A DNA stretch of 64,000 bases from positions 186,001 through 250,000 of the forward strand of contig CANLTZ010000004.1 of NCBI GenBank assembly GCA_947494145.1, given 5' to 3'. Position 1 is the stretch's first letter; each line of letters opens with the position of its first letter. The position numbers were made by a program, and so were the translations under genes. The stretch is from an uncultured Jannaschia sp. Lineage in GTDB: Bacteria > Pseudomonadota > Alphaproteobacteria > Rhodobacterales > Rhodobacteraceae. Below the pieces are notes generated by a model. It was given only the letters and a program-made list of their open reading frames with translations, had not been told where the DNA came from and searched no databases. Below, piece by piece: positions 1-64,000 of the stretch.

Positions 1-1981
1 GAACGGTCGTATCGAGCTGTTCCAAAATGGCGGGCCCGTCGATCTGGGCACCCACGGGCAGCGTCAGACGGTCATAGATCGCGGTGTCGTGCCAAGCATC
101 GCCGAAATGGACCTGTCGCCTGCGCGTGGGCTGGGTGGAGCCACCGTGCGGCGCCAAAGTCGTCAGGTCGAACTTTGGCCGCTTGCCGATCACGGTGCTG
201 CGCAGGTTGATCACCCGCCGCGTGCCCCGCGCCAACAGGCGGCCATAGGTGGCGTGATAAGTCGCATCGAACGCCGCCGCGATGGCGTCCTGCGTCGGTG
301 GCTGCACCTGGCCATCCGTGACCACCACAGGCAGGGGCACGGCCACGGTATGCGTCTGCCCGGCATAGGCCATGTCGAGCTCAAACCCGGTCTCCCGCCG
401 CTCAAACCGGGTGGGCGTGGCCTCCAGCGCGGCCATGCCCGTATCCACATGGGCCTGCATGAAGGCCACCAGGGCATCGATATCCAGCCCCTCGACTGTT
501 GCATTGACCGTCTGCACGAAGTCTTGCCGCATATCTGCGATGACCGCGCCCATGGCGCTGGTCACGCCCGGGTAGCGGGGCACGATGGCACGGGCCAGGC
601 CGACCTCTGCCATCAGCGCGCCGGTATGCAGCGCGCCACCCCCGCCAAACGGCATGAAGGCAAAGCGCGCCGGGTCGAGGCCCCGCTCGATGCTGACCAG
701 CCGAATGGCGCCCGCCATGCGGGCGTTGGCCACCCGCAGAATGGCTTCCGCCGCGGCCAATGTGTCCAGGCCCAAGGGTGCGCCCACATGGGTGTCGATG
801 GCGCGCGCGGCGGCGTCCACGTCCAGCCGGTCCAGCTTGCCGCCAATGGGCCGCTCCGGGTCGATGCGGCCCAGCACCACGTTGGCATCGGTTACCGTGG
901 GCCGGTCATTGCCCAACCCATAGGCCACGGGCCCGGGGTCGCTGCCCGCGCTTTCCGGCCCGATATTCAGCAATCCGCCCCGATCCACCCACGCGATAGA
1001 GCCGCCGCCCGCCCCGATCGTCGTGATCTCGATCATCGGGGTGCGCACGACCATGCCAAAATCGATGGAGGTCTCGGGCGACAGCATGGACCGCCCCCCC
1101 GCGATCAGCGAAACGTCGAAGCTGGTGCCGCCCATATCGCCTGTGATCACATCATCGAACCCCGCCTCGCCCGCGATATGGGCCGCTGCGATCACACCCG
1201 CTGCGGGGCCCGACAGCGCCGTGCGGATGGGTCGCGCACAGGCCGTGGCCACATCCATGACGCCGCCATTGGATTGCACGATCATGAAGTCCGACGCGAA
1301 GCCGCCTTCGGTCAAGGCACCTTCCAGCCGGTTCAGATATCCCGACACCTCCGGTTGCAGATAAGCGTTGAGTGCGGTGGTCGAAAACCGCTCTAACTCC
1401 CTGATTTCGGGCAAGACTTCCGAGGACGTCGAGACATGGGGGTTGGGCCAGATCTCCCGCAGGGCCGCCACCGCCAGGGCCTCATTTTCAGGATTCGCAT
1501 AGCTGTTGGCGAACAGGATGGCGACCGCTTCGCATCCGGCCTCCAGCAGCGTGCGGGCAGCGGCGCGCACGGCGTCCAGGTCAACGGCCCGGCGGATCGT
1601 GCCATCGGCCAGCGTCCGTTCCGGGACCTCCAGACGCAAATCTCGCGGCACGACGGGTTCGAAATCGCCGCGCAGACCCCAGGTGCGGGGGCGGTCGCGG
1701 CGGCGCATTTCCAGCACATCGCGCAGACCTTCGGTTGTGATCACACCGATGCGCGCGCCCTTGCGTTCCAGCAAGGCATTGGTGCCCGCCGTGGTCCCGT
1801 GGATGACCGCTGACACTGTGGACAGGTCCGACACTTCGCGCCCGATCCCGTCCAGAAAGCCGCCCGACTGGTCAGGCCGCGTGGTGGGCACTTTGGCCAC
1901 ACGGGCCATGCCGGTTTCATCGTCCAGAAAGAAGACATCCGTGAAGGTGCCGCCCACATCCACGCCGATCATGCGGGTCAT
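1..1981 (-). CDS. hyuA: HyuA-type hydantoinase/5-oxoprolinase subunit A, 3' end cut by window edge
   Basis: ATP-dependent cyclic amide or carboxylase-like hydrolase subunit of the HyuA/oxoprolinase family, acting with HyuB in the cytoplasm. Reading leftward from the ATG at 1981 the protein starts MTRMIGVDVGGTFTDVF, the phosphate-binding signature of the family. The frame stays open to base 1, where it reads the typical C-terminal GPAILEQLDTT stretch. About 660 residues are present of an expected 680-690, so only the tail is missing. Its start codon overlaps the hyuB stop (tcat at 1978-1981), so the two are translationally coupled. Substrate cannot be told from sequence; family members act on hydantoins, 5-oxoproline, acetone or acetophenone. 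The NTF2-like gene, the GntR regulator and the LeuCD/TRAP operon opposite suggest catabolism of an imported small acid (inference). Confidence 0.93.
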   Translation of the reverse strand, partial: MTRMIGVDVGGTFTDVFFLDDETGMARVAKVPTTRPDQSGGFLDGIGREVSDLSTVSAVIHGTTAGTNALLERKGARIGVITTEGLRDVLEMRRRDRPRTWGLRGDFEPVVPRDLRLEVPERTLADGTIRRAVDLDAVRAAARTLLEAGCEAVAILFANSYANPENEALAVAALREIWPNPHVSTSSEVLPEIRELERFSTTALNAYLQPEVSGYLNRLEGALTEGGFASDFMIVQSNGGVMDVATACARPIRTALSGPAAGVIAAAHIAGEAGFDDVITGDMGGTSFDVSLIAGGRSMLSPETSIDFGMVVRTPMIEITTIGAGGGSIAWVDRGGLLNIGPESAGSDPGPVAYGLGNDRPTVTDANVVLGRIDPERPIGGKLDRLDVDAAARAIDTHVGAPLGLDTLAAAEAILRVANARMAGAIRLVSIERGLDPARFAFMPFGGGGALHTGALMAEVGLARAIVPRYPGVTSAMGAVIADMRQDFVQTVNATVEGLDIDALVAFMQAHVDTGMAALEATPTRFERRETGFELDMAYAGQTHTVAVPLPVVVTDGQVQPPTQDAIAAAFDATYHATYGRLLARGTRRVINLRSTVIGKRPKFDLTTLAPHGGSTQPTRRRQVHFGDAWHDTAIYDRLTLPVGAQIDGPAILEQLDTTV

Positions 1982-3675
1982 GGGCGCGCGCCTTGCCACG
2001 CCGTGCCGTAAAGCCGGTCTGCCTCCGACGTGCTCAGCAGGCCCCGGGCCACGTCGCGGGCCACGGCGGCGGGGTCGCGGTCTTCGGGCGGGCCGTAGCC
2101 GCCACCACCAGGCGTTTCCAGCCGCACGCGCTGACCCTGGCGCAGCTCAATTCCGCGCATCTTGGAGACCATCGGCGGGTTAACCCATCCTTCATCTGTT
2201 TCGCGCGCGAAACAATTCAGCGCCGCAGGCCCGCCGCCCGCCACGCCCTGGGGCGGTGCCTTGCCGCGTTCGCCGAACAGGAAAGCCTCGGCCCCGTTTT
2301 CTTCCAGCACTTCGATCTCATAAATCGCGCCATGCCCACCGCGATGCTGGCCCGCGCCCGCGCTGTCGGGCCGCAGCGCCCATTGCCGGAACATCACGGG
2401 ATAGGCCGCCTCCAAGATCTCCAACGGCGGAATCGTGGCCGTCGAAATGGGCGCGTTCCCGTGGTTGAGCCCGTCCGTTTCCACCGACCCGCCATGGCCG
2501 CCGCCATAGAAGGAAAACATCACCCAAGGCTGCCCATTGGCCCGCCGCCCCGCGATGGAAAGCGCGTTGATCGTGCCATAGGCATTGGCCACCACGCGGT
2601 CCGGCGCGGCCTTGGCCATGGCGGAAAAGATCACGTCGATCATCCGCAGGATCGTTTCGGTATAGCCGCCCACGGGCGCCGGGAAATCGGCAGCCAGAAG
2701 CGAGCCTTCCGGGATGCGGACATCGATGGGCCGCATCACGCCCGCATTGGCGGGCAGGGCGGGGAAGATATGCTTTATGGCCACATAGGCCGTGGCCACC
2801 GCCGTGGGCAGCGCGATGTTCACCGGCCCCTGGCAGCGCGGCGCGGTGCCCTCGAAATCCAGCACCATCCGGTCGCCTGCGATTTCGATGGCCACGCGGA
2901 TGGGCAGCGGGTCGTCGGTGATGCCGTCATTGTCGAGCCAATCTTCGGCCTCCCACCGACCATCAGGCAGGTCAGACAATTCCTGCCGCATCAGCGTCTC
3001 GGCCCGCTGGCTCAGCGCATCCAGCGCGGCAGACACGGTGGGGGCAGAATAGGCGCCCAGCAGCTCATCCATCCGGCGCACGCCCAGATCCAGCGCGCCC
3101 AATTGCCCGTTCAAATCGCCCTCGGCCGATTGGGGCAGGCGGGTGTTGCGCATCAGGATGTCGATGATGTCCTGATTGATCTGGCCCGCGCGGGCCAGGC
3201 GCACGGGCGGCAGAACGAACGCCTCCTGGAAGGCATCCTTGGCGGCGGGGTTGTAATTGCCCGGCGCGCCGCCGCCCAGATCGTGCCAATGCCCGACGGA
3301 AGCCAGCCAGCAGAACAGCGCACCGTCGTGGAAATAGGGCCGCACCAGGCGCATGTCGTTCAGATGCGTCCCGCCGATATGGGCGTCGTTGAAGATGAAG
3401 ATATCGCCGTCTTGCAGGTCGCCGCTTTGCGCGACCTTTTCGATCACCGCCTTCACCGCAAAGGACATGACACCCACGAAGATGGGCAGGCCGGACTTGC
3501 CCTGCACCAGCGTATCGCCCGTTTCCGCGTGGTAGAGCCCGTGGGACGCGTCATGGGCTTCGGCGATGATCGGGTTGAAGGCGGAGCGGAAAAGCGTCGC
3601 GTCCATCTCATCGGCGATCTGCTCCATCCGGCCGGCCAGCACGGCGAGCGTGATGGGGTCGATCCCGCCGTTCAT
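1978..3675 (-). CDS. hyuB: HyuB-type hydantoinase/5-oxoprolinase subunit B
   Basis: Second subunit of the HyuA/HyuB cyclic amidohydrolase or carboxylase family, 565 residues, a normal length. The start chosen is MNGGIDPITL (ATG at 3675), which overlaps the stop of the upstream NTF2-like gene in an ATGA. An upstream in-frame start would add a basic, non-family leader. Family hallmarks visible are the early ADEMDATLFRSAFNPII segment (residues 21-37), FNDAHIGGTHLNDM near residue 95, and the C-terminal glycine-rich PGGGGYGPP. It ends four bases into hyuA, so both subunits are probably made in equal amounts. The order NTF2-like, hyuB, hyuA on one leftward transcript implies joint regulation from the divergent promoter region at 4167-4303. 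The exact substrate is unknown. Confidence 0.93.
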   Translation of the reverse strand: MNGGIDPITLAVLAGRMEQIADEMDATLFRSAFNPIIAEAHDASHGLYHAETGDTLVQGKSGLPIFVGVMSFAVKAVIEKVAQSGDLQDGDIFIFNDAHIGGTHLNDMRLVRPYFHDGALFCWLASVGHWHDLGGGAPGNYNPAAKDAFQEAFVLPPVRLARAGQINQDIIDILMRNTRLPQSAEGDLNGQLGALDLGVRRMDELLGAYSAPTVSAALDALSQRAETLMRQELSDLPDGRWEAEDWLDNDGITDDPLPIRVAIEIAGDRMVLDFEGTAPRCQGPVNIALPTAVATAYVAIKHIFPALPANAGVMRPIDVRIPEGSLLAADFPAPVGGYTETILRMIDVIFSAMAKAAPDRVVANAYGTINALSIAGRRANGQPWVMFSFYGGGHGGSVETDGLNHGNAPISTATIPPLEILEAAYPVMFRQWALRPDSAGAGQHRGGHGAIYEIEVLEENGAEAFLFGERGKAPPQGVAGGGPAALNCFARETDEGWVNPPMVSKMRGIELRQGQRVRLETPGGGGYGPPEDRDPAAVARDVARGLLSTSEADRLYGTAWQGARP

Positions 3676-4166
3676 GCCCGATGCTCGGCGATGTCGTTCC
3701 AGACGTCTTGTAGAGTTATCTTGCCGTCCGCCAACTCGAACCGGTCGATGAAGCGGATGCCGTCGAAGGTGCTGCCGTCGGGCCATTTCCCGTGGAGCGT
3801 GCCGCGCGCGAAGACCACCATGGGGCCGGGCCCATGGCAGGTGTCGAAGCCGTCATATGTCTTGGCCACGTGGCGATAACGGGGCGCGGCCCAAGCGATC
3901 AGGTCTTCCAGCGTCGTCATGGGTTCGGCGCCGGGAAAGTGCATGGTGAAGCCGGGGGCCAGGTGGTCGCGTGCGCCGTTCAGATCGCGGGCTTCCATGG
4001 CCGACAGGTAGGCCCGCACTACGTCCTGCGGGGCAGAGGCGTCGTCGCGGACGCGAAATGTGGGGGTGCCGTCAGGCAGAACTTGGCGCAAGGCCTGGGC
4101 GAGTGCGTCGCGCAAAGGGGCTGCGTCGCCCTGGCCGTCGGGCAGGTGAAGTTCGATCACCGTCAT
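3672..4166 (-). CDS. SnoaL/NTF2-like fold protein
   Basis: A 164-residue protein of the SnoaL-like/NTF2 superfamily, first gene of the leftward hyu operon. The start MTVIELHLPD is set by a GGGGGAGG ribosome site six bases upstream. The N-terminal 60 residues resemble a small tautomerase-like or appended domain (LPDGQGDAAPLRDALAQAL). The SnoaL core starts at about VVRAYLSAMEARDLNGARDHL and ends with IRFIDRFELADGKITLQDVWND, the usual pattern of strands closing the cone-shaped pocket. Such proteins bind or isomerise small carbonyl compounds, or have no catalytic role. It ends in an ATGA overlap with hyuB. A role in handling the hyu substrate or product is inferred from position only. Confidence 0.8.
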   Translation of the reverse strand: MTVIELHLPDGQGDAAPLRDALAQALRQVLPDGTPTFRVRDDASAPQDVVRAYLSAMEARDLNGARDHLAPGFTMHFPGAEPMTTLEDLIAWAAPRYRHVAKTYDGFDTCHGPGPMVVFARGTLHGKWPDGSTFDGIRFIDRFELADGKITLQDVWNDIAEHRA

Positions 4167-4201
4167 ATGCGCCTCCCCCAATCTGTCTGCTTTGCAATAC
4201 A

Positions 4202-4221
4202 GCTTTGTTGCGCAAGAAAGC
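4202..4221. promoter_or_regulatory. Near-perfect 20-bp palindrome, candidate GntR operator
   Basis: In the 137-bp divergent region between the hyu operon and gntR lies gctttgttgc followed by gcaagaaagc. Nine of ten base pairs are symmetric about 4211/4212, with a single G/G mismatch at 4207/4216. The centre TTGCGCAA is fully symmetric. Length and symmetry suit a dimeric regulator, and the adjacent gntR product is the obvious candidate. Binding is inferred, not shown. Confidence 0.6.
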
Positions 4222-4303
4222 ACAGATTGCCGTCGCTCGGAAAGACAAATTTCTTGCTTATGGCGCGCACCCCGGTAGGCTGACCGTGACACATGGGGGT
4301 TGG

Positions 4304-5098
4304 ATGCAGCACGGGCCGCGATCGATATTGCCGGAAGGCGGGAAGGCGCGCAGGGTTTATCTGCAACTGCGCGCCGACATCCTTTCGGGCGGTCGCGGCC
4401 CCGATTCTCGCCTGCCGGGCGAAGAGCGCATGGCCCGGGATTTCGGCGTCAGCCGCGTCACCATCCGCCGCGCCCTCGATGCCCTGTCCGCCGACGGTCT
4501 GGTGGAGCGGCGCGCCGGTAGCGGCACCCGCGTGCGGCGGGGGGTGGAGCCGCGGCGCATGGGGGCCAATGTCACCACGCTCATCCCGCAGATCGTCGCC
4601 ATGGGGCAGCATTCCGCGCGGCTTTTGTCGTTTTCCTATGACGTGCCACCCGCGCCCGTATCCCGCGCCATGGGCGTGGCGGAAAACGTGCGGATGCAGC
4701 GCGCGGTGCGCGTCCGCCTGGCCGAAGACACGCCGTTTTCGCATCTGACGACCTATGTGCCCGAAGACATCGCGTCGAACTATTCCGAGGCCGATCTAGC
4801 CAGTATGCCGCTTTACCAATTGCTTGAGCGTTCGGGCGTGGCGGTGGCGGCGGCGCAGCAAAGCGTGACCGCGACCCTGGCTGCCCCGGATGTGGCCGAC
4901 GCGCTGGGCGTGGCCACGGGGTCCGCGCTTTTGTCGCTGCGCCGTGTTGTGCGCGACGATGGGGGGCGGGCGGTGGAATACTTGGCCGCGCTCTACCGGC
5001 CCGACCGTTTCCAGCTAGAGATGGACTTGGCCCGTGTGGGCGAAGGGGCGGCGCGGCATTGGCAGCCCGTGGTGGGCGCGCCGGGGGAGGGCGCGTGA
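4304..5098 (+). CDS. GntR-family (HutC/UTRA) transcriptional regulator
   Basis: A 264-residue cytoplasmic transcription factor. The N-terminal winged helix is visible in RLPGEERMARDFGVSRVTIR, followed by the wing LVERRAGSGTRVRR. The rest is a UTRA ligand-binding domain: an ALLSLRRVVRDD-type strand pair near the end, and a YVPEDIASNYSEADLASMPLYQLLE region typical of HutC-subfamily sensors. The start MQHGPRSILP at 4304 follows a GGGGG stretch; a GTG at 4286 in the same frame is an alternative. Its TGA overlaps the GTG start of the leuC-like gene (GTGA at 5095-5098), so the regulator is the first gene of the dehydratase/TRAP operon. It probably controls both directions through the palindrome at 4202-4221. 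The ligand is unknown, likely the transported acid or a catabolite. Confidence 0.88.
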   Translation: MQHGPRSILPEGGKARRVYLQLRADILSGGRGPDSRLPGEERMARDFGVSRVTIRRALDALSADGLVERRAGSGTRVRRGVEPRRMGANVTTLIPQIVAMGQHSARLLSFSYDVPPAPVSRAMGVAENVRMQRAVRVRLAEDTPFSHLTTYVPEDIASNYSEADLASMPLYQLLERSGVAVAAAQQSVTATLAAPDVADALGVATGSALLSLRRVVRDDGGRAVEYLAALYRPDRFQLEMDLARVGEGAARHWQPVVGAPGEGA

Positions 5099-6474
5099 GC
5101 CGGACGATGCTCGATAAGCTCTGGTCGGCGCATGAGGTGCGGCGCGGGGCCGATGGTGCGTCGCTTCTGTGGGTGGACAGGCATCTGGTCCATGAAGGGT
5201 CGCACCACGCCTTTGCCGCGTTGGACGGGCGGGGGGCTGAGGTGGCGGAGCCGGGGCTGACCTTCGGTGTGGTCGATCACTACGCGCCCACACGGGGTCG
5301 CGACACGGTGGCCGACCCCGCCATTCGGGACATGATCGCGCGGCTGGAAGGAAATGCCGCGCGCCACGGGATCACGCTGTTCGGGCTGCGCGACCCCAGG
5401 CAGGGCATCGTCCATGTGCTGGGCCCCGAACAGGGTCTGACCCTGCCCGGGCTGTTGGTGACCTGCGGCGACAGCCATACCTCGACCCATGGCGCGCTGG
5501 GGGCCCTGGCCTTCGGGATCGGGGCGACCCAGGTGGCCCACGTGTTGGCCACGCAGACCATCTGGCAGGCGAAGCCGCGCGCCATGCGCATCCGCATCGA
5601 CGGCAGGCTGGGCCCGGCGGTGACGGCCAAGGACGTGGCGCTGCATTGGATTGCCAAGCTGGGCACTGGCGGGGCGGCGGGTCATGCGGTGGAATATGCA
5701 GGTACGGCGGTGCGGGCTTTGTCGATGGAGGGGCGCATGACCTTGTGCAACCTGTCCATCGAAGGGGGCGCGCGGTTCGGCATGGTGACCCCCGATCAGG
5801 TCACCTTCGATTACGTGAAGGGGCGGCCTTTTGCGCCAGGGGTCGCAGCTTTCGATGCGGCACAGGCGGATTGGGCCGCGCTTGCCAGCGATGCGGGCGC
5901 CGTGTTCGACCGCGACGTGCAGATCGACGCGGCCGATATCGCGCCCACGGTCACATGGGGCACGAGCCCTGACCAGGCGGCGCCGATCACGGCCACGGTA
6001 CCGTCGGCCACCGACCCGGGCGTGCGCGACGCGCTGGATTACATGGGCCTGCAACCGGGTGTGCCGCTGGATGGCATCCCCGTCGATCAGGTCTTCCTGG
6101 GCTCCTGCACCAACGCCCGCATCGAAGATTTGCGCGCGGCCGCAACCCTGCTGCGCGGGCGGCGGGCCAAGGTGCCGGGCATCGTCTCACCCGGCTCCAT
6201 GCCGGTGCGGGCCCAGGCCGAGGCAGAGGGACTGGATCGGGTGTTCACCGAGGCCGGGCTGGAATGGGTCGGGTCGGGCTGTTCCATGTGCGTGGGCATG
6301 AACGGTGACATCGTGGCGCCCGGCAAGCGCTGCGCGTCTTCCACCAATCGCAACTTTCGCGGGCGGCAGGGCCGCGGCGCGCGGACCCATCTGATGAGCC
6401 CCGTCATGGTCGCCGCTGCCGCGGTGACCGGCACGCTGACCGACGCGCGCCCTTTGTTGGAGGGGCGGGAATGA
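5095..6474 (+). CDS. leuC: LeuC-type aconitase-family dehydratase, large subunit
   Basis: Large (4Fe-4S) subunit of a 3-isopropylmalate dehydratase-type hydro-lyase, 459 residues. It begins at a GTG overlapping the gntR stop and reads MSRTMLDKLWSAHEV, matching the LeuC N terminus. Cluster ligands are present: C338 in FLGSCTN and C396/C399 in GSGCSMC. Substrate-loop motifs VDHYAPT, LVTCGDSHTSTHGALG and EYAGTAVRALSMEGRMTLCN are intact. The ligand motif reads CSMCVGMN where LeuC usually has CxxCLAMN. No leuA or leuB lies nearby, and the gene sits between a GntR regulator and a TRAP transporter. A catabolic dehydratase (of a malate, citramalate or dimethylmalate derivative) is therefore more likely than leucine synthesis. 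That reassignment is inference. Confidence 0.9.
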   Translation: MSRTMLDKLWSAHEVRRGADGASLLWVDRHLVHEGSHHAFAALDGRGAEVAEPGLTFGVVDHYAPTRGRDTVADPAIRDMIARLEGNAARHGITLFGLRDPRQGIVHVLGPEQGLTLPGLLVTCGDSHTSTHGALGALAFGIGATQVAHVLATQTIWQAKPRAMRIRIDGRLGPAVTAKDVALHWIAKLGTGGAAGHAVEYAGTAVRALSMEGRMTLCNLSIEGGARFGMVTPDQVTFDYVKGRPFAPGVAAFDAAQADWAALASDAGAVFDRDVQIDAADIAPTVTWGTSPDQAAPITATVPSATDPGVRDALDYMGLQPGVPLDGIPVDQVFLGSCTNARIEDLRAAATLLRGRRAKVPGIVSPGSMPVRAQAEAEGLDRVFTEAGLEWVGSGCSMCVGMNGDIVAPGKRCASSTNRNFRGRQGRGARTHLMSPVMVAAAAVTGTLTDARPLLEGRE

Positions 6475-7103
6475 GCGGCTGGACAACCCATGACGGCCAG
6501 GCCGTGGCGCTGCCGCTGGGTGATGTGGACACCGATCAGATCATCCCCGCGCGCTTCATGTCCACGCCGCGCGCTGCCGGATATGGCGGCTTTCTGTTCC
6601 ACGACCTGCGCGATGGCGATGCCGATTTCCCGCTGGATCGCCACGCGGGCTGTTCCGTGCTGGTCGCGGGGCCGAATTTCGGCTGCGGGTCCTCGCGGGA
6701 AGCGGCGGTTTATGCGCTCGTCGATGCGGGCATCCGCGTCGTGGTGGCCGAAAGCTTCGCGGATATCTTCGCGGGCAATGCCGTCAACAACGGGGTCTTG
6801 CCCGCGCGCGTGGCGCAGACGGGCGAGATATTGGAGGCGCTGCGCGACGGCCCTCTGCCCGCCCTGATCGACCTGACCATGGCCCGGCTGACCATCGGCG
6901 GCACCGGTTATAGCTTCGACCTGCCGCAGACCTGGCGCGACAAGCTCATCAACGGCTGGGACGATATCGACCTGACCCGCGCCCACACCGCCGAGATCGA
7001 GACCTTCCGAAACACGCGCCGCGCGCGCGCCCCCTGGGCCTGGCCCAGCACCCCCGAGCCGGGGCCAAACCCGGCCATCCACCCACAAGGAGAGAGACCA
7101 TGA
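6471..7103 (+). CDS. leuD: LeuD-type aconitase-family dehydratase, small subunit
   Basis: Small swivelling subunit partnering the LeuC-type protein, 210 residues. The start overlaps the leuC stop (ATGA). Motifs visible are LPLGDVDTDQIIPARFM (the substrate-binding DTDxIIP loop), the FHDLRDGDADFPLD segment, GPNFGCGSSREAAVYAL, and the NNGVLPARV loop. Together these make a complete LeuD core of about 175 residues. The last 30 residues, rich in Ala, Pro and Arg, are an unusual tail and may reflect a fortuitous extension to the TRAP gene. A strong AGGAGAGAG ribosome site for dctP lies inside this tail. Function follows its partner: stereospecific dehydration or hydration of a 2- or 3-hydroxy acid, probably catabolic here. 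Confidence 0.9.
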   Translation: MSGWTTHDGQAVALPLGDVDTDQIIPARFMSTPRAAGYGGFLFHDLRDGDADFPLDRHAGCSVLVAGPNFGCGSSREAAVYALVDAGIRVVVAESFADIFAGNAVNNGVLPARVAQTGEILEALRDGPLPALIDLTMARLTIGGTGYSFDLPQTWRDKLINGWDDIDLTRAHTAEIETFRNTRRARAPWAWPSTPEPGPNPAIHPQGERP

Positions 7104-8107
7104 CTATCCGACTGACCGGGGCCGCCTTGGCCGTGATGCTGGCGCCAATGGCGCAGGCGCAGGAAACGCTGACCGCTGTCCATGCCTTCCCCGAGACGCT
7201 GATCTACACCCAGTCGTTTCTGGACTTCGTCAACAAGGTGAACGAACGCGGCGAAGGCGTCATCCAGATCGACGTGCGCGGCGGGCCCGAAGCCATCGGC
7301 ATGTTCCAGCAGCCCGATGCGGTGCGCGACGGGATCGTCGACATGGTCTACACCCCCGGCTCTTTCTATGGGGGCGCGTTGCCCGAAAAGGACGCGCTGG
7401 TGGCATCGAACCTGACGGCGGCCGACACGCGCGCCAATGGCGGGACGGAGCTGATCGACCAGATCCATCAAGAAAAGATGGGCGTGAAGTATCTGGGCTG
7501 GTTCGATAGCGGCGTGTGCTACAACCTCTGGACCCGCGATGAACCCACGCTGGATGCCGAGGGCAATCTGGACGTGTCGGGCCTGAAGCTGCGGGGCAAC
7601 GCGGTTTATAACGCGTTCTTCACCGAATATCTGGGCGCTCAGGTCATCGACCTGCCGACGACGGATGTCTATTCCGGGTTGGAGCGCGGCGTGGTCGATG
7701 CCACCGGCTGGACACAGATCGGGCTGATCGACCTGAAGTGGAACGAGTTCTTGAACTACCGGATCGAGCCCTGCTTCTTTTCGACCGATCTGGGCGTGAT
7801 CGTGAACCTGGAAAGCTGGAATAACCTGTCGGAAGACGCCCGCGCCATCGTCCAAGAGGTCGCCATCGAGCATGAAGTGTCTTCCGCGGAGGGGTTGGGC
7901 GCCAAGCGCGATGCCGATTTTGCCGCGCTGGAAGAACAGGGAATGCAGGTCGTGACCTTGGAAGGGGAGGCCGCGGCCAATTACCTGGGCGCGGCGCGTC
8001 AGAAGACCTGGGACCGCATGAAGGGCCTGATGGAGGAAAGCCCCCAAGGTGCAGGCAATTACGACCGCTTGATCGAGTTGTTCTACGACCCGGCGGCTGA
8101 CCAGTAA
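7100..8107 (+). CDS. dctP: TRAP transporter solute-binding protein (DctP family)
   Basis: Periplasmic binding protein of a tripartite ATP-independent (sodium-driven) transporter, 335 residues. The signal peptide covers about residues 1-20, with likely cleavage after AQA in LAPMAQAQET. A DctP hallmark is GLKLRGNAVYNAFF, with the conserved Arg that salt-bridges the ligand carboxylate. Further marks are QQPDAVRDGIVDMVYTP, the LGAQVIDLPTTDVYSGLERGVVDA helix-strand, and a C-terminal helix. The start overlaps the leuD stop (ATGA) behind AGGAGAGAG. The ligand is therefore probably a carboxylate processed by the LeuCD-type enzyme. A stem-loop at 8117-8138 separates it from dctQ, as expected for over-expression of the binding protein. 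Confidence 0.93.
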   Translation: MTIRLTGAALAVMLAPMAQAQETLTAVHAFPETLIYTQSFLDFVNKVNERGEGVIQIDVRGGPEAIGMFQQPDAVRDGIVDMVYTPGSFYGGALPEKDALVASNLTAADTRANGGTELIDQIHQEKMGVKYLGWFDSGVCYNLWTRDEPTLDAEGNLDVSGLKLRGNAVYNAFFTEYLGAQVIDLPTTDVYSGLERGVVDATGWTQIGLIDLKWNEFLNYRIEPCFFSTDLGVIVNLESWNNLSEDARAIVQEVAIEHEVSSAEGLGAKRDADFAALEEQGMQVVTLEGEAAANYLGAARQKTWDRMKGLMEESPQGAGNYDRLIELFYDPAADQ

Positions 8108-8116
8108 CGCTTTCGC

Positions 8117-8138
8117 GGTGGCCCCCAGCGGGGCCGCC
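8117..8138 (+). promoter_or_regulatory. Intercistronic stem-loop after dctP
   Basis: GGTGGCCCC (8117-8125) pairs with GGGGCCGCC (8130-8138), nine pairs including one G-T, across a four-base cagc loop. It lies between the binding-protein gene and the membrane genes of the same operon. There is no good T-run, so it is more likely a transcript-stabilising or attenuating hairpin than a full terminator. Confidence 0.55.
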
Positions 8139-8161
8139 GCCTTTCCCCCGCGAGGCGCACG

Positions 8162-8668
8162 ATGCGGCACGTCCAAAGGGCCTATGACGGCCTGCTTACC
8201 TTGATGGCCGTCACGGCGGGGCTGCTGCTGGTCTGGTTGATGGTGTCCATCGTGCTGTCTGTGGGGCTGCGCAATGCGGGTCTGCAACCCTGGGCCTGGC
8301 TTTTCACCTCATCGGAATATGCGCTGCTTTATATGACCATGCTGGGCGCCCCCTGGCTGGTGCGCGAAAAGGGCCATGTGCATATCGAACTGCTGACCGC
8401 CGCCTTGCCCGGACCGGCGCAGCGCTTGGTCAGCCGTGTGGTGGCGGCGGCCTGCGTGCTGGTGTCGGCCTTGCTGGCCTGGAAAGGGGCGGAGCTTTTC
8501 CTGACCAACCTGGCGCGCAACGATTTCGACGTGCGAGCCTATTACTTCCCCCGCGCCTATCTGACCGTGGCCTTCCCCATCAGCTTCGGCTTCATGGCCG
8601 TCGAGTTCGCCCGCTTCGTGGTCGGGCCGGACCTGATGCATTCCGGCCAGGCGGGGGTTCACGAATAA
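8162..8668 (+). CDS. dctQ: TRAP transporter small permease (DctQ family)
   Basis: Small four-helix membrane subunit of the TRAP transporter, 168 residues. Hydrophobic segments are clear at about 12-35, 50-70, 92-112 and 130-152. The family pattern PWLVREKGHVHIELL follows helix 2, and helix 4 is preceded by YYFPRAYLTVAFPISFG, also typical of DctQ. Its TAA shares a base with the dctM ATG (TAATG at 8666-8670), so the two membrane subunits are coupled. It bridges the DctM channel and docking of the binding protein in the inner membrane. Confidence 0.92.
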   Translation: MRHVQRAYDGLLTLMAVTAGLLLVWLMVSIVLSVGLRNAGLQPWAWLFTSSEYALLYMTMLGAPWLVREKGHVHIELLTAALPGPAQRLVSRVVAAACVLVSALLAWKGAELFLTNLARNDFDVRAYYFPRAYLTVAFPISFGFMAVEFARFVVGPDLMHSGQAGVHE

Positions 8669-9975
8669 TGGAATGGTACGAGGCGCTGTGCCTACTGCTG
8701 GGCGCGATCATGGTGCTGATGGCGGTGGGGATGCCTGTGGCCTTGGCCTTTCTGGCGGCCTGCATCCTGGGCGCCTGGATCTTCATGGGCGGCCAGCGCG
8801 GGGTGACGCAACTTCTCAATAACGGGCTCGGGTCGCTCACCAGCTTCGCGCTGGTGCCCATTCCGCTGTTTTTGCTGATGGGGGAGATCTTCTTCTTCAC
8901 GGGTCTCGGCACACGCATGTTCAACGCGATCGACCGGCTGCTGGGCCGCCTGCCGGGGCGGCTCAGCTATGTCACTGTGATCGGCGGCACGGGGTTTTCG
9001 ACGCTGTCGGGGTCGTCCATGGGCTCCACCGCGCTGCTTGGCAGCTTGATGGTGCCGGACATGATCGCGCGGGGCTACAAAAAGCACATGTCCATCGGGC
9101 CCATCTTGGGAACCGGGGGGTTGGCCATCATCATCCCACCATCGGCTTTGGCCGTGCTGCTGGCCACCTTGGCGCAGATTGATGTGGGCGCATTGCTGAT
9201 TGCGGGGGTCATTCCGGGCCTGATCCTGGCGGGGCTTTATATCGCGCTGATCTGGGTGCAGACCCGCCTCGACCCCAGTGCGGCGCCTGCCTACGAGGTC
9301 GAGGCCTTGCCCTGGTCCGCCAAGCTGGGCCTTATCTTGCGCGATGTGGTCCCCATGGTGTCGGTCATGGTGCTGACGGTTCTGGGCATGATCGGCGGGT
9401 TTTTCACCCCGTCCGAGGCGGCGGCCTTTGGCGCTTTGGGCGTGCTGATTTTGGCGGCGATCTATGGCGGGCTGACTTGGTCGGCGATCAAAGCGTCGGT
9501 GAAAGGCGCATTGCGCGTGACGTTGATGGCCTATCTGATCGTCTTCGGGTCGGCCACGTTCAGCCAGCTTCTGGCCTTTTCGGGCGCGTCCAGCGGGTTG
9601 ATCCGTTGGGCGACCGGGTTCGAATTGGCGCCCTTGGCGATGTTGATGGTGATGTTCGCGGTGCTGCTGCTTTTGGGCATGTTCATGGAACAGATCTCGA
9701 TCATGCTGCTGACCGTGCCGATCTTTTTCCCGCTGGCGCAGACATTGGGGTTCGACCCGATCTGGTTCGCGCTGATCATGTTGCTGGCGTTGGAGATCAG
9801 TTTCACCACGCCGCCCTTTGGGCTGTTGTTATTTGTGATGAAGGGCGTGGCGCCGCCGTCCACGACCATGCGCGACATCTACACGGCGGCGTTTCCGTTC
9901 ATCGGGTGTTCGCTGATTTTGGTGGTGTTGCTGATTGCCTTTCCCGGCATCGCGCTTTGGTTGCCGGGGCGGTAG
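8668..9975 (+). CDS. dctM: TRAP transporter large permease (DctM family)
   Basis: Large TRAP membrane subunit, 435 residues with about twelve hydrophobic segments, member of the ion transporter superfamily. It starts MEWYEALCLLLG in a TAATG overlap with dctQ. Family motifs are visible: GSSMGSTALLGSLMVPDMIARGY, where the first helical hairpin binds sodium and substrate, the following GGLAIIIPPSALAVLLA, GFFTPSEAAAFGAL, and the C-terminal FTTPPFGLLLFVMKGVAP. It completes the gntR-leuCD-dctPQM operon. Transcription is likely to stop in the convergent region 9976-10178, which holds repeat copy A rather than an obvious T-rich terminator. Confidence 0.94.
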   Translation: MEWYEALCLLLGAIMVLMAVGMPVALAFLAACILGAWIFMGGQRGVTQLLNNGLGSLTSFALVPIPLFLLMGEIFFFTGLGTRMFNAIDRLLGRLPGRLSYVTVIGGTGFSTLSGSSMGSTALLGSLMVPDMIARGYKKHMSIGPILGTGGLAIIIPPSALAVLLATLAQIDVGALLIAGVIPGLILAGLYIALIWVQTRLDPSAAPAYEVEALPWSAKLGLILRDVVPMVSVMVLTVLGMIGGFFTPSEAAAFGALGVLILAAIYGGLTWSAIKASVKGALRVTLMAYLIVFGSATFSQLLAFSGASSGLIRWATGFELAPLAMLMVMFAVLLLLGMFMEQISIMLLTVPIFFPLAQTLGFDPIWFALIMLLALEISFTTPPFGLLLFVMKGVAPPSTTMRDIYTAAFPFIGCSLILVVLLIAFPGIALWLPGR

Positions 9976-9999
9976 GGGTCATGCTTGGTGGCGCGGAGG

Positions 10000-10165
10000 C
10001 AAGGGGCTTCAGCCCCGCCGCGCCAGCGCCGGTCCGGCCCCACGGATCGGCGCTTTGGTCAGCAACACGCATCGAAGGACCGGTCTTCGGATGTGGCGGC
10101 CATAAAGCGCATCGCTGATCTGTTGCAGCGCCGCTCCCCGGCCCGGCGCTGGCACGGCGGTCTCT
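10000..10165. repeat. Dispersed structured repeat, copy A (convergent intergenic)
   Basis: This stretch between the convergent dctM and flavoprotein genes belongs to a repeat family also found at 32478-32645, 41985-42110 and 48805-48990. Shared blocks are ccataaagcgc (10100-10110) and the following tcgc...gcagcgccgct...ccgg..ccggcg. It also carries the 14-nt hairpin GGGGCTTCAGCCCC (10003-10016). Reading its minus strand, 10126-10155 matches 39114-39143 at 28 of 30 bases. No open frame of note. Confidence 0.6.
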
Positions 10166-10178
10166 GGTCGAGATCGAC

Positions 10179-11351
10179 TTACCCAACCACCCGCGCCGCG
10201 ATCGCTTCCCCCGCCGCCACGCCCGACGACCAGGCCCATTGGAAGTTATAACCGCCCAGCCACCCCGTCACATCCACGGCTTCCCCTATGGCGAACAGGC
10301 CCGGGACGGCCCGCGCCTCCATCGTCTTCGACGACAGATCGGCTGTGTCGATTCCGCCTGCGGTGACCTCGGCCTTGGCATAGCCCTCGGTCCCGTCGGG
10401 GTGCAGGCGCAAGTCGGTGAGCATATCTGCCGCGCGGTCCAGGTCGGCATCGGAGAGGTTTCCCAACTGCCGCGAAAAGCCGATCCGAGTCGCCATCGTG
10501 TCGGCAAGTCGGCTTGGCAGATGCTCGGCCAAGGCGGCTTTCAGATGCGCGCGCGGCATCTTCCGGCGGGCATCGCGCAAGGCTTGGCCGGCGCCGGGCA
10601 GCAGGGTCAGCGCCACTGCGTCGCCCGGCGCCCAATAGGATGACACTTGCAGGATCGCGGGGCCCGACAGGCCCTTGTGGGTGAAGAGGGTCGCTTCCTC
10701 GAAACTCGTCGCCCCCACGCGCGCCACCGACGCACAGGACGTGCCGGGAATGGCGCGCAGGTCGGCATCGTCCGGGCCCAGCGTGAAGGGGACGAGCGCG
10801 GGGCGCGGCGGGATCACCCCCAATCCGAATTGCCGCGCGATGTCATAGGCCACGCCGGTTGCGCCCATCTTCGGGATGGATGGCCCACCCGTGGCCAGCA
10901 CCAGGTTGGGCGCCCGCGCACCCGCCACGCGGAAAAGCCCGTCGCCATGGGCGATATCGCCCAGGGGCGTATTCAGCCGCACCTGCACCGCGCCCTTGGC
11001 GCATTCGTCCAGCAGCATGGCCACGATCTGCCGCGCCGAGCTGTCGCAGAAAAGCTGGCCCAGGGTCTTTTCATGCCAGGCGATACCGTGGGCTTCGACC
11101 AGGGCCAGGAAGTCCCACTGGGTGTAGCGGGCCAGGGCAGACTTAGCGAAATGGGGGTTTTCGGACAGAAAGCAGTCCGGTTCCACGCCCATATTGGTGA
11201 AGTTGCAGCGCCCCCCGCCGGAGATCAGGATTTTCTTTCCGGCCTTGGCGGCATGGTCCAGCACCAGCACGCGCGCGCCGCCTTGGCCCGCAGTGGCGGC
11301 GGCCAACAGGCCCGCGCCGCCGGCGCCTAGGATGATCGCGTCGTAATCCAC
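10179..11351 (-). CDS. BaiN/RdsA (HI0933) family flavoprotein
   Basis: NAD(P)/FAD-dependent oxidoreductase of the HI0933 family, 390 residues, cytoplasmic. The N terminus MDYDAIILGAGGAGLLAA is the FAD-binding Rossmann motif. It is followed by the family signature KKILISGGGRCNFTN and by LATGGPSIPKMGATG. The C-terminal segment GLFAIGEAVDVTGWLGGYNFQWAWSSG closes the FAD site. BaiN-type members reduce double bonds in steroids (clostridial bile acid pathway), but most bacterial members have no assigned substrate. It is monocistronic, convergent with dctM and divergent from the tRNA-Arg gene. Recognised confidently at family level only. Confidence 0.9.
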   Translation of the reverse strand: MDYDAIILGAGGAGLLAAATAGQGGARVLVLDHAAKAGKKILISGGGRCNFTNMGVEPDCFLSENPHFAKSALARYTQWDFLALVEAHGIAWHEKTLGQLFCDSSARQIVAMLLDECAKGAVQVRLNTPLGDIAHGDGLFRVAGARAPNLVLATGGPSIPKMGATGVAYDIARQFGLGVIPPRPALVPFTLGPDDADLRAIPGTSCASVARVGATSFEEATLFTHKGLSGPAILQVSSYWAPGDAVALTLLPGAGQALRDARRKMPRAHLKAALAEHLPSRLADTMATRIGFSRQLGNLSDADLDRAADMLTDLRLHPDGTEGYAKAEVTAGGIDTADLSSKTMEARAVPGLFAIGEAVDVTGWLGGYNFQWAWSSGVAAGEAIAARVVG

Positions 11352-11437
11352 GCCCGTGTCTTACCGACCCAGTCCGGCCCCGAAAAGAGCGGCCCCATTG
11401 CCCCATGGCCCGTTCCGAGGTAGCGAAATCCCGTAGC

Positions 11438-11514
11438 GGGCCCATAGCTCAACTGGATAGAGCAGCCGACTTCTAATCGGCAGGTTGAGGGTTCGAGTCC
11501 TTCTGGGCCCGCCA
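11438..11514 (+). tRNA. tRNA-Arg (anticodon UCU)
   Basis: 77-nt cloverleaf with encoded CCA. The acceptor stem pairs GGGCCCA (11438-11444) with TGGGCCC, then discriminator G and CCA. The D loop is AGCTCAACTGGATAGAGC. The anticodon stem pairs GCCGA with TCGGC around loop CTTCTAA, giving anticodon TCT (reads AGA/AGG). The T arm GAGGG-TTCGAGT-CCTTC is intact. The minus strand encodes the well-known false peptide seen opposite tRNAs, which is not a gene. Confidence 0.97.
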
Positions 11515-11544
11515 GCAGACGATACCATTCCCAGCCCTGCCCCA

Positions 11545-13866
11545 TCACGCGCGCGGCTTCGTGCGGTCCGGGTCCAGGAAGGGGAGTGTCGTCACCTTGG
11601 CCGAAAGCCGCTTCATCCGGCCGTCCATCTGCCCGACCTCTAGCATTGTGCCGACCTCGGAGACCTCCACGGCCAGGCGGGCCATGGCAATCGCGCAGCC
11701 CAGATCGGGGGACCGGGTGGCAGAGGTGATCGTGCCCACCTGCCGTTCACCCAGCAGAACGGGCGCACCGGCGGTGGGGGCTTCATCCCGGTCGAAGCGC
11801 AGGCCCGTCAAAGTGCGCCGGGGGCTTGCGGCGTTGCGTGCCAGTGCGTCGCGACCGACGAAAGCGTCCTTGCGCAGGTCGACGGCGAAGCCGAGCCCAG
11901 CCTCGAACGCATCGACACCGGGTGCGAATTCGGCGCCGGACGCGGCCAGGCCCGCTTCGACCCGAAGGATTTCCAAGGCGGCTGTGCCCATGGGGCGGAG
12001 GTCGTGGGCATCGCCTGCCACCATGATCGCATCCCACAAGGCCACCCCGTCCGAAGCCGCGCAGAACAGCTCATACCCCAATTCGCCGGTATAGCCCGTC
12101 CGCGTCAGCAGGAAGGGCAGGCCGTCGCGGTCACCCAGCCGCGCGGATGTCACGCCGAACCAGCGCAGGTCATCCAGGGACGGCACGTGCGGGCGGGTAT
12201 GGACGAGCCCGCGCAGCACGTCGCGGGCGCGGGGCCCCTGTAGCGCCAAACTCGGGAGGGCGTCGCCCATGGCGTTGATGCGCACCTGGAAGCCTTGCGC
12301 GTCGGCCAGGGCGGTCAGGTGACGCGCGCTTTCCTCCGTGCCGCAACACCAGCGGAAAAGCTGGTCACCCAGCCGGAACAAGGTGCCATCGTCGATGACC
12401 TCACCCCTTGGATCGCAGAGCAGCGCGTAGGTGCCGCGCCAGACGGGCAAGCGCGCGATATCGCGGGTCAGGGCATGTTGCAGCAACCGTCCCGCATCGG
12501 GGCCGACGATGTCGTATTTGCGCAAGGGGCTGGTGTCTTGCAGCGTTACGGCATCGCGGCAGGCGCGATATTCGGCGATGGGGCCGAGACCGGCATAGCT
12601 GGTGGGCACCCAAGTGGCGCGCGCGGGCGCGAAGTCGCGCGTCAGGCGCGATGTGGCGGGATGGAAGGGGGATTCCTCGCTCAAGCGCATGGGCGCCGCC
12701 TCCTGCTCGCGGTGGGCAATGGCGCGGCGCACGGGCGTATCGGCGCGGTGGATGCGCACGTGGACATCCGTGGGGTTCCAGCCGTTGATCGGGTCGATAT
12801 CGTCGGGACAGGCTGTGGACACGCAAACCAGCGCCTCGGCGGCGCGCAGGGCAACATAGTCACCGGGCCGCGACCAGCTTTCTTCGGTCTGGATGTGGTG
12901 GTGCGGGTCGATCCACGTGCTCCAGAAGAAGTTGATGGCGGGCCAGGCGGCGCGGCGCGCGATGCCGTAGGGCGCCATCGCGTCCGAGATGTTGTCGGAG
13001 CAGTTGATGTGACCGGGAAAGCCGCGGTCGGCATAGCCGCGGGCGGTGCAGGCAAGCCCGAATGTGTCGTGCCGCCCGCAGGTGTCTTGGACCAGATGCA
13101 TCAGCGGCCGCATCTCGGCATCGTGGAACGTGTCGAAAAGGCCCGGCATCGGGTAGCTGCGCCGCACCATGGAGCGGGTGGCGGTGCTGTCGATGGCTTC
13201 CTCCTGCCCGCGATCCAGCCCGGCGGCGCGGAAGGCCATGAAGTCGGAGCATTGTTGCCCCTCGACGTCGATTACCTGCACGATTTCGCCAGGGGCCAGG
13301 GCATAGGCGCGGGCAGTGCCGCGCGGGATGGTGAATTCGTCGCGCACAGGGCCGAGGGGCTGTGGTAGCAGGGGGGCTGAGGTCTGCGCCCGGCTGACGG
13401 ACAGGGTCACGGAGCCGGGGGTGGTTCCCGCTGTCAGATCGGCCTCAGCGCAGAGCGAGATGATCCAGATATCGCAGCCGTCGCGGGCTTTCAGAAGCAG
13501 GGGGTCCGAGGTTGCCGACAGCGTGGCAGAGGGACGGTTTGTGCTGGTCGTCAGGCCACGGGCCTGCATCCACCCCTCCAACGGTCCGCTGTCATAGCCT
13601 GTTTGCGGCAGAATGGCGTCCGGGGGTAAACCGAGAAGCGCCAGGCCGTCGCGCCCCTGCGCATCAAAGGCGCAGACATGCACGCGGTGGGCTGGGGTCA
13701 CCCCTTCAATGGACAGAAGGTCGTCTGCGCGCTGGTGGACGCATCTCGCTTCGCGCGGGGTGACGGCTGTGGTTTCCACGTTTTCCGGCGTTGGCAGGCC
13801 GGGGAAGCGGCGACCGGGGAAGCGGGCATCCCCGTTGATGACCGAAGTGAGGGGCGGGGGCATCAT
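11545..13866 (-). CDS. DUF1989-GcvT fusion protein (aminomethyltransferase-like)
   Basis: A 773-residue cytoplasmic protein with three parts. Residues 1-165 resemble no family I can name. About 175-375 is a DUF1989 domain (urea carboxylase-associated type) with EIVQVIDVEGQQCSDFM and GHINCSDNISDAMAPYG, whose Cys and His could bind metal. About 400-765 is a GcvT folate-binding aminomethyltransferase domain with LRKYDIVGPDAGRLLQ and the signature TRTGYTGELGYELF at 588-601. GcvT proteins move a one-carbon unit from an N- or S-methyl compound to tetrahydrofolate (glycine cleavage, dimethylglycine, DMSP). It overlaps the hydrolase gene (ATGA) and ends the operon headed by the CuyA-like gene and a betaine-type importer. 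Demethylation of the imported methylated compound is the likely role (inference). Confidence 0.85.
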   Translation of the reverse strand: MMPPPLTSVINGDARFPGRRFPGLPTPENVETTAVTPREARCVHQRADDLLSIEGVTPAHRVHVCAFDAQGRDGLALLGLPPDAILPQTGYDSGPLEGWMQARGLTTSTNRPSATLSATSDPLLLKARDGCDIWIISLCAEADLTAGTTPGSVTLSVSRAQTSAPLLPQPLGPVRDEFTIPRGTARAYALAPGEIVQVIDVEGQQCSDFMAFRAAGLDRGQEEAIDSTATRSMVRRSYPMPGLFDTFHDAEMRPLMHLVQDTCGRHDTFGLACTARGYADRGFPGHINCSDNISDAMAPYGIARRAAWPAINFFWSTWIDPHHHIQTEESWSRPGDYVALRAAEALVCVSTACPDDIDPINGWNPTDVHVRIHRADTPVRRAIAHREQEAAPMRLSEESPFHPATSRLTRDFAPARATWVPTSYAGLGPIAEYRACRDAVTLQDTSPLRKYDIVGPDAGRLLQHALTRDIARLPVWRGTYALLCDPRGEVIDDGTLFRLGDQLFRWCCGTEESARHLTALADAQGFQVRINAMGDALPSLALQGPRARDVLRGLVHTRPHVPSLDDLRWFGVTSARLGDRDGLPFLLTRTGYTGELGYELFCAASDGVALWDAIMVAGDAHDLRPMGTAALEILRVEAGLAASGAEFAPGVDAFEAGLGFAVDLRKDAFVGRDALARNAASPRRTLTGLRFDRDEAPTAGAPVLLGERQVGTITSATRSPDLGCAIAMARLAVEVSEVGTMLEVGQMDGRMKRLSAKVTTLPFLDPDRTKPRA

Positions 13867-14582
13867 GGCGGGCCACCATCGAGGAAATCGCGTAGCAATG
13901 CGCTGAACAGGGCCGGTTTCTCGGCATGAACGGCATGGGCACAGCCCGGCACGACGGCGAGCCCGGCGCGCGGGATGGCGGACCAGAGCCGCTCGATCTG
14001 GGGCCAGGCATAAGTGCGGTCGCGATCACCCCACAGTACCAGCGTGCCCTGCGGGATGTCGGGTAGGTGTGCGTCGCCTGACCACGCCTCCATCGCGTCG
14101 AGCCCGGCATGGATCGCACTAAGCGACGCGCGTTCGGCGATTGCTGCGCAGGGGGCGAAGCCGGGGGCGGCTCTGCCATCCAGAAACCATGTCGCCGCGA
14201 TGCGGGACGCCGTGGCCGCGGCGCCGTCGGCTTCGGCGCGGCGCTTGCTTTCCGCGATGGTTTCGAAACGTCCGGGCAGCAGGCCCGTGGCGCCGGTGGC
14301 GTAAAGGATCAGCCGGTCAATGCGCACGCGGTCCCGTCGCGCGATTTCCTGCGCGATCATACCGCCCATGGAATGGCCAAGCAGGTCATAGCGGTCGATG
14401 CCAAGTGCGGTCAGCTCCGCCACGACCCAATCGGCGAAGGCCCCGATCTGGGTCATGGGCGCCTCATCGCACCGCGCGCCGAAGCCCGGCAGGTCCAGCG
14501 CCACGGTCTCGCGCCCCACTTCGACCCCCGCCCATTGCGCGCCGCCACCTAGGAAGCCGTGGACGAGGACGAGGGGCGTCAC
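13863..14582 (-). CDS. Alpha/beta-fold hydrolase
   Basis: A 239-residue soluble alpha/beta hydrolase. It starts MTPLVLVHGFLGGGAQW, with the oxyanion HGF motif. The nucleophile elbow is GHSMGG (Ser71), the acid lies in LVLWGDRDRTY, and the catalytic His in the C-terminal GCAHAVHAEKP, so the triad is complete. Related to MenH/BioH-like esterases. Both ends overlap neighbours by ATGA: its start lies in the proW-like stop (14579-14582), and its stop in the DUF1989-GcvT start (13863-13866). It is thus firmly part of the importer operon. It may hydrolyse an ester or thioester in the same pathway; the substrate is unknown. Confidence 0.85.
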   Translation of the reverse strand: MTPLVLVHGFLGGGAQWAGVEVGRETVALDLPGFGARCDEAPMTQIGAFADWVVAELTALGIDRYDLLGHSMGGMIAQEIARRDRVRIDRLILYATGATGLLPGRFETIAESKRRAEADGAAATASRIAATWFLDGRAAPGFAPCAAIAERASLSAIHAGLDAMEAWSGDAHLPDIPQGTLVLWGDRDRTYAWPQIERLWSAIPRAGLAVVPGCAHAVHAEKPALFSALLRDFLDGGPP

Positions 14583-16120
14583 CCCCGCTTCCCCTGGACG
14601 ATGCGGTCAAGGATCATCGCGCAGAACAGGATCGAGAAGCCCGCCAGGATGCCCTGGCCCACATTGGCGTATTGCAGCGCCTCTAGCACGTCTTCGCCCA
14701 AGCCCTTGGCCCCGATCAGCGAGGCGACGACCACCATGGCGAGCGACAGCATGATGGTCTGATTGATGCCCGCGCGGATGGATGGGCCCGCCAGCGGCAA
14801 GTCCACCTTTGTGAGCAGATACCATTTGCTGGCGCCAAAGCTGATGGCGGCTTCGCGCACGCTTTCGGGCACGCCGCGCAGGCCCAGCACGGTCAGGCGC
14901 ACGACGGGGGTGCCGCCGAAGATCATGGTGGTGACCACGGCAGCCGGTTTGCCGGTGCCGAAGAAGGCGATGACCGGGATCATGAAGACGAAGGCGGGCA
15001 TGGTCTGCATGAAATCCATGATCGGTTGGATCACGCGGTAGAAGCGCGGGCGGCGGGCCGCGAACATGCCCAGGGGGATACCGATGGCGATGGACAGGCA
15101 GGCTGCGGTGCCCAGAAGCGCCAGGGTCGTCATCGCCTTTTCCCAGAAACCCAGAAAACCCATATAGGCCAGGAATGCACCCGACCAGACCGCCATGCGC
15201 AGGCCCGCCGTCAACCAGGTCAGCAGCACGATCAGCGCGAAGATCACGATCCAGGGTGTTGAGACGAAGACCAGTTCCAGCGCGTCCAGCACCAGGCGGA
15301 TACCGGCGGTGATGGCGTCGAACAGCGCTTCGCCGTTCAGAACCGCCCAGTTGAAGAACGCCTCCACCCAGGCGATGGCGGTCAGGCGGATGTCGGGCAC
15401 GGTGGGGAAGTCGTTCAGCAGGCTAAAGCGCCCCGGTAGGCTGTAATGGACCATGGCGACCGCGACGATCAGCGCCATGAAGACGGCGCTGAATGCGATC
15501 TGTGTGTTTGGCATGCCGGACCGAACGGATCGGTTCGACAGCCATTCCGAAAACCGCGCCTCCAACGCCCAGTTTGCGACTGTGGCTTGGGCCGCTTTGA
15601 CGACCAGCAGCAGCACAAGGCCCATCAGTGCGATGGTGGGCCCTTGCGCAGCGATTGCGTCGGCCTCGGCGCGGATGCCGTCGATATTGGCCTCCAGCGA
15701 TTCCACCGTGCGGCGGAAGGCGTCCACGCGGTCCGAGCCGCTTTCGATGGCGGCCTGTAGCTGTTGGCGGCGCAGGTCGAGCGTGCCTTCGATGGACGCG
15801 ATCCGCGCCATGGCATCGGCGGCCAGGTCACCGAACAGGCCACGGGCAATCTGGACGAGGGCGATGGCCTCCAGGATCAGGAAGGGCAGCGCCCATGACC
15901 ACAGCCCGCGGGCCCCGAACCAGACGGGCCCCATCAGCCCTGCGGCCATGTTGAACGTGGGCGTGAAGCGGGCAGAGGCACCGACGCGTTCGAAGTTGCG
16001 GATATAGTAGTCGGGGCTGGTTTCCACGAAAGCACGGATATTGTCCCGCCGTTCTTCCGCATAGGCGATGGCGGCGGCGCTTTCGGTGTCTTCCAGCGGA
16101 TTGACGGTATCTATCTTCAT
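14579..16120 (-). CDS. proW: Betaine/osmoprotectant-type ABC permease with N-terminal extension (ProW-like)
   Basis: Inner-membrane permease, 513 residues against about 350 for E. coli ProW. The C-terminal BPD permease domain is canonical, with GTAACLSIAIGIPLGMFAARR, the DFMQTMPAFVFMIPVIAFFG segment, and an EAA loop around VPESVREAAISFGASKWYLL. The first 160 residues are additional. YYIRNFERVGASARFTPTFN followed by MGPVWFGARGLW resembles DUF2628-type membrane modules. A probable coiled coil follows at about 107-160, then a membrane helix. It is coupled by ATGA overlaps to the ATPase gene upstream and the hydrolase downstream. Substrate is probably a quaternary amine or similar zwitterion, by family. 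Confidence 0.9.
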   Translation of the reverse strand: MKIDTVNPLEDTESAAAIAYAEERRDNIRAFVETSPDYYIRNFERVGASARFTPTFNMAAGLMGPVWFGARGLWSWALPFLILEAIALVQIARGLFGDLAADAMARIASIEGTLDLRRQQLQAAIESGSDRVDAFRRTVESLEANIDGIRAEADAIAAQGPTIALMGLVLLLVVKAAQATVANWALEARFSEWLSNRSVRSGMPNTQIAFSAVFMALIVAVAMVHYSLPGRFSLLNDFPTVPDIRLTAIAWVEAFFNWAVLNGEALFDAITAGIRLVLDALELVFVSTPWIVIFALIVLLTWLTAGLRMAVWSGAFLAYMGFLGFWEKAMTTLALLGTAACLSIAIGIPLGMFAARRPRFYRVIQPIMDFMQTMPAFVFMIPVIAFFGTGKPAAVVTTMIFGGTPVVRLTVLGLRGVPESVREAAISFGASKWYLLTKVDLPLAGPSIRAGINQTIMLSLAMVVVASLIGAKGLGEDVLEALQYANVGQGILAGFSILFCAMILDRIVQGKRG

Positions 16121-17172
16121 GACACTTCCGTCCCCTCGATCACGGTGCGCAGCAGGTCCGCCCGTGTGATCACGCCCCTGTCCGTGCCCGCATCGTGGAC
16201 GATGACGGGGCGGTCGTCGTCGATGGCCATGGTGATCAGATTGCTCAGCGTCTCGCCCTCATCCACCCGGGGCAGATCGGCCGAAAGCGGGCCATGGGTG
16301 GCCGCATAGGCGTCGAGCGGCTGCATCACCGCATGGGCATGGACGACCTTGAGCCGTGAAATGCCAGCCACGAAGTCGGCCACGTAATCGTCGGCGGGGT
16401 GCATGACGATATCTTCGGCGGTGCCCGTCTGCACCATCTTGCCGTCGCGCATGATGGCGATGCGGTCGCCGATGCGCACGGCTTCGTCCAGGTCGTGGGT
16501 GATGAAGACGGTGGTCTTCTTGAGGATCTTGGACAGGCGGATGAATTCATCCTGCAATTGCCGCCGGATCAGCGGGTCGAGGGCGGAAAAGGGTTCATCC
16601 ATCAACAGCACGTCAGGATTGGCGGCCAGGGCCCGAGCGAGGCCCACACGCTGCTGCATGCCACCTGACAGCTCATGTGCGAATTTCGCGCCCCAGGCGC
16701 CAAGTTCTACGATATCCAGGATCGCTGCGGCCTGGCGCATCCGTTCGTTCTTGGCCACCTGGCGGATTTCCAGCGGCATGGCGACGTTGTCCAGAACCGA
16801 GCGATGCGGCATCAGCGCGAAGTTCTGGAAGACCATGCCGATCTTGTGGTTGCGGAACCGCTGCAATTCCTTGGGCTTGAGGGCGGTGACATCCACGCCC
16901 TCGATCTCGATCCGGCCAGCGGTGGGCTCCAACAGGCGATTGAAGTGGCGCACCAGGGTCGACTTGCCGCTGCCCGACAGGCCCATGATGCAGAAGATTT
17001 CGCCGCGCCGGACCGACAGGCTGACATCGGCCACGCCGACCACGGCGTTGAATTCGCCCAGGACTTCGGCCTTGGTCAGACCCCGGTCGCGGATGGCCTG
17101 CAAGGCGGCCTCGGGCCGGTCGCCGAAGATTTTCCAGACATCGGTGACGTCGATGACACGGTCGTCCGACAT
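16117..17172 (-). CDS. proV: Betaine/osmoprotectant-type ABC ATPase (ProV-like)
   Basis: ATPase subunit, 351 residues, peripheral inner-membrane. Walker A is GLSGSGKST (64-72), the signature ELSGGMQQRVGLARAL, Walker B VLLMDEPFSALD, and the switch His in VFITHDLDEAVRIGD. The N-terminal extension IRDRGLTKAEVLGEFNAVVG is typical of ProV/OpuAA. A C-terminal CBS-like region (about 285-350, RPVIVHDAGTDRGVITRADLL) could sense ionic strength as in OpuA. It is followed by the permease in an ATGA overlap and preceded by a 66-bp gap holding the hairpin at 17194-17220. Confidence 0.93.
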   Translation of the reverse strand: MSDDRVIDVTDVWKIFGDRPEAALQAIRDRGLTKAEVLGEFNAVVGVADVSLSVRRGEIFCIMGLSGSGKSTLVRHFNRLLEPTAGRIEIEGVDVTALKPKELQRFRNHKIGMVFQNFALMPHRSVLDNVAMPLEIRQVAKNERMRQAAAILDIVELGAWGAKFAHELSGGMQQRVGLARALAANPDVLLMDEPFSALDPLIRRQLQDEFIRLSKILKKTTVFITHDLDEAVRIGDRIAIMRDGKMVQTGTAEDIVMHPADDYVADFVAGISRLKVVHAHAVMQPLDAYAATHGPLSADLPRVDEGETLSNLITMAIDDDRPVIVHDAGTDRGVITRADLLRTVIEGTEVS

Positions 17173-17193
17173 GGGCGCATCCCCTGGCTCAAG

Positions 17194-17220
17194 CCCGCGC
17201 GCAGGACATCCGCGCGCGGG
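17194..17220 (-). promoter_or_regulatory. Intercistronic stem-loop after proX
   Basis: CCCGCGCGC (17194-17202) and GCGCGCGGG (17212-17220) form a perfect nine-pair stem with a nine-base loop, in the only sizeable gap of the proX-proV-proW transcript. There is no T-run in the transcribed direction. Likely an attenuator or 3' end protector that raises binding-protein mRNA. Confidence 0.6.
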
Positions 17221-17238
17221 TCGTATTGTCCGTGTCGC

Positions 17239-18198
17239 TCAGAGGCCCAGCATGGCGTCGACGCGGTCCGAATTGGCTTCGACCCATTCGGCGGCCACTT
17301 CGGCGGGGTCGCGGCCATTGGCGCTGATTTCGAAGGCCAACTGGCTCACATCGCCCGCGTCGAGCGAGAAGTTCTGAAAGAACTCCGCAATGGCAGGTGA
17401 CCGGTCGACCAGGGAATTGGACCACGCGATCTGCACATCTTTCAGGGCGTCTTTTGAGGCCACCATGGATTTTTCGTACCAGTCGGGGTCATCCGAGGGT
17501 TGGACCATGACATATTGCGCCGGGTCGTAATCCGGCTCCGTCAGCATGACGACGTCGAACATGAACCACACGGCATGGGGTTCATAGCAATAGAACGCAT
17601 AGCCTTCGCCCTTGGCGATGGAATCCTTGATGCGCGCGGTTTTCACGGCTTCTTCGGCGCGGATGGGCTCAATGAAGTCGAGCAACCCGTAATCGCGGAC
17701 CTTCACTTCGTTGACATTGGCCGAGGCCCAGCCTGGCGCGCCGATCCACATCTCGCCCCGGCCATTGCCGTCGCTATCCATCAGCGCGGCCACATCGGGG
17801 CGGCCCAGATCGGCGATGTCGGTGATGTCGTTGGCCGCGGCAAAGTCCTTGGACACGCAGAAGCCCTGATTGCCCTGATAGGGATTTTCCGACAGCGAAA
17901 CCGTGCCCGCTTCGTCGACATATTGCTTGGTGAAGCTTTCCTGGTTGGGCAACCAGACGTCCGGGTGGACGTCGATGTCGCCTTCGCCCTGGTCCATGGC
18001 CTGGAAGATGGTGGCATTGTTGCCTGGCACATATTCGACCTCTCCACCGATGCGCGAGGTCACGACTTCGCCCAGCACATGGGCGATGGCCTGCGCGCCG
18101 GTCCAGGACGGCACGCCTATCTTGACCTCTTCGGCGAAGGCGGGGGCGGCGGTGGCTGCCAGTAATGTTGCTGCGAGCAGCTTGGTTCTTATCGTCAT
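17239..18198 (-). CDS. proX: Betaine/osmoprotectant-type ABC substrate-binding protein (ProX/OpuAC-like)
   Basis: Periplasmic binding protein, 319 residues. The start MTIRTKLLAATLL (ATG 18198) gives a clean signal peptide ending AAPAFA before EEVKIGVPSWTGAQ, and follows GGGAGAC. The OpuAC family pattern includes EYVPGNNATIFQAMDQGEGDIDVHPDVWLPNQ and later GWASANVNEV and YCYEPHAVWFMF, with aromatic residues of the kind used to cage quaternary amines. Upstream in-frame codons are rejected because they lie in the preceding gene's 3' end. It lies 28 bases downstream of the CuyA-like gene, in the same operon. The ligand is inferred to be a betaine-like or sulfonate zwitterion. Confidence 0.92.
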   Translation of the reverse strand: MTIRTKLLAATLLAATAAPAFAEEVKIGVPSWTGAQAIAHVLGEVVTSRIGGEVEYVPGNNATIFQAMDQGEGDIDVHPDVWLPNQESFTKQYVDEAGTVSLSENPYQGNQGFCVSKDFAAANDITDIADLGRPDVAALMDSDGNGRGEMWIGAPGWASANVNEVKVRDYGLLDFIEPIRAEEAVKTARIKDSIAKGEGYAFYCYEPHAVWFMFDVVMLTEPDYDPAQYVMVQPSDDPDWYEKSMVASKDALKDVQIAWSNSLVDRSPAIAEFFQNFSLDAGDVSQLAFEISANGRDPAEVAAEWVEANSDRVDAMLGL

Positions 18199-18226
18199 TG
18201 CGAAAGTCTCCCTCTTGGTTTCGTTG

Positions 18227-19321
18227 TCAGTCCACATAGCCGGGCAGGTCAAAGGCTTGCGGGTAACCGAACAGCGCGGCGCTGCCCCCGGTATGAAGGA
18301 AGACGACGTTCTCCATACCTTGGAAATATCCCTTGCCGATCTGGTCAATCAGCCCGTCCAGGCCCTTGCCTGAATAGACCGGATCGAAGAGCAGGCCTTC
18401 GGTTCTCGCAAGAAGCTTAAGTGCGTCGACCATGCCAGCGGTTGGGATGCCGTAGCCGCCGCCCACATAGTTGCAATTAGCGCGTACCGTGTCGCGCGCG
18501 ATCTTCGTGCCCGTGCCAAGATGCTCGGCGGTTCGGCAAGCTAGGTCGAACACCATCTGTTCCTGCCGGTCTTGCGGGGCGCGCACGCCGATGCCGAGAA
18601 GGTGGATATCGCTTTCCAAAGCGGCCAGCCCGGCCACAAGCCCGGCCTGCGTGCCCGAACTGCCGGTGGCATGGACCAGCGCGTCGATCTTCAGGCCAGA
18701 CGCCGCGGCCTGATCGGTCAGTTCCAGCGCGCAATTGACGTAGCCAAGGGCACCGGTCGGGTTCGACCCTCCGCCAGGGATGACGTAGGGCGTGCCGCCG
18801 TCCTGGCGCAGAATGTTGGCCAGCGCCTCCATCTCGGCCACCATATCGGCGCCGCCGGGACGTTTGGACACGGTCGCGCCATGCAGACGGTCCAGCAGGA
18901 CGTTGCCGTTCAGGACATAGTCGTCATCCGTTGCGCCGGTCCGGTCTTCCAGCAGGATATGGCAGGCCAAGCCGAGCTTTGCGGCGGCGGCAGCGGTCTG
19001 GCGCGCGTGGTTCGATTGCGTGGCACCTTGGGTGATGATCGCATCTGCGCCCTGTGCGACGGCCTCTGCCATCAGGTATTCCAGTTTGCGCGTCTTGTTC
19101 CCGCCCGAAGACAGGCCCGTGCAATCGTCGCGCTTCACCCAAAGCCGGGGCCCCCCAAGCACCTCGCTCAGCCGATCCATGGGCTCAAGCGGTGTAGGCA
19201 AGTGCCCCAGCCGTATGCGCGGATGCCCCTCCAGCGCGGTCGCGAGGGCTGCGCGCCGTTGCGCGGCATCCACCGTCGGCGATTGCACCGCCCCTTCGGC
19301 TGTCTGATCTACCACTGCCAC
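18227..19321 (-). CDS. D-cysteine desulfhydrase / L-cysteate sulfo-lyase-like PLP enzyme (CuyA-like)
   Basis: A fold-type II PLP lyase of the ACC deaminase/D-cysteine desulfhydrase family, 364 residues, cytoplasmic. The GTG start at 19321 is set by GGGAGGAGG seven bases upstream. PLP-binding Lys76 is in [13 protein letters not shown]. The [18 protein letters not shown] and [18 protein letters not shown] motifs are intact, as are FDPVYSGKG and [14 protein letters not shown]. Resemblance, from memory, is strong to Ruegeria CuyA, which splits L-cysteate to pyruvate, ammonia and sulfite. D-cysteine desulfhydrase remains possible. The first 32 residues are longer than usual. It heads the leftward operon with the importer and GcvT-type enzyme and faces a LysR gene, its likely regulator. 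Confidence 0.85.
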
Positions 19322-19352
19322 GTGATCGCCTCCTCCCGGTTTCAAGCGTGGT

Positions 19353-19363
19353 GGAAGCGTTCC
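19353..19363. promoter_or_regulatory. Short inverted repeat in the LysR/CuyA-like divergent region
   Basis: GGAA-GCG-TTCC is symmetric and lies in the 118-bp region between the two divergent start codons, where a LysR regulator would bind. It is short, so it is only a candidate half of a LysR site. No convincing -35/-10 pair is visible for either direction. Confidence 0.3.
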
Positions 19364-19439
19364 GCGCCGGGACGGCAATAGACAGTGCTTTTTTCTTGGC
19401 CTGCCCATACGATCCCTTTGGGCGATGCGGGGGATGGCG

Positions 19440-20360
19440 ATGGATCTGAACTGGTTGGACGATGTCCTGGTTCTGTTGGAGGAGCAGAATTTGACCCGGG
19501 CTGCGGCCCGGCGAAATGTGACGCAACCTGCATTTTCCAGGCGGATCAAGTGTTTCGAGGATTGGGTCGGGGTGCCTGTCCTGTCGCGCAGCACCAACCG
19601 GATCGAGATTGACCCGGCACTGCGCGCCAATGAGCAAGAGATCCGCGCTTTGGTGTCACGGTTGCGCGGCCTTCGCTCAACGATTGCGCAGCATGACCCC
19701 TTTGCAAGCAGTCTGCACATCGTAGCGCAGCATGCGTCGTTCCTGTCCTGCTATCCGGCCATGGCGCTGCGGTTGCGCGCGGCGCTGCCCCGGGTGAACC
19801 TGCATGTCCATGCCCGCAACCTGGGTGAATGTGCGAGCATGTTGCTGCGGGGCGATGCGCGGATGCTTCTGTGCCACGAAGCCGAAAGTGCTGCGCCCCT
19901 TCGGCTGGGCGCGGGGGTCGCGCGGGGCCTTTGGGGGCGCGATGATCTGATCCCCGTCGTCGGCGGCGTGTTGCGCGACACCGTGGCCCGCGATGCCGCC
20001 GTGCCGTCGGACTTACCTGCGATTGTCTACCCGGAAGACAGCTACTTCGGCTCTGCGCTGACGCGCCGCCAAAGGGTCTTTGGCACAGCGGCCTTGTCAG
20101 AGGTCGCGGTCTGCGAAACTGCGTTTTCCGCCGGAATAAAGGAGTTGGTTTTGGATGGGCTGGGCGTCGCTTGGTTACCGTCGAGCATGGTACAGCGCGA
20201 GTTGGCCGGGGGCACGCTGACATCCCTGGCCAGCAGGCTTGGATCGGAACCGCTTGAGATCGCGATCTACGCCGACATGAGTTCAGATATCGCGACGGCT
20301 GTCTTAGATATTCTAACCGGCGATCACGCAAATCGGGCGGGGCCGGTCGGCTTGGATTGA
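19440..20360 (+). CDS. LysR-family transcriptional regulator
   Basis: A 306-residue regulator. The start [15 protein letters not shown] (ATG 19440) fits the family N terminus and follows a GGGGG site. ATGs at 19425 and 19434 in the same frame would add three to five residues. The winged helix is visible in [20 protein letters not shown] with the linker helix [18 protein letters not shown]. The effector domain is less conserved, but the C-terminal [18 protein letters not shown] pattern is typical. It is transcribed away from the CuyA-like/ProXVW operon, so it probably controls that operon and itself. Confidence 0.9.
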
Positions 20361-20467
20361 TCCGTCGTCCGGTTGGTGTTCCGAAGGCCCAAGGCTGTCT
20401 CAAGCGAATGTCAGATGACAGGAATATGATCAGGCTCTATCGTCACGTCGTCGCGTAGGAGAGAATC

Positions 20468-21013
20468 GTGGACCGAGAGACGTCTTGGACTTCCCTCATG
20501 CAAGCCGCCCGTTCCGGCGATGCATCCGCGTGCGAGAAATTATTAGGCGAAGTGGCCGAGGCCCTTCGGCCCGTCGTCGCCAGCCGTCTGGCCCATCTTC
20601 ATTGTTCTGAGACCGAAGCAGAGGACGTGCTTCAGGAAATCCTGATCGCCATCCATTGCAAGGGCCACACCTGGGATGACAGCCGCCCGATCCTGCCATG
20701 GATCTACGCGGTCACGAAATACAAGATACTGGATGCCATGCGCCGGTCGGGCCGCCGTCGCGCCGTTCTGTCGGATATCGGCATCGACGAATTGGAAGAC
20801 CGTATGGCCGCCCCTGCGACCGAAACGGTCGGGCCCCATGAATTGGCGCAGTTGCTTGACCACCTGCCTGAACGGCAACGCGGCGTCGTGTCTGCACTAG
20901 CCTTGAAGGGGGACACCGTCGCCAACGTGGCCCGTGACAACGGGTTGCGCGAAGGGGCGGTTCGCGTGGCGTTCCACCGTGGGCTCAAGACGCTTCGAAA
21001 GCTGGCGGGTTAG
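20468..21013 (+). CDS. sigF: ECF RNA polymerase sigma factor (SigF-like)
   Basis: Alternative sigma factor, 181 residues. The GTG start at 20468 follows AGGAGAG. Region 2 is visible in ETEAEDVLQEILIAIH and DDSRPILPWIYAVTKYKILDAMRRSGRRR; region 4 in LDHLPERQRGVVSALALKGDTVANVARDNGLREGAVR. It is followed after two bases by a gene for an NrsF-type membrane anti-sigma. This pairing matches the Caulobacter SigF-NrsF system that responds to heavy metals. The downstream msrB and bufferin genes fit the same regulon. The candidate target promoter is at 22483-22508; no similar promoter is seen upstream of the sigma gene itself. Confidence 0.88.
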   Translation: MDRETSWTSLMQAARSGDASACEKLLGEVAEALRPVVASRLAHLHCSETEAEDVLQEILIAIHCKGHTWDDSRPILPWIYAVTKYKILDAMRRSGRRRAVLSDIGIDELEDRMAAPATETVGPHELAQLLDHLPERQRGVVSALALKGDTVANVARDNGLREGAVRVAFHRGLKTLRKLAG

Positions 21014-21015
21014 CC

Positions 21016-21627
21016 ATGCGGACCGAAGACCTGATCCGACAATTGTCGCGCGCCCCCGCGCCGCGCCCGGACGGCAGCCCGACTGTGGCGCTGATGATGG
21101 CGCTTGGTCTGGGGGTTGTGATTGCGGCGCTGTCAGCCGCCTATCTGGGTTTCCGTGGCGATGTCCGGGCGTTTGCGCCGGATGATGCCACGTTGATCAA
21201 AGTTCTTGGCGCCTTTGCCGTCATGATTGCGGCGGGGTCTGCCGCGCTTCGGCTGTCGGCGCCGGGCACGTCCAACATCTGGCGTGTGCTGGCCTGCCTG
21301 TCGCTGCTTGGGGTCATGGCTGCCGGCGCCCTGCAATCTGGTCTGCCGCCCCTTTCGGGCCCTGGGGCGGAAACGGCATCACGCCTGGTGGTCCTTTCGG
21401 TCCCGGGACTTGTCCTTTGCCTGGTGATCTTGCGCAAACGTGCGGCCGTCAGCCCGGCGCTCACAGGGGCAAGTGCGGGGCTTATGGCGGCGGGTTCGGC
21501 GGCCATCGGTTATGCGCTACACTGCCCCGCCGAAGTGGCTGGTTTCATTGCGCAATGGTACGGGTTGGCGGCGCTTGTTTCTGCCGCTTTGGGCGCGGTT
21601 TTGGGGCGGCACGTCCTGGCCTGGTGA
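21016..21627 (+). CDS. nrsF: NrsF-family (DUF1109) membrane anti-sigma factor
   Basis: A 203-residue inner-membrane protein with about six hydrophobic segments, of the DUF1109/NrsF family that sequesters SigF-type ECF factors. The soluble N terminus MRTEDLIRQLSRAPAP probably contacts the sigma factor. Cysteines are C94, C135 (LVLCLVILRK) and C170 (ALHCPAEVAGF). The last two lie where NrsF proteins carry the conserved Cys pair linked to metal sensing (from memory of the Caulobacter work). The start is two bases after the sigma stop, so the pair is co-translated. Confidence 0.85.
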   Translation: MRTEDLIRQLSRAPAPRPDGSPTVALMMALGLGVVIAALSAAYLGFRGDVRAFAPDDATLIKVLGAFAVMIAAGSAALRLSAPGTSNIWRVLACLSLLGVMAAGALQSGLPPLSGPGAETASRLVVLSVPGLVLCLVILRKRAAVSPALTGASAGLMAAGSAAIGYALHCPAEVAGFIAQWYGLAALVSAALGAVLGRHVLAW

Positions 21628-21754
21628 CACGTTGCGTGGCACCGCCGTTTATCAAAAAATGGTAACATCACCGATTTGAGATCGCGCGTGAGGCGACGTG
21701 GCGTCATGCTGATCCTATCTCTCTTAAATCGTTATTTTCAAAAGAGGTATGCAG

Positions 21755-22309
21755 ATGTTTGAGCACAAATTGACGAGACGGGCTGTTCTCGCCTCCACCG
21801 CAGGGATGTCTTTGGCCAGCATGTTGCAGGCTGATGAGATGGTAACCCCCTCTGGCGAAACCATTGTTACGTATAACCCCGAAACTGCCGACTTCCCCTT
21901 CGAGGTACAGCGCAGCGAAGCCGAGTGGCGCGCGCATCTGGGCGATGACGACGACGCCTATGAGGTGCTCCGCCGTGCCAAGACGGAACAGCCCAAGACC
22001 ACCGATCTGTGGAAGGAAGCCCATGCGGGTGGTTACGAATGCCGGGGCTGCGGCCTGAAGGTCTATGATGGGGCTTGGTTTGAGCCGCTCGATAAAGGGT
22101 GGGTCTTTTTCCACCACGCGGAAGCCCATGCCGTCATGTTCGCGACCGATGGGCCGGTGCCGCAATACGGGCAGGGGCCGAACAATGCGCCGCGCTTCGG
22201 GTTGACGGAAATCCATTGCAGGCGCTGTGGCTCTCACCTGGGGCACCATCTTCGCCTGTCAGGGATGCAATTGCATTGCATCAATGGGACGTCGCTTTCG
22301 CTGGCCTGA
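21755..22309 (+). CDS. msrB: Exported peptide-methionine (R)-S-oxide reductase (MsrB)
   Basis: Repairs methionine-R-sulfoxide in proteins; here probably periplasmic. The start MFEHKLTRRAVLAS (ATG 21755) is preferred to the ATG six bases earlier because GAGG lies seven bases upstream of it. The N terminus has a twin-arginine TRRAVLAS motif and a hydrophobic stretch, a probable Tat signal. SelR zinc ligands are C96/C99 (ECRGCG) and C155/C158 (HCRRCG). Catalytic C175 is in LHCINGTSL, where the usual motif is RYCINS. It ends at a strong terminator (22333-22360). Its position between nrsF and the bufferin genes suggests a role in metal or oxidant stress. A GGTAAC at 21660 hints at a SigF-type -35, but no matching CGAA follows. 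Confidence 0.88.
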   Translation: MFEHKLTRRAVLASTAGMSLASMLQADEMVTPSGETIVTYNPETADFPFEVQRSEAEWRAHLGDDDDAYEVLRRAKTEQPKTTDLWKEAHAGGYECRGCGLKVYDGAWFEPLDKGWVFFHHAEAHAVMFATDGPVPQYGQGPNNAPRFGLTEIHCRRCGSHLGHHLRLSGMQLHCINGTSLSLA

Positions 22310-22332
22310 CGGTTCTCAGGTTTGATTGACGG

Positions 22333-22360
22333 ATGGCGGGGGCTGCAATGCCCCCGCCAT
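22333..22360 (+). terminator. Rho-independent terminator after msrB
   Basis: Perfect 11-bp stem ATGGCGGGGGC / GCCCCCGCCAT with a six-base loop (tgcaat), followed by ATTTCTGTTT. It separates msrB from the bufferin operon, which therefore needs its own promoter. Confidence 0.85.
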
Positions 22361-22482
22361 TTCTGTTTCGTCGCCTGCCACATGACGCTGGACCCGCTGC
22401 CCCGGGCACAGCGACGCTGGTTTGCGTCCAGGTCCCCGTTTTCACGTCACATCACGAACACTTCACGCTTCCGTGAGGGCGC

Positions 22483-22508
22483 GTAACGAACCTGATCCCG
22501 CCAGCGAA
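22483..22508 (+). promoter_or_regulatory. Candidate ECF SigF-type promoter of the bufferin operon
   Basis: GTAACG (22483-22488), exactly 16 bases, then CGAA (22505-22508). The Caulobacter SigF consensus as I recall it is GTAACC-N16-CGAA, so one mismatch. It lies downstream of the msrB terminator and about 90 bases before the bufA start, as expected for a transcript with an 80-base leader. The sigma factor encoded at 20468 is the obvious user. Confidence 0.7.
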
Positions 22509-22596
22509 GTACCTGTGTCGGATGCGCGGGCCGGGTGAGCGGGCCGCGTGTCGGAATTCGTCGAAGTTCTGACGCAACCCAAAGCAGGAGCATTGA

Positions 22597-22908
22597 ATGT
22601 CCAAGAAGACCATCACCAGCCTCGGCCTTGCCGTGGCCGCCGCCGTCACCATGCAGCCCGGCACCGCCGAGGCGCAGGCAAAGGAAAAGTGCTACGGCAT
22701 CTCGCTGGCCGGCGAAAACGACTGCGCCGCGGGCCCCGGCACCACCTGCGCCGGTACGTCGGTCGTGGACTTCCAGGGCAATGCCTGGACGCTCGTCCCT
22801 GCTGGCACTTGCGAGTTGTATGGCGTCGAAGAAGCCGATGCCGACTACGAACTGCCTGGTGACCGGACGGGCAGCCTTGAGCAGTTGGATCGCGACCTGC
22901 CGGCATAA
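22597..22908 (+). CDS. bufA: Bufferin precursor, BufA1 family (DUF2282)
   Basis: Secreted ribosomal peptide precursor, 103 residues, start after AGGAG. The signal peptide is about residues 1-26, ending TAEA before QAKEK. Four cysteines, C32 (EKCYG), C43 (NDCAAG), C51 (TTCAGTS) and C72 (AGTCEL), match the DUF2282/bufferin-1 pattern. In bufferins a DUF692 enzyme converts Cys residues into copper-binding heterocycles, and the product buffers periplasmic copper. The unusual part is the C terminus: after C72 come some 30 mostly acidic and polar residues ([19 protein letters not shown]...), where members I remember stop soon after GTCE. Next come the MNIO, partner and DoxX genes, giving a complete operon. 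Confidence 0.88.
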
Positions 22909-22982
22909 GGCACGGCACATCCCACCGACCCGATACCGGTCCTGCATCTGCGTGGGGCCGGACCTTACAGGAAAGAGCCGCC

Positions 22983-23858
22983 ATGCCCCGCGATACCGGA
23001 CCCCGCCCCTACAGCGTGCCCCTGGCGCCGGGTGTTGGCCTGAAGGCCTGCCATATCCGCGACATCGAAGCCGATCCTGGCGCTGTGCAGTTTCTGGAGA
23101 TTCATGCGGAAAACTACATGGGTGCCGGTGGCCGCCCCCACCATGACCTGATGCGCCTGCGCGAACGGTTTCCGCTGTCGCTGCATGGTGTGGCGCTGTC
23201 CATCGGCGGCGCCGATCCCATCGACCGCGAGCATCTGGCGCGCCTGCGCACGCTGCGCGACCGCTATGAGCCGGGGTTGTTTTCGGAACATCTGGCCTGG
23301 TCTTCTCATGAAGACGTCTATTTTCCCGACCTGCTGCCCGTGGCCTACGATGATGAGACGCTGGACCGCGTCTGCGACCATGTCGATGCTACGCAGGACG
23401 CCGTGGGCATGCAGATGCTGCTCGAAAATCCGTCAACCTATCTGGCCTTTGAACATTCCACCATGGCCGAGATCGACTTTATGGCCGAAGTGTCGCGACG
23501 CACGGGCTGCGGCCTGCTGCTCGACATAAACAACGTCTTCGTGTCCTGCGCCAACCATGGCGAAGACCCGGTGACCTATCTTGATGCGTTTCCGTTGGCG
23601 GCGGTGGGCGAAATCCACCTTGGCGGCCATGAGGCGCAGCAAGATGACGTGGGCCGCCCCCTTTTGATCGACACCCATAGCCGTGCGGTCATCGACCCGG
23701 TTTGGCGGCTTTACGCCCGCGCCATCGAACGCGGTGGCCCGCGCCCGACCCTGGTGGAATGGGATAAGGACATCCCCGCCTGGCCCGTCCTTGCCGCTGA
23801 GGCTGCCCGTGCTGAAGCAGTCCTGACCGGACGGGCGGATCAGGCAGATGTCGTCTGA
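22983..23858 (+). CDS. bufB: MNIO-family multinuclear iron oxygenase (DUF692, BufB)
   Basis: A 291-residue cytoplasmic TIM-barrel enzyme of the DUF692 (MNIO) family, which uses two or three iron ions to modify cysteines of bufferin-type precursors. Metal and active-site motifs are in place: HAEN (41-44), LHG with H68, SEH (101-103), LLENPSTY with E148, LDINN with D181, EIHLGGH with H212 and H216, DTHS with D230 and H232, and VEWDKDIP with E259 and D261. The start MPRDTGPRPY follows an AGGAAAGAG-like site. It overlaps the partner gene by 11 bases (23848-23858), so the two are coupled. Confidence 0.93.
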   Translation: MPRDTGPRPYSVPLAPGVGLKACHIRDIEADPGAVQFLEIHAENYMGAGGRPHHDLMRLRERFPLSLHGVALSIGGADPIDREHLARLRTLRDRYEPGLFSEHLAWSSHEDVYFPDLLPVAYDDETLDRVCDHVDATQDAVGMQMLLENPSTYLAFEHSTMAEIDFMAEVSRRTGCGLLLDINNVFVSCANHGEDPVTYLDAFPLAAVGEIHLGGHEAQQDDVGRPLLIDTHSRAVIDPVWRLYARAIERGGPRPTLVEWDKDIPAWPVLAAEAARAEAVLTGRADQADVV

Positions 23859-24630
23859 TCGCTCTGATGAATTTGCCCGTGCCTTGCTTCGACCCGATTT
23901 GCCCGCGCCGGACGGGCTTGTGGCAAGTCGGCGACCCAGCGATGCAAACCCGCTGGATCAGCGACTTGCGGTCTATCGCAACACGGTTGTCGCAAGCCTT
24001 GTGGACACGTTGGAAGGGCGCTTTCCCATCACCTGCCGTATACTTGGCCGGGATTTCTTTCGCGCCGCGGGGTGTGCCTTTGCCATGGCCCACCCGCCGA
24101 GGTCCAAGGTGCTGATGGCCTATGGTGATGGGCTGCCCGCCTTTCTAGCCGGGCTCGATCAGATGTCCCGCGCGCCCTTCGTGCCCGATGTGGCCCGTCT
24201 GGAAGCCGCCATTGGCCGCGCGCTTCATGCGGCAGATGCGGACCCGGTTGGCATCGCGGCTTTAGCCGCCCTCCCGGACGAGGCGTTGAACGACGCGCAA
24301 CTGGTGCTGCACCCATCCGTGGAATTAGTCGCATCGCACTACCCCATCGCCACCATTCGCGAGCGGGAGACACGGGGTGAAGGCGGGCCAAAGATCGACA
24401 TGGCGCAGGGCGAAGACGTGATGGTTCTGCGCCCGCAGCTGGACATCGTGACCTGCCGACTGCCCGCGGGCGCCCATCCCTTCATCGAGGCCCTGCTTGG
24501 CCAGGCGCCATTGGCGCGTGCGGCGGAAGCGGGCGCCGCACGGGAGGGGTTCGACCTTCCCGCAAACCTCGCCGCGCTTTTCGAAGCGGGCGCCGTCGTC
24601 GATGTGATCCCCGCGGATCGCCCGACCTAA
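23848..24630 (+). CDS. bufC: BufC/HvfC-family (DUF2063) partner of the MNIO enzyme
   Basis: A 260-residue protein with an N-terminal DUF2063 domain: FARALLRPDLPAP, DQRLAVYRNTVVASLVDTLE and FPITCRILGRDFFRAA are typical. The C-terminal half is of lower conservation. Proteins of this family bind the precursor leader and the MNIO enzyme, presenting the substrate. The start ATG lies inside the MNIO gene. It is followed after 15 bases, with a GGAGAGG site, by the doxX gene. The set of precursor, DUF692, DUF2063 and DoxX corresponds to gigABCD of Caulobacter. Confidence 0.87.
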   Translation: MSSDRSDEFARALLRPDLPAPDGLVASRRPSDANPLDQRLAVYRNTVVASLVDTLEGRFPITCRILGRDFFRAAGCAFAMAHPPRSKVLMAYGDGLPAFLAGLDQMSRAPFVPDVARLEAAIGRALHAADADPVGIAALAALPDEALNDAQLVLHPSVELVASHYPIATIRERETRGEGGPKIDMAQGEDVMVLRPQLDIVTCRLPAGAHPFIEALLGQAPLARAAEAGAAREGFDLPANLAALFEAGAVVDVIPADRPT

Positions 24631-24645
24631 GGAGAGGACACAGAC

Positions 24646-25242
24646 ATGACCACAGCCAATGACACGGTCGCCCCCTCGGCATCTTCATCTTCCGGCCTTC
24701 TGGGAAAGCTCGGAGCCCTGCATGACAGGGTCTTTGCTGCGATCCAATCTGCAAGCGATGGCGGCATCGAGCTTTTGGCCCGCGTGGTCTTCCTGCTGGT
24801 GCTGGCGCCCTATTTCCTTGGCTCTGCCATGACGAAGATCGGCTCGGGGTTTCCCGGCATCTTCGTGCCCCAGGACGGTGCTTATATCCAGATCGTGCCG
24901 CATCTGATGGAGCAGGCGGGTTACGACGCTTCCCAGATCGGGCTGATGGGTGACTTGATCGTGCTGGCGGGCACCTATGGCGAGTTTCTGTTGCCGGTCC
25001 TGCTGATCGTCGGGCTATTCACGCGGATTGCGGCGCTTGGCATGGTCGTCTTCGTTCTGGTCCAATCCTATGTCGATATCGTGCTGCACGCCGTGGACCC
25101 GAACACGATCGGCGCATGGCTCGACCGGACATCTGGGTCGGTCATTCTAGACCAGCGGGCTTTCTGGGTGTTTTTGCTTCTGTCCCTCGTGGTGCGGGGC
25201 GGTGGCTGGCTTTCTGCCGATCGTTTGATCGGTCGGAAGTAG
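24646..25242 (+). CDS. DoxX-family membrane protein of the bufferin operon
   Basis: A 198-residue inner-membrane protein of the DoxX family with four hydrophobic segments (about 46-66, 94-112, 119-143, 165-185). The N-terminal 35 residues are soluble and Ser/Thr-rich. DoxX proteins are often the last gene of bufferin (gig) operons and are thought to be redox partners, but their role there is not settled. It starts 15 bases after the DUF2063 gene. The operon ends at the hairpin at 25252-25285. Confidence 0.85.
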   Translation: MTTANDTVAPSASSSSGLLGKLGALHDRVFAAIQSASDGGIELLARVVFLLVLAPYFLGSAMTKIGSGFPGIFVPQDGAYIQIVPHLMEQAGYDASQIGLMGDLIVLAGTYGEFLLPVLLIVGLFTRIAALGMVVFVLVQSYVDIVLHAVDPNTIGAWLDRTSGSVILDQRAFWVFLLLSLVVRGGGWLSADRLIGRK

Positions 25243-25251
25243 CCACTGTGT

Positions 25252-25285
25252 TCTGCCGCCCAGCCCCCTCGTGTCGGGCGGCAGA
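25252..25285. terminator. Probable bidirectional terminator after the bufferin operon
   Basis: TCTGCCGCCC and GGGCGGCAGA form a perfect ten-pair stem with a 14-base loop, ten bases after the doxX stop. It lies between convergent genes. The T-run is weak, so confidence is moderate. Confidence 0.55.
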
Positions 25286-25351
25286 CGAAGGTTCTTGGAA
25301 GGCCCTGCTTTTTAATCGTGGACCGGCTCGGTCGCAAAATTGCCACCACCC

Positions 25352-26176
25352 TCAGGCGCGCCAGCGCAGCACCCGCCGTTCGACCCAGCCGATTGCGGAG
25401 CTGGTGGCCACGCCCAGCACCGACAGGATGACCACACCGGCAAAGAGCCTCTCCAAATCGTAGAGCGACCCGGCCTCCAGGATATAGGCCCCGATCCCGT
25501 ATTCGGCGCCCAGCATCTCGGCGGCGACCAGCAGGATGATGGCGATGGCCAGCCCGATGCGCAGCCCCGAAAGGATGCCCGGCATCGCACCTGGCAGCAC
25601 GATTTTGCGCACGATGGACCACCAGCGCAGCCCAAAACTCTGCCCCATGCGGATGAGTGTCCGGTCCACATTGTCGACGGCGCCATAGGTGGCCACGACC
25701 ATGGGCGTGAAGGTTCCGAAGGCGATCAGCGCGTATTTCGACCCTTCCCCGATGCCGAACCAGATGACGAAAAGCGGCAGCAGCGCGATCTTGGGCACCG
25801 GGAAGATCGCCGCGACCAACGGCACGAGGCCCGCGCGGATCAACCCGAACAGCCCGATCAGTGTGCCGATCCCGATGCCCGCCAGCGCGCCAAGGGCGCC
25901 GCCTACCAAGAAGCGGCTGACGGAGGGAAACAGATGATCCCAAAGCGCACCGGTCACGTAAAGCTGCCGGAACGTGTCCAGCACGTCGGAGGGCAGGGGC
26001 AACGTCAGTGCGCTGATCCACCCTTGCCGAAGGCCGATTTCCACCACCGCGATGATCGCCACGAAGACGAGCACGCCGGCCCAGCGATTGCCCCGTGGGC
26101 GGAACCCGCCGCCGCGGAAGGGGACCGGTTGGGTGACCTTTGTCCGGGGGGCTTCGGCGCGGTTGACCTCAGCCAT
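25352..26176 (-). CDS. ABC permease, nitrate/sulfonate/taurine type (SsuC-like)
   Basis: Inner-membrane permease, 274 residues with six hydrophobic segments. The start MAEVNRAEAPR overlaps the ATPase gene by eight bases. Family features are the LPLPSDVLDTFRQL entry, IFPVPKIALLPLFVIWFGIGEGSKYALI, and the EAA loop RMGQSFGLRWWSIVRKIVLPGAMPGILSGLR. It is the last gene of a binding protein-ATPase-permease transcript. Family members carry nitrate, sulfonates, taurine or pyrimidine precursors; none can be assigned. Confidence 0.92.
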   Translation of the reverse strand: MAEVNRAEAPRTKVTQPVPFRGGGFRPRGNRWAGVLVFVAIIAVVEIGLRQGWISALTLPLPSDVLDTFRQLYVTGALWDHLFPSVSRFLVGGALGALAGIGIGTLIGLFGLIRAGLVPLVAAIFPVPKIALLPLFVIWFGIGEGSKYALIAFGTFTPMVVATYGAVDNVDRTLIRMGQSFGLRWWSIVRKIVLPGAMPGILSGLRIGLAIAIILLVAAEMLGAEYGIGAYILEAGSLYDLERLFAGVVILSVLGVATSSAIGWVERRVLRWRA

Positions 26177-26918
26177 CCAGCAATTCCGCATCTGCGGCCC
26201 GGGCTTCGTCGCGCATCAAGCCCCAAAGATGGGCCTGCACGTCTTCCATGGCACCCCGCGCGCCCAGCGGGTCCGGGATGTCCACGATTTCCCGAACGGC
26301 ACCGGGGCGGCGTGACAGCACCACGATCTGGTGGCCCAGGCGCACGGCTTCAGCCAGGTTGTGGGTGACGTAGATGGCGGTGAATTGCTCGCGCTGCCAA
26401 AGCTCGATCAGGTCGTCCATCAGAAGTTCGCGGGTCTGCGCGTCCAGCGCGCTGAGTGGCTCATCCATAAGCATGACGGCGGGGTTCACGGCCAGAGCCC
26501 GCGCGATGGCGACCCGCTGTTTCATCCCGCCCGACAATTGCTTGGGCAGGGCCTGGGCGAAATCCGTCAGGCGGGTCCGTTCCAGCACGTCGGCAATGAT
26601 GGCATCCGGGTCGTCCAACCCGTGATCTTCCAGCACCAGGCTCACATTGCCCGCAACGCTGCGCCAGGGCAGCAGGGCGAAGTCCTGGAAGACGAAGGTC
26701 AGCGGGTTCAGGCAGCCGGGCGGTGGCGCACCCATCTGCAGGACTTGCCCCGCATGGGGCTGCTCCAACCCGCCGACCATCCGCAATAGCGTGGATTTCC
26801 CGCAGCCCGAGGGTCCGACGATGCAGACGATCCGCCCCGCCGGAATCTCCAGCGAGATGTCGCGCAGCACCTCCGTGTCGCCATAGCGATGGGACAGCCC
26901 CTCGATCCGCAGATCCAC
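26169..26918 (-). CDS. ABC ATPase, nitrate/sulfonate/taurine type (SsuB-like)
   Basis: ATPase subunit, 249 residues. The GTG start at 26918 is one base after the binding-protein stop. Walker A is GPSGCGKST, the Q loop FVFQDFALLPWRSV, signature LSGGMKQRVAIARAL, Walker B VMLMDEPLSALD, and switch His in YVTHNLAEAVRLG. Length and the LLPWRSV loop are typical of the SsuB/TauB group. It overlaps the permease gene at its 3' end. Confidence 0.93.
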   Translation of the reverse strand: MDLRIEGLSHRYGDTEVLRDISLEIPAGRIVCIVGPSGCGKSTLLRMVGGLEQPHAGQVLQMGAPPPGCLNPLTFVFQDFALLPWRSVAGNVSLVLEDHGLDDPDAIIADVLERTRLTDFAQALPKQLSGGMKQRVAIARALAVNPAVMLMDEPLSALDAQTRELLMDDLIELWQREQFTAIYVTHNLAEAVRLGHQIVVLSRRPGAVREIVDIPDPLGARGAMEDVQAHLWGLMRDEARAADAELLDG

Positions 26919-26919
26919 C

Positions 26920-27930
26920 CTAGGCGCCGATCACGTCCACGTAGCGGGTGTCGAGAAGCTGCTCGAACGCGAAATCGGTGTCGATCAGCCCCTCGGATTG
27001 GAACCATTCGACCTGGTCGCGCACCGATGCCGCGTTCAAGGCCGCTCCTTCGTTGATCCGCATCGTGCCGTTGATGATGGAAGGCGCGGCGCGCTCCCGC
27101 TCCCGATCCGTGTAGACATATTTGTGGATCAGATCGACCATGGCATCGACCCCCGCATCGCCGCCCGCGCGGTCGATCATCGTGGAATTGTAGTCGGTGA
27201 TGCCCGCGGTGAAGGCGCTAAGGAAGGCTTCGGTCTTGCCGGAATCGTTGGCGTTGCGTGTCGATGTGAAGACCGTCGTCACCTGATAGTCAGGCAGGTA
27301 ATCCGCCACGTCGCCGATGATATGGATGGAGGGGCCGCTGGCCAATGGCTTGGCCAAATGGGGCACGATGGACCAAGCGTCGATCTGCCCGGATTTCAGC
27401 GCGCCGATCACCGCGCCGACCTTCTGGAGCGGCACGAAAGTCAGATCGGCGCCCTCGGCCGCCGCGATCTTGGACCCCATGTAATGGAAGCTGGACCCGG
27501 CCGTGGTCATCCCGAACCGCCTGCCATCCAACCCGGCGGGGCTGGTGACGCCATCCTGATAGGCCGCGTCCGAGACGAGTATCTTCTGCCCGTCGATCCC
27601 CGGTTCTTCGGACAGGCCGCCACCGATCACTTTGATCGCCCCGCGCTTGGCCAGGTTCACCAATCCGCCGGACACGGCGGTCATGGCGTAATCCACATCA
27701 CCGGACGCGATGGCCACAGCCATGGGCTGCGCGGCCTGGAAGAATTCCAACTCAACATCCAGGCCCGCTTCGGCGAAAAGGCCCTTTTCCAAGGCGATGA
27801 AGCTGGGCGAATGCGAGGTGAAACGCAGCGCGCCTACCTTGAGCTTCGTGCCCTCCGCGATGGCGGGTGCGGCTAGCGTGGCGGTGGCGGCGCCCATCAG
27901 GGCGAGCGTCTGGCGGCGGGTGATGGTCAT
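26920..27930 (-). CDS. NMT1/SsuA-type ABC substrate-binding protein with Tat signal
   Basis: Periplasmic binding protein, 336 residues. The N terminus MTITRRQTLALMGAATATLA is a twin-arginine signal, with cleavage near AIAEG. The mature part shows the NMT1/SsuA pattern GALRFTSHSPSFIALEKGLFAEAGLDVE and GDVDYAMTAVSGGLVNLA. Tat export suggests folding or cofactor binding before secretion, or simply family habit. First gene of the leftward importer operon. The ligand is unknown. Confidence 0.9.
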   Translation of the reverse strand: MTITRRQTLALMGAATATLAAPAIAEGTKLKVGALRFTSHSPSFIALEKGLFAEAGLDVELEFFQAAQPMAVAIASGDVDYAMTAVSGGLVNLAKRGAIKVIGGGLSEEPGIDGQKILVSDAAYQDGVTSPAGLDGRRFGMTTAGSSFHYMGSKIAAAEGADLTFVPLQKVGAVIGALKSGQIDAWSIVPHLAKPLASGPSIHIIGDVADYLPDYQVTTVFTSTRNANDSGKTEAFLSAFTAGITDYNSTMIDRAGGDAGVDAMVDLIHKYVYTDRERERAAPSIINGTMRINEGAALNAASVRDQVEWFQSEGLIDTDFAFEQLLDTRYVDVIGA

Positions 27931-28046
27931 GGCGTTTCTCCTCCGAAAGATCGGCGGTCAGGATGACGCGGCCTCGCCCGGTGTCAACGCCCCGCAGCCA
28001 CACCCTGGGATCCCGCATCCGGCCAGGCACGGCGGCGCGGCAGGCG

Positions 28047-29018
28047 TCAGATCGTGATGTCGACCAGATCGTCCATCGCGGCTTCGATCGTCGGATATTG
28101 GAACCGATATCCCGCTTCGAGAGTGCGCTTCGGCACGACTTTCTGCCCTTCGATCAGGATCGTGGCGCGGTCCCGTCCGACGACCGCGTCGATCAGCCAA
28201 ATTGGGATCTTCCACAAGACCGGTCGATGCAGGGCGCGCGCGAATGCGCGAGTGAATTCTTCGTTGGACACGATGCCGGGCGAAACCGCGTTGAAACGCC
28301 CCTCGGCCGTGTCCCGATCGATCAGATGAACCAGAATTCCGACCATGTCGTCGATATGGATCCAAGGAAACGGCTGCTGTCCCGACCCGATGATCGCCCC
28401 GGCGCCCAAGCAGAACGGCAATCGGATGATCGGCAGAAATCCCCGCGCCCGCCCGATGCGCCAGAGCCGGCCCAGGAATGAGCCGCGATCCACCTTTCCC
28501 AGGACCACGCCGATGCGGACGCGGACATGGCGGATGCGCTTGGTGTCCAGATGGTCCGCCGCGCTTTCCCACTGGCCGACAAGTTCGGCTGGAAAGTCGA
28601 GGCCCATGGGCTCCGCGCTCTCGTCCAGGTCGGGATAGCTGCCGCCGTTGTCGCGATTGGTTCCGTAGAAGCATTTCCCCGCCGTAGATACGAAGACTTC
28701 CGGCGGTACGTCCGACGCATTGATCGCATCCACCAGGCTTCGGGTGGTGCGCAGACGAGACTGAATGACTTCATCGCGATACGTGTCCGTCCATCGCCGG
28801 CCGGGTTGCAAGATATGCTGCCCCGCCAGGTTGACGACCGCATCGACGCTGGGAATGCCGTCGCGCTCGATGTCGTCCCAGGTGATGCGCTCTGCGCCAG
28901 GCGTGCGGGAAATCAGCGTGACACGGTCGCCCCTTGCGCGCAGATGCGCAGCGAGCGCCGAGCCGATGAAGCCCGAACCACCACCGATCAGGACGTGCTT
29001 GGACGTTGTGTCTACCAT
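28047..29018 (-). CDS. TIGR01777-family NAD-dependent epimerase
   Basis: A 323-residue short-chain dehydrogenase-like protein of the SulA/YfcH (TIGR01777) group. The start MVDTTSKHVLIGGGSGFIGS carries the GGxGFIG nucleotide motif. The VVNLAGQHILQPGRRWTDTYR stretch is diagnostic, as is the C-terminal DUF1731-like segment RALHRPVLWKIPIWLIDAVVGRD. The substrate of this family is unknown. No clear ribosome site precedes the chosen start. It lies downstream of typA on the same strand with a 126-bp gap. Confidence 0.87.
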   Translation of the reverse strand: MVDTTSKHVLIGGGSGFIGSALAAHLRARGDRVTLISRTPGAERITWDDIERDGIPSVDAVVNLAGQHILQPGRRWTDTYRDEVIQSRLRTTRSLVDAINASDVPPEVFVSTAGKCFYGTNRDNGGSYPDLDESAEPMGLDFPAELVGQWESAADHLDTKRIRHVRVRIGVVLGKVDRGSFLGRLWRIGRARGFLPIIRLPFCLGAGAIIGSGQQPFPWIHIDDMVGILVHLIDRDTAEGRFNAVSPGIVSNEEFTRAFARALHRPVLWKIPIWLIDAVVGRDRATILIEGQKVVPKRTLEAGYRFQYPTIEAAMDDLVDITI

Positions 29019-29144
29019 GTCGGCAGACTGGCCGCGGAGTTTGGCGGAACTGTGGCGGCGTGGGGCCTTCGGGCCTGGTTGGTGGCCGCCCAGAACGGCA
29101 TATCCATGCAAGACCTTGCGGCATGCGTGGATATGCACCCGATG

Positions 29145-30965
29145 TCATCCCGCCGCGCGGGCCTGGCGCTTGCGCTCATGGGGGTCGAGGAAGCGCTTGC
29201 GCAGCCGGATGGCGTTGGGCGTGACTTCGACCAATTCATCATTGTCGATATAGGCGATGGCCTCTTCCAGCGACATGCGCACTGGCGGTGTCAGGCGCAC
29301 GGCTTCGTCGGTGCCGCTGGCGCGCACGTTGGTCAGCTTCTTCCCCTTGAGCGGGTTCACTTCCAGGTCATTGTCCCGGCTGTGTTCGCCGATGATCATC
29401 CCCTGATAGACCTGTTCCTGCGCGCCGATGAAAAAGCGCCCGCGATCTTCCAGATTGAAGATCGCATAGGCCACGGAAACGCCGTCTTCCATGGAGATCA
29501 GCACACCCGCGCGCCGCCCCGGAATGGCACCTTTATAGGGTTGCCAGTCATGGAAGACGCGGTTCAGAACGCCCGTTCCGCGTGTGTCGGTCAGGAATTC
29601 GCCGTGATAGCCGATCAGCCCGCGGCTGGGCACATGGGCCACGATGCGGGTCTTGCCGGCCCCGGCGGGTTTCATTTCCACCAGGTCGCCTTTGCGCGCG
29701 CCGGTGATCTTTTCGATCACCGTGCCGGAATAGTCGTCATCCACATCGATGGTGACTTCCTCGATGGGCTCAAGCCGCTGGCCGCCTTCTTCGCGGAACA
29801 GCACCTGGGGCCGCGATACGCTCAGTTCGAACCCTTCGCGGCGCATGTTTTCGATCAGCACGCCCATCTGCAATTCGCCGCGTCCGGCCACTTCGAATGC
29901 CTCGCCGCCCGGCGTGTCGGTGACCTTGATGGCGACGTTGGTTTCCGCTTCCTTCATCAGCCGGTCGCGGATGACACGGGATTGCACCTTCTTGCCATCG
30001 CGGCCCGCAAGCGGGCTGTCGTTGATGCCGAAGGTCACCGTGATGGTCGGCGGGTCGATGGGTTGTGCGGGCAAGGGCACATCGATGGAGGTATCGGCCA
30101 GCGTGTCGGCCACCGTGGCCTTGGACATGCCCGCGATGGTGACGATGTCGCCCGCTTCCGCCAGGTCGATGGGCTGTTGGCTCAGCCCCCGGAAGGCGAG
30201 GATTTTGGTCACGCGGAACTGTTCCAGCTTGGCGCCTTCGCGCGACAAAGCGTGCAAGGTCTGGCCCGCCTTCAGCGTCCCCGATTCCACCCGGCCCGTC
30301 AGGATGCGCCCAATGAACGGGTCGGCGCCCAGCGTCGTCGCCAACATGCGGAAGGGCTTGTCCTTGTCCGCGATTTGCTTGGGCGCGGGCACATGGTCCA
30401 CGATCAGATCGAAGAGGGCCGACAAATCCTTGCGCGGCCCGTCCAGGTCGTGATCGGCCCAGCCCGAACGGCCCGATGCGTACATGGCCGGGAAGTCCAG
30501 CTGTTCGTCATCGGCACCAAGATTGGCAAACAGGTCGAAGCATTCGTCCAGCGCGCGGTCTGGCTCGGCATCGGGTTTGTCCACTTTGTTCAAGACCACG
30601 ATGGGCCGCAGCCCCAGGGCCAGCGCCTTCGACGTGACGAATTTCGTCTGCGGCATGGGCCCTTCGGCCGCGTCCACCAGCAGCACGACGCCGTCCACCA
30701 TGGATAGGATCCGCTCCACCTCGCCGCCGAAATCGGCGTGGCCCGGCGTGTCGACGATGTTCACCCGCGTGCCGTTCCATTCCACCGACGTGGCCTTGGC
30801 GAGGATGGTGATGCCCCGCTCCCGCTCCAGATCGTTGCTGTCCATGGCCCGCTCGGCGGTGGCTTCGTTTTCGCGGAAAGTGCCCGATTGTTTGAGCAAC
30901 TCATCCACCAGCGTGGTCTTGCCGTGGTCAACGTGCGCGATGATCGCAATATTGCGAAGGTCCAT
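29145..30965 (-). CDS. typA: Ribosome-associated GTPase TypA/BipA
   Basis: Translational GTPase, 606 residues, the standard length. The start [20 protein letters not shown] contains G1 (AHVDHGKTT). RGITI is the switch I Thr region, [14 protein letters not shown] is G3 and NKVDKPDA is G4. The C-terminal TypA-specific region includes [21 protein letters not shown] and ends [11 protein letters not shown]. It acts in 50S subunit assembly and stress adaptation. Monocistronic and divergent from the di-haem peroxidase gene. Confidence 0.97.
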
Positions 30966-31131
30966 GGGTTCGTACCTAGAAGAAAACAGGGAGGTTGCGC
31001 GCGCGATACAGGGCCGCGCCGCAGAAAGCCAGCTTTCCGGTGCCGCCGTCATGCGGTCGTGATTTCGCCAGCGCCCGCCGGGGCGGTTGGCCGCGCCTGG
31101 GGCCCTTTCCCTTCGGCGGTGGCCATGCATC

Positions 31132-32436
31132 ATGGCGCCCATGCTGCGCCGTCTTGTCACCGCCCTTTGCCTGTTTGCCCTGCCCGCCCCCGCCATGGAG
31201 TTTCCCGCCCCTGTGGACGACGCCGATTACCGTACCACGGACCCGGCCAAGGTGGCGCTGGGCCAGCTTCTGTTCTGGGACCCGATTCTGTCGGGCAATC
31301 GCAACATTTCGTGCGGGACGTGCCATCACCCGCGGTTCGGCACCGGCGACGGGCTGTCCCTGGGGCTTGGCGAAGGCGGCGTGGGTTTGGGCCCCGACCG
31401 CGTGGCCGACCCTGAAAACCCACCGGAACAGCGTATTCCCCGCAACGCGCCCGCATTGTGGAACCTGGGTGCCCATGAATTTACCGTCCTGTTCCATGAT
31501 GGCCGGATCGAGGTGACGGAAGACGGGTTGCGCACCCCCATGGGCCCCGAAATGACGGAAGGGTTCGACACCCTTTTGTCGGCGCAAACCATGTTTCCCG
31601 TCCTGTCACCCGACGAAATGGCTGGCCATTATTCCGAGAATGAGATCGCCCAGGCCGTTCGCATCGGCCGCATCACTGGCCCAGGTGGCGCATGGGATCT
31701 GCTGTCTGACCGCGTGCGGGCCATCCCCGAATATGTCTCGCTCTGGGAAGCCGCCTTTCCCGGCGACGATAGGCTGGACTTCACCGATATTTCCGACGCG
31801 ATTGCCCAGTTCATGGAACATGAATGGCGGTCCGACACATCGCCCTTCGACGTCTGGCTGCAAGGCGAGGGGGATTTGCCGTCGGATGCCTTGGCGGGGT
31901 TGGAGTTGTTCTATGGCAGTGCGGGCTGTGCCACCTGCCATTCCGGGCCCTTCCAGACCGACCATGCCTTCCACGCGATGGCGCAGCCGCAGCTTGGCCC
32001 CGGCAAGGCGGCGCGGTTCGAAACCCATGCCCGCGACGATGGTCGGATGCGCGTGACCGGAGACGCAGGCGACCGGTTCGCCTTCCGCACGCCCAGTCTG
32101 CGCAACGTGACGCTGACGGGTCCGTGGGGCCATGCGGGCGCCTATGCCGACCTGCGCGCCTTCTTGCGCGACCATGCCGCGCCGCGCGGGGCGTTGCCGG
32201 GCTATGGCCGTGACGTAGTTTTGCCCGCTTTGGAGGTGGAGGATTGGCGCGTCCTGGACGACCCCGAACAGGTCGCCGCCCTTCGCGCGGCCGTCCGTGG
32301 CCATGACCGGGCGTTGGCTGAGGCGGAGGTTTCCGCGCTTCTGGCGTTTCTGGAGGCGTTGCGCGACGACGCGGCGCAGGTGGGGCGTTTAGGTGTGCCC
32401 GAGACGGTGCCATCGGGGTTGGCGGTGGATAAGTAG
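31132..32436 (+). CDS. Di-haem cytochrome c peroxidase/MauG-family protein
   Basis: Exported protein, 434 residues, with two c-type haem motifs: CGTCH at 61-65 and CATCH at 266-270. The N terminus MAPMLRRLVTALCLFALPAP is a signal peptide; ATG 31141 is an alternative start. The usual CcpA landmarks follow: DPAKVALGQLLFWDPILSGN before the first haem, RNAPALWNLGAHEFTVLFHDGR, and a C-terminal FRTPSLRNVTLTGPWGHAGAY. Family members reduce hydrogen peroxide or oxidise protein residues in the periplasm. The gene stands alone, so the partner is unknown. Confidence 0.9.
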   Translation: MAPMLRRLVTALCLFALPAPAMEFPAPVDDADYRTTDPAKVALGQLLFWDPILSGNRNISCGTCHHPRFGTGDGLSLGLGEGGVGLGPDRVADPENPPEQRIPRNAPALWNLGAHEFTVLFHDGRIEVTEDGLRTPMGPEMTEGFDTLLSAQTMFPVLSPDEMAGHYSENEIAQAVRIGRITGPGGAWDLLSDRVRAIPEYVSLWEAAFPGDDRLDFTDISDAIAQFMEHEWRSDTSPFDVWLQGEGDLPSDALAGLELFYGSAGCATCHSGPFQTDHAFHAMAQPQLGPGKAARFETHARDDGRMRVTGDAGDRFAFRTPSLRNVTLTGPWGHAGAYADLRAFLRDHAAPRGALPGYGRDVVLPALEVEDWRVLDDPEQVAALRAAVRGHDRALAEAEVSALLAFLEALRDDAAQVGRLGVPETVPSGLAVDK

Positions 32437-32477
32437 GGGACGGAGGGGTCGCTTGGTGAGGTTTTCGTTGCGCACCA

Positions 32478-32645
32478 AGGGCAGGAATCAAGCCGCAGGG
32501 GGCCGGTCTATCGCCGGGCCGACCCCCTGCCCGGCGATTTGGTTGATGTCATGCGCCGAATGGCTATCCGACGGATTTGGTTGCCATAAAGCGCCTCGCC
32601 TTATCGTGGCAGCGCCGCTCTCCGGACCGGCGTCGCCACGGCTAC
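32478..32645. repeat. Dispersed structured repeat, copy C (convergent intergenic)
   Basis: Within the 334-base gap between the peroxidase gene and the convergent UnbV-type gene. It holds caggaatcaagcc followed by ggccggtctatcgcc, matching the hairpin block of copies D and E. A perfect ten-pair hairpin ATCGCCGGGC / GCCCGGCGAT (32510-32538) follows, then ccataaagcgc (32584-32594) and gcagcgccgct as in copy A. The remaining 125 bases up to 32770 hold the palindrome GTCCATGGAC (32703-32712) and no recognisable gene. Confidence 0.6.
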
Positions 32646-32770
32646 GGTTTATCTGGACGTGGAATGCACCAGAGACACCGTTGAATCGCCGACCCACAGC
32701 CCGTCCATGGACCAGATTGCACTTGAAAAACGTCTATCGCGATGGATCGAGGTCCAGCGCCCATCAAGCG

Positions 32771-34222
32771 CTACCGAACCAGCCGTACCTGCCCTTCCTC
32801 CACCGGCACCCAATCACCGATTTCACCGTCCGGCCAAATCACCCGCAGGTCCGCCGTGCGTGCTTCCCCCAGCCCGAAATGCAGCGGCCCCACGGCACCG
32901 CCGGCATGGCCGCCGCCGACCGTCACTTCTTGCACCTGCACCGCGTCGTCCACCCGCAGTTCCACCCAGGCGCCAACCGCATCGCGATTTCCGCCCGCCT
33001 GGGCCAGCGTCACGGACACGAAAGCCCCGGCTTCCGACGCGTTGCGCCACACCTCCAACGGGGCGCGGCGGTTCACCACCACTAGGTCCAGCCGCCCGTC
33101 CAGGTCCAGATCGGCCAAGGCGGCGCCCCGCCCGCGATGGAGCGATGCGACGCCCGCGCCCTCGGACACTTCGCGGAACACGCCGCCTTCGTTCAGCAGC
33201 AGGTTGTTGGGGTCGGCCATGGCCATGCCGGGCATCTGGTCCACGTTGCCCTTGGCGATGAACAGGTCCGCAGCGCCATCGTTATCCACATCGCCCCATT
33301 CCGCGTGCCACCCGGTCGAGGGCCGCCCGTCGTCGCCGGTATGGGGCCGTTGCGCGAAGCTGCCGATGTCGAAGGGCGCCAGCCGGTGCCCCGTCGCGGT
33401 GGACAACATCGTCAACTGATCGCCCATGGAGGTCAGGACCAGATCGGGCCGCCCGTCGCCCGAGATATCGCGCGACGCGATGCCCATGCCCCAGATCGAT
33501 GGCGCCTCGAACCCGTCATCGGGGCCTAGGAACCGGCCTTTCGCCAGCGACCAAAGCTGTTCGGCTCCGCCGCGGACATAATAATGCCGGTCGTTGGACA
33601 GTCTGAGCGTGGCGCGCCCGTCGCGGTCTTCGTCGGAGAAGAGCATCGACAAGGCGCAGAAACCCGGTTGCAACACTGTCTCAGCCCAGCCTCCGTCCAC
33701 CGGGCGCAGCAGCAGGTTCGTATCGCAGGCCTCAAACGGGCCGTCGGGGTCGGTGCGATCCACGTAGTTGCCGAAGGCCAGCGTGGGGCGGCCCTGTCCT
33801 TCCCAGGTGGCGGAAAAGGCCGTGGTCCAGGCGTCGTTTTCGGGCAAGGCATCCGCCCATTCGCTGAACCCGCAATCGCCGTCGCCCCGCAACACCATGT
33901 TCGGGCCGACCCGCAGGACGACGAGGTCCTGCGCGCCATCGGCATCGAGGTCGAGGGCATAGACCCCCGTCGCGCCCGTGATCTTCGGCAGGGGGCCGCG
34001 TGTGAAAGCCATATCCCCGCCATTGCGCAGCAGAGTGCCCGGGTTCTCACCGCCCGCCGCCACGATCTCCGGCAAGGCATCGCCGTCGCAATCGAAGACC
34101 GCGACGCCCCCGCCCACGAAATGTTCCCATCCGCCGGCATAGACATGGTTGGGGACAGCAATGGGCTCAAAAGCCGGGTCGGCCAGGGCGGGCCCTGCAA
34201 GCAACAGAAGCAGCCACCTCAT
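32771..34222 (-). CDS. FG-GAP/VCBS repeat protein with ASPIC/UnbV domain (CRTAC1-like)
   Basis: Exported protein of 483 residues. The signal peptide is MRWLLLLLAGPALA. Beta-propeller FG-GAP repeats are marked by calcium-loop motifs: DCDGDALPEIV, DLDADGAQDLVVL, DISGDGRPDLVLT, DVDNDGAADLFIAKG and DLDLDGRLDLVVVN. The last 80 residues are an ASPIC/UnbV domain (GAWVELRVDD, GGGHAGGAVGPLHFGLGEA, VIWPDGEIGDW). The role is unknown, probably extracellular binding or adhesion. Unexpectedly its ATG overlaps the stop of the ROK regulator gene (ATGA at 34219-34222), so it is translated with the xylose repressor. Confidence 0.85.
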   Translation of the reverse strand: MRWLLLLLAGPALADPAFEPIAVPNHVYAGGWEHFVGGGVAVFDCDGDALPEIVAAGGENPGTLLRNGGDMAFTRGPLPKITGATGVYALDLDADGAQDLVVLRVGPNMVLRGDGDCGFSEWADALPENDAWTTAFSATWEGQGRPTLAFGNYVDRTDPDGPFEACDTNLLLRPVDGGWAETVLQPGFCALSMLFSDEDRDGRATLRLSNDRHYYVRGGAEQLWSLAKGRFLGPDDGFEAPSIWGMGIASRDISGDGRPDLVLTSMGDQLTMLSTATGHRLAPFDIGSFAQRPHTGDDGRPSTGWHAEWGDVDNDGAADLFIAKGNVDQMPGMAMADPNNLLLNEGGVFREVSEGAGVASLHRGRGAALADLDLDGRLDLVVVNRRAPLEVWRNASEAGAFVSVTLAQAGGNRDAVGAWVELRVDDAVQVQEVTVGGGHAGGAVGPLHFGLGEARTADLRVIWPDGEIGDWVPVEEGQVRLVR

Positions 34223-35466
34223 GCCAGCAGGCGCGGCGTCGCGTCCGACAGCGCCAGGGCCGCGGCGCCGCGGGCCCAGACCAGATCGTCCCAGGCATTC
34301 ACCTCGATGGGCGGCGGCGTGTTCAACGTCAGCGAGGCGACTTCGGCCAGCATTTCTTCGGCATAAAGGTAGTCGTACCGCATTCGGCTGCCTGACAGAA
34401 TGATGCGGCGCGGATCGAACAAGTTGGCCACATTGGCCAGCCCCAGCGTCAGATACTTGCCCGCCCGATCAAAGATGGCGCGTGCTGCGGCGTTGCCGTC
34501 CTTGGCTTGGGCGAACAGCGCCTCCAACACTTCGCCCCGGGGCGGCAGGGTGCCTTCCAACGCGATGGCCGCTTCGCGGACCAGGGCGAAATCGGCGACG
34601 TAGGCTTCCAGGCAGCCGCGCTGACCACAGCGGCACAGCGCGCCGTCCAGCTGCACCTTGGTATGCCCCAATTCCATCCCCAGACCGTGAGCGCCGCGAT
34701 AGGGCGCGTGGTTCACCACCAGGCCCAGGCCTACGCCGTATTCGATTGTGACCACGGCGAAGTCGGACAGGTGCCGCCCCTTGCCGAACCACAGCTCCGC
34801 CATGGTCAGCAGGTTCGCGTCATTGTCGACCGACACGGGCAGGGACAAATGTTCCGACACCAGCCGGCCAAGCGCAACATCCCGTTCGCCCAGGATGGGT
34901 GACCAAGTCATGTGGCCTGTGGCGTGGTCCGTCATGCCGGGCAGACCCAAGCCAGCGGCCAGGACGTCATCGGCGGAAACCTCGGCTGCCGCCAACAGGC
35001 GGGCGTAGAGCGTGGCAATCTCATCCAGCAATTGCGCCACAGGGCGTATTTCGGACTGACAGGGCAGTGCCGCCGAGGCGACGGGGTTGCCTGCTAAATC
35101 CACCAGAATGGCGGAATAATCGTGGTCGCTGACTTTCAGCCCTGCAACGTAGCCACGCCGCGCGGCCACGACCAGCGATACGGGGGGGCGGCCCCGACCG
35201 TGGGGCTGGCTGTCATCTTCCAATTCATGCAGCAACCCGCCCGTCAGCAAGTCCGACACGAGGGGCGTGACGGAGCCGGGGCTGACCTCCAACTCCTTCG
35301 CAAGCGCGGCCCGGCTGATTCGCCCGGCGGAGCGGACGGATTCGTAGATCATCTGTTTGAGCGGACGGGTCGCGGCCTGTCGCGCACCGCGCAGCGGCCC
35401 GCAGCCAGGCGCATCCGTTCCCGACAGCTGAGTCGCTGCCCGGGATGGGTGCACGTCAAGCCCCAT
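34219..35466 (-). CDS. xylR: ROK-family transcriptional regulator, probable xylose repressor
   Basis: A 415-residue repressor of the NagC/XylR (ROK) family. The N-terminal winged helix spans about 35-95 (RISRAALAKELEVSPGSVTPLV). The sugar-kinase-like fold follows, with GLGLPGMTDHATG, the DNDANLLTMAELWFG motif, and the ROK zinc signature CRCGQRGCLEAY. It is divergent from xylF and the rest of the xylose operon, so it most likely represses it and responds to xylose. The 214-bp region between them holds candidate operators at 35575-35602. It is coupled downstream to the UnbV-type gene. Confidence 0.9.
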   Translation of the reverse strand: MGLDVHPSRAATQLSGTDAPGCGPLRGARQAATRPLKQMIYESVRSAGRISRAALAKELEVSPGSVTPLVSDLLTGGLLHELEDDSQPHGRGRPPVSLVVAARRGYVAGLKVSDHDYSAILVDLAGNPVASAALPCQSEIRPVAQLLDEIATLYARLLAAAEVSADDVLAAGLGLPGMTDHATGHMTWSPILGERDVALGRLVSEHLSLPVSVDNDANLLTMAELWFGKGRHLSDFAVVTIEYGVGLGLVVNHAPYRGAHGLGMELGHTKVQLDGALCRCGQRGCLEAYVADFALVREAAIALEGTLPPRGEVLEALFAQAKDGNAAARAIFDRAGKYLTLGLANVANLFDPRRIILSGSRMRYDYLYAEEMLAEVASLTLNTPPPIEVNAWDDLVWARGAAALALSDATPRLLA

Positions 35467-35574
35467 TCCTTCGCCTCCGCAACAAAAAGCACGCCTCCCA
35501 ACCGCCTAAGCGGTCACCAAGCGCCTATCTCGCGCGCTCGATTGGGTTTCAGTGAACGATTCTTAGGCCGCCAC

Positions 35575-35602
35575 GTCAAATTAATTTTGACAATCGAATT
35601 AA
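35575..35602. promoter_or_regulatory. Candidate XylR operator overlapping a -35 box for xylF
   Basis: The AT-rich stretch holds GTCAAA-TTAAT-TTTGAC (35575-35591) and the overlapping pair TTAATT (35581-35586) and AATTAA (35597-35602). A consensus -35 TTGACA lies at 35587-35592, within both repeats. Repressor binding would block polymerase. A matching -10 is not clear. The stretch stands out from the GC-rich surroundings. Confidence 0.6.
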
Positions 35603-35680
35603 AAACCTGTTCCTTGGCGTTATCCGGTTTCCCGGCGGGCTCAGAACTCGTCCGGCGCCGCGATCCAACGGGAGGATATT

Positions 35681-36709
35681 ATGAAGAAACTGCTCACCGC
35701 GGCTGCCGCCGCGTCCATGACGTTCGCTGGCGTCGCGCTGGCTCAGGAAGGGCCCGTCGTCGGCGTCAGCTGGTCCAACTTCCAGGAAGAGCGCTGGAAG
35801 ACCGACGAAGCGGCCATCCGCGAAGCGCTTGAGGCTGCCGGTGCCACCTACATCTCATCCGATGCGCAATCGTCTGCGTCCAAGCAGCTGTCGGACGTGG
35901 AAAGCCTGATCGCGCAAGGCGCCGATGCACTGATCATCCTGGCCCAAGACGCCCAGGCCATCGGCCCGGCCGTCACCGCCGCCCAGAACGAGGGCATCCC
36001 GGTCGTGGGCTACGACCGCCTGATCGAGGATCCCTATGCCTTCTATCTGACCTTCGACAACGTCGAAGTGGGTCGAATGCAGGCCCGTGCCGTGTTGGAA
36101 GCCCAGCCCACCGGCAATTACGTGATGATCAAGGGCTCACCCACCGACCCGAACGCGGATTTCCTTCGTGGCGGTCAGCAGGAAGTGCTGCAGGCGGCCA
36201 TCGATGCCGGTGACATCACCATCGTGGCCGAGGCCTATACCGACGGCTGGCTGCCCGCCAACGCCCAGCGCAACATGGAGCAGATCCTGACCGCGCAGGA
36301 CAACAACGTGGACGCCGTCGTGGCATCGAATGACGGCACCGCCGGTGGCACCGTTGCCGCTTTGGCCGCCCAGGGCATGGATGGCATCCCGGTCTCGGGC
36401 CAAGATGGTGACCACGCCGCGCTGAACCGCGTGGCCAAGGGCACGCAGACCGTTTCCGTCTGGAAGGATGCCCGCGATCTGGGCCGCGCTGCCGGTGAAA
36501 TCGCCGTGGCCCTGGCCGCTGGGACCGCACCTGGCGATGTGGAAAACGCTCAAGCCTGGACCTCGCCCGCCGGGACCGAGATGACCGCCATCTTCCTGGA
36601 GCCTGTGCCCGTTACCGCCGATAACTTGACCACGGTCACCGATGCGGGTTGGATCACGGTCGAGGCACTCTGCCAGGGTGTCGAAAACGGCCCGGCCCCC
36701 TGCAACTGA
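35681..36709 (+). CDS. xylF: D-xylose ABC transporter substrate-binding protein
   Basis: Periplasmic sugar-binding protein, 342 residues. The signal peptide MKKLLTAAAAASMTFAGVALA precedes QEGPVVGVSWSNFQEERWK. The start follows GGGAGG. XylF hallmarks are LIAQGADALIILAQDAQAIG, PVVGYDRLIEDPYAFYLTFDN (sugar-stacking and hydrogen-bonding residues), KGSPTDPNADFLR, VASNDGTAGG and VSGQDGDHAALNR. First gene of the xylose operon. A terminator-like hairpin follows at 36719-36746. Confidence 0.95.
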   Translation: MKKLLTAAAAASMTFAGVALAQEGPVVGVSWSNFQEERWKTDEAAIREALEAAGATYISSDAQSSASKQLSDVESLIAQGADALIILAQDAQAIGPAVTAAQNEGIPVVGYDRLIEDPYAFYLTFDNVEVGRMQARAVLEAQPTGNYVMIKGSPTDPNADFLRGGQQEVLQAAIDAGDITIVAEAYTDGWLPANAQRNMEQILTAQDNNVDAVVASNDGTAGGTVAALAAQGMDGIPVSGQDGDHAALNRVAKGTQTVSVWKDARDLGRAAGEIAVALAAGTAPGDVENAQAWTSPAGTEMTAIFLEPVPVTADNLTTVTDAGWITVEALCQGVENGPAPCN

Positions 36710-36718
36710 TCTGACGAC

Positions 36719-36750
36719 GGCCCGCTCCCGACCCTGGGGGCGGGCCTTTT
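36719..36750 (+). terminator. Intercistronic terminator-like hairpin after xylF
   Basis: GGCCCGC-T-CCC pairs with GGG-G-GCGGGCC (11 pairs including a T-G), then TTTTCTT. Since xylH lies 65 bases on and belongs to the same operon, this is probably a partial terminator giving excess binding protein over permease. Confidence 0.7.
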
Positions 36751-36814
36751 CTTGGCGCACAGGCCCCAAGTCCCGCTGCCAACCCCAATTCACGCCCTTC
36801 GACCGGAGGCCCCC

Positions 36815-38113
36815 ATGACCGACGCAACGTCCGCGCCCCCGAAGGCGCCCCAGCGCACGGGGCTTGCTGCGCTTGAACTCGACACGCGCCTATTGGGCAT
36901 GATCGGCGCCTTCGTCCTGATTGCGCTGGCCTTCCACTTGGCCTCCGACGGGCGGTTCATCACGCCACGCAACCTGTTCAACCTGACGATCCAGACGGCG
37001 TCGGTGGCGATCATGGCGACTGGAATGGTCTTCATCATCGTCATGCGTCACATCGACCTGTCGGTGGGCTCCGTCCTGGCGACCTGTTCGGCTGTGATGG
37101 CCATGACCCAGACGCTGGTGATCCCTGACTGGCTGGGCCTTGGCCTGGGCCATCCTCTGACCGCACCGGTCGCCATTGTCGCGGGCCTGGCCGCAGGCGC
37201 TTTGATCGGCGCCTTCCATGGCTGGCTTGTGGGCTATCTGACCATTCCGGCCTTCATCGTGACGCTGGGTGGCCTGCTGATCTGGCGGAACGTGGCCTGG
37301 TATCTGACCAACGGGCAAACCATCGGGCCGCTGGATGGCAACTTTCAGCTTTTCGGCGGCATAAACGGCACGCTTGGCGAAACCGCCAGTTGGATCGTCG
37401 GCGGCATTGCCACCCTCGTGGCCATCTGGGCGCTGATTTCAGCCCGTCGCGGCAAGATCGCCCATGGCTTCCCGGTCAAGCCGCTCTGGGCCGAGGTCGT
37501 GGTGGGCGCCATCGTGGCAGGCGGTATCCTGGGCTTCGTTGCCCTTTTGAACGCCTATACAGTGCCGGAGCGCCTGTTGGCCCGTCAATTCGAGGCGCGG
37601 GGCGAGGTGATGCCCGAAGGCTATACCGAAGGCTACGGCCTGCCGATTTCGGTCCTGCTGCTGATCGCCGTGGCCGTGGTCATGACGATCATCGCCAAGC
37701 GCACCCGATTTGGCCGCTACATCTTCGCTACCGGCGGCAATCCGGACGCGGCCGAGCTTTCGGGCATCGATACCCGGATGCTGACCGTCAAGGTCTTTGC
37801 ACTGATGGGTGTGCTGTGCGCTTTGGCCGCCTTGGTCGCATCCGCCCGCCTGACCAACCATTCCAACGATATCGGCATCCTCGATGAGCTTCGCGTCATC
37901 GCCGCTGCCGTGATCGGGGGCACCGCGCTCAAGGGCGGGATCGGGACGATCCATGGCGCCATCATCGGCGCGCTGATCATGCAATCGCTGCAATCGGGCA
38001 TGGCCATGGTGGGTGTCGACGCGCCCTTGCAGAACATTGTCGTGGGCGCCGTGTTGGTCGCCGCGGTGCTGTTGGACATCTGGTATAGAAAGCGCACGGG
38101 GGCGCGGGATTGA
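36815..38113 (+). CDS. xylH: D-xylose ABC transporter permease
   Basis: Inner-membrane permease, 432 residues, about ten hydrophobic segments. The start [12 protein letters not shown] follows GGAGG; an upstream in-frame codon would lengthen it but lacks a ribosome site. The family pattern [19 protein letters not shown] and the [21 protein letters not shown] loop, with [23 protein letters not shown] near the C terminus, are diagnostic of the RbsC/XylH family. Its TGA overlaps the xylG ATG (TGATG). Confidence 0.94.
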
Positions 38114-38862
38114 TGGCTAACCCACTTGTTGAACTCAAGAACATCTCCATCGCGTTCGGTGGCGTGCAAGCCGTGGATGACGTGTCGCTTGATCTCTATC
38201 CCGGTGAAGTCGTGGGGCTGCTGGGCCATAACGGTGCGGGCAAGTCCACGCTGATCAAGTGCCTGTCGGGCGCCTATCAGCGCGATAGCGGCACCATCAA
38301 GATCGACGGGAAAGAGGCCGACATACGCTCCCCCGCCGATGCGCGGCGTTACAATATCGAGACGATTTACCAGACGCTGGCCCTGGCCGATAACCTCGAC
38401 GCGCCCGCCAACCTGTTTTTGGGCCGTGAATTGACGACGCCCTTCGGCATGGTCGACGACGCCCAGATGGAGGCCGAGACGCGCAAGATCATGGCGCGCC
38501 TTAACCCCAATTTCCGCAAGATAAAGGAGCCGGTCAGCGCGCTGTCCGGTGGCCAGCGGCAATCCGTGGCCATTGCCCGCGCCGTCTATTTCAATGCGCG
38601 CATCCTCATCATGGATGAACCAACGGCGGCCTTGGGTGTGCATGAAACCAAGATGGTCGCCGACTTGATTCAAGAGCTGAAGGCCCAGGGACTCGGCATC
38701 TTCCTGATCAGTCACGACACCCGCGAGATGATGGAGCTTTGCGACCGCGTCTCGGTGATGAAGAACGGCCGCATGGTCGGCACCGAGCGGGTGGAGGATG
38801 TGACCGAGGACGATATCCTGTCCATGATCATCCTGGGTAAGAACCCCAAGGTCGCGGCCTGA
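38113..38862 (+). CDS. xylG: D-xylose ABC transporter ATPase, single-domain type
   Basis: ATPase of 249 residues. Unlike E. coli XylG (two fused ATPase domains, about 510 residues) it has one domain, as in FrcA-like importers of alphaproteobacteria. Walker A is GHNGAGKST (38-46), Q loop [10 protein letters not shown], signature [15 protein letters not shown], Walker [13 protein letters not shown], switch [10 protein letters not shown]. Two copies must therefore dimerise. The start ATG overlaps the xylH stop; the stop overlaps the next small gene (TGATG). Confidence 0.93.
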
Positions 38863-39080
38863 TGGCCCGAAAGGTCCTGCGCTGGGCGATTCATCTGCTT
38901 TGCGTGGTGCCGGCCTTACTGTTGGCGAACTTCATGTCGCGCGCCGTGCTGGGCCCGCGTCCTGACGTTGAGGGGCTGACATTGCAGGATGTGGCCCCGC
39001 TTCTGATCTGGGGGGTGATGATGCTGACGCTTTGGGTTTTTTCTGGGGCGTATCTTGGCGGAGCGGAGGTAAAGGCATGA
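38862..39080 (+). CDS. Small two-helix membrane protein in the xylose operon
   Basis: A 72-residue protein not recognised as a known family. The start ATG overlaps the xylG stop, which supports it being real. It begins [20 protein letters not shown], has a first hydrophobic helix at about 8-28 and a second at about 45-67, with an acidic loop DVEGLTLQDVAP between. It could be an accessory of the importer or a leftover of a larger gene. It is followed by repeat element B and then xylB. Confidence 0.55.
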   Translation: MARKVLRWAIHLLCVVPALLLANFMSRAVLGPRPDVEGLTLQDVAPLLIWGVMMLTLWVFSGAYLGGAEVKA

Positions 39081-39110
39081 TTCGGCGAGCTGACCCAAAA
39101 CGTGAGGGAG

Positions 39111-39179
39111 CCCGTGCCAGCTCCGGGCCGGGGGGCGGCGCTGGCACGGCGGGGCTGAAGCCCCTTGATCCCGTGCCAG
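39111..39179. repeat. Deleted copy (B) of repeat element A inside the xyl operon
   Basis: Flanked by direct repeats CCCGTGCCAG at 39111-39120 and 39170-39179. Inside are GTGCCAGC / GCTGGCAC (39114-39121, 39140-39147) and the hairpin GGGGCTGAAGCCCC (39151-39164). Bases 39114-39143 match the complement of 10126-10155 at 28 of 30, and the following 24 match the complement of 10000-10023 at 23 of 24. It therefore looks like element A without its 102-base core, in inverted orientation. It lies in the 157-bp gap before xylB. Confidence 0.65.
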
Positions 39180-39237
39180 GAGCGACATCGGGGGCTTCGC
39201 CAATTCGACCGTCCGAAGAGCTCAGCGGAGACCTCTG

Positions 39238-40653
39238 ATGTATCTTGGCCTCGACCTCGGCACGTCGTCCCTGAAGGCGCTTCTGATCGACGATAGCCAG
39301 ACCGTGATCGCGGAAGCCACCGCGCCCTTGACGGTCCAGCGCCCTAAATCCGGTTGGTCGGAGCAGGACGCAGCCACCTGGCTCACCGCCTGCGAAGCGG
39401 CTGTGAAGGCGCTCGATGCCGACCTGTCCGGCATCCGTGCCATCGGCCTTGCGGGTCACATGCATGGCGCCACCATCCTTGGGGCCGATGACACCCCGCT
39501 GCGCCCCTGCATGCTTTGGAATGACACCCGAGCCGCGGATGAGGCCGCGCGCCTGGATACCGAAGATGCGCGCCGCATCACCGGCAATATCGTCTTTCCG
39601 GGCTTCACCGCGCCCAAGGTGGCCTGGGTCCAGGCCCATGAGGCCGACATCGCCGCGCAGATGACCCGTATCCTGTTGCCCAAGGATTACCTGCGCCTTT
39701 GGCTCACTGGAGAAGCGGTCTCGGACATGTCCGACGCTGCGGGTGCCGCTTGGCTGGATACTGGCGCGCGGGATTGGTCGGACGCGCTGCTGTCCGCCCA
39801 GGGCCTGACGCGGGATCACATGCCTCGACTGGTCGAAGGCTCCGACGTCTCGGGCCATCTGCGCGATGACATCGCCGACCGCCTGGGCCTGCCCCGCGGC
39901 ACCCCTGTGGCAGGCGGGGCGGGGGACAACGCTGCTGCGGCCATGGGGACGGGCGCCGTGGCGCCGGGCCAGGGTTTCGTGAGCTTGGGCACCTCTGGCG
40001 TGCTTTTCGTGTCGTCGGCGGCCTTCCAGCCCGACCCGGCCACCGCCGTTCATACATTCTGCCACGCGGTGCCCGATACCTGGCACCAGATGGGTGTCAT
40101 CCTGTCCTGCACCGACAGCGTGGAATGGGCCGCGCGCCTGACCGGGCAGGGTGCGGCGGCCCTGACCTCGGGCGCGCTGCGGGCGCCGGGCCGCCCGCTC
40201 TTCCTGCCCTATCTCGGTGGCGAGCGGACGCCCCATAACGATGCGGAGGTGCGCGGCACGCTTGTCGGGATCGAACACGCCACCGATGCCGCCGCCCTGG
40301 GTCGCGCCGTGATGGAGGGCGTGGCCTTCGCCTTCCGCGACAGTCTGGACGCGCTGCGCGCCACGGGCACCCCGATCGAGCGGCTGCTCGCCGTGGGCGG
40401 GGGCGCACAATCTGCCACTTGGCTGCGCATGATCGCCACCGTGTTGGATCTGCCGCTGCACGTGCCGCGCGACGGCCAGTTCGGCGCGGCCCTGGGCGCC
40501 TGCCGCCTGGCCATGATGGCCGATGGCGCCAGCGATGTGGCCGCCGCCCCACCCATCGAACAGGTCATCGCGCCTGACCCCGACCTGACGGCCGCTTTCG
40601 CCGATGGCCACCACCGCTTCCGCAACGCCTATGCGCCCACGAGGATCCTATGA
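39238..40653 (+). CDS. xylB: Xylulokinase
   Basis: FGGY-family kinase, 471 residues, phosphorylates D-xylulose with ATP in the cytoplasm. It begins [19 protein letters not shown] (phosphate 1 motif). The substrate motif [13 protein letters not shown] follows, then [22 protein letters not shown] and the C-terminal [24 protein letters not shown]. It overlaps xylA by four bases (ATGA). It converts the product of XylA to xylulose-5-phosphate for the pentose phosphate route. Confidence 0.96.
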
Positions 40654-41939
40654 CCGACTTCTTCGGCGATATCGCCCCCGTTTCGTTTGACCCAAATGGC
40701 GACGGGGATCTCACTTTCCGCCATTATGACCCCGACGCGCTCGTCCTGGGCAAAAGGCTGGAAGACCACCTGCGCTTTTCCGTCGCCTGGTGGCACAGTT
40801 TCGCCTGGCCCGGTGGCGACCCGTTCGGCGGCCAGACGTTCGAGCGTCCCTGGTTCGGCGACAGCATGGACGACGCCAAGCTGAAGGCTGATGTGGCGTT
40901 CGAGATGTTCCGCATCCTGGGCCAGCCCTTCTTCTGTTTCCACGACCTCGACATCCGGCCCGAGGGCGACAGCTTCGCGGAAAGTGCCGACCGCTTGGAC
41001 GCCATCACGGACTATATCGGGTCCAAGATGGAAAGGACCGGCACCAAGCTTTTATGGGGCACGGCGAACCTGTTCACCCATCGCCGCTTCATGGGCGGTG
41101 CGGCCACGAACCCTGACCCGGACGTGTTCGCTTATGCCGCTGCCACGGTGAAGACCTGCATCGACGCCACCAAGAAGCTGGGGGGCGAGAACTATGTTCT
41201 TTGGGGTGGACGTGAAGGCTATGAGACCCTGCTCAACACCAATCTGGTGCGCGAACGCGAACAGGCGGGGCGGTTCCTTTGCATGGTGGTGGACTACGCC
41301 CGCAAGATCGGCTTCGACGGGACGATCCTGATCGAGCCCAAGCCGCAGGAGCCGACCAAGCACCAATACGATTACGACGTGGCGACGGTCTATGGCTTCC
41401 TCAAGGATTTCGGGCTGGAAAACGATGTGAAGGTCAATATCGAACAGGGCCATGCCATTCTGGCGGGGCACAGTTTCGAACATGAATTGGCGCTGGCCGC
41501 GTCGCTGGGCATTTTCGGGTCCATCGATATGAACCGGAATGATTACCAATCGGGCTGGGATACCGACCAATTCCCCGACAACGTGCCGGAAGTGGCGCGC
41601 GCCTATTACGAGGTGCTGCGGGCGGGTGGCTTTTCGACAGGCGGCACCAATTTCGACGCCAAGCTGCGACGCCAATCGCTTGACCCCATGGACTTGATTG
41701 CGGCCCATGTGGGAGCCATGGATGTCTGCGCGCGGGGCCTGAAAGCGGCGGCGGCGCTGCTCGATTCCGGGGAGTTGGAGGCCGCGCGCGCGGAGCGTTA
41801 TGCCGGGTGGGAGACGAGCGATCTTCTGACGTCGGACCTGGCGTCGATCGAGGCGCGTGTGCGTGCCGGTGGTGTGGACCCCGCGCCCCGGTCCGGTCGA
41901 CAGGAGCGGTTGGAGAATATCTGGAACCGGTATGTTTAA
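40650..41939 (+). CDS. xylA: Xylose isomerase
   Basis: Converts D-xylose to D-xylulose, 429 residues, two-metal TIM barrel. The active-site His is in [42 protein letters not shown] (metal Glu and catalytic Lys) and [16 protein letters not shown] (Asp ligands) are intact. The metal motif usually seen as NIEANHATLAGH reads [12 protein letters not shown], keeping the Glu and His ligands but changing the two residues between. The ATG overlaps the xylB stop. Last gene of the operon; copy D of the repeat family lies just after. Confidence 0.96.
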
Positions 41940-41984
41940 GCTCACTGAAGTCCTCAGCGGATGTTGGCTGACCTCCCCGTTTTG

Positions 41985-42110
41985 CCCTGGACCGGACTCA
42001 AGCCCAACGGGCGCCGGTCCATCGCCGAAACCACTTGCGGACATGACAACCATAAAGTGCTGAAGCTAGGCCGTTGGATCGCCGAACCACGGCCTGTCGA
42101 TGGGCCGGCT
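41985..42110. repeat. Dispersed structured repeat, copy D (convergent intergenic)
   Basis: Between xylA and the convergent FAD oxidoreductase gene. TGGACCGG (41988-41995) pairs with CCGGTCCA (42014-42021), with an inner GCCC-AAC-GGGC, giving a long hairpin with an 18-base spacer identical in length to copy E. Then comes ccataaagtgc (42050-42060), and GGCCGT / ACGGCC around a ggatcgccga core near 42070-42095. It may also serve as the terminator of the xyl operon. Confidence 0.65.
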
Positions 42111-42149
42111 CGTACCTATTTTGGGCCGTAGTCACGCGCATCCGCGCGG

Positions 42150-43325
42150 TCAGATCACCGCAAGTTCGACAAACCGCTCCCCGCGCAGCAGGCGGTCGGG
42201 GCCGAAAGGCGACAAGTCCAGCGTGCGGTACTCTCCGTGCACGATCCGCTCGGCCAAGCCACGGCCCATGGCGGGGGATTGCTGCAGTCCGTGGCCGGAA
42301 AAGCCGTTCAGGATCATGAAGCCGTCGAGCCCCGGATAGGGGCCGACTATGGCGTTGGCGTCGAAGGTATTCAGATCGTAATGCCCGACCCAGGATTGAC
42401 GCACGCGGAGCGCCTCGAAGGCCGGGATGCGGGTGGCGAGTGCGGGCCAGACGCGATCTTCCCAGATGGACCAGTCGCCCGCGAAATCGTTCGCGTCGAC
42501 GGCGGGGTCATGGTCGGGCGTGGCGCCCGCCATGTACCAGTGCCCATCGGTGCGCACGTGGACGCCCGACGGGTCGATGGTGAGCGGCAGGTCCTTTTCC
42601 AGGGGGTGCTCGGCCTCAATGATCCAGGTGTAGCGCTTGCGCGGCTCGACCGGCAGATCGGCGTCAACCATCCGCGCCACATCCGCGCCCCGCGTCCCGG
42701 CGGCGTTGACAACGATATCGGCGCCGAGGGTCGTGCCATCCGCCAGTCGCACGCCCGTCACGCGCCCGCCTGGCGCGTCGATGCCTGTGACCTCACCCGC
42801 CAGATAGGTCACGCCGCGTTCGCGGGCGAGCCTGCGCCACCAGTCGAACATGGTGGTCCCGTCGAAATAGCCTTCGTCCCGCGCCCCGTAGGAGCCGAGG
42901 GTGATGCCGTCCAGATCGTAGAAGGGCCATTCCGCCGCAATCTCATCCGGGGTCATCAGGCGCGTGCCAGACCCGGCTTGCATCTGGATATCGTGGGCGC
43001 GCCGCAGGCGGTCGGCCTCTGCCTCATCCCCGGCCAGGTAGAGATAGCCAAACGTATGGAAGTGGATGGGCGGGACGCGATCATCGCCCATATACATCTG
43101 AAAATTGCGGATGAACTCGACGCCAAACTGGCTGACGGCCACGTTCAGCGGGTTGCCGAATTGCTGGCGGATGCAGGAATTGGTGAAAGCGGTGGCGCAA
43201 GCGGCATAGGTCGGGTCCCGTTCGACAACGGTAATCTGGCCGGGCGGGTGGCCCAACTCCGTCAGCCACCAGGCGAGCGACGAGCCCATGATGGCGCCGC
43301 CGACGATCACGATCTTTTCTGCCAT
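42150..43325 (-). CDS. FAD-dependent oxidoreductase (DAO/sarcosine oxidase-like)
   Basis: A 391-residue flavoprotein of the D-amino acid oxidase family. It starts MAEKIVIVGGAIMGSSLAWW, with FAD-binding GGxxxG, after a GGAGGGA site. VVERDPTYAACATAFTNSCIRQQF follows, then the second half VVNAAGTRGADVARM and the C-terminal LNGFSGHGLQQSPAMGRGLAERI typical of glycine, sarcosine or dimethylglycine oxidases. Substrate unknown. Monocistronic, convergent with xylA. Confidence 0.9.
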   Translation of the reverse strand: MAEKIVIVGGAIMGSSLAWWLTELGHPPGQITVVERDPTYAACATAFTNSCIRQQFGNPLNVAVSQFGVEFIRNFQMYMGDDRVPPIHFHTFGYLYLAGDEAEADRLRRAHDIQMQAGSGTRLMTPDEIAAEWPFYDLDGITLGSYGARDEGYFDGTTMFDWWRRLARERGVTYLAGEVTGIDAPGGRVTGVRLADGTTLGADIVVNAAGTRGADVARMVDADLPVEPRKRYTWIIEAEHPLEKDLPLTIDPSGVHVRTDGHWYMAGATPDHDPAVDANDFAGDWSIWEDRVWPALATRIPAFEALRVRQSWVGHYDLNTFDANAIVGPYPGLDGFMILNGFSGHGLQQSPAMGRGLAERIVHGEYRTLDLSPFGPDRLLRGERFVELAVI

Positions 43326-43411
43326 GGCGTCCCTCCTGATGTGGGAAGCTGGCAGGTCGGTGGCGGTCCGGCAAGACGGTGCGGCTGCGCCGCGTTTCTT
43401 TTGTGTAGATG

Positions 43412-43459
43412 AGGGGCGCTGCCCCTCAAGCTCCCCGGAGTATTGCGGCCAGGATGAAG
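43412..43459. repeat. Dispersed Rhodobacterales-type motif with GGGGC hairpin
   Basis: AGGGGC-GCT-GCCCCT (43412-43426) is a perfect hairpin, followed by GGAGTATT-GCG-GCCAGGATGAAG (43437-43459). The second block recurs on the minus strand at 61683-61705 with 20 of 23 bases identical. Similar hairpin plus ...ATATT...AGATGAAG blocks are common between genes of Rhodobacterales in my memory. Function unknown; it lies just before the EamA gene. Confidence 0.55.
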
Positions 43460-43499
43460 GGGCTTGTCTTTGCCGGATGGGCCGGTCACGGCTGCTTTC

Positions 43500-44366
43500 A
43501 TGACGCGGGGCATTGCGACGTTGGCGGGGTTCGGGGCGGTGGTGTTGTGGGCCAGTCTGGCGCTTTTCACCACGCTATCGGGGGACGTTCCGCCGTTGCA
43601 GCTTTTGTCCATGTGCTTTGCCATTGGTGGCGGGCTTGGGCTGTTGGCGGGGGTGCGGCGTGGCGGGTGGAGAGCTTGGCGCCAGCCCTGGCAGGTCTGG
43701 GCGCTGGGGGTCGGGGGGCTGTTCGGCTATCACCTGCTTTATGTGTTGGCTTTGCGGGCGGCCCCACCGGTGCAGGCGAGCCTGATCGCTTACCTATGGC
43801 CGCTTCTGATCGTGCTGATGGCGTCAGGCCGGGCCCTCAGGGTGCATCATCTGGGCGGCGCGCTTCTGGGTTTCGCGGGGGCGGCGCTGATCGTGACGGG
43901 CGGGCGAGGCGTGTCGATCGCACCGGAATTTGTGACAGGCTATGCTATTGCCTTGGCGGCAGCATTCTTTTGGTCGGGCTATTCGGTGTTATCGCGGCGC
44001 TTTGCAGATGTGCCGACGGATGTGGTTACTGGGTTTTGCCTGGCCACAGCGCTCCTGTCGGGGGTGGCGCATTTGGTGTTGGAAGTCACGGTGGTGCCGT
44101 CGGGTCGTGAGTGGTTCGCCATTTTTGGGCTCGGGTTGGGGCCGGTGGGACTGGCCTTCTTTCTGTGGGATATTGGGGTGAAGCGGGGCGACTTGCCGGT
44201 CTTGGGCGCGGCGAGCTACGCGGCGCCGCTTTTGTCGACCCTTGTCTTGATCGGGGCGGGACGGGCGGAGATGTCTTGGCCCATCGCTGGGGCCTGTCTG
44301 CTTATCACCGGGGGGGCGGTCCTCGCGGCGAAGGATTTACTGTGGGGTGGGCCCGTCAAGCGGTGA
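43500..44366 (+). CDS. EamA/DMT-family membrane transporter
   Basis: A 288-residue inner-membrane protein with ten hydrophobic segments forming two EamA repeats. The start MTRGIATLAGFGAVVLW at 43500 is chosen from protein form; a TTG at 43464 would add 12 residues, and neither has a strong ribosome site. Repeat 1 ends near RALRVHHLGGALLGFAGAAL; repeat 2 begins GYAIALAAAFFWSGYSVLSRR. DMT proteins export metabolites or amino acids. It overlaps the convergent YqaA gene by 11 bases. Confidence 0.87.
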   Translation: MTRGIATLAGFGAVVLWASLALFTTLSGDVPPLQLLSMCFAIGGGLGLLAGVRRGGWRAWRQPWQVWALGVGGLFGYHLLYVLALRAAPPVQASLIAYLWPLLIVLMASGRALRVHHLGGALLGFAGAALIVTGGRGVSIAPEFVTGYAIALAAAFFWSGYSVLSRRFADVPTDVVTGFCLATALLSGVAHLVLEVTVVPSGREWFAIFGLGLGPVGLAFFLWDIGVKRGDLPVLGAASYAAPLLSTLVLIGAGRAEMSWPIAGACLLITGGAVLAAKDLLWGGPVKR

Positions 44367-44787
44367 CGGCGGCGGCCACCGCGAGGTAGCGGCCAGTTTT
44401 GGCAATCGTGACGAGGGTCAGGAAGATCGCAAACCGTTCGCGCAGGGCACCGGCGGCCACGGTGATCGGGTCGCCGATGATGGGCACCCAACTCAGCAGC
44501 AGCGACCAGCGGCCCCAGCGGTGATACCAGCTTTCGGCCTTGACCAGCGCCGCGTCGCTGACGGGAAACCAGCGTTTGCCGCGCAGGCCTGCGGCGCCGC
44601 GGCCCAGGGTATAGTTCACCGCAGAACCCAGGATGTTGCCCACGCTCGCCACCGCCAGAAGCACCGCCACCGGCAGGTCGCCCGCTAGGATCAGCGCGAT
44701 CAGCACGGCTTCGGAGCCTGCTGGCACCAGCGTGGCGGCTAGAAAGGCGGAGAGGAAGAGGCCCAGAAGGGCGGCGGTGTCGGTCAT
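44356..44787 (-). CDS. YqaA-family (SNARE-associated/DedA-like) membrane protein
   Basis: A 143-residue membrane protein of the YqaA group related to DedA. Features are FLSAFLAATLVPAGSEAVLI, a re-entrant region VASVGNILGSAVNYTLGRG, the KAESWYHRWGRWSLLLSWVPIIGDP motif with the conserved Arg and Pro, and a final helix. These proteins resemble lipid scramblases/flippases, but no substrate is known. Convergent with the EamA gene. Confidence 0.85.
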   Translation of the reverse strand: MTDTAALLGLFLSAFLAATLVPAGSEAVLIALILAGDLPVAVLLAVASVGNILGSAVNYTLGRGAAGLRGKRWFPVSDAALVKAESWYHRWGRWSLLLSWVPIIGDPITVAAGALRERFAIFLTLVTIAKTGRYLAVAAAVTA

Positions 44788-44805
44788 GCTCAGCGATGCG
44801 CGGCG

Positions 44806-45735
44806 TCAGACCCCATGGGTGAGAGAGACGAAGACGTCTTCTAGGTCAGCTTCTTCGGTGCGCACGTCGCGAATTGTGATGCCCGCCCCATGGACGGCAG
44901 CCAGAAGTTGTTCGGCCGAGACCTTGCCACGGGAATAGGTCAGCGCCAGCGACCCGTCGGGCCGGTGGTCGAGGTCCACACCGTCGGGCAGGGCGATGTC
45001 GCCGGGCGGGGCTTCGGGGGTGATGACCATGGTCTTGCCATCCAGGCGATCCAGCAGGGTTGCCGTCTTGTCGCGGATGACCAGCTCGCCATGGTTCACG
45101 ATGGCGATTTCGTCGCACATTTCCTGGGCTTCTTCCAGGTAATGGGTCGTCAGGATGATGGTCAGCCCACGCTCTTTGTTCAGACGCCGGACATTGCGCC
45201 AGAGCATCTGACGCAGCTCGATATCGACGCCCGCCGTGGGTTCGTCCAGGACCAGGATCTGGGGGTGATGGACCAGCGCCTTGGCCAGCAGAAGCCGCCG
45301 CCGCATCCCGCCCGACAGGGTCCGGGCATAGGCATCCGCCTTGTCGGAAAGCCCCACGAGGTCGAGGATTTCGGCGGTGCGCCGGTCTTTCTTCGGCACC
45401 CCATAAAGCCCCGCCTGCACCTCAAGCGCGCCATGTGGGGTGAAAAATGGGTCGAGGTTCAGTTCCTGGGGCATGACGCCGATGGCCGCGCGCGATTGGC
45501 GGGGGTTGCGGTCCTGGTCGAAGCCCCAGATGCGCACCTTGCCCGATGTTTTGCGCACCAGGCCTGCCATGATGTTGATGGTTGTCGATTTGCCCGCACC
45601 ATTTGGCCCCAGAAGCCCGAAGATCGAGCCGGTCGGGATGGTGAGGTCCAGGCCTTTCAGGGCCTCTTTGGCGGGGGATTTGCCATCGCCTGCATAGACC
45701 TTGCGCAATCCTTCGATTTCGATGGCGTCGGTCAT
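44806..45735 (-). CDS. ABC-2 type exporter ATPase
   Basis: A 309-residue ATPase of the CcmA/drug-efflux group. The start MTDAIEIEGLRKVYAGDG is chosen over a long in-frame leader that covers the divergent zinc-finger gene. Walker A is GPNGAGKST, the signature TLSGGMRRRLLLAKAL, Walker B ILVLDEPTAGVD, switch LTTHYLEEAQEM. The last 80 residues form an exporter-type C-terminal domain. No permease gene follows, so the partner must be elsewhere; the gene is 18 bases upstream of YqaA. Confidence 0.88.
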   Translation of the reverse strand: MTDAIEIEGLRKVYAGDGKSPAKEALKGLDLTIPTGSIFGLLGPNGAGKSTTINIMAGLVRKTSGKVRIWGFDQDRNPRQSRAAIGVMPQELNLDPFFTPHGALEVQAGLYGVPKKDRRTAEILDLVGLSDKADAYARTLSGGMRRRLLLAKALVHHPQILVLDEPTAGVDIELRQMLWRNVRRLNKERGLTIILTTHYLEEAQEMCDEIAIVNHGELVIRDKTATLLDRLDGKTMVITPEAPPGDIALPDGVDLDHRPDGSLALTYSRGKVSAEQLLAAVHGAGITIRDVRTEEADLEDVFVSLTHGV

Positions 45736-45835
45736 GGGCCCCCCGGGTGTTGCGCGTCCCCCGGCCGCTGGCGCATAAGCCGGTGACGCCCCACCTAGCG
45801 GGGGCATGCCCATGCGACAACCCGAGGCTGCGACC

Positions 45836-46045
45836 ATGACAACCGGCACCCCGCAAGACCCGTCGAATTCCGGCCCCAACGACCCCCCCGAGGTTGAAAC
45901 GGTGACGACCCTGCGGATTGCCTGTGACGGGGGCGGGGGCGCTTTGGGACATCCGCGTGTCTGGCTGAGCATCGACCCGAAGGTGGGGTTCGTGGAATGC
46001 GGCTATTGCGATAAGCGCTTCGTGCTGGAAGGGGATGGGCACTGA
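45836..46045 (+). CDS. zf-CHCC zinc-finger protein (NDUFS6-like)
   Basis: A 69-residue protein ending in a zf-CHCC finger, with C30 in [18 protein letters not shown]39, and C55/C58 in [10 protein letters not shown]. The same domain forms subunit NDUFS6 of complex I, and short alphaproteobacterial versions are probably complex I accessory or assembly proteins. GAGG eight bases before ATG 45836 favours this start over the ATG at 45806. Divergent from the ABC ATPase gene. Confidence 0.88.
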
Positions 46046-46109
46046 CGGTCTGGGACTTGTAAGGTACGATCCCCAAATCGCGCGCCCCGGATAGTAAGGG
46101 GACCTTTCG

Positions 46110-46994
46110 ATGTCCTTATTTTCGATAGGGCCCAGGTTCTTTCTGGACATATCACTACCGCGCGATGCCGCGCCCAAGGTGGACGTATCTGCCACAGCCC
46201 GGTCCGTCCGGTTCATATCGCCGGACCTGATGGAAGTCCGCCGGTCCGACGCATCCGGCCTGCGCATGACGGCGTTCGGCTGTTTCGTCATCCTGTCCAC
46301 AATTGTCGTTTGGCTGCCGCTGCTTGAAGTCGGCAAGACGGCGGTCAGGGCCTGGGCGGTTCTCGATCCGAGGGGTTTTTACGAGGCTGTCTATACCGGA
46401 CAGTTGGAAAACGGCCGGCTCGGCCATGATGAAACCTTCGAGGCGTTCCTGGCCCGGCGGCTGGCAGATTCCACCCATACCCGCACGCTGGAACAAGGGA
46501 TTATCAGCCTAGTGATGATAGGCATTCCGTTGGGCCTTTTTCTGCTATGGCCACGCCCGGCCCCCCTGCGCGTGGATCGCGCTGGCAAGGCAGTCTATAC
46601 GAAGCGCTATGGTCGTCTGATCGCCGTGCCGATTACGCGGGGCATGGTCGATATTCCAGGCAGTGTCCGGGATGTGTTTCACCGTGACGGCGTCTATCGT
46701 GTGGGCATATTGACGGTGACGTTGAAGACACTGGGGTCGGGCAAGCCCAAACGCATCGGCATTGGGGCCTTCCCGTCCAGCCACCAAGCGCAGCACGAGA
46801 ATGTCTATAACGCCATCCGCAGCTTCGCCGCCGCGCGGGGGACGCCTGACTGGGTTGGGGAACTGGCGGCATTGCAAAGCAGGCAGCGCCCCGCACCGCT
46901 TCGCGGCATGTGGGCTGGGGTGCTGTTTCGGGTCGGTTTCAGTCGACGCGACTTGGCGAAAATCGAGGCTTGGCGGGCGGATCTAGCGGGGTAG
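46110..46994 (+). CDS. Uncharacterised two-helix membrane protein
   Basis: A 294-residue protein I do not recognise. The start follows AAGGGG. A soluble N terminus of about 50 residues is followed by a hydrophobic helix at about 53-75 (MTAFGCFVILSTIVVWLPLL), a 50-residue loop, and a second helix at about 130-147 (IISLVMIGIPLGLFLLWP). The C-terminal half RVDRAGKAVYTKRYGRLIAV onward looks like a beta-rich PH-like domain of the kind found in bacterial membrane proteins. Codon use matches neighbours, so it is probably genuine. No function assigned. Confidence 0.7.
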   Translation: MSLFSIGPRFFLDISLPRDAAPKVDVSATARSVRFISPDLMEVRRSDASGLRMTAFGCFVILSTIVVWLPLLEVGKTAVRAWAVLDPRGFYEAVYTGQLENGRLGHDETFEAFLARRLADSTHTRTLEQGIISLVMIGIPLGLFLLWPRPAPLRVDRAGKAVYTKRYGRLIAVPITRGMVDIPGSVRDVFHRDGVYRVGILTVTLKTLGSGKPKRIGIGAFPSSHQAQHENVYNAIRSFAAARGTPDWVGELAALQSRQRPAPLRGMWAGVLFRVGFSRRDLAKIEAWRADLAG

Positions 46995-47034
46995 GGCGTT
47001 TCCCTGGCCCGGCGGCATAACGGCTTGCGCCGCG

Positions 47035-47937
47035 TTATTTCATCGGTCGCGCAGCCCCCCTTCGATTGAGCGCAATCGAATAAATCGACGTCGTCGCCGT
47101 GATGAACAGCACATGCCGCGACCGTCCACCGAAGCAGACATTGGACACCGTTTCTGGCACCAGGACTTTGCCCAGCAACACCCCCTCGGGGGAAATGCAA
47201 TGCACGCCGTCGCCCGCCGACGACCAGATATTGCCGTCTTCATCCAGGCGGAAGCCGTCACTGATCCCCGCATCGACCTTGAAGAAATCGCGGCCATTGG
47301 TGGTTCCGGTGTCGGTCACGTCATAGACCCGCATGTGTTGGGGGTCTTCGGAAAAGATGCGCCCGGTATCGGCGGCGTAGAGCAGGCGTTCATCTGGGGA
47401 AAAGGCCAGGCCGTTTGGGCAGTTCATGTCATCCACGGCCACATCCATGGCGCCTGTGGCCGGGTCGACGCGGTAGACGACGCAGGGCAGTTCTTGGTCG
47501 GCCAGGGCGCCCTCGTAATCCATGCTGATCCCGTAATGGGGGTCGCTGAACCAGATCGTGCCGTCGGACTTCACCACCACATCATTGGGGGAGTTGAGCC
47601 GCTTGCCCCCGAACCCGTCGGCAATCACCGTGACCGTCCCGTCCAACTCCGTCCGGGTGACACGGCGGGTGCCGTGTTCGCAACTGACCAGCCGCCCTTC
47701 GCGGTCGCGGGTATGACCGTTGGCGAAGTTCGAGGGCGCGCGGTAGGTGCTGACCCCAGTCTCGTGGTTCCAGCGCAGGATGCGGTTGTTGGGGATGTCG
47801 CTGAAGAGAAGGCAATCGGCATCGCCGAACCATACGGGCCCCTCGACCCAGTCGAACCCGGTTGCCAGGCGCTTCAGCGGCGCGTTGCCCAGCACGAAAC
47901 GGTCGAAGCGGCTGTCATGGCTTTCGGCCCAGTCCAT
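47035..47937 (-). CDS. SMP-30/gluconolactonase-family lactonase
   Basis: A 300-residue six-bladed propeller hydrolase. The start MDWAESHDSRFDRFVLG follows GAGAGGG. Calcium and active-site motifs are ATGFDWVEGPVWFGDADCLL (Glu32), LNSPNDVVVKSDGTIWFSDP, DDMNCPNGLAFSPDERLLYA and DAGISDGFRLDEDGNIW. These enzymes open sugar lactones such as xylono-, arabino- or gluconolactone. It could serve sugar-acid catabolism, but is 5 kb from the xyl operon and separately transcribed. Confidence 0.9.
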   Translation of the reverse strand: MDWAESHDSRFDRFVLGNAPLKRLATGFDWVEGPVWFGDADCLLFSDIPNNRILRWNHETGVSTYRAPSNFANGHTRDREGRLVSCEHGTRRVTRTELDGTVTVIADGFGGKRLNSPNDVVVKSDGTIWFSDPHYGISMDYEGALADQELPCVVYRVDPATGAMDVAVDDMNCPNGLAFSPDERLLYAADTGRIFSEDPQHMRVYDVTDTGTTNGRDFFKVDAGISDGFRLDEDGNIWSSAGDGVHCISPEGVLLGKVLVPETVSNVCFGGRSRHVLFITATTSIYSIALNRRGAARPMK

Positions 47938-48070
47938 GGCGGTGTCCCTCTCAGATATCCCCGACCCATATTGAGCGCTTGCCGGGTTGGGGGCCAGCCC
48001 AGTTGCGACACGCCCCCTTGGCAAACCCTCAGCCCACGGACATGACGGGACAAAGCCAAGGAGAGTCCAG

Positions 48071-48421
48071 ATGCCGAAGACACAATTCGCGGTCGAGATG
48101 GGGATGGGCACCGACCTGCGCGGTGCCGACCCGACCAAGGCGGCCTGCCGCGCCGTCCATGATGCGCTGCACCGCAATTACCTGACCATCGGCCCGGCCT
48201 TCGGCTTCCCGAAAGAGGCCATGATCGTCGATATCCGCGTGGGCGTCAGCGACCCCGCCGCCGTCGATCTGGCCCGTATCCGGGCCGAAGCGCCCTATGG
48301 ACAGGTTTCGGCCGAGGCCGTGCCTGGCGGAGCCTTGTTCGAGATGAACGGTAATCCGGTCCTTGTGGCCAATGCCATCGTCACCGTGTCATTCGACGTC
48401 GAAACGGGGGATGCGGCATGA
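48071..48421 (+). CDS. Lin0512-family protein, first of tandem pair (degenerate motif)
   Basis: A 116-residue cytoplasmic protein of the Lin0512 family (TIGR02058), of unknown function. The N terminus AVEMGMGTDLRGADPTKAACRAV lines up with the family motif GxGxDxHG, but the His is Arg here (GMGTDLRG). The start MPKTQFAVEM follows AAGGAGA. It overlaps the second family member by four bases (ATGA), suggesting a heteromeric complex. Confidence 0.8.
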   Translation: MPKTQFAVEMGMGTDLRGADPTKAACRAVHDALHRNYLTIGPAFGFPKEAMIVDIRVGVSDPAAVDLARIRAEAPYGQVSAEAVPGGALFEMNGNPVLVANAIVTVSFDVETGDAA

Positions 48422-48786
48422 GCGAACAGCCCCTTATTCTTGAGATGGGCATGGGCGCCGATGTCCATGGCCGCGATATGACCAAGGCCGCTTTGCGCGC
48501 GGTATCGGATGCGATCCGGCATTCGTCACTCAGCGTGTTTCAATCGTGGAAACACCCATCCGCCATGCGGGTCGAGGTCACCATCGCCGTTCCCGACCCT
48601 GACGCGCTCGACCCCGCTGTCGTGGCCGCGGCGCTGCCGTTCGGCGATGTGAGCGTCACCGTCGTGCAGGGCGGCTTGGACGACCGCGGCATGGGCGGGG
48701 CAGAGGATATCACCTTGGCCGTGGCGGGCGTGAAGGCGTTTTTGGACACAGAGGGGCATCCGTTTCGGTTGAGTGGGGCGGGGTAG
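48418..48786 (+). CDS. Lin0512-family protein, second of tandem pair (intact motif)
   Basis: A 122-residue paralogue of the preceding gene. The N terminus LILEMGMGADVHGRDMTKAALRAVSDAIRHSS carries the intact GxGxDxHG motif. Both proteins share the pattern of an N-terminal beta strand, the motif, a long helix, then VEVTIAVPDPDALD-type strands and a C-terminal ITLAVAGVKAFLD. Its ATG overlaps the upstream stop. Function is unknown for the family. Copy E of the dispersed repeat follows. Confidence 0.82.
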   Translation: MSEQPLILEMGMGADVHGRDMTKAALRAVSDAIRHSSLSVFQSWKHPSAMRVEVTIAVPDPDALDPAVVAAALPFGDVSVTVVQGGLDDRGMGGAEDITLAVAGVKAFLDTEGHPFRLSGAG

Positions 48787-48804
48787 GGCACGATCCATGG
48801 GACC

Positions 48805-48990
48805 TAAACGTGTCGGATCATGGACCGGAATCGAGCCCATAGGGCGCCGGTCCATCGCTGGCCCCTCCGGCCCGGCGATTGGGCTGCCGTTGGCGCATTG
48901 CTTGAGCGAAGTGCGGATTTTGTAGCCATAAGTTCAGTAGCGGCACCGTCGGATCGCCACGCCGTAGCTCGTCGATTTACCGGCTTGCAC
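48805..48990. repeat. Dispersed structured repeat, copy E (convergent intergenic)
   Basis: Between the Lin0512 pair and the convergent dpp ATPase gene. TGGACCGG (48821-48828) and CCGGTCCA (48847-48854) are spaced by 18 bases with inner GCCC-ATA-GGGC, as in copy D. A second hairpin pairs ATCGCTGG with CCGGCGAT (T-G wobble), equivalent to the perfect hairpin in copy C. A ccata block (48926-48930) and cgtcggatcgcc follow. Confidence 0.65.
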
Positions 48991-48998
48991 TCAATCCC

Positions 48999-49985
48999 CT
49001 AAGCCGCGCCCTTCAACCGCACCTGACCCGCATGGTGGCAGGCCACACGCCCCGCGCCGAACGCCTCCAACGGGGGCCGTTCCTGTTTACAGATATCGGT
49101 GGCGATTGGACAACGTGGGTGGAACGCGCAGCCCGTGGGCGGGTCTATGGGGTCGGGGATCTCGCCTTCGGGTGGCACCACCTCCCGCCCGAACGCATCC
49201 AGCCGGGGGGCCGCGTCGATCAACATCGCCGAATAGGGATGGGCGGGTTCGGTGAACAAGGCGTCGGGCGGGGCCTCTTCCAACAGGCGGCCTAGGTAAA
49301 GAACACCGATGGTGTCGGCCATGTGCCGCACCACCGTCAGGTCGTGGCTGATGAACAGATAGGTCAGCCCGTGTTCATCCTTCAGATCGCTCATCAGGTT
49401 CAAGACCTGCGCCTGGACGGACACATCCAGCGCCGATGTGGGTTCATCACAGACGATCAGCTTGGGCTCGGAGGCAAGCGCACGGGCCACGCAGATGCGC
49501 TGCCGCTGCCCGCCGGAAAACTGGTGCGGGTATTTGGACGCATCCTCGGCCGACAGGCCCACCTGTTCCAACAGGCGCGCGGCCAGCCCTTCGGTGTCGC
49601 CGCCGCGCGCCGCCACGGGCTCCGTGATGATGTCGCCCACGCGCCAGCGGGGGTTCAGCGAGGCGAAGGGGTCCTGGAAGATCATTTGGATGTCCGACCG
49701 GATGCGCTCAATCGTGGTCTCGTCGCTTTCGGTCGCCAGGTCCACGCCTTCGATTTCCACATTCCCGTCCGATGGCCTTAGCAACCCCACCACCATCTTG
49801 CCGATGGTGGACTTGCCCGACCCGCTTTCGCCCACCAGGGCATAGGTCGTCCGTTCCGGGATATCGAAGCTCACATCGCTGACTGCCGTCAGAAGCCGCT
49901 TGGGCAGCCGTTCGATCACGCGGTTCAGCCAGGGTTTGGAAACGTCGAAGACCCGCGACAGGCGCGATACGCGGACAAGGTTCAT
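48999..49985 (-). CDS. dppF: Peptide-type ABC importer ATPase (DppF/OppF)
   Basis: ATPase, 328 residues. The start MNLVRVSRLSRVFDVSKPWL overlaps the dppD stop (ATGA). Walker A is GESGSGKST, signature FSGGQRQRICVARAL, Walker B LIVCDEPTSALD, switch FISHDLTVVRHM. The C-terminal oligopeptide domain has the FeS-type Cys motif CAFHPRCPIATDICKQERP. Last gene of the leftward dpp operon. Confidence 0.95.
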   Translation of the reverse strand: MNLVRVSRLSRVFDVSKPWLNRVIERLPKRLLTAVSDVSFDIPERTTYALVGESGSGKSTIGKMVVGLLRPSDGNVEIEGVDLATESDETTIERIRSDIQMIFQDPFASLNPRWRVGDIITEPVAARGGDTEGLAARLLEQVGLSAEDASKYPHQFSGGQRQRICVARALASEPKLIVCDEPTSALDVSVQAQVLNLMSDLKDEHGLTYLFISHDLTVVRHMADTIGVLYLGRLLEEAPPDALFTEPAHPYSAMLIDAAPRLDAFGREVVPPEGEIPDPIDPPTGCAFHPRCPIATDICKQERPPLEAFGAGRVACHHAGQVRLKGAA

Positions 49986-50965
49986 GCCGCATCCTCCCCT
50001 TCTGCGATGGGAAACCAGCACGCTGCCCGCGCATCGGAATCGCCCACCTTGGGCCCGGGGTCGCGGCGACACGGGTCCTGCGCGCGCGGGCATCTGGGGT
50101 GAAAGGCGCAGCCATCGGGCAGGTTCCCCAGCCGTGGCATGGCACCGGGGATTTGCCGCAACCGCGCCTGTCCCGCGCTGGCCGCGGGGGTCGAGGCCAT
50201 CAAGCCGTCGGTATAGGGATGGCGCGGCGCTGCGATGATCTGGGCTACGGGCCCGATTTCGGCCAGGCGCCCGGCATACATCACCGCCACGCGGTCTGCG
50301 GTCTCGGCGATTACGCCCATATCGTGGGTGACCAGCATGGCCGCCATCCCCCGTTCGCGGCAGAGCCGTTTCAGAAGCGCGGTGATCTGCGCCTGCACCG
50401 ACACGTCCAGTGCCGTCGTCGGCTCATCGGCGATCAGCAGCGTGGGTTCCGCGCAAAGCGCGAGGGCAATCACCACGCGCTGCCGCATCCCGCCGGAAAA
50501 CTCATGCGGATAGGCGCCCATTCGGTCCTTCGCCGCAGGGATACCCACTTCGTCCAGGCCGCGCACCGCGCGGGCCAGGGCCTCCGCCTCGGAGACATCC
50601 AGGTGCCGCAAGATCGTTTCGGTCAGCTGCTCCCCCACCGTCAAAAGCGGGTTGAGCGACGTCAGCGGGTCTTGGAACACCATCCCGATCCGCTTGCCCC
50701 GGATGCGTCGCATTTGGGGCAGCGTCAGGTTGTCGATCCGTTCGCCTTCCAACAGGACTTCACCGGCCGAGATATGGGCCGGCGGGTCCAAAAGTCCGAT
50801 CACCGCGTTCCCGGTCATGGATTTGCCCGCGCCGCTTTCGCCCACAACGCCCAGGATCTCACCTGCCGCAATGTCCCAAGACACACCATCCACGGGCCGG
50901 AGCGTGCCGCGCCGCGTGGGGATGTCGACGGTCAGGTCGCGCAGGGACAGGACGGGCGTGGTCAT
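49982..50965 (-). CDS. dppD: Peptide-type ABC importer ATPase (DppD/OppD)
   Basis: ATPase, 327 residues from ATG 50965. A TTG at 50974 that overlaps the upstream stop is an alternative start. Walker A is GESGAGKSM, the Q loop FQDPLTSLNP, signature FSGGMRQRVVIALAL, Walker B LLIADEPTTALD, switch LVTHDMGVIAET. The C-terminal CAFHPRCPRAQDPCRRD Cys motif is present. It forms a heterodimer with DppF to power import. Confidence 0.94.
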   Translation of the reverse strand: MTTPVLSLRDLTVDIPTRRGTLRPVDGVSWDIAAGEILGVVGESGAGKSMTGNAVIGLLDPPAHISAGEVLLEGERIDNLTLPQMRRIRGKRIGMVFQDPLTSLNPLLTVGEQLTETILRHLDVSEAEALARAVRGLDEVGIPAAKDRMGAYPHEFSGGMRQRVVIALALCAEPTLLIADEPTTALDVSVQAQITALLKRLCRERGMAAMLVTHDMGVIAETADRVAVMYAGRLAEIGPVAQIIAAPRHPYTDGLMASTPAASAGQARLRQIPGAMPRLGNLPDGCAFHPRCPRAQDPCRRDPGPKVGDSDARAACWFPIAEGEDAA

Positions 50966-50970
50966 GCGGA

Positions 50971-51270
50971 TCAATCCTTCGAGAGGGCGGCCAACATCTC
51001 GGCCTCGCTGTCATAGCTGTCGGTTTCCGGGATGAAAGGCGCCATGGCGGGCCGCCCGGCCCAGGTCATCTGCACGACCCCGCGCTTGCCGTCCCCGTAA
51101 GCCACGATCAGCCGGTTACCATCGCGGTCCCGCGCCTCGACGGTGAAGCTGTCGCGATGGGCATCCAGCACATGGCCCAGCGGCAGTTCCGCCAGCAGAT
51201 GCTGCTTGAGCGCATCGCATTCGTCCGGCTTGGGCCGCCAGAAATCGTTGCTTTTCAACGGGTCAGCCAT
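50971..51270 (-). CDS. Small uncharacterised protein inside the dpp operon
   Basis: A 99-residue soluble protein I do not recognise. It starts MADPLKSNDFWRPKPDECDAL, followed by alternating strand pattern FTVEARDRDGNRLIVAYGDGKRGVVQMTWAG and an acidic end ETDSYDSEAEMLAALSKD. It is located between the crystallin J1-like gene and dppD on the same strand, with tight spacing. It could be a small beta-barrel; no function assigned. Confidence 0.7.
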   Translation of the reverse strand: MADPLKSNDFWRPKPDECDALKQHLLAELPLGHVLDAHRDSFTVEARDRDGNRLIVAYGDGKRGVVQMTWAGRPAMAPFIPETDSYDSEAEMLAALSKD

Positions 51271-51303
51271 GGCATCGCACCTGCATCGTCGCGCCACCCC
51301 ACA

Positions 51304-51648
51304 TCAGCGGAAGGTCTGCACCACGTCGATCTGGCCGACGATGGCATCGTTGAAGGCGGGCAAATCTTCGGCGGGGATCCCGTATTCCAGATGGGAGCGG
51401 CCCCCGGCTTCCTGCACGTCATAGGCGTCCAGAAAATCCTTGCGCACCTCAAACCGCGTCACATAGCCCGACCCGCTGGCCTTCACGTTCCAATCCCGCG
51501 CGATCTTGACGGCGTAGTCTTCGGTCAAGACGGGGTAGAAGATCGGCTGCTCGGGCAGGCGCGGCGGAAAGGCCCGCATGTCGGCATCCTGCATCAGCGC
51601 CAATTCTTCGGGCCCCACGGGGCGCCAGAGTGTCACTGTCTCAACCAT
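51304..51648 (-). CDS. ADP-ribosylation/crystallin J1-like small protein
   Basis: A 114-residue protein. The pattern LWRPVGPEELALMQDADMRAFPPRLPEQPIFYPVL, RDWN and VTRFEVRKDFLDAYDVQEAG, then HLEYGIPAEDLPAFNDAIVGQI matches short proteins often labelled ADP-ribosylation/crystallin J1 in databases. It is far shorter than true J1 hydrolases and lacks their Asp clusters, so that label is of doubtful meaning. It overlaps the dppC stop by one base (TAATG). Confidence 0.7.
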   Translation of the reverse strand: MVETVTLWRPVGPEELALMQDADMRAFPPRLPEQPIFYPVLTEDYAVKIARDWNVKASGSGYVTRFEVRKDFLDAYDVQEAGGRSHLEYGIPAEDLPAFNDAIVGQIDVVQTFR

Positions 51649-52607
51649 TATCGCAGCCTCGGGTTCAAAGCGTCACGCAGCCAGTCGCCCAGCAGGTTCA
51701 CCGACAGGGCCAGCGCCAGAAGGGTCACGGCGGGGAAGAACAAAATCCACCACTCGCCGGAAAACAGGAAATCCTGGCCGATGCGGATCAGCGTCCCGAG
51801 CGAGGGCTGGGTGGGCGGCGCGCCGACGCCGAGGAAGCTGAGCGTGGCCTCGGCGATGATGGCCAAGGCCAGCGAGATCGTCGCGATGACCAACACGGGT
51901 GACAACACGTTGGGCAGGATATGCTTGAACATGATCGCCCAGGATGACCGACCGATCAGCCGCGCGGCCTGCACGTATTCCTTGTTCTTCTCCACCAGCG
52001 TCGCCCCTCGGACGACGCGGGCGAATTGCACCCAATCCGACAGGCCGATGGCCAGGATCAGCACCCAGATGGCCACTTGATCGCGGTATTCGATGGGGAT
52101 GACGCCGCGCGCGATCCCGAAGATCAGCAGCGCCACCAGGATGGAGGGCAGCGTCAACTGGATATCGGCCACGCGCATGATGATCGTTTCGGTCCAGCCG
52201 CCCACATAGCCCGCCAGCAGCCCGAGGCCCACGCCCAGAACCATGGCGAACAGGACCGCCATGAAACCCACGAACAACGATATCCGCATCCCGTAAAGGA
52301 TGGTCGAGAAAACGTCGCGACCCTGGTCGTCGGTTCCCAGCAGGAAGGTTTCGCCGGTGAACTGGTTGGGCACGCCCGGGGGCGAAAAGCCGTTCATCAA
52401 GTTTAGAGAGGCTGGGTCGAACGGGTTCGTTGTCGCGATCCAGGGCGCGAAGACCGCCGACAGGATAAGGATCAGCGTCACGATGGCCGCGATAACAGCC
52501 ACCGGCGATTGCCGGAACGAATAGGCGATGTCGCTGTCCCACGCGGTCTTCCAGCGGGAGGGCGGTGCGGTTTCGGGCGCGGGGCCGGTATCGGGTAGGT
52601 CACTCAT
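51648..52607 (-). CDS. dppC: Peptide-type ABC importer permease (DppC)
   Basis: Inner-membrane permease, 319 residues, six hydrophobic segments. The N-terminal cytoplasmic tail is followed by SFRQSPVAVIAAIVTLILILSAVFAPWIA, the family signature LGTDDQGRDVFSTILYG and the EAA loop AARLIGRSSWAIMFKHILPN. Its start overlaps the GFA gene stop (ATGA at 52604-52607). Partner of DppB. Confidence 0.94.
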   Translation of the reverse strand: MSDLPDTGPAPETAPPSRWKTAWDSDIAYSFRQSPVAVIAAIVTLILILSAVFAPWIATTNPFDPASLNLMNGFSPPGVPNQFTGETFLLGTDDQGRDVFSTILYGMRISLFVGFMAVLFAMVLGVGLGLLAGYVGGWTETIIMRVADIQLTLPSILVALLIFGIARGVIPIEYRDQVAIWVLILAIGLSDWVQFARVVRGATLVEKNKEYVQAARLIGRSSWAIMFKHILPNVLSPVLVIATISLALAIIAEATLSFLGVGAPPTQPSLGTLIRIGQDFLFSGEWWILFFPAVTLLALALSVNLLGDWLRDALNPRLR

Positions 52608-53059
52608 CGGGTCATCCCCATCCGCTCATGCCAAGCCGCCAGGCTTTCTTCAGGGTAGGCGTCGAAGACAGCATCGCCTTGCGCAATATCGGGCGCGGCC
52701 CAGCCCGCGCGCGCCCCGGTCATCATATGCACATGGGTCGGTGCCACCGGTAGTTCCGTGTCGATGGCCGAGGCATGGGGATGAATCAGGTCGGGCCAGT
52801 CGGGGGAATAGCCCCACAGCGCGCTGCCACAGACCGCGCAGAACGTCCGCTCCATCCGGGCACTAGACTGATAGGTGCTCAGGCTCTCGCGCCCCTCGAC
52901 CTCCAGCGTCCCGGCCAAAGCCCCGATATTGACTGCAAAGCCCCCGCCGCCCGCCGTCTTGCGGCAGATCGAGCAATAGCAACGCTGATACGGCACCGGG
53001 TGCGGTGCTTCGACCGTAAAGCGCACCGCGCCGCAATGGCAGGAGCCTTCCAGTCTCAT
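52604..53059 (-). CDS. GFA-family zinc protein (glutathione-dependent formaldehyde-activating fold)
   Basis: A 151-residue protein of the GFA/CENP-V family. Zinc ligands are visible: C7/C9 in GSCHCGAVRF, C27/C29/C32 in RCYCSICRK, and C74/C77 in FCAVCGSALW. It starts MRLEGSCHCG, just inside the end of dppB (ATGA). GFA proteins bind glutathione adducts or other small electrophiles. Lying between dppB and dppC it is co-translated with the importer, so it may process the imported substrate. Confidence 0.9.
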   Translation of the reverse strand: MRLEGSCHCGAVRFTVEAPHPVPYQRCYCSICRKTAGGGGFAVNIGALAGTLEVEGRESLSTYQSSARMERTFCAVCGSALWGYSPDWPDLIHPHASAIDTELPVAPTHVHMMTGARAGWAAPDIAQGDAVFDAYPEESLAAWHERMGMTR

Positions 53060-54033
53060 GCGTGCCTCCCATCGATGCGAAGGCGCGGATCGACCCAGAC
53101 GTAAAGCACATCCACGATCAGGTTGATCAGCACGAACATCACCGAAATCAGCATGAGATACGCGGCCATCACGGGGATATCGACGAACTGCACCGCGTTG
53201 ATGAACAGCAGGCCCACACCGGGCCATTGGAAGACCGTTTCCGTGATGATGGCGAAGGCAATGATGGCGCCAAGCTGCAAGCCCGTCACCGTGATCACGG
53301 GGATCATGGTGTTTTTCAGCGCATGGCGGAAATTCACCGCCCGCGCTGATAGGCCCCGCGCGCGTGCGAAGCGCACGTAATCCTGGCGCAGTACCTCTAA
53401 CATCTCGGATCGGACCAGCCGCATGATCAGCGTCATTTGGAACAGGCCGAGCGTGATCGACGGCAGGATCAGCGACTTTAATCCGCTTGCCGTTAGGAAC
53501 CCGGTGGTCCACCAGCCCAAATCCACTACTTCGCCCCGCCCGAAGGTGGGCAGCCACTGAAGCTGCACCCCAAAGACATAGATCAGCAAGATGCCGATCA
53601 GGAAGGTCGGCAGGCTGACCCCGATCAGCGAGGCTGACATGATGATGTTCGCGGCCCAACCGTCGCGGCGCAGGGCCGTGAAGACGCCCAGCGCAATTCC
53701 CAGCGTCAGCGCCAGAAAGCCCGACACGAAGGCCAATTCCAACGTGGCGGGCGCCCTTTCCAGAATGATGTCCGCCACGGGGCGCGATTGGCGGTAGCTG
53801 ATGCCGAAATCGCCTTGCAGGGCGCGCCCCAGGAAACTGGCATATTGCACGATGAACGGGTCGTTGAGGCCAAGTGCCTCGCGCAGACGTTCCACATCCT
53901 GCACGGTGCGTTCCTGGCCCAGAAGTTGCTCGATCGGGTCGCCCACGAAGCGAAACATGGAAAACGCGACCAGCCCCACCGCCAGCAGGACGATGACCGA
54001 TTGGAAGGCGCGGCGGATGATATAGGCAAGCAT
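53056..54033 (-). CDS. dppB: Peptide-type ABC importer permease (DppB)
   Basis: Inner-membrane permease, 325 residues. It starts MLAYIIRRAFQSVIVLLAVG, typical of DppB. RTVQDVERLREALGLNDPFIVQY and GDFGISYRQSRPVADII follow, and the EAA loop FARARGLSARAVNFRHALKNTMIPVITVTG is intact. Its stop overlaps the GFA gene. It is separated from dppA by 105 bases containing hairpins. Confidence 0.95.
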   Translation of the reverse strand: MLAYIIRRAFQSVIVLLAVGLVAFSMFRFVGDPIEQLLGQERTVQDVERLREALGLNDPFIVQYASFLGRALQGDFGISYRQSRPVADIILERAPATLELAFVSGFLALTLGIALGVFTALRRDGWAANIIMSASLIGVSLPTFLIGILLIYVFGVQLQWLPTFGRGEVVDLGWWTTGFLTASGLKSLILPSITLGLFQMTLIMRLVRSEMLEVLRQDYVRFARARGLSARAVNFRHALKNTMIPVITVTGLQLGAIIAFAIITETVFQWPGVGLLFINAVQFVDIPVMAAYLMLISVMFVLINLIVDVLYVWVDPRLRIDGRHA

Positions 54034-54052
54034 TCAGGGGGTTTCCCTTTTG

Positions 54053-54119
54053 GCAGGGGCCGGGTCAAGCCGCCCCCTGCGTCAGGGCCCAGGCGCGCCG
54101 CGAAAACGAACCGCGCGCC
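54053..54119 (-). promoter_or_regulatory. Intercistronic hairpins after dppA
   Basis: GCAGGGG (54053-54059) pairs with CCCCTGC (54074-54080), and GGCGCGC (54092-54098) with GCGCGCC (54113-54119), in the gap between the binding-protein gene and dppB. A probable attenuator/stabiliser, like those after dctP, proX, xylF and the sugar-binding gene. Confidence 0.5.
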
Positions 54120-54138
54120 CAAGCCTTGGCCAAATCGC

Positions 54139-55692
54139 CTAGCCGTTCACCGAAATCCAGCGCAGTTGCAGGAAGTTGTCGGGTCGCTGCACGAGATCCA
54201 CACCATCCTTCACGCCCCAGACCAAAGGCTGCACGTAAAGCGGCACATAGGCCGCGTCGTCGACCAGGATGTTGGCCACTTCGTCCAGCATAGCCTGGCG
54301 TGCGGTGTCGTCGATTTCCGACTGGATCGCGGGCAGAAGTTCATCGATGCGTGCGTTGGAATAGCCGCCGAAGTTCCAGGACCCCAGGCGCTTTTCTTCG
54401 TTCGGCGTCGATAAAAGGAAGCGGATGGGGTGTTCCGCATCGAACGTGCCGGGCGACCAGCCCAGCAGATAGACATCGTGTTCATCGGCGCGCAAAGTGG
54501 GCCAGTAATTGGCCACCGGCATGGTTTCGAACCGCGGGTCCAACCCCACCTGCGCCAGCATCGAGTTGATGGCCGTGCAGACCGCCTCATCGTTCAGGTA
54601 GCGGTCGTTGGGGCAACGGAAGCTGAACGGGAAGCCATCGGCATAGCCCGCCTCGGCCAGCAATTCGCGTGCGCGGTCGGGGTTGTAGTCGTAGCCCGTC
54701 AGCCCCTCAGTATACCCGCGCATGGCCGGGCTCACCAATTGCGCCACCGGCTCGGCCGAGCCGCGCATCACTGTCTGCAAAATGGCGGGCACGTTGACCG
54801 CATGGGCCACCGCTTGGCGGACCCGCGCGTCTTGGAACGGATTGCCATCGCCCTCGCCGCCATAAAGCGTGTCGCGGTCATGGGGGAAGCCCAGCATGAT
54901 CACCCGCGCCTCGATACCCCGGATGACGCTGACACCATCGGCTTGATCCACGCGGCCCGCATCTTGGACCGGCACCGGCTCGATCAGGTCCAACTCCCCC
55001 GACAAAAGGGCGGCAACCGCCGTGGCGGAGTTCTGGACGGGTGTGAAAACGGCTGTTTCCACATTGCCCCGGTCGTCGCCCCACCAGCCATCATAGGCTT
55101 CCAACACCGTGCGCAGACCAGGCTGCCGCTCCGTCACGCGGTAAGGGCCCGTGCCGTTGGCGTTTAGCGTGGCGAAATTGCCCTGCTCGATATTGGGCCG
55201 TTCCGCGTCGTTGGCGGCGGCCCAGCCGCTATCCATCATCATCCAGTTGGCGATGCTGTCCACGAAGATGGGGTTGGGCGCGGTGGTATAGATCTCCACC
55301 GTGAAGTCATCGGGCGCTTCCACCCGCGACACCGGCGCGAACCAGCTCGACGTGTCGGATTCCTCACTTGATGCGCGCTCATAGCTGAAGACGACGTCTT
55401 CCGACGTAAAGGCCTCCCCGCCATGGAAGGTCACGCCCTCGCGCAGCGTAAAGCGCCAGCCTTCGCCATCGCCGATTGGCTCCCATGATGTGGCCAGCGC
55501 TGGCTCGATAGCCATGTCGCGGCCGCGCCGGACGAGGCCTTCATAGACATTGCCCAGCAGGCTGAAGACCGGCGCTGAATTCCCAGCATTCGGGTCCAGC
55601 GTGTTCGGGTCGGTGGTCGAGGCGAAGCGCAACTCCGCCGCACCCGCAGGCAAGGCCGCGGCCAGAATGGCAGCAGTCAGAACGGTTCTCAT
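54139..55692 (-). CDS. dppA: Peptide/nickel-type (family 5) ABC substrate-binding protein
   Basis: Periplasmic binding protein, 517 residues. The signal peptide MRTVLTAAILAAALPAGAAE is clear. Family 5 motifs are TLDPNAGNSAPVFSLLGNVYEGLV, GVTFHGGEAFTSEDVVFSYERA, NGTGPYRVTERQPGLRTVLEA and DVRQAVAHAVN-type text near residue 285. It starts the leftward dpp operon behind AGGGGG. Its paralogue at 57513-59093 shares the unusual CPNDRY-NDEA-C segment. The ligand may be a dipeptide or another small compound. Confidence 0.94.
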   Translation of the reverse strand: MRTVLTAAILAAALPAGAAELRFASTTDPNTLDPNAGNSAPVFSLLGNVYEGLVRRGRDMAIEPALATSWEPIGDGEGWRFTLREGVTFHGGEAFTSEDVVFSYERASSEESDTSSWFAPVSRVEAPDDFTVEIYTTAPNPIFVDSIANWMMMDSGWAAANDAERPNIEQGNFATLNANGTGPYRVTERQPGLRTVLEAYDGWWGDDRGNVETAVFTPVQNSATAVAALLSGELDLIEPVPVQDAGRVDQADGVSVIRGIEARVIMLGFPHDRDTLYGGEGDGNPFQDARVRQAVAHAVNVPAILQTVMRGSAEPVAQLVSPAMRGYTEGLTGYDYNPDRARELLAEAGYADGFPFSFRCPNDRYLNDEAVCTAINSMLAQVGLDPRFETMPVANYWPTLRADEHDVYLLGWSPGTFDAEHPIRFLLSTPNEEKRLGSWNFGGYSNARIDELLPAIQSEIDDTARQAMLDEVANILVDDAAYVPLYVQPLVWGVKDGVDLVQRPDNFLQLRWISVNG

Positions 55693-55729
55693 CTGTGATT
55701 TCCCCCTGAAGATCGACGTCGGTTCAGCA

Positions 55730-55756
55730 TCCGACCTACATTTGATCTAGGTCGGA
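55730..55756. promoter_or_regulatory. Perfect 9-bp inverted repeat upstream of dppA, candidate operator
   Basis: TCCGACCTA (55730-55738) and TAGGTCGGA (55748-55756), nine-base spacer, 38 to 64 bases upstream of the dppA start. The spacing between arm centres is near two helical turns, suiting a dimeric regulator. No regulator gene lies next to it. Confidence 0.6.
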
Positions 55757-56007
55757 CGTTTCGCCCAACGTCAATCCATGTCTTTCACGTCTCGCTTCGC
55801 GGTGGGCTGACAGCAGGAGAAACCGGGGCTGGTCAATCGGCGCTGTAATGCTTGGCCAAGTCAGCTTGGTTGCTTGACCGAGAGTGATGGGCGGTCGGAG
55901 GGGTAGTGTCGGTAATGTGGGCAAAACTGCCGCGACCACCTAAAGCGCGAATGGCGGCTTTCAGATCGTCAAACAAGGCTGATCGCTTTTGATGTTTTAG
56001 TCACGGC
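55757..56007. other. Intergenic region without recognised gene
   Basis: About 250 bases between the dppA control region and the DUF421 gene. I see no convincing open frame with a ribosome site, no tRNA and no strong hairpin. Composition is less GC-rich than the surroundings, as in the following two genes. Confidence 0.5.
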
Positions 56008-56526
56008 TCAGCTGTTGACCCTGACCCCGTCGAGTAGGACATCGTCCAAGGTCTTGCCGTGCAGCACGGAAATGTCTCCGGTGGTTTCGAGCACTACGGC
56101 ACGTACCTCATTGAGATGCAGAACATTTGCTTCGCGCAATTTAGCGATGACGTCGCTGCGGGTAGTCCGGGTGCGTGCGAGTTCGGTTTTCTGAAACTCA
56201 CCGTCGCGCATCAACAAAGTTGGCGTGTTGTCAATTGCCCCCTCGAAGTCGTCGCTATGAGTACGGGCACGAGACACGGCATACTGGATGCCAAGAAGGG
56301 CTGCGATAGCGACGAGAGCTTGTAGGAGTGCGCTCCAATCCGTGGCTTGCACGCATCCTGCAAGAACCGAACCGATGGCAATCGTGGTGACGAAATCGAA
56401 TGAAGTCATCTTGGAAAATGCACGAAGCCCGATAACACGCACGCAGATCACCACCCATGAAAGGCCAATGGCGGCAAGCAAAGCGCCGCGCAGAAGCGCG
56501 TCGAGAATGGAGATATCGGTGAACAT
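56008..56526 (-). CDS. DUF421/YetF-like membrane protein
   Basis: A 172-residue protein with three N-terminal hydrophobic segments (about 10-30, 40-60, 65-82) and a soluble C-terminal YetF-like domain. The motif RVIGLRAFSKMTSFDFVTTIAIGSVLAG is diagnostic of DUF421, and the end IDNTPTLLMRDGEFQ to VLHLNEVRAVVLETTGDISVL matches the soluble part. Function unknown. It overlaps the DUF998 gene by one base. Codon use looks less GC-rich than in neighbours. Confidence 0.87.
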   Translation of the reverse strand: MFTDISILDALLRGALLAAIGLSWVVICVRVIGLRAFSKMTSFDFVTTIAIGSVLAGCVQATDWSALLQALVAIAALLGIQYAVSRARTHSDDFEGAIDNTPTLLMRDGEFQKTELARTRTTRSDVIAKLREANVLHLNEVRAVVLETTGDISVLHGKTLDDVLLDGVRVNS

Positions 56527-57182
56527 CAGTCGGCATTCCTTTGTCGGGCGCGCTGGTGAAAAAGATGCGCGAGGGTCAAGACAAACACGAACGACACTGC
56601 CCCGAGGTAGCGCTCGTAAATGCCGTCAACATCCGTGGGCAAGAAGAAGAAAACGGGTGCTGAAGCGACCCAGACGATGCCTGTGGCGATCAGGATCGTA
56701 CGGTAGCGAGGACTGGCCCGTGCGGCGCCGCGCGCCAAGGCGAAGCAGGCGACGGTCATCGTGACGCCCAGGGCATAGACCAAGTAGATGTGTATCACCC
56801 AGCCTTCATTGTCGTTGTCGCCGTATTCGTTGCGCGCTCCAATGAGGAATACGAGAAGGCCAAAAACAATGAGCGCGATGATCCCGACGCTCCAGTCCCA
56901 CGCGCCAAGGTGCACGTGAGCGGCCAGCACAGCGAGGCCGATCAATGCGGCGGAAAAGCTGTACAATCCGATGTCGACGATGAACTCGTAGCGCCCCGCC
57001 CCGAGATCGCTGATGGTATCGGCGATCCAGTCATGGTTTGGGACGACGAAATCGGCAATCAGAATAGAGGTGGCGAGCACGAGGCAACCGAGCGCCGCAA
57101 GTAGACTGAGAGCACGCAGAAGGAGCGGTTGTTCGTTCACTTCGGCGGGCATTTGGAGATCGGTCTTGTTGGTCGGGGGCAT
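56526..57182 (-). CDS. DUF998-family membrane protein
   Basis: A 218-residue inner-membrane protein with about six hydrophobic segments. ADFVVPNHDWIADTISDLGAGRYEFIVDIGLYSFSAAL shows the DUF998 pattern (a His-Asp-x-IS-x-LG motif after helix 1). No function is known. The start MPPTNKTDLQMPAEV follows AGGAG; the ATG ten residues on is an alternative. It forms a two-gene unit with DUF421. Confidence 0.82.
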   Translation of the reverse strand: MPPTNKTDLQMPAEVNEQPLLLRALSLLAALGCLVLATSILIADFVVPNHDWIADTISDLGAGRYEFIVDIGLYSFSAALIGLAVLAAHVHLGAWDWSVGIIALIVFGLLVFLIGARNEYGDNDNEGWVIHIYLVYALGVTMTVACFALARGAARASPRYRTILIATGIVWVASAPVFFFLPTDVDGIYERYLGAVSFVFVLTLAHLFHQRARQRNAD

Positions 57183-57468
57183 TGGAACTCCTTACTCTCC
57201 TGGATCAACGCGCAAAAAGACGGTCGGTTCAAAAATACTGAACCCACTGCCTCCACTTTCTCCGAAAGTTCGACGGGTGCTCTTTAAAGACGGTCATTTC
57301 CGTCGCTTTTGGAGGGCTTGCGTCCTAGCAGGTCTTTTGGTCGCCAATCGAGAACAGACATTCGTGCATGGTGCATCATTGAGGAGGGATAGGCTCCGAA
57401 CCGTACCTTCGAAACATCACAGCCTCTCGAACGTCTGCCCGCCGCGATCATCAATAATAGTCCATAAG
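57183..57468. other. Intergenic region upstream of the DUF998/DUF421 unit
   Basis: About 286 bases, AT-richer than most of the window. It contains ACTTTC-TCC-GAAAGT (57256-57270), a perfect short inverted repeat 74 to 88 bases before the DUF998 start and so a possible operator. No gene is recognised. The right end abuts the terminator of the next binding-protein gene. Confidence 0.45.
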
Positions 57469-57492
57469 AAAAGGGGCCCGGAGGCCCCTTTT
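57469..57492 (-). terminator. Rho-independent terminator of the orphan binding-protein gene
   Basis: AAAAGGGGCC (57469-57478) and GGCCCCTTTT (57483-57492) form a perfect ten-pair stem with a four-base loop; the leftward transcript ends in CCCCTTTTCTT. It is 20 bases past the stop at 57513. Confidence 0.85.
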
Positions 57493-57512
57493 CACTTAGA
57501 TCGCGTTGGGGG

Positions 57513-59093
57513 TCAGCTGCGGTTCATTTCGAAGAACTTGAACTTCGGGTCGTCTTCCGGCGATACCTCAATGCCCACGGCTTCCGTCATCCCCCAGTTC
57601 AGCACCTGGTGGTGCAACGGCAGATATAGTGTCTCTTCCTGCACCACATCCCAAATGGCCTGTACGGTCGCATTGCGCGCGTCCAGGTCCGTTTCGGAGG
57701 CAAGGCTCTGAATCTGTGCATCCAAGTCCGCGTTCGAGTAACCCGTAGGGTTCCACGACCCGCGGTCATCGCCCTTGGTATGGACGAGGAAGTTGAAGAT
57801 GTATTCGCTGTCATAGGTCGGCACGCCCCAGCCCAGCAGATAGAAATCCGTGGTGGCGTTCTGGATCAGTGGGAAGTGGAGCGCCTTGGATTGCGCGTTC
57901 AGGTTCACCGTGATCCCGATCTGACCCATCATGCCTGCGACGGCCTGGCAAATGGCCTCATCGTTGACATAGCGGTCATTGGGGCAATCCAGTTGGATGG
58001 TGAAGCCATCGCCATAGCCCGCCTCGGCCATCAGGGCCTGCGCGGCCGCCAGGTCACCTTCCGGCACCGCATCCAGCGCCTCGGTCCAGCCGTTGACGAA
58101 GGGCGGCATAATCACACCCGCAGGTGCGGATTGCCCGCGCATGACCACCTGTTGGATCGCGTCGCGGTTGATGGCCATGTTCATGGCCTGCCGCACGCGC
58201 ACATCCGCGAACGGGTTGGCGCCGTCCACATTGTCACGCTCCAGATCGTCTGCGCCGACATTCATACCCAGGAAGATCGTGCGGTTCTGCGGCGCGTTCT
58301 TGACGACCAGCCCGTCGGTGCCGTCCACACGCTCAAGGTCTTGCACCGGCACGTCCTGGATGAAGTCCACTTCCCCCGACAACAGTGCCGCCACCCGGGT
58401 GGCCGCGTTCTGGATGGGGGTATATTCGACGCGCGTCACGTCCAGCGGGAATGTCCCGATGCCCCAGTAGTCGGGGTTGGCCTCCAACACGGTGCGCACA
58501 TCAGGTTCCCGCGACACCAACGTGTAGGGGCCCGTGCCGTTCACATTGGTGCTGGCGAAATTGGTCTCGCCGCTGGCAAAATCCTGGACGTCCACCACGT
58601 TGTTGGCCTCGGCCCAGCCCTTGTCCATGATGAACAGGTTGGTGAAGTTCGATGGCAAAATCGGGTTCGGCCCGTCGGTCACGAATTCCACGGTGTAGTC
58701 ATCCACCGCCCGGACCTCCGTGATGGAGGTCAGCAATTCCTTGAACTGCGAATTCTCCGATTTCGCGCGCTCGAAGCTGAAGACGACGTCTTCGGCGGTG
58801 AAGGCCGCCCCGTCATGGAAGGTCACGCCCTCGCGCAGATTGAAGACCCACACATTGGGGTCCCCTTCCTTGGGGGCCCAACCGGTCGCGAGGGCGGCCT
58901 GGAAGGCCCCCGTGGTGTCGCGGATGATCAGCGGCTCATACATCTGGTGGGCCAGAGTGGCGGTCGGCCCTTCGTTCTGGGCATGGGGGTCCAGGGTCAG
59001 GCTGTCCCCGGCGCGCGCCCATCGCAGCGTCTCGGCGCTGGCGGCGCCCGCCACAAGGGCGGCAATCGTCGCAATGGCAGTGGTGCGAAGCAT
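57513..59093 (-). CDS. Orphan peptide-type (family 5) ABC substrate-binding protein
   Basis: Periplasmic binding protein, 526 residues. The start MLRTTAIATIAALVAGAASA (ATG 59093) gives a clean signal peptide and follows GGGAGAG. Family 5 motifs are DSLTLDPHAQNEGPT, GVTFHDGAAFTAEDVVFSFERA, NGTGPYTLVSREPDVRTVLEA and the segment CPNDRYVNDEAIC shared with the dppA product. It ends at a strong terminator with no permease genes after it. It probably delivers a second ligand to the dpp permease or to one elsewhere. Confidence 0.92.
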   Translation of the reverse strand: MLRTTAIATIAALVAGAASAETLRWARAGDSLTLDPHAQNEGPTATLAHQMYEPLIIRDTTGAFQAALATGWAPKEGDPNVWVFNLREGVTFHDGAAFTAEDVVFSFERAKSENSQFKELLTSITEVRAVDDYTVEFVTDGPNPILPSNFTNLFIMDKGWAEANNVVDVQDFASGETNFASTNVNGTGPYTLVSREPDVRTVLEANPDYWGIGTFPLDVTRVEYTPIQNAATRVAALLSGEVDFIQDVPVQDLERVDGTDGLVVKNAPQNRTIFLGMNVGADDLERDNVDGANPFADVRVRQAMNMAINRDAIQQVVMRGQSAPAGVIMPPFVNGWTEALDAVPEGDLAAAQALMAEAGYGDGFTIQLDCPNDRYVNDEAICQAVAGMMGQIGITVNLNAQSKALHFPLIQNATTDFYLLGWGVPTYDSEYIFNFLVHTKGDDRGSWNPTGYSNADLDAQIQSLASETDLDARNATVQAIWDVVQEETLYLPLHHQVLNWGMTEAVGIEVSPEDDPKFKFFEMNRS

Positions 59094-59177
59094 TTCGTCT
59101 CTCCCGTTGGATGTGCCCCTTTGGCGGGGCTTCATGGCATCCAAGGGACCACCCTTTGCCCCCAACCGCAAGCGGGC

Positions 59178-59873
59178 TTAGCCGCGCATATGCGGCCCAT
59201 CTTTTCGCGCGTTGCCTGGATGAATGGCATCTGGCCCCCAAATGGCGACATAAGTGTCAATCACCATCCCCCGGCGCTGGAACAGAACGAACAGCCAGCC
59301 GACGAACACCCACCAAATCGTCAGGACCAACCACATCCAGACGGGTGCGTTGGCCTGCCAGAGCCCCGACAAGACCGCCAACATCGATAGCAAAAGGGCG
59401 GCGTAGCCACTCACCTTGTGCAGCGCTTCGAAGGCGAGCCGCCGGGGCGTCATGTCGTAATGGTCCCCCCTTCGCCCTTTGGGATCCGTTGGCCCCCCCT
59501 TGGAGCCTCGGAACACCCCCGACGCCGCCTGCACCAACCCCAGCCATAACACCGCCCAGCCCAGGCCGCGATGCACCCAGGACGTGGCCGTCAGCGATGG
59601 GCCCCGGTCAACTGCCGTCAGGATCAGACCCAGCCCCACCAACATCAGCCCCACCGCCCCGATCTGTGCCGCAAGATGGGTGCGCCACCAGGCACGACTG
59701 TCCACCACGTCGGGAAATGCTTGCCGCGGCAGCACCTTGAAGAACCGTGCCGCGATCACCCCCACCGGCACCAGCACCCCCCAGGCTGCCACCATCACCC
59801 GTCCGTGCCACGCCACGGCGCTCCCCACATCGTGGGGGCGGGACGGGTCTATGGCAGCAAACAGCCACTCCAT
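59178..59873 (-). CDS. Cytochrome b561-like membrane protein
   Basis: A 231-residue membrane protein with about five hydrophobic segments and paired His residues in helices (AWHGRVMVAAWGVL, WWRTHLAAQIG, WVHRGLGWAVLWLG, EALHKVSGYAALLL), the pattern of b561 diheme domains. It could reduce ferric iron or pass electrons through the membrane. It starts five bases after the stop of the MalG-type permease, so it is the last gene of the sugar importer operon, an unusual partner. Confidence 0.82.
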   Translation of the reverse strand: MEWLFAAIDPSRPHDVGSAVAWHGRVMVAAWGVLVPVGVIAARFFKVLPRQAFPDVVDSRAWWRTHLAAQIGAVGLMLVGLGLILTAVDRGPSLTATSWVHRGLGWAVLWLGLVQAASGVFRGSKGGPTDPKGRRGDHYDMTPRRLAFEALHKVSGYAALLLSMLAVLSGLWQANAPVWMWLVLTIWWVFVGWLFVLFQRRGMVIDTYVAIWGPDAIHPGNARKDGPHMRG

Positions 59874-59877
59874 CCCG

Positions 59878-60738
59878 TCATCCCTTCACCGCGCCGGCGG
59901 TCATGCCGGTGATGATCTGACGGCTGGCCACCAGCGTGAACAGAATGGGCGGCACCGCCAGCAGCGTGCCCGTGGCCATGATGACACCCCAGTCGATGTC
60001 ATATTCGGTCAGAGAGTTCACGATGGTCACCGGCACAGTGCGGCTGCCCCTGTCGGCCAGGGCGTTGGCCAGCAAAAACTCGTTCCAGGCAATGCGGAAG
60101 GTGAAGATCGCCGCCGCCGCCAGCCCGGGCTTGATCAGCGGCAGCACGACCAGGAAGAACGTGCGGAACGGGCCTGCCCCATCCATGCGGGCGGCTTCTT
60201 CTAGCTGGATGGGGACTTGGACAATGAAGCTCTGCAATATCCAGATCACGAAGGGCAGGTTCATCGCCACATAGATCAGGACGATGCCCGCAATGGTCCC
60301 GTCAATGCCGAACTGGAAGGTCCAGATGCCGAAGACCGGCACCAACAACACGGCAGGCGGCACCATCCGTACCATCAGCGTCGTCAAGCTGGTCACCTGC
60401 CGCCCCATGAAGCGGAACCGTACCAGCGCATAGGCCGCCATGCAGCCCAGGATCAGCGTGATCGCGGTGGACACGAGCGAGATGATCAACGAATTGCCCA
60501 AGGCCCGCCCAAAGGTGCGATCGCAGCGCCGCACATGCTCAGGCTCGTAGGGCAGCCAATGGCAAAGCGCGGTCTCATAATTCTGGATGGTTGGTGTGAA
60601 CAGCAACGTCGCCGTGGGCGAGGTAATGTCGACATTCAATTTCAGCGAGTTTGAGACCATCAAGACGATGGGCCCAAGCGCCATGAACATGAGCGCCACA
60701 AGAAGCGCATAGAAGGCTGGATTCGGTCGTGCGTTCAT
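59878..60738 (-). CDS. Sugar-type ABC permease (MalG family)
   Basis: Inner-membrane permease, 286 residues, six hydrophobic segments. It starts MNARPNPAFYALLVALMFMA, overlapping the previous permease gene (ATGA). The EAA loop is EEAARMDGAGPFRTFFLVVLPLIKPGLA, and the periplasmic loop near residue 50-75 carries two Cys (CHWLPYEPEHVRRCDR). Carbohydrate uptake ABC transporter family 1. The substrate is unclear, perhaps a sugar, polyol or glycoside. Confidence 0.93.
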   Translation of the reverse strand: MNARPNPAFYALLVALMFMALGPIVLMVSNSLKLNVDITSPTATLLFTPTIQNYETALCHWLPYEPEHVRRCDRTFGRALGNSLIISLVSTAITLILGCMAAYALVRFRFMGRQVTSLTTLMVRMVPPAVLLVPVFGIWTFQFGIDGTIAGIVLIYVAMNLPFVIWILQSFIVQVPIQLEEAARMDGAGPFRTFFLVVLPLIKPGLAAAAIFTFRIAWNEFLLANALADRGSRTVPVTIVNSLTEYDIDWGVIMATGTLLAVPPILFTLVASRQIITGMTAGAVKG

Positions 60739-61652
60739 CCGACTTCGACCTCCTTAGCGGCGGCCAGTCGGGCCGCCCGGGCCTCGGTCAACTTGGTGTA
60801 GGCAAACATCGCCAGCGTCAGGAACAGCAGCAGGATCAGCAGCAAGTTCGACATCGCCGCCGCATAGCCCAACTCCCGGAACTCAGACGCTGTCCGCGAT
60901 ATCCGCAAGGCCAGGATTTCGGTGCTCAAACCGGGTCCGCCATTGGTCATCACCAAGATGACCTCCAACACTTTGAAGGCGTCGATCAGGCGCAGCAAAG
61001 CCGTCACGATCAAGACTGGCAACATCAGGGGCAGCTTTATATGCCAGATCAACTGCCACCCCGTAGCCCCGTCGATCCGCGCAGCCTCCATGGCGGATCG
61101 TGGTAGCGACTGTAAAGCCGCCAGCGACAGGATGAAGATGAAGGGCGTCCATTGCCAGATATCGGCGATCACGATGGACGCAAACGCCCAGTTTCCATCC
61201 GACAACCACGGGGCCGAGGGCAGACCCAAATCGTTCAACACCTTGTTAAACGTCCCCACCGTCGGATGATACATGTAGCGCCAGACCAACCCCACCACGA
61301 TGGGTGCGATCATCATCGGCAGGATGAAAACCGTGCGCAGCAGCGTCATCCCGCGCAATTCCCGGTCCAGAAGCAGGGCAAGCCCCACACCCAACACCAT
61401 TTCGATGGATACGACCAAGACCGCGAACTTGATCGTCACCCAGAAGCTCTCGCGAAACGCCGCATCCGACAACAGGTTGGCGTAGTTACGTAGACCAACC
61501 CAATCCGCCTCCCCAATCCGCTGGCTCGGGTTCCAGTCCAGGAACGAGGCATAGATCATGTAGCCAATGGGATAGAGCAACGCGATCGCCATCACCGCCG
61601 CCGCCGGGGCAAGAAACAGGTAAGGCGTCAGTCGATTGGCATTGGCAAGCAT
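60735..61652 (-). CDS. Sugar-type ABC permease (MalF/UgpA family)
   Basis: Inner-membrane permease, 305 residues, six hydrophobic segments. It starts MLANANRLTPYLFLAPAAAV. Motifs are YMIYASFLDWNPSQRIGEADWVGLRNYANLL, and the EAA loop MEAARIDGATGWQLIWHIKLPLMLPVL. Its stop overlaps the MalG-type gene. It is separated from the binding-protein gene by 168 bases with a strong hairpin. Confidence 0.93.
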   Translation of the reverse strand: MLANANRLTPYLFLAPAAAVMAIALLYPIGYMIYASFLDWNPSQRIGEADWVGLRNYANLLSDAAFRESFWVTIKFAVLVVSIEMVLGVGLALLLDRELRGMTLLRTVFILPMMIAPIVVGLVWRYMYHPTVGTFNKVLNDLGLPSAPWLSDGNWAFASIVIADIWQWTPFIFILSLAALQSLPRSAMEAARIDGATGWQLIWHIKLPLMLPVLIVTALLRLIDAFKVLEVILVMTNGGPGLSTEILALRISRTASEFRELGYAAAMSNLLLILLLFLTLAMFAYTKLTEARAARLAAAKEVEVG

Positions 61653-61682
61653 TGCACATCCTCAGGGGCCGGGCGCCCCTCT

Positions 61683-61748
61683 CTTCATCCTGGCGAAAAT
61701 ACTCCCGCCGGAGGCCGCGTTGGCAGGGGGCTCAATGCCCCTTGCCAA
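61683..61748 (-). repeat. Intercistronic hairpin plus second copy of the dispersed motif
   Basis: TTGGCAGGGGGC (61720-61731) pairs with GCCCCTTGCCAA (61737-61748), 12 pairs with one G-T and a five-base loop, between the sugar-binding gene and its permease. Next to it, reading leftward, is GGAGTATT-TTC-GCCAGGATGAAG (61705-61683), 20 of 23 identical to 43437-43459. Confidence 0.6.
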
Positions 61749-61820
61749 CGCCTCTTTGCCCAACCCCACCACAGGCGCGCGCAGCCTTGCGCAAATCCCG
61801 TGTGATGCGGTGTCAGCCAC

Positions 61821-63155
61821 CTATTCCGCGTCGGCCCAGGTGTAGTATCCAGCCTCTTCCATCGTGGCCCGTGCCCGCTCAGCCACGCCATCCAGCGCCT
61901 CCTGCGGGTCCAAGTCTTCGGTCAGTACCTGGCTCAGCGTAGTGCCGATATCGGCATTGATGCCGCCCCAGACGGGGATGATCGGGCGCCAATCGGGGTC
62001 GGCAAATTCCAGCGCCTCGCCGAAGGTGGCCGAGTATGGGAACTTCGCGTTCAATTCAGCATTCTGGTAGGTCGAAAACCGCGAGGGGTTCCCGCCTTCC
62101 ATGGCCACGGCCAAGTCGCCTTCCTTGCTGGTCAGCCATTGCAGCAGCAAGAACGCCGCTTCCTTGTTCTGCGCATTGGACGGGATGGCCAGGCCAAAAC
62201 CGCCGGTTTGCGACGCGCGGCGGACGCCCATCGGGTGCATCGCATAGCCCACATTGCCCGCCACGGTGGATTGCGTCGGGTCCTCGAAAGTCGCGGCAAA
62301 GGCAATCGAATCCATGAACATCGCCGCCTGCCCTTGCCGGAAGGCCGCTGCCGCTGCCTCAGCCGGGCCGAAGGTCGTGCCGCCCTCGGGGCCGCAATCC
62401 ACAATCGTCTTCAGCGCGTTGGCTGCCGCCACGCCCGCTTCGTTGTTGATGATCGGGTTCCAGGCATCGTCGAACACTCGGCCGCCCAGCGGTGCGAGGT
62501 GCAAAAGGAAGGCGTGGCTCGCCTGGTGCCCCGACGCCGCGCGGGACGCCATGCCGCCCATGCCCGGCTCCAACTCGGGGATCTGGCAGGCCAGTTCAAG
62601 CAAGTCGTCATAGGTTTCCGGTGCTTCCAGCCCGTGCTTCTCAAAAATGTCCCGGCGATAAGCTAATACGCTGGTCTCGCTGCCGAAGGGCACCCCGAAC
62701 GCGGATCCCAACTGACCCGGCAGATATCCCTTCGCGCCCCCGGCCACGCCGATGTTCTGCACATAGCCGGAAATCAGGTCGGATTGGTCGTAATCCGGGT
62801 CGGCCAGGGCCGGGTTCATGAAATACTTGGCCAGGTTTTCCAACTGATCGGCATAGACGTAGTCGGCCTTGGAAAAGACCACATAGGCGATCAGGTCGTA
62901 ATCGCCTTCATCCTTCGTCAACTCCAACGTCTGCCGCTCACGCATGCGCAGGTATTGAAGCTGGTCGACCTCCACTTCGATTCCGGTTTCTTCGGTGAAC
63001 TGGTCCAGTACCGCAATCGCCGCATCGTAATGCGGATGCGCGGGGAAGTTCACGACCAGCGTCGTGCCCTCATAGGGCTCGTAGGGGTTGGCCTGTGCCG
63101 CACCCGCGATGGCCACCGCGATTGCGGCGCCGGTCAATTTCCATTTGTTGAACAT
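61821..63155 (-). CDS. Sugar-type ABC substrate-binding protein (family 1)
   Basis: Periplasmic binding protein, 444 residues. The signal peptide is MFNKWKLTGAAIAVAIAGAAQA. Family 1 features are LVVNFPAHPHYDAAIAVLDQFTEETGIEVEVDQL, DYDLIAYVVFSKADYVYADQLENLAKYF, FGVPFGSETSVLAYRRDIFEKHGLEAPETYDDLLEL, FRQGQAAMFMDSI and GGFGLAIPSNAQNKEAAFLLLQWLTSKEGD. It follows the ATPase gene by 24 bases. Ligand not assignable; the acidic, Trp-bearing end suggests a sugar or polyol. Confidence 0.93.
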   Translation of the reverse strand: MFNKWKLTGAAIAVAIAGAAQANPYEPYEGTTLVVNFPAHPHYDAAIAVLDQFTEETGIEVEVDQLQYLRMRERQTLELTKDEGDYDLIAYVVFSKADYVYADQLENLAKYFMNPALADPDYDQSDLISGYVQNIGVAGGAKGYLPGQLGSAFGVPFGSETSVLAYRRDIFEKHGLEAPETYDDLLELACQIPELEPGMGGMASRAASGHQASHAFLLHLAPLGGRVFDDAWNPIINNEAGVAAANALKTIVDCGPEGGTTFGPAEAAAAAFRQGQAAMFMDSIAFAATFEDPTQSTVAGNVGYAMHPMGVRRASQTGGFGLAIPSNAQNKEAAFLLLQWLTSKEGDLAVAMEGGNPSRFSTYQNAELNAKFPYSATFGEALEFADPDWRPIIPVWGGINADIGTTLSQVLTEDLDPQEALDGVAERARATMEEAGYYTWADAE

Positions 63156-63179
63156 CTCATCCTCCCTGAAGGCTCTCGT

Positions 63180-64000
63180 TCAAATCCGCTCGCCGCTTTT
63201 GCGGTCGAACAGCATGATATCGTCGGTGATGACCCCGAATTGTCGGGTCTCGCCCGACGGGATGCGGTCGGCGCTGGCGATCTCGGCCAGCACTTCGGTG
63301 GCACCGCAGCGTGTCACCAGCACCGATTGCGCGCCCAGATACTCCGACACCACCACCCGCAACTCCACCGGCGCGCCCTGGTCCAACATGATGGAGGAAG
63401 GGCGGATCCCCACTTCCACCTGCCGGGACGCCGCCGCCGCTGCCCGCTGCGCCAGTGCGGCGGGCAAGGGCAGGTCGAAGCCGGCGCCTGTGACCCGGTC
63501 GCCCGAAAGCTCCCCATCCAGAAAGTTCATGGTGGGGGAGCCTATGAAGCCCGCCACGAAGCGGTTCACGGGGTTGGAAAACAACGCCTCCGCCGTGCCC
63601 TGCTGCTGGATCGTGCCGGCATTCATCACCACGATGCGGTCGCCCAGTGTCATGGCTTCCACTTGGTCGTGGGTGACGTAGATCATGTTCTTGTCGATCG
63701 TGTCGCGCATCTCGGCCAGTTCGGTCCGCATCCGCGCCCTCAGCTTGGCGTCCAGGTTCGACAGCGGTTCATCGAACAGAAACGTCCCCGCATCGCGCAC
63801 CAGCGCCCGGCCCATGGCCACCCGCTGACGCTGGCCGCCCGAAAGCTGTGCAGGCTTGCGGTCCAGCAGATGCGCGATGTTGAGCATCTCGGCCACGCGC
63901 TTCACCTCGCTGTCGATCTCCGCCCTTGGACGGCGTTCGAGGCGCAGCGCAAAGCTCATGTTCCGCGCGATGTTCATATGGGGGTAAAGCGCGTAATCCT
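63180..64000 (-). CDS. Sugar-type ABC ATPase (MalK/UgpC family), 5' end cut by window edge
   Basis: C-terminal 273 residues or so of a MalK/UgpC-type ATPase; the frame is open to base 64000, so Walker A lies outside the window. Visible are DYALYPHMNIARNMSFALRL, the signature QLSGGQRQRVAMGRALVRD, Walker B TFLFDEPLSNLD, and switch YVTHDQVEAMTLGDRIVVM. A TOBE domain follows (VEVGIRPSSIMLD to QFGVITDDIMLFDRKSG). Its operon order is ATPase, binding protein, two permeases and a b561-like gene. Confidence 0.95.
   Translation of the reverse strand, partial: DYALYPHMNIARNMSFALRLERRPRAEIDSEVKRVAEMLNIAHLLDRKPAQLSGGQRQRVAMGRALVRDAGTFLFDEPLSNLDAKLRARMRTELAEMRDTIDKNMIYVTHDQVEAMTLGDRIVVMNAGTIQQQGTAEALFSNPVNRFVAGFIGSPTMNFLDGELSGDRVTGAGFDLPLPAALAQRAAAAASRQVEVGIRPSSIMLDQGAPVELRVVVSEYLGAQSVLVTRCGATEVLAEIASADRIPSGETRQFGVITDDIMLFDRKSGERI

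Follow-up and report, generated by a model that had tools for sequence, protein, structure and literature searches.

The window, a stretch of 64,000 nucleotides, contains seven clustered open reading frames whose products are an ECF sigma factor, an NrsF-type anti-sigma factor, a Tat-type MsrB-like protein, a bufferin precursor, an MNIO, a DUF2063 protein, and a DoxX protein. All seven lie on the + strand, and a check of the ORF list and the sequence confirmed the coordinates given in the initial annotation. The genes and the features between them are as follows.

20468-21013, + strand: sigF, ECF sigma factor of the ECF16/SigF type, GTG start (Pfam Sigma70_r2 and r4_2)
21016-21627, + strand: nrsF, NrsF anti-sigma factor with Thr120 in place of a conserved Cys and C170 kept (Pfam NrsF; alignments)
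21662-21666, + strand: isolated GTAAC, resembling a -35 element, in the nrsF-msrB gap (sequence)
21749-22309, + strand: msrB, Tat-type MsrB-like protein of a divergent subfamily (Pfam SelR; PDB matches; subfamily alignment)
22331-22362, + strand: hairpin with a T-containing tail, candidate terminator (13-pair stem)
22483-22508, + strand: ECF16 sigma-F promoter motif, GTAACG-N16-CGAA (PWM scan; genome pattern match)
22597-22908, + strand: bufA, Buf1 (DUF2282) bufferin precursor (Pfam DUF2282; precursor comparison)
22983-23858, + strand: bufB, MNIO maturase (NF050167, above cut-off)
23848-24630, + strand: bufC, DUF2063 partner protein (Pfam DUF2063)
24646-25242, + strand: bufD, DoxX-family membrane protein (Pfam DoxX)

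In a profile search, every product scored above the Pfam gathering cut-off for its family: the sigF product with Sigma70_r2 (34.8 bits; cut-off 24) and r4_2 (30.6; 25.7), the nrsF product with NrsF (97.8; 26.8), where the match to the profile was near full-length, the msrB product with SelR/MsrB (52.5; 24.9), and the products of bufA, bufB, bufC, and bufD with DUF2282 (79.6; 22.4), MbnB_TglH_ChrH (345.7; 25), DUF2063 (75.2; 27.2), and DoxX (31.7; 23.6), respectively. At the NCBIfam equivalog level, however, only the MNIO passed (BufB, NF050167; 375.6 versus 310). The sigma factor passed the ECF superfamily model (53 versus 42.9) and missed the SigF-like equivalog (176.8 versus 198), and NrsF (77.4 versus 300), the MsrB-like protein (42.2 versus 113.05 for MsrB), the precursor (17.4 versus 60), DUF2063 (37.1 versus 142), and DoxX (25.8 versus 80) fell below their cut-offs. 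The initial annotation had called each family assignment strong; all seven do match with Pfam, but, because the MNIO alone passes as an equivalog, this was too generous, mostly for NrsF and MsrB as functional names. The host is a marine-type bacterium, and its genome (98% complete) contains one DUF2282 and one NrsF. The gap between sigF and nrsF is 2 bp, that between nrsF and msrB 121 bp, and that between msrB and bufA 287 bp; the MNIO and DUF2063 genes overlap by 11 bp, and 15 bp separate DUF2063 from DoxX. We infer that the genes from sigF to bufD form at least two transcription units rather than one.

The bufABCD genes constitute a complete Buf1 operon, with a DUF2282 precursor, an MNIO maturase, a DUF2063 partner, and DoxX. 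BufA has a signal peptide (judged by eye), four conserved Cys residues, and a long acidic tail, and BufB departs from 62 relatives at only one of 45 columns conserved at 95%. The ECF16 consensus, given as (T/C)GTAAC-N17-CGAA in the available text of PMC8315932, is matched exactly upstream of bufA. This motif scored 20.1 bits in a PWM scan of both strands of the 64 kb, compared with 10.6 bits for the next site (the training sites score 11.8-28.3 bits), and was also recovered by a genome-wide pattern search (contig C4, 208483-208508). Of 33 loci (the window and 32 relatives), 29 have it upstream of bufA, compared with approximately 1% in shuffled sequences. Among 30 loci of the family, the motif was found 5' of the precursor in 14 of the 17 from NrsF-bearing genomes, which largely repeat those of the 33-locus count, but in none of the 13 from NrsF-lacking genomes, which are new. 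This contrast points to control by something other than SigF-NrsF for most of the family's bufferin operons. A plasmid collection yielded precursor and MNIO matches at 66-72% identity (20 of 219 records listed) and no match for NrsF.

A search of the genome with the pattern GTAAC-N16..19-CGAA gave 40 matches, that at bufA included, whereas a reversed-pattern control gave 88 and 96, by strand; because the control gave more, the matches taken together show no enrichment. Fourteen of the 39 non-bufA matches were examined, picked by hand for their spacing, and 11 of these were inside genes (rough ORF calls). The remaining three, at L268, L278 (before a methylmalonyl-CoA-mutase-like ORF), and L279, were unconvincing as sigma-F sites, and a 14.9-bit site in L040 lies inside a pyruvate-kinase-like ORF. 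No PWM site above 9.7 bits was found at MsrP-type genes (four Oxidored_molyb matches, L153-L156). As this genome-wide search covered only the CGAA form, the regulon may be larger.

The sigma factor departs from 124 relatives at two of 18 columns conserved at 90%, and its gene is directly followed by an NrsF-family (DUF1109) anti-sigma gene, as in ECF16 pairs. The clustering of sigF-nrsF with bufferin genes is not unusual; of 124 NrsF loci with a sigF match, bufA was present within the stretch fetched for 65, and in 52 of these the arrangement is divergent. A motif search and PWM scan found no ECF16-type promoter in front of sigF in the window. Such a promoter is present upstream of sigF in 33 of 48 loci from the family and 27 of 76 from the class, the strict motif being missing in the other 15 and 49, respectively; the autoregulation promoter is thus frequent, not universal, and because its loss is common, it need not be tied to the change in NrsF described below.

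NrsF of the window has Thr120 at a position occupied by Cys in all 127 other alphaproteobacterial NrsF proteins of a 128-sequence alignment, and spacing equates this residue with C131 of Caulobacter NrsF and C129 of Bradyrhizobium OsrA. The second conserved Cys (C181 and C179, respectively) is kept as C170 in alignments of 50 and 128 sequences, in a column that is Cys in 82 of the 128. A frame slip or single-base error behind Thr120 was ruled out because the 120-170 spacing equals the 131-181 spacing of Caulobacter and the ACG codon (21373-21375) shares no base, position for position, with either Cys codon. According to the available text of PMC3420878, OsrA C129S raised unstressed ecfF expression 19.8-fold and gave only background two-hybrid activity with sigma, binding being lost, and C179 was assigned to the signal response. 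The single Cys mutants of Caulobacter behaved differently: in the accessible part of PMC3511200, they stayed inducible, C131S showing raised basal regulon expression that could be induced further, and Kohler et al. state that direct binding was untestable with recombinant NrsF. The mostly open-access literature searched, as far as it was accessible, yielded no natural NrsF without the first Cys.

The loss of an otherwise invariant Cys could mean that NrsF is decaying, with the sigma factor effectively unregulated or near loss and the bufferin operon alone under selection. The score below the NCBIfam cut-off fits such decay, as does the patchy presence of the family, a true NrsF occurring in one of 20 genus genomes, the one studied here included. 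However, the frame is open over its full length directly behind sigF, the spacing of the two positions is intact, and by hand count the protein matches 18 of the 22 columns listed as conserved at 80% or more in an alignment of 50 NrsF that includes it; we regard decay as unlikely. Another reading is a standard inducible SigF/NrsF-bufferin unit, in which Thr120 would be neutral, C170 would do the sensing, copper or oxidants would release sigma as in Caulobacter, and msrB would belong to the regulon. The retention of the Cys to which signal response is assigned in OsrA and the inducibility of the Caulobacter mutants speak for it, whereas the position it treats as neutral is the invariant one, the column of its proposed sensor is more variable, and the Ser mutant at the first Cys was non-functional in Bradyrhizobium. 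Thr120 may also be tolerated through compensating changes in NrsF; the protein is divergent overall, and no close relative turned up in the comparison. We consider the standard unit possible but somewhat doubtful; sigma release in the usual way, as the initial annotation proposed, is not supported, since the Cys needed to hold sigma in a relative is missing. The reading that we judge likely is a horizontally variable ECF16 SigF/NrsF pair beside a bufferin operon under its control, with an altered brake.

The N-terminus of the msrB product is of the Tat type (TRRAVLAS, by eye), and two CxxC pairs (C98/C101 and C157/C160) plus C177 are present; the protein thus appears to have the two CxxC motifs and putative catalytic Cys expected of the SelR family. 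PDB entries for MsrB were matched with a best E value of 3.5e-8. A subfamily alignment (A1) places the protein in a divergent MsrB subfamily (LDKGWVFFHH, LHCINGTSL), with LHC instead of RYC in the active-site segment. The canonical R-x-C of that segment is absent. An AlphaFold model built with six sequences (mean pLDDT 37) was set aside.

Ten of the 124 loci have msrB next to sigF-nrsF, and ECF16-type promoters were found upstream of six of 12 msrB genes tested, compared with 0.6% in shuffles, which favors a standard unit including msrB. Against this, a low-threshold PWM scan found no ECF16 site upstream of msrB in the window, and the isolated GTAAC, which has no ECF16 -10 element, is probably not a promoter. 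The recurrent genes are divergent from sigF and have canonical-looking active-site segments where these were read, whereas the gene in the window belongs to another subfamily and is co-directional. Alternatively, msrB could be an unrelated insertion between nrsF and bufA, one of four Tat-type MsrB-like genes in the genome, and we rate this as a real possibility, not far short of even. Three further Tat-type paralogues (C18, C11, and C1) exist, neither sigF nor bufA was found in the stretches fetched around these or five named relatives, and no shared neighbor was evident (by eye, with rough ORF calls). The hairpin between msrB and bufA, a candidate terminator, points the same way; its stem is the longest of six in 9 kb, although such hairpins are no commoner than in shuffles (mean 7.4). 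On the other side stands the recurrence of msrB, mostly with RR-type N-termini, beside sigF-nrsF in other lineages. We found no msrB within a sigF-nrsF-bufferin cluster in the accessible, mostly open-access literature searched. The view of a regulator pair clustered with its targets is supported for bufA, which has an ECF16 promoter motif, but not for msrB; the proposed self-contained unit has weaker backing, although msrB does recur next to sigF-nrsF elsewhere.

In the altered-brake reading, sigma-F would, when free, transcribe bufABCD from the 22483-22508 promoter, as the motif and comparative genomics suggest. The MNIO and DUF2063 proteins would convert Cys residues of the precursor into copper-binding thiooxazoles, and the exported peptide would buffer periplasmic copper; both steps are established for the family and are predicted here from the genes. 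The msrB gene would be a neighbor whose role, repair of methionine in the periplasm, is plausibly related, and its transcription would come from another promoter or from sigF-nrsF read-through. Because both the NrsF Cys that holds sigma in a relative and the usual ECF16 promoter of sigF are missing, bufferin expression would probably be under looser repression and lack self-amplification, barring compensating changes elsewhere in NrsF, and the switch may be held partly on or operate differently. More tentatively, the ECF16 switch could be naturally de-braked or re-gated, Cys loss largely freeing sigma-F and loss of the sigF ECF16 promoter removing the positive feedback through which free sigma-F would do harm. 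If so, what was an inducible copper/oxidant response would now make the copper-buffering peptide constantly. Still adjacent to an intact-looking target operon, this NrsF, which naturally has the second Cys alone, offers a ready-made test of the part played by each Cys.

The type of locus is already known from the ECF16 SigF/NrsF control of bufferin operons in Caulobacter and Sinorhizobium. In the available texts, a bufferin-type operon depends on SigF in Caulobacter (PMC3511200, PMC8224329), supporting the functional pairing proposed in the initial annotation, and on RpoE7 in Sinorhizobium (PMC6180224), and, in the accessible part of the MNIO landscape paper, Buf1 clusters are described as including sigma and NrsF genes. 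The name gigABCD was misapplied to Caulobacter, as "gig" refers to Cupriavidus; the Caulobacter genes are CC3254-CC3257 (CCNA_03363-03366). As described in the available parts of PMC3511200 and PMC8224329, Caulobacter crescentus SigF-NrsF, with CC3254-CC3257 and CC2907-CC2905, shares with the window an ECF16 sigma, an NrsF, and a DUF2282-DUF692-DUF2063-DoxX operon behind a sigma-F promoter. Its regulon includes periplasmic Met-sulfoxide repair by MsrP/YedY (CC2748), for which the candidate in the window is the divergent Tat-type MsrB. Unlike Caulobacter, the window lacks the C131 equivalent, showed no ECF16 promoter at sigF, and has co-directional genes with msrB between them. Sinorhizobium meliloti RpoE7-EcfR7 likewise adjoins a DUF692/DUF2063 operon (SMb20527-SMb20530) with ECF16 promoters; however, the arrangement is divergent, sigma is apparently autoregulated, both cysteines are reported as conserved, and the accessible text mentions no msrB (PMC6180224). 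Bradyrhizobium japonicum EcfF-OsrA, the source of the C129S and C179S data, also pairs an ECF16 sigma with an NrsF-family anti-sigma and has MetSO reductases in its regulon but, in the available text, is H2O2-inducible and has both cysteines (PMC3420878). An alphaproteobacterial locus, L211 (G787), differs in having sigF-nrsF behind DoxX rather than ahead of the operon, the NrsF Cys, and no msrB match in the fetched stretch. Like the window, it carries bufABCD-sigF-nrsF on one strand; its sigma is the top-scoring match to that of the window (46%), and its precursor shares the long tail, YGVEE..LPGDR.GSL....RDLP.

The initial annotation had claimed a seven-gene cluster running in one direction, which the ORF listing and Pfam bear out for 20468-25242:

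20468-21013, + strand, sigF, ECF16/SigF-type ECF sigma factor
21016-21627, + strand, nrsF, NrsF anti-sigma factor
21749-22309, + strand, msrB, MsrB-like protein
22331-22362, hairpin of 13 pairs with a weak T tail, between msrB and bufA
22483-22508, GTAACG-N16-CGAA, upstream of bufA
22597-22908, + strand, bufA, DUF2282 precursor
22983-23858, + strand, bufB, MNIO
23848-24630, + strand, bufC, DUF2063 protein
24646-25242, + strand, bufD, DoxX protein

Among the seven products, only the MNIO passed an NCBIfam equivalog cut-off; the sigma factor scored above that of the NCBIfam ECF superfamily model. The source genome (4.91 Mb in 53 contigs, 98% complete) encodes a single NrsF and a single DUF2282 protein. 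The operon would presumably carry out the peptide chemistry and copper buffering of a bufferin.

The site upstream of bufA matches the ECF16 consensus, (T/C)GTAAC-N17-CGAA. When 50 family loci and the window were surveyed for GTAACN-15..17-CG[AT], the motif preceded bufA at 29 of the 33 loci with a bufA match (window included) and sigF at 33 of 49 (window counted, without motif), against approximately 1% in shuffles. A weight matrix built from 61 motif sites, which excluded the window and were preselected by the same pattern, gave the bufA site 20.1 bits and the runner-up 10.6 bits over both strands of the 64 kb, with no site reported upstream of sigF or msrB. In the best-scoring 30 DUF2282 loci out of 279 genomes with a match, the motif preceded bufA at 14 of 17 loci from NrsF-bearing genomes, mostly duplicates of the 50-locus survey, versus 0 of 13 from NrsF-less genomes, all new (L080, L082, L084, L086-L090, L092, L093, L096, L097, and L101). 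We infer that SigF controls bufA and that sigF-nrsF(-msrB) and bufABCD are two separate transcription units; hairpins like that at 22331-22362 were no commoner in the region than in shuffles.

NrsF exceeded the cut-off in 53 of 394 family and 77 of 385 class genomes, and DUF2282 in 279 of the 394 (own genome included in both family counts). Because at least 226 of these 279 lack NrsF over the cut-off and the 13 NrsF-less loci lack the motif, many bufferin operons in the family are probably under some other regulator. NrsF neighbourhoods were compared at 49 loci from the family and 78 from the class, with 5 family and 7 class over-cut-off matches, mostly partial, and all below-cut-off matches set aside. 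A sigF match was absent at 3 of the 127; at the others, bufA was divergent (52), co-directional upstream (9), co-directional downstream (3), convergent (1), or absent from the retrieved stretch (59); some of the stretches were truncated at a contig end. The order sigF-nrsF-msrB-bufABCD occurred at none of the 127.

A genome of the same genus (G403, locus L180) is 78% identical in DNA to window 13880-20275, and the left edge of the island, judged by synteny, is marked by the end of this match near the end of lysR. No sigF, nrsF, or bufA was found in the retrieved 18 kb of L180, 9.6 kb of it past lysR. Window 18227-20360 holds a D-cysteine desulfhydrase-like gene divergent from the LysR regulator. 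A true NrsF was present in just one of 20 genomes of the genus, namely the source genome itself; two other matches scored 24 bits in far longer frames. In a quick tree covering 84 of the 125 sigma proteins, that of the window grouped at SH-aLRT 91 with L123, from its own family, and with L202 and L211, from others, outside a 39-row family clade (support 95). The window bufA product shares a precursor tail with L211. The window MNIO was not firmly placed in its own tree, and its best 15 matches among 62 NrsF-linked MNIO were all from the family. The locus was likely gained by transfer, although loss in the sister genomes is a conceivable alternative.

The MsrB-like protein has five named relatives, from Jannaschia (two), Roseivivax (one), and records labelled Rhodobacteraceae/Paracoccaceae (two), in line with the Rhodobacterales-like genome proposed initially. 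The source genome has three further Tat-type MsrB-like paralogues:

C18:5931-6500 (L038)
C11:42218-42637 (L039)
C1:254182-254682 (L040)

The four belong to a divergent MsrB subfamily; a more distant MsrB match lies on C5. No sigF or bufA was found in the stretches retrieved around the three paralogues or the five relatives. An ECF16-like GCAACG-N16-CGAA at approximately position 4800 of L040, within a pyruvate-kinase-like ORF, scored 14.9 bits, on a level with the weakest training sites. At 10 of 124 loci, from several alphaproteobacterial lineages, msrB lies divergently upstream of sigF-nrsF, within ~3 kb of sigF centre to centre (L135, L136, L204-L206, L209, L215, L217, L229, and L252); an eleventh is 5.3 kb from sigF (L182), and at L203, without a sigF match, msrB adjoins nrsF. 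An ECF16-type motif precedes 6 of these 12 genes (shuffles, 0.6%), and all products but that of L205 have an RR (Tat-like) N-terminus by eye. bufA is also present at L135, L205, and L217, the last two by weak matches. Oxidored_molyb (MsrP-like) genes occur near sigF-nrsF at L208, L229, and L252, two of which also have msrB. The five MsrB examined full-length (L203, L204, L205, L229, and L252) have canonical GTGWPSF and RYC segments, replaced in the window protein and its relatives by LDKGWVFFHH-like and LHC- or VHC-type segments; this altered active-site segment may reflect a change of substrate or reductant. Of the five Cys in the window protein, four form CxxC pairs and the fifth is C177, so an outside reductant is probably required.

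Pairing of sigma/anti-sigma genes with a bufferin operon is not novel: DUF692-DUF2063 operons of this kind are under SigF/NrsF or RpoE7/EcfR7 control, and in Caulobacter the regulon is copper-induced and cells with a disrupted sigF grow less well in copper (PMC3511200, PMC8224329, PMC6180224); the Buf1 cluster gene list includes sigma and NrsF genes (PMC12452194). Msr genes are common to several ECF16 regulons (PMC8315932).

We aligned 128 NrsF: the window's own, 49 from the family loci, and 78 from the class loci, with several genomes contributing two or three. In the column of window residue 120, 127 sequences have Cys and the window alone has Thr; in that of residue 170, Cys occurs 82 times, His 38 times, and something else 8 times, one of them a gap. 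Only two columns are ≥85% conserved among the other 127, a Pro kept in the window and the Cys of column 120. The ECF16 motif lies upstream of sigF at 60 of 125 loci, the window being among those without it, so its absence by itself is common; together with Thr120, it suggests a switch without a tight brake and without feedback. Since the spacing is equal, residues 120 and 170 are equated with C131 and C181 of Caulobacter and C129 and C179 of Bradyrhizobium OsrA, neither sequence being in the alignment. OsrA C129S had two-hybrid activity at background and 19.8-fold unstressed ecfF expression, and C179S kept repression and lost the H2O2 response (PMC3420878); in Caulobacter, either single substitution, C131S or C181S, gave higher basal expression with inducibility kept, and the Cys double mutant gave the highest expression and lost induction (PMC3511200). 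Unless compensated, the window NrsF would thus be a naturally occurring equivalent of the constitutive class of mutants.
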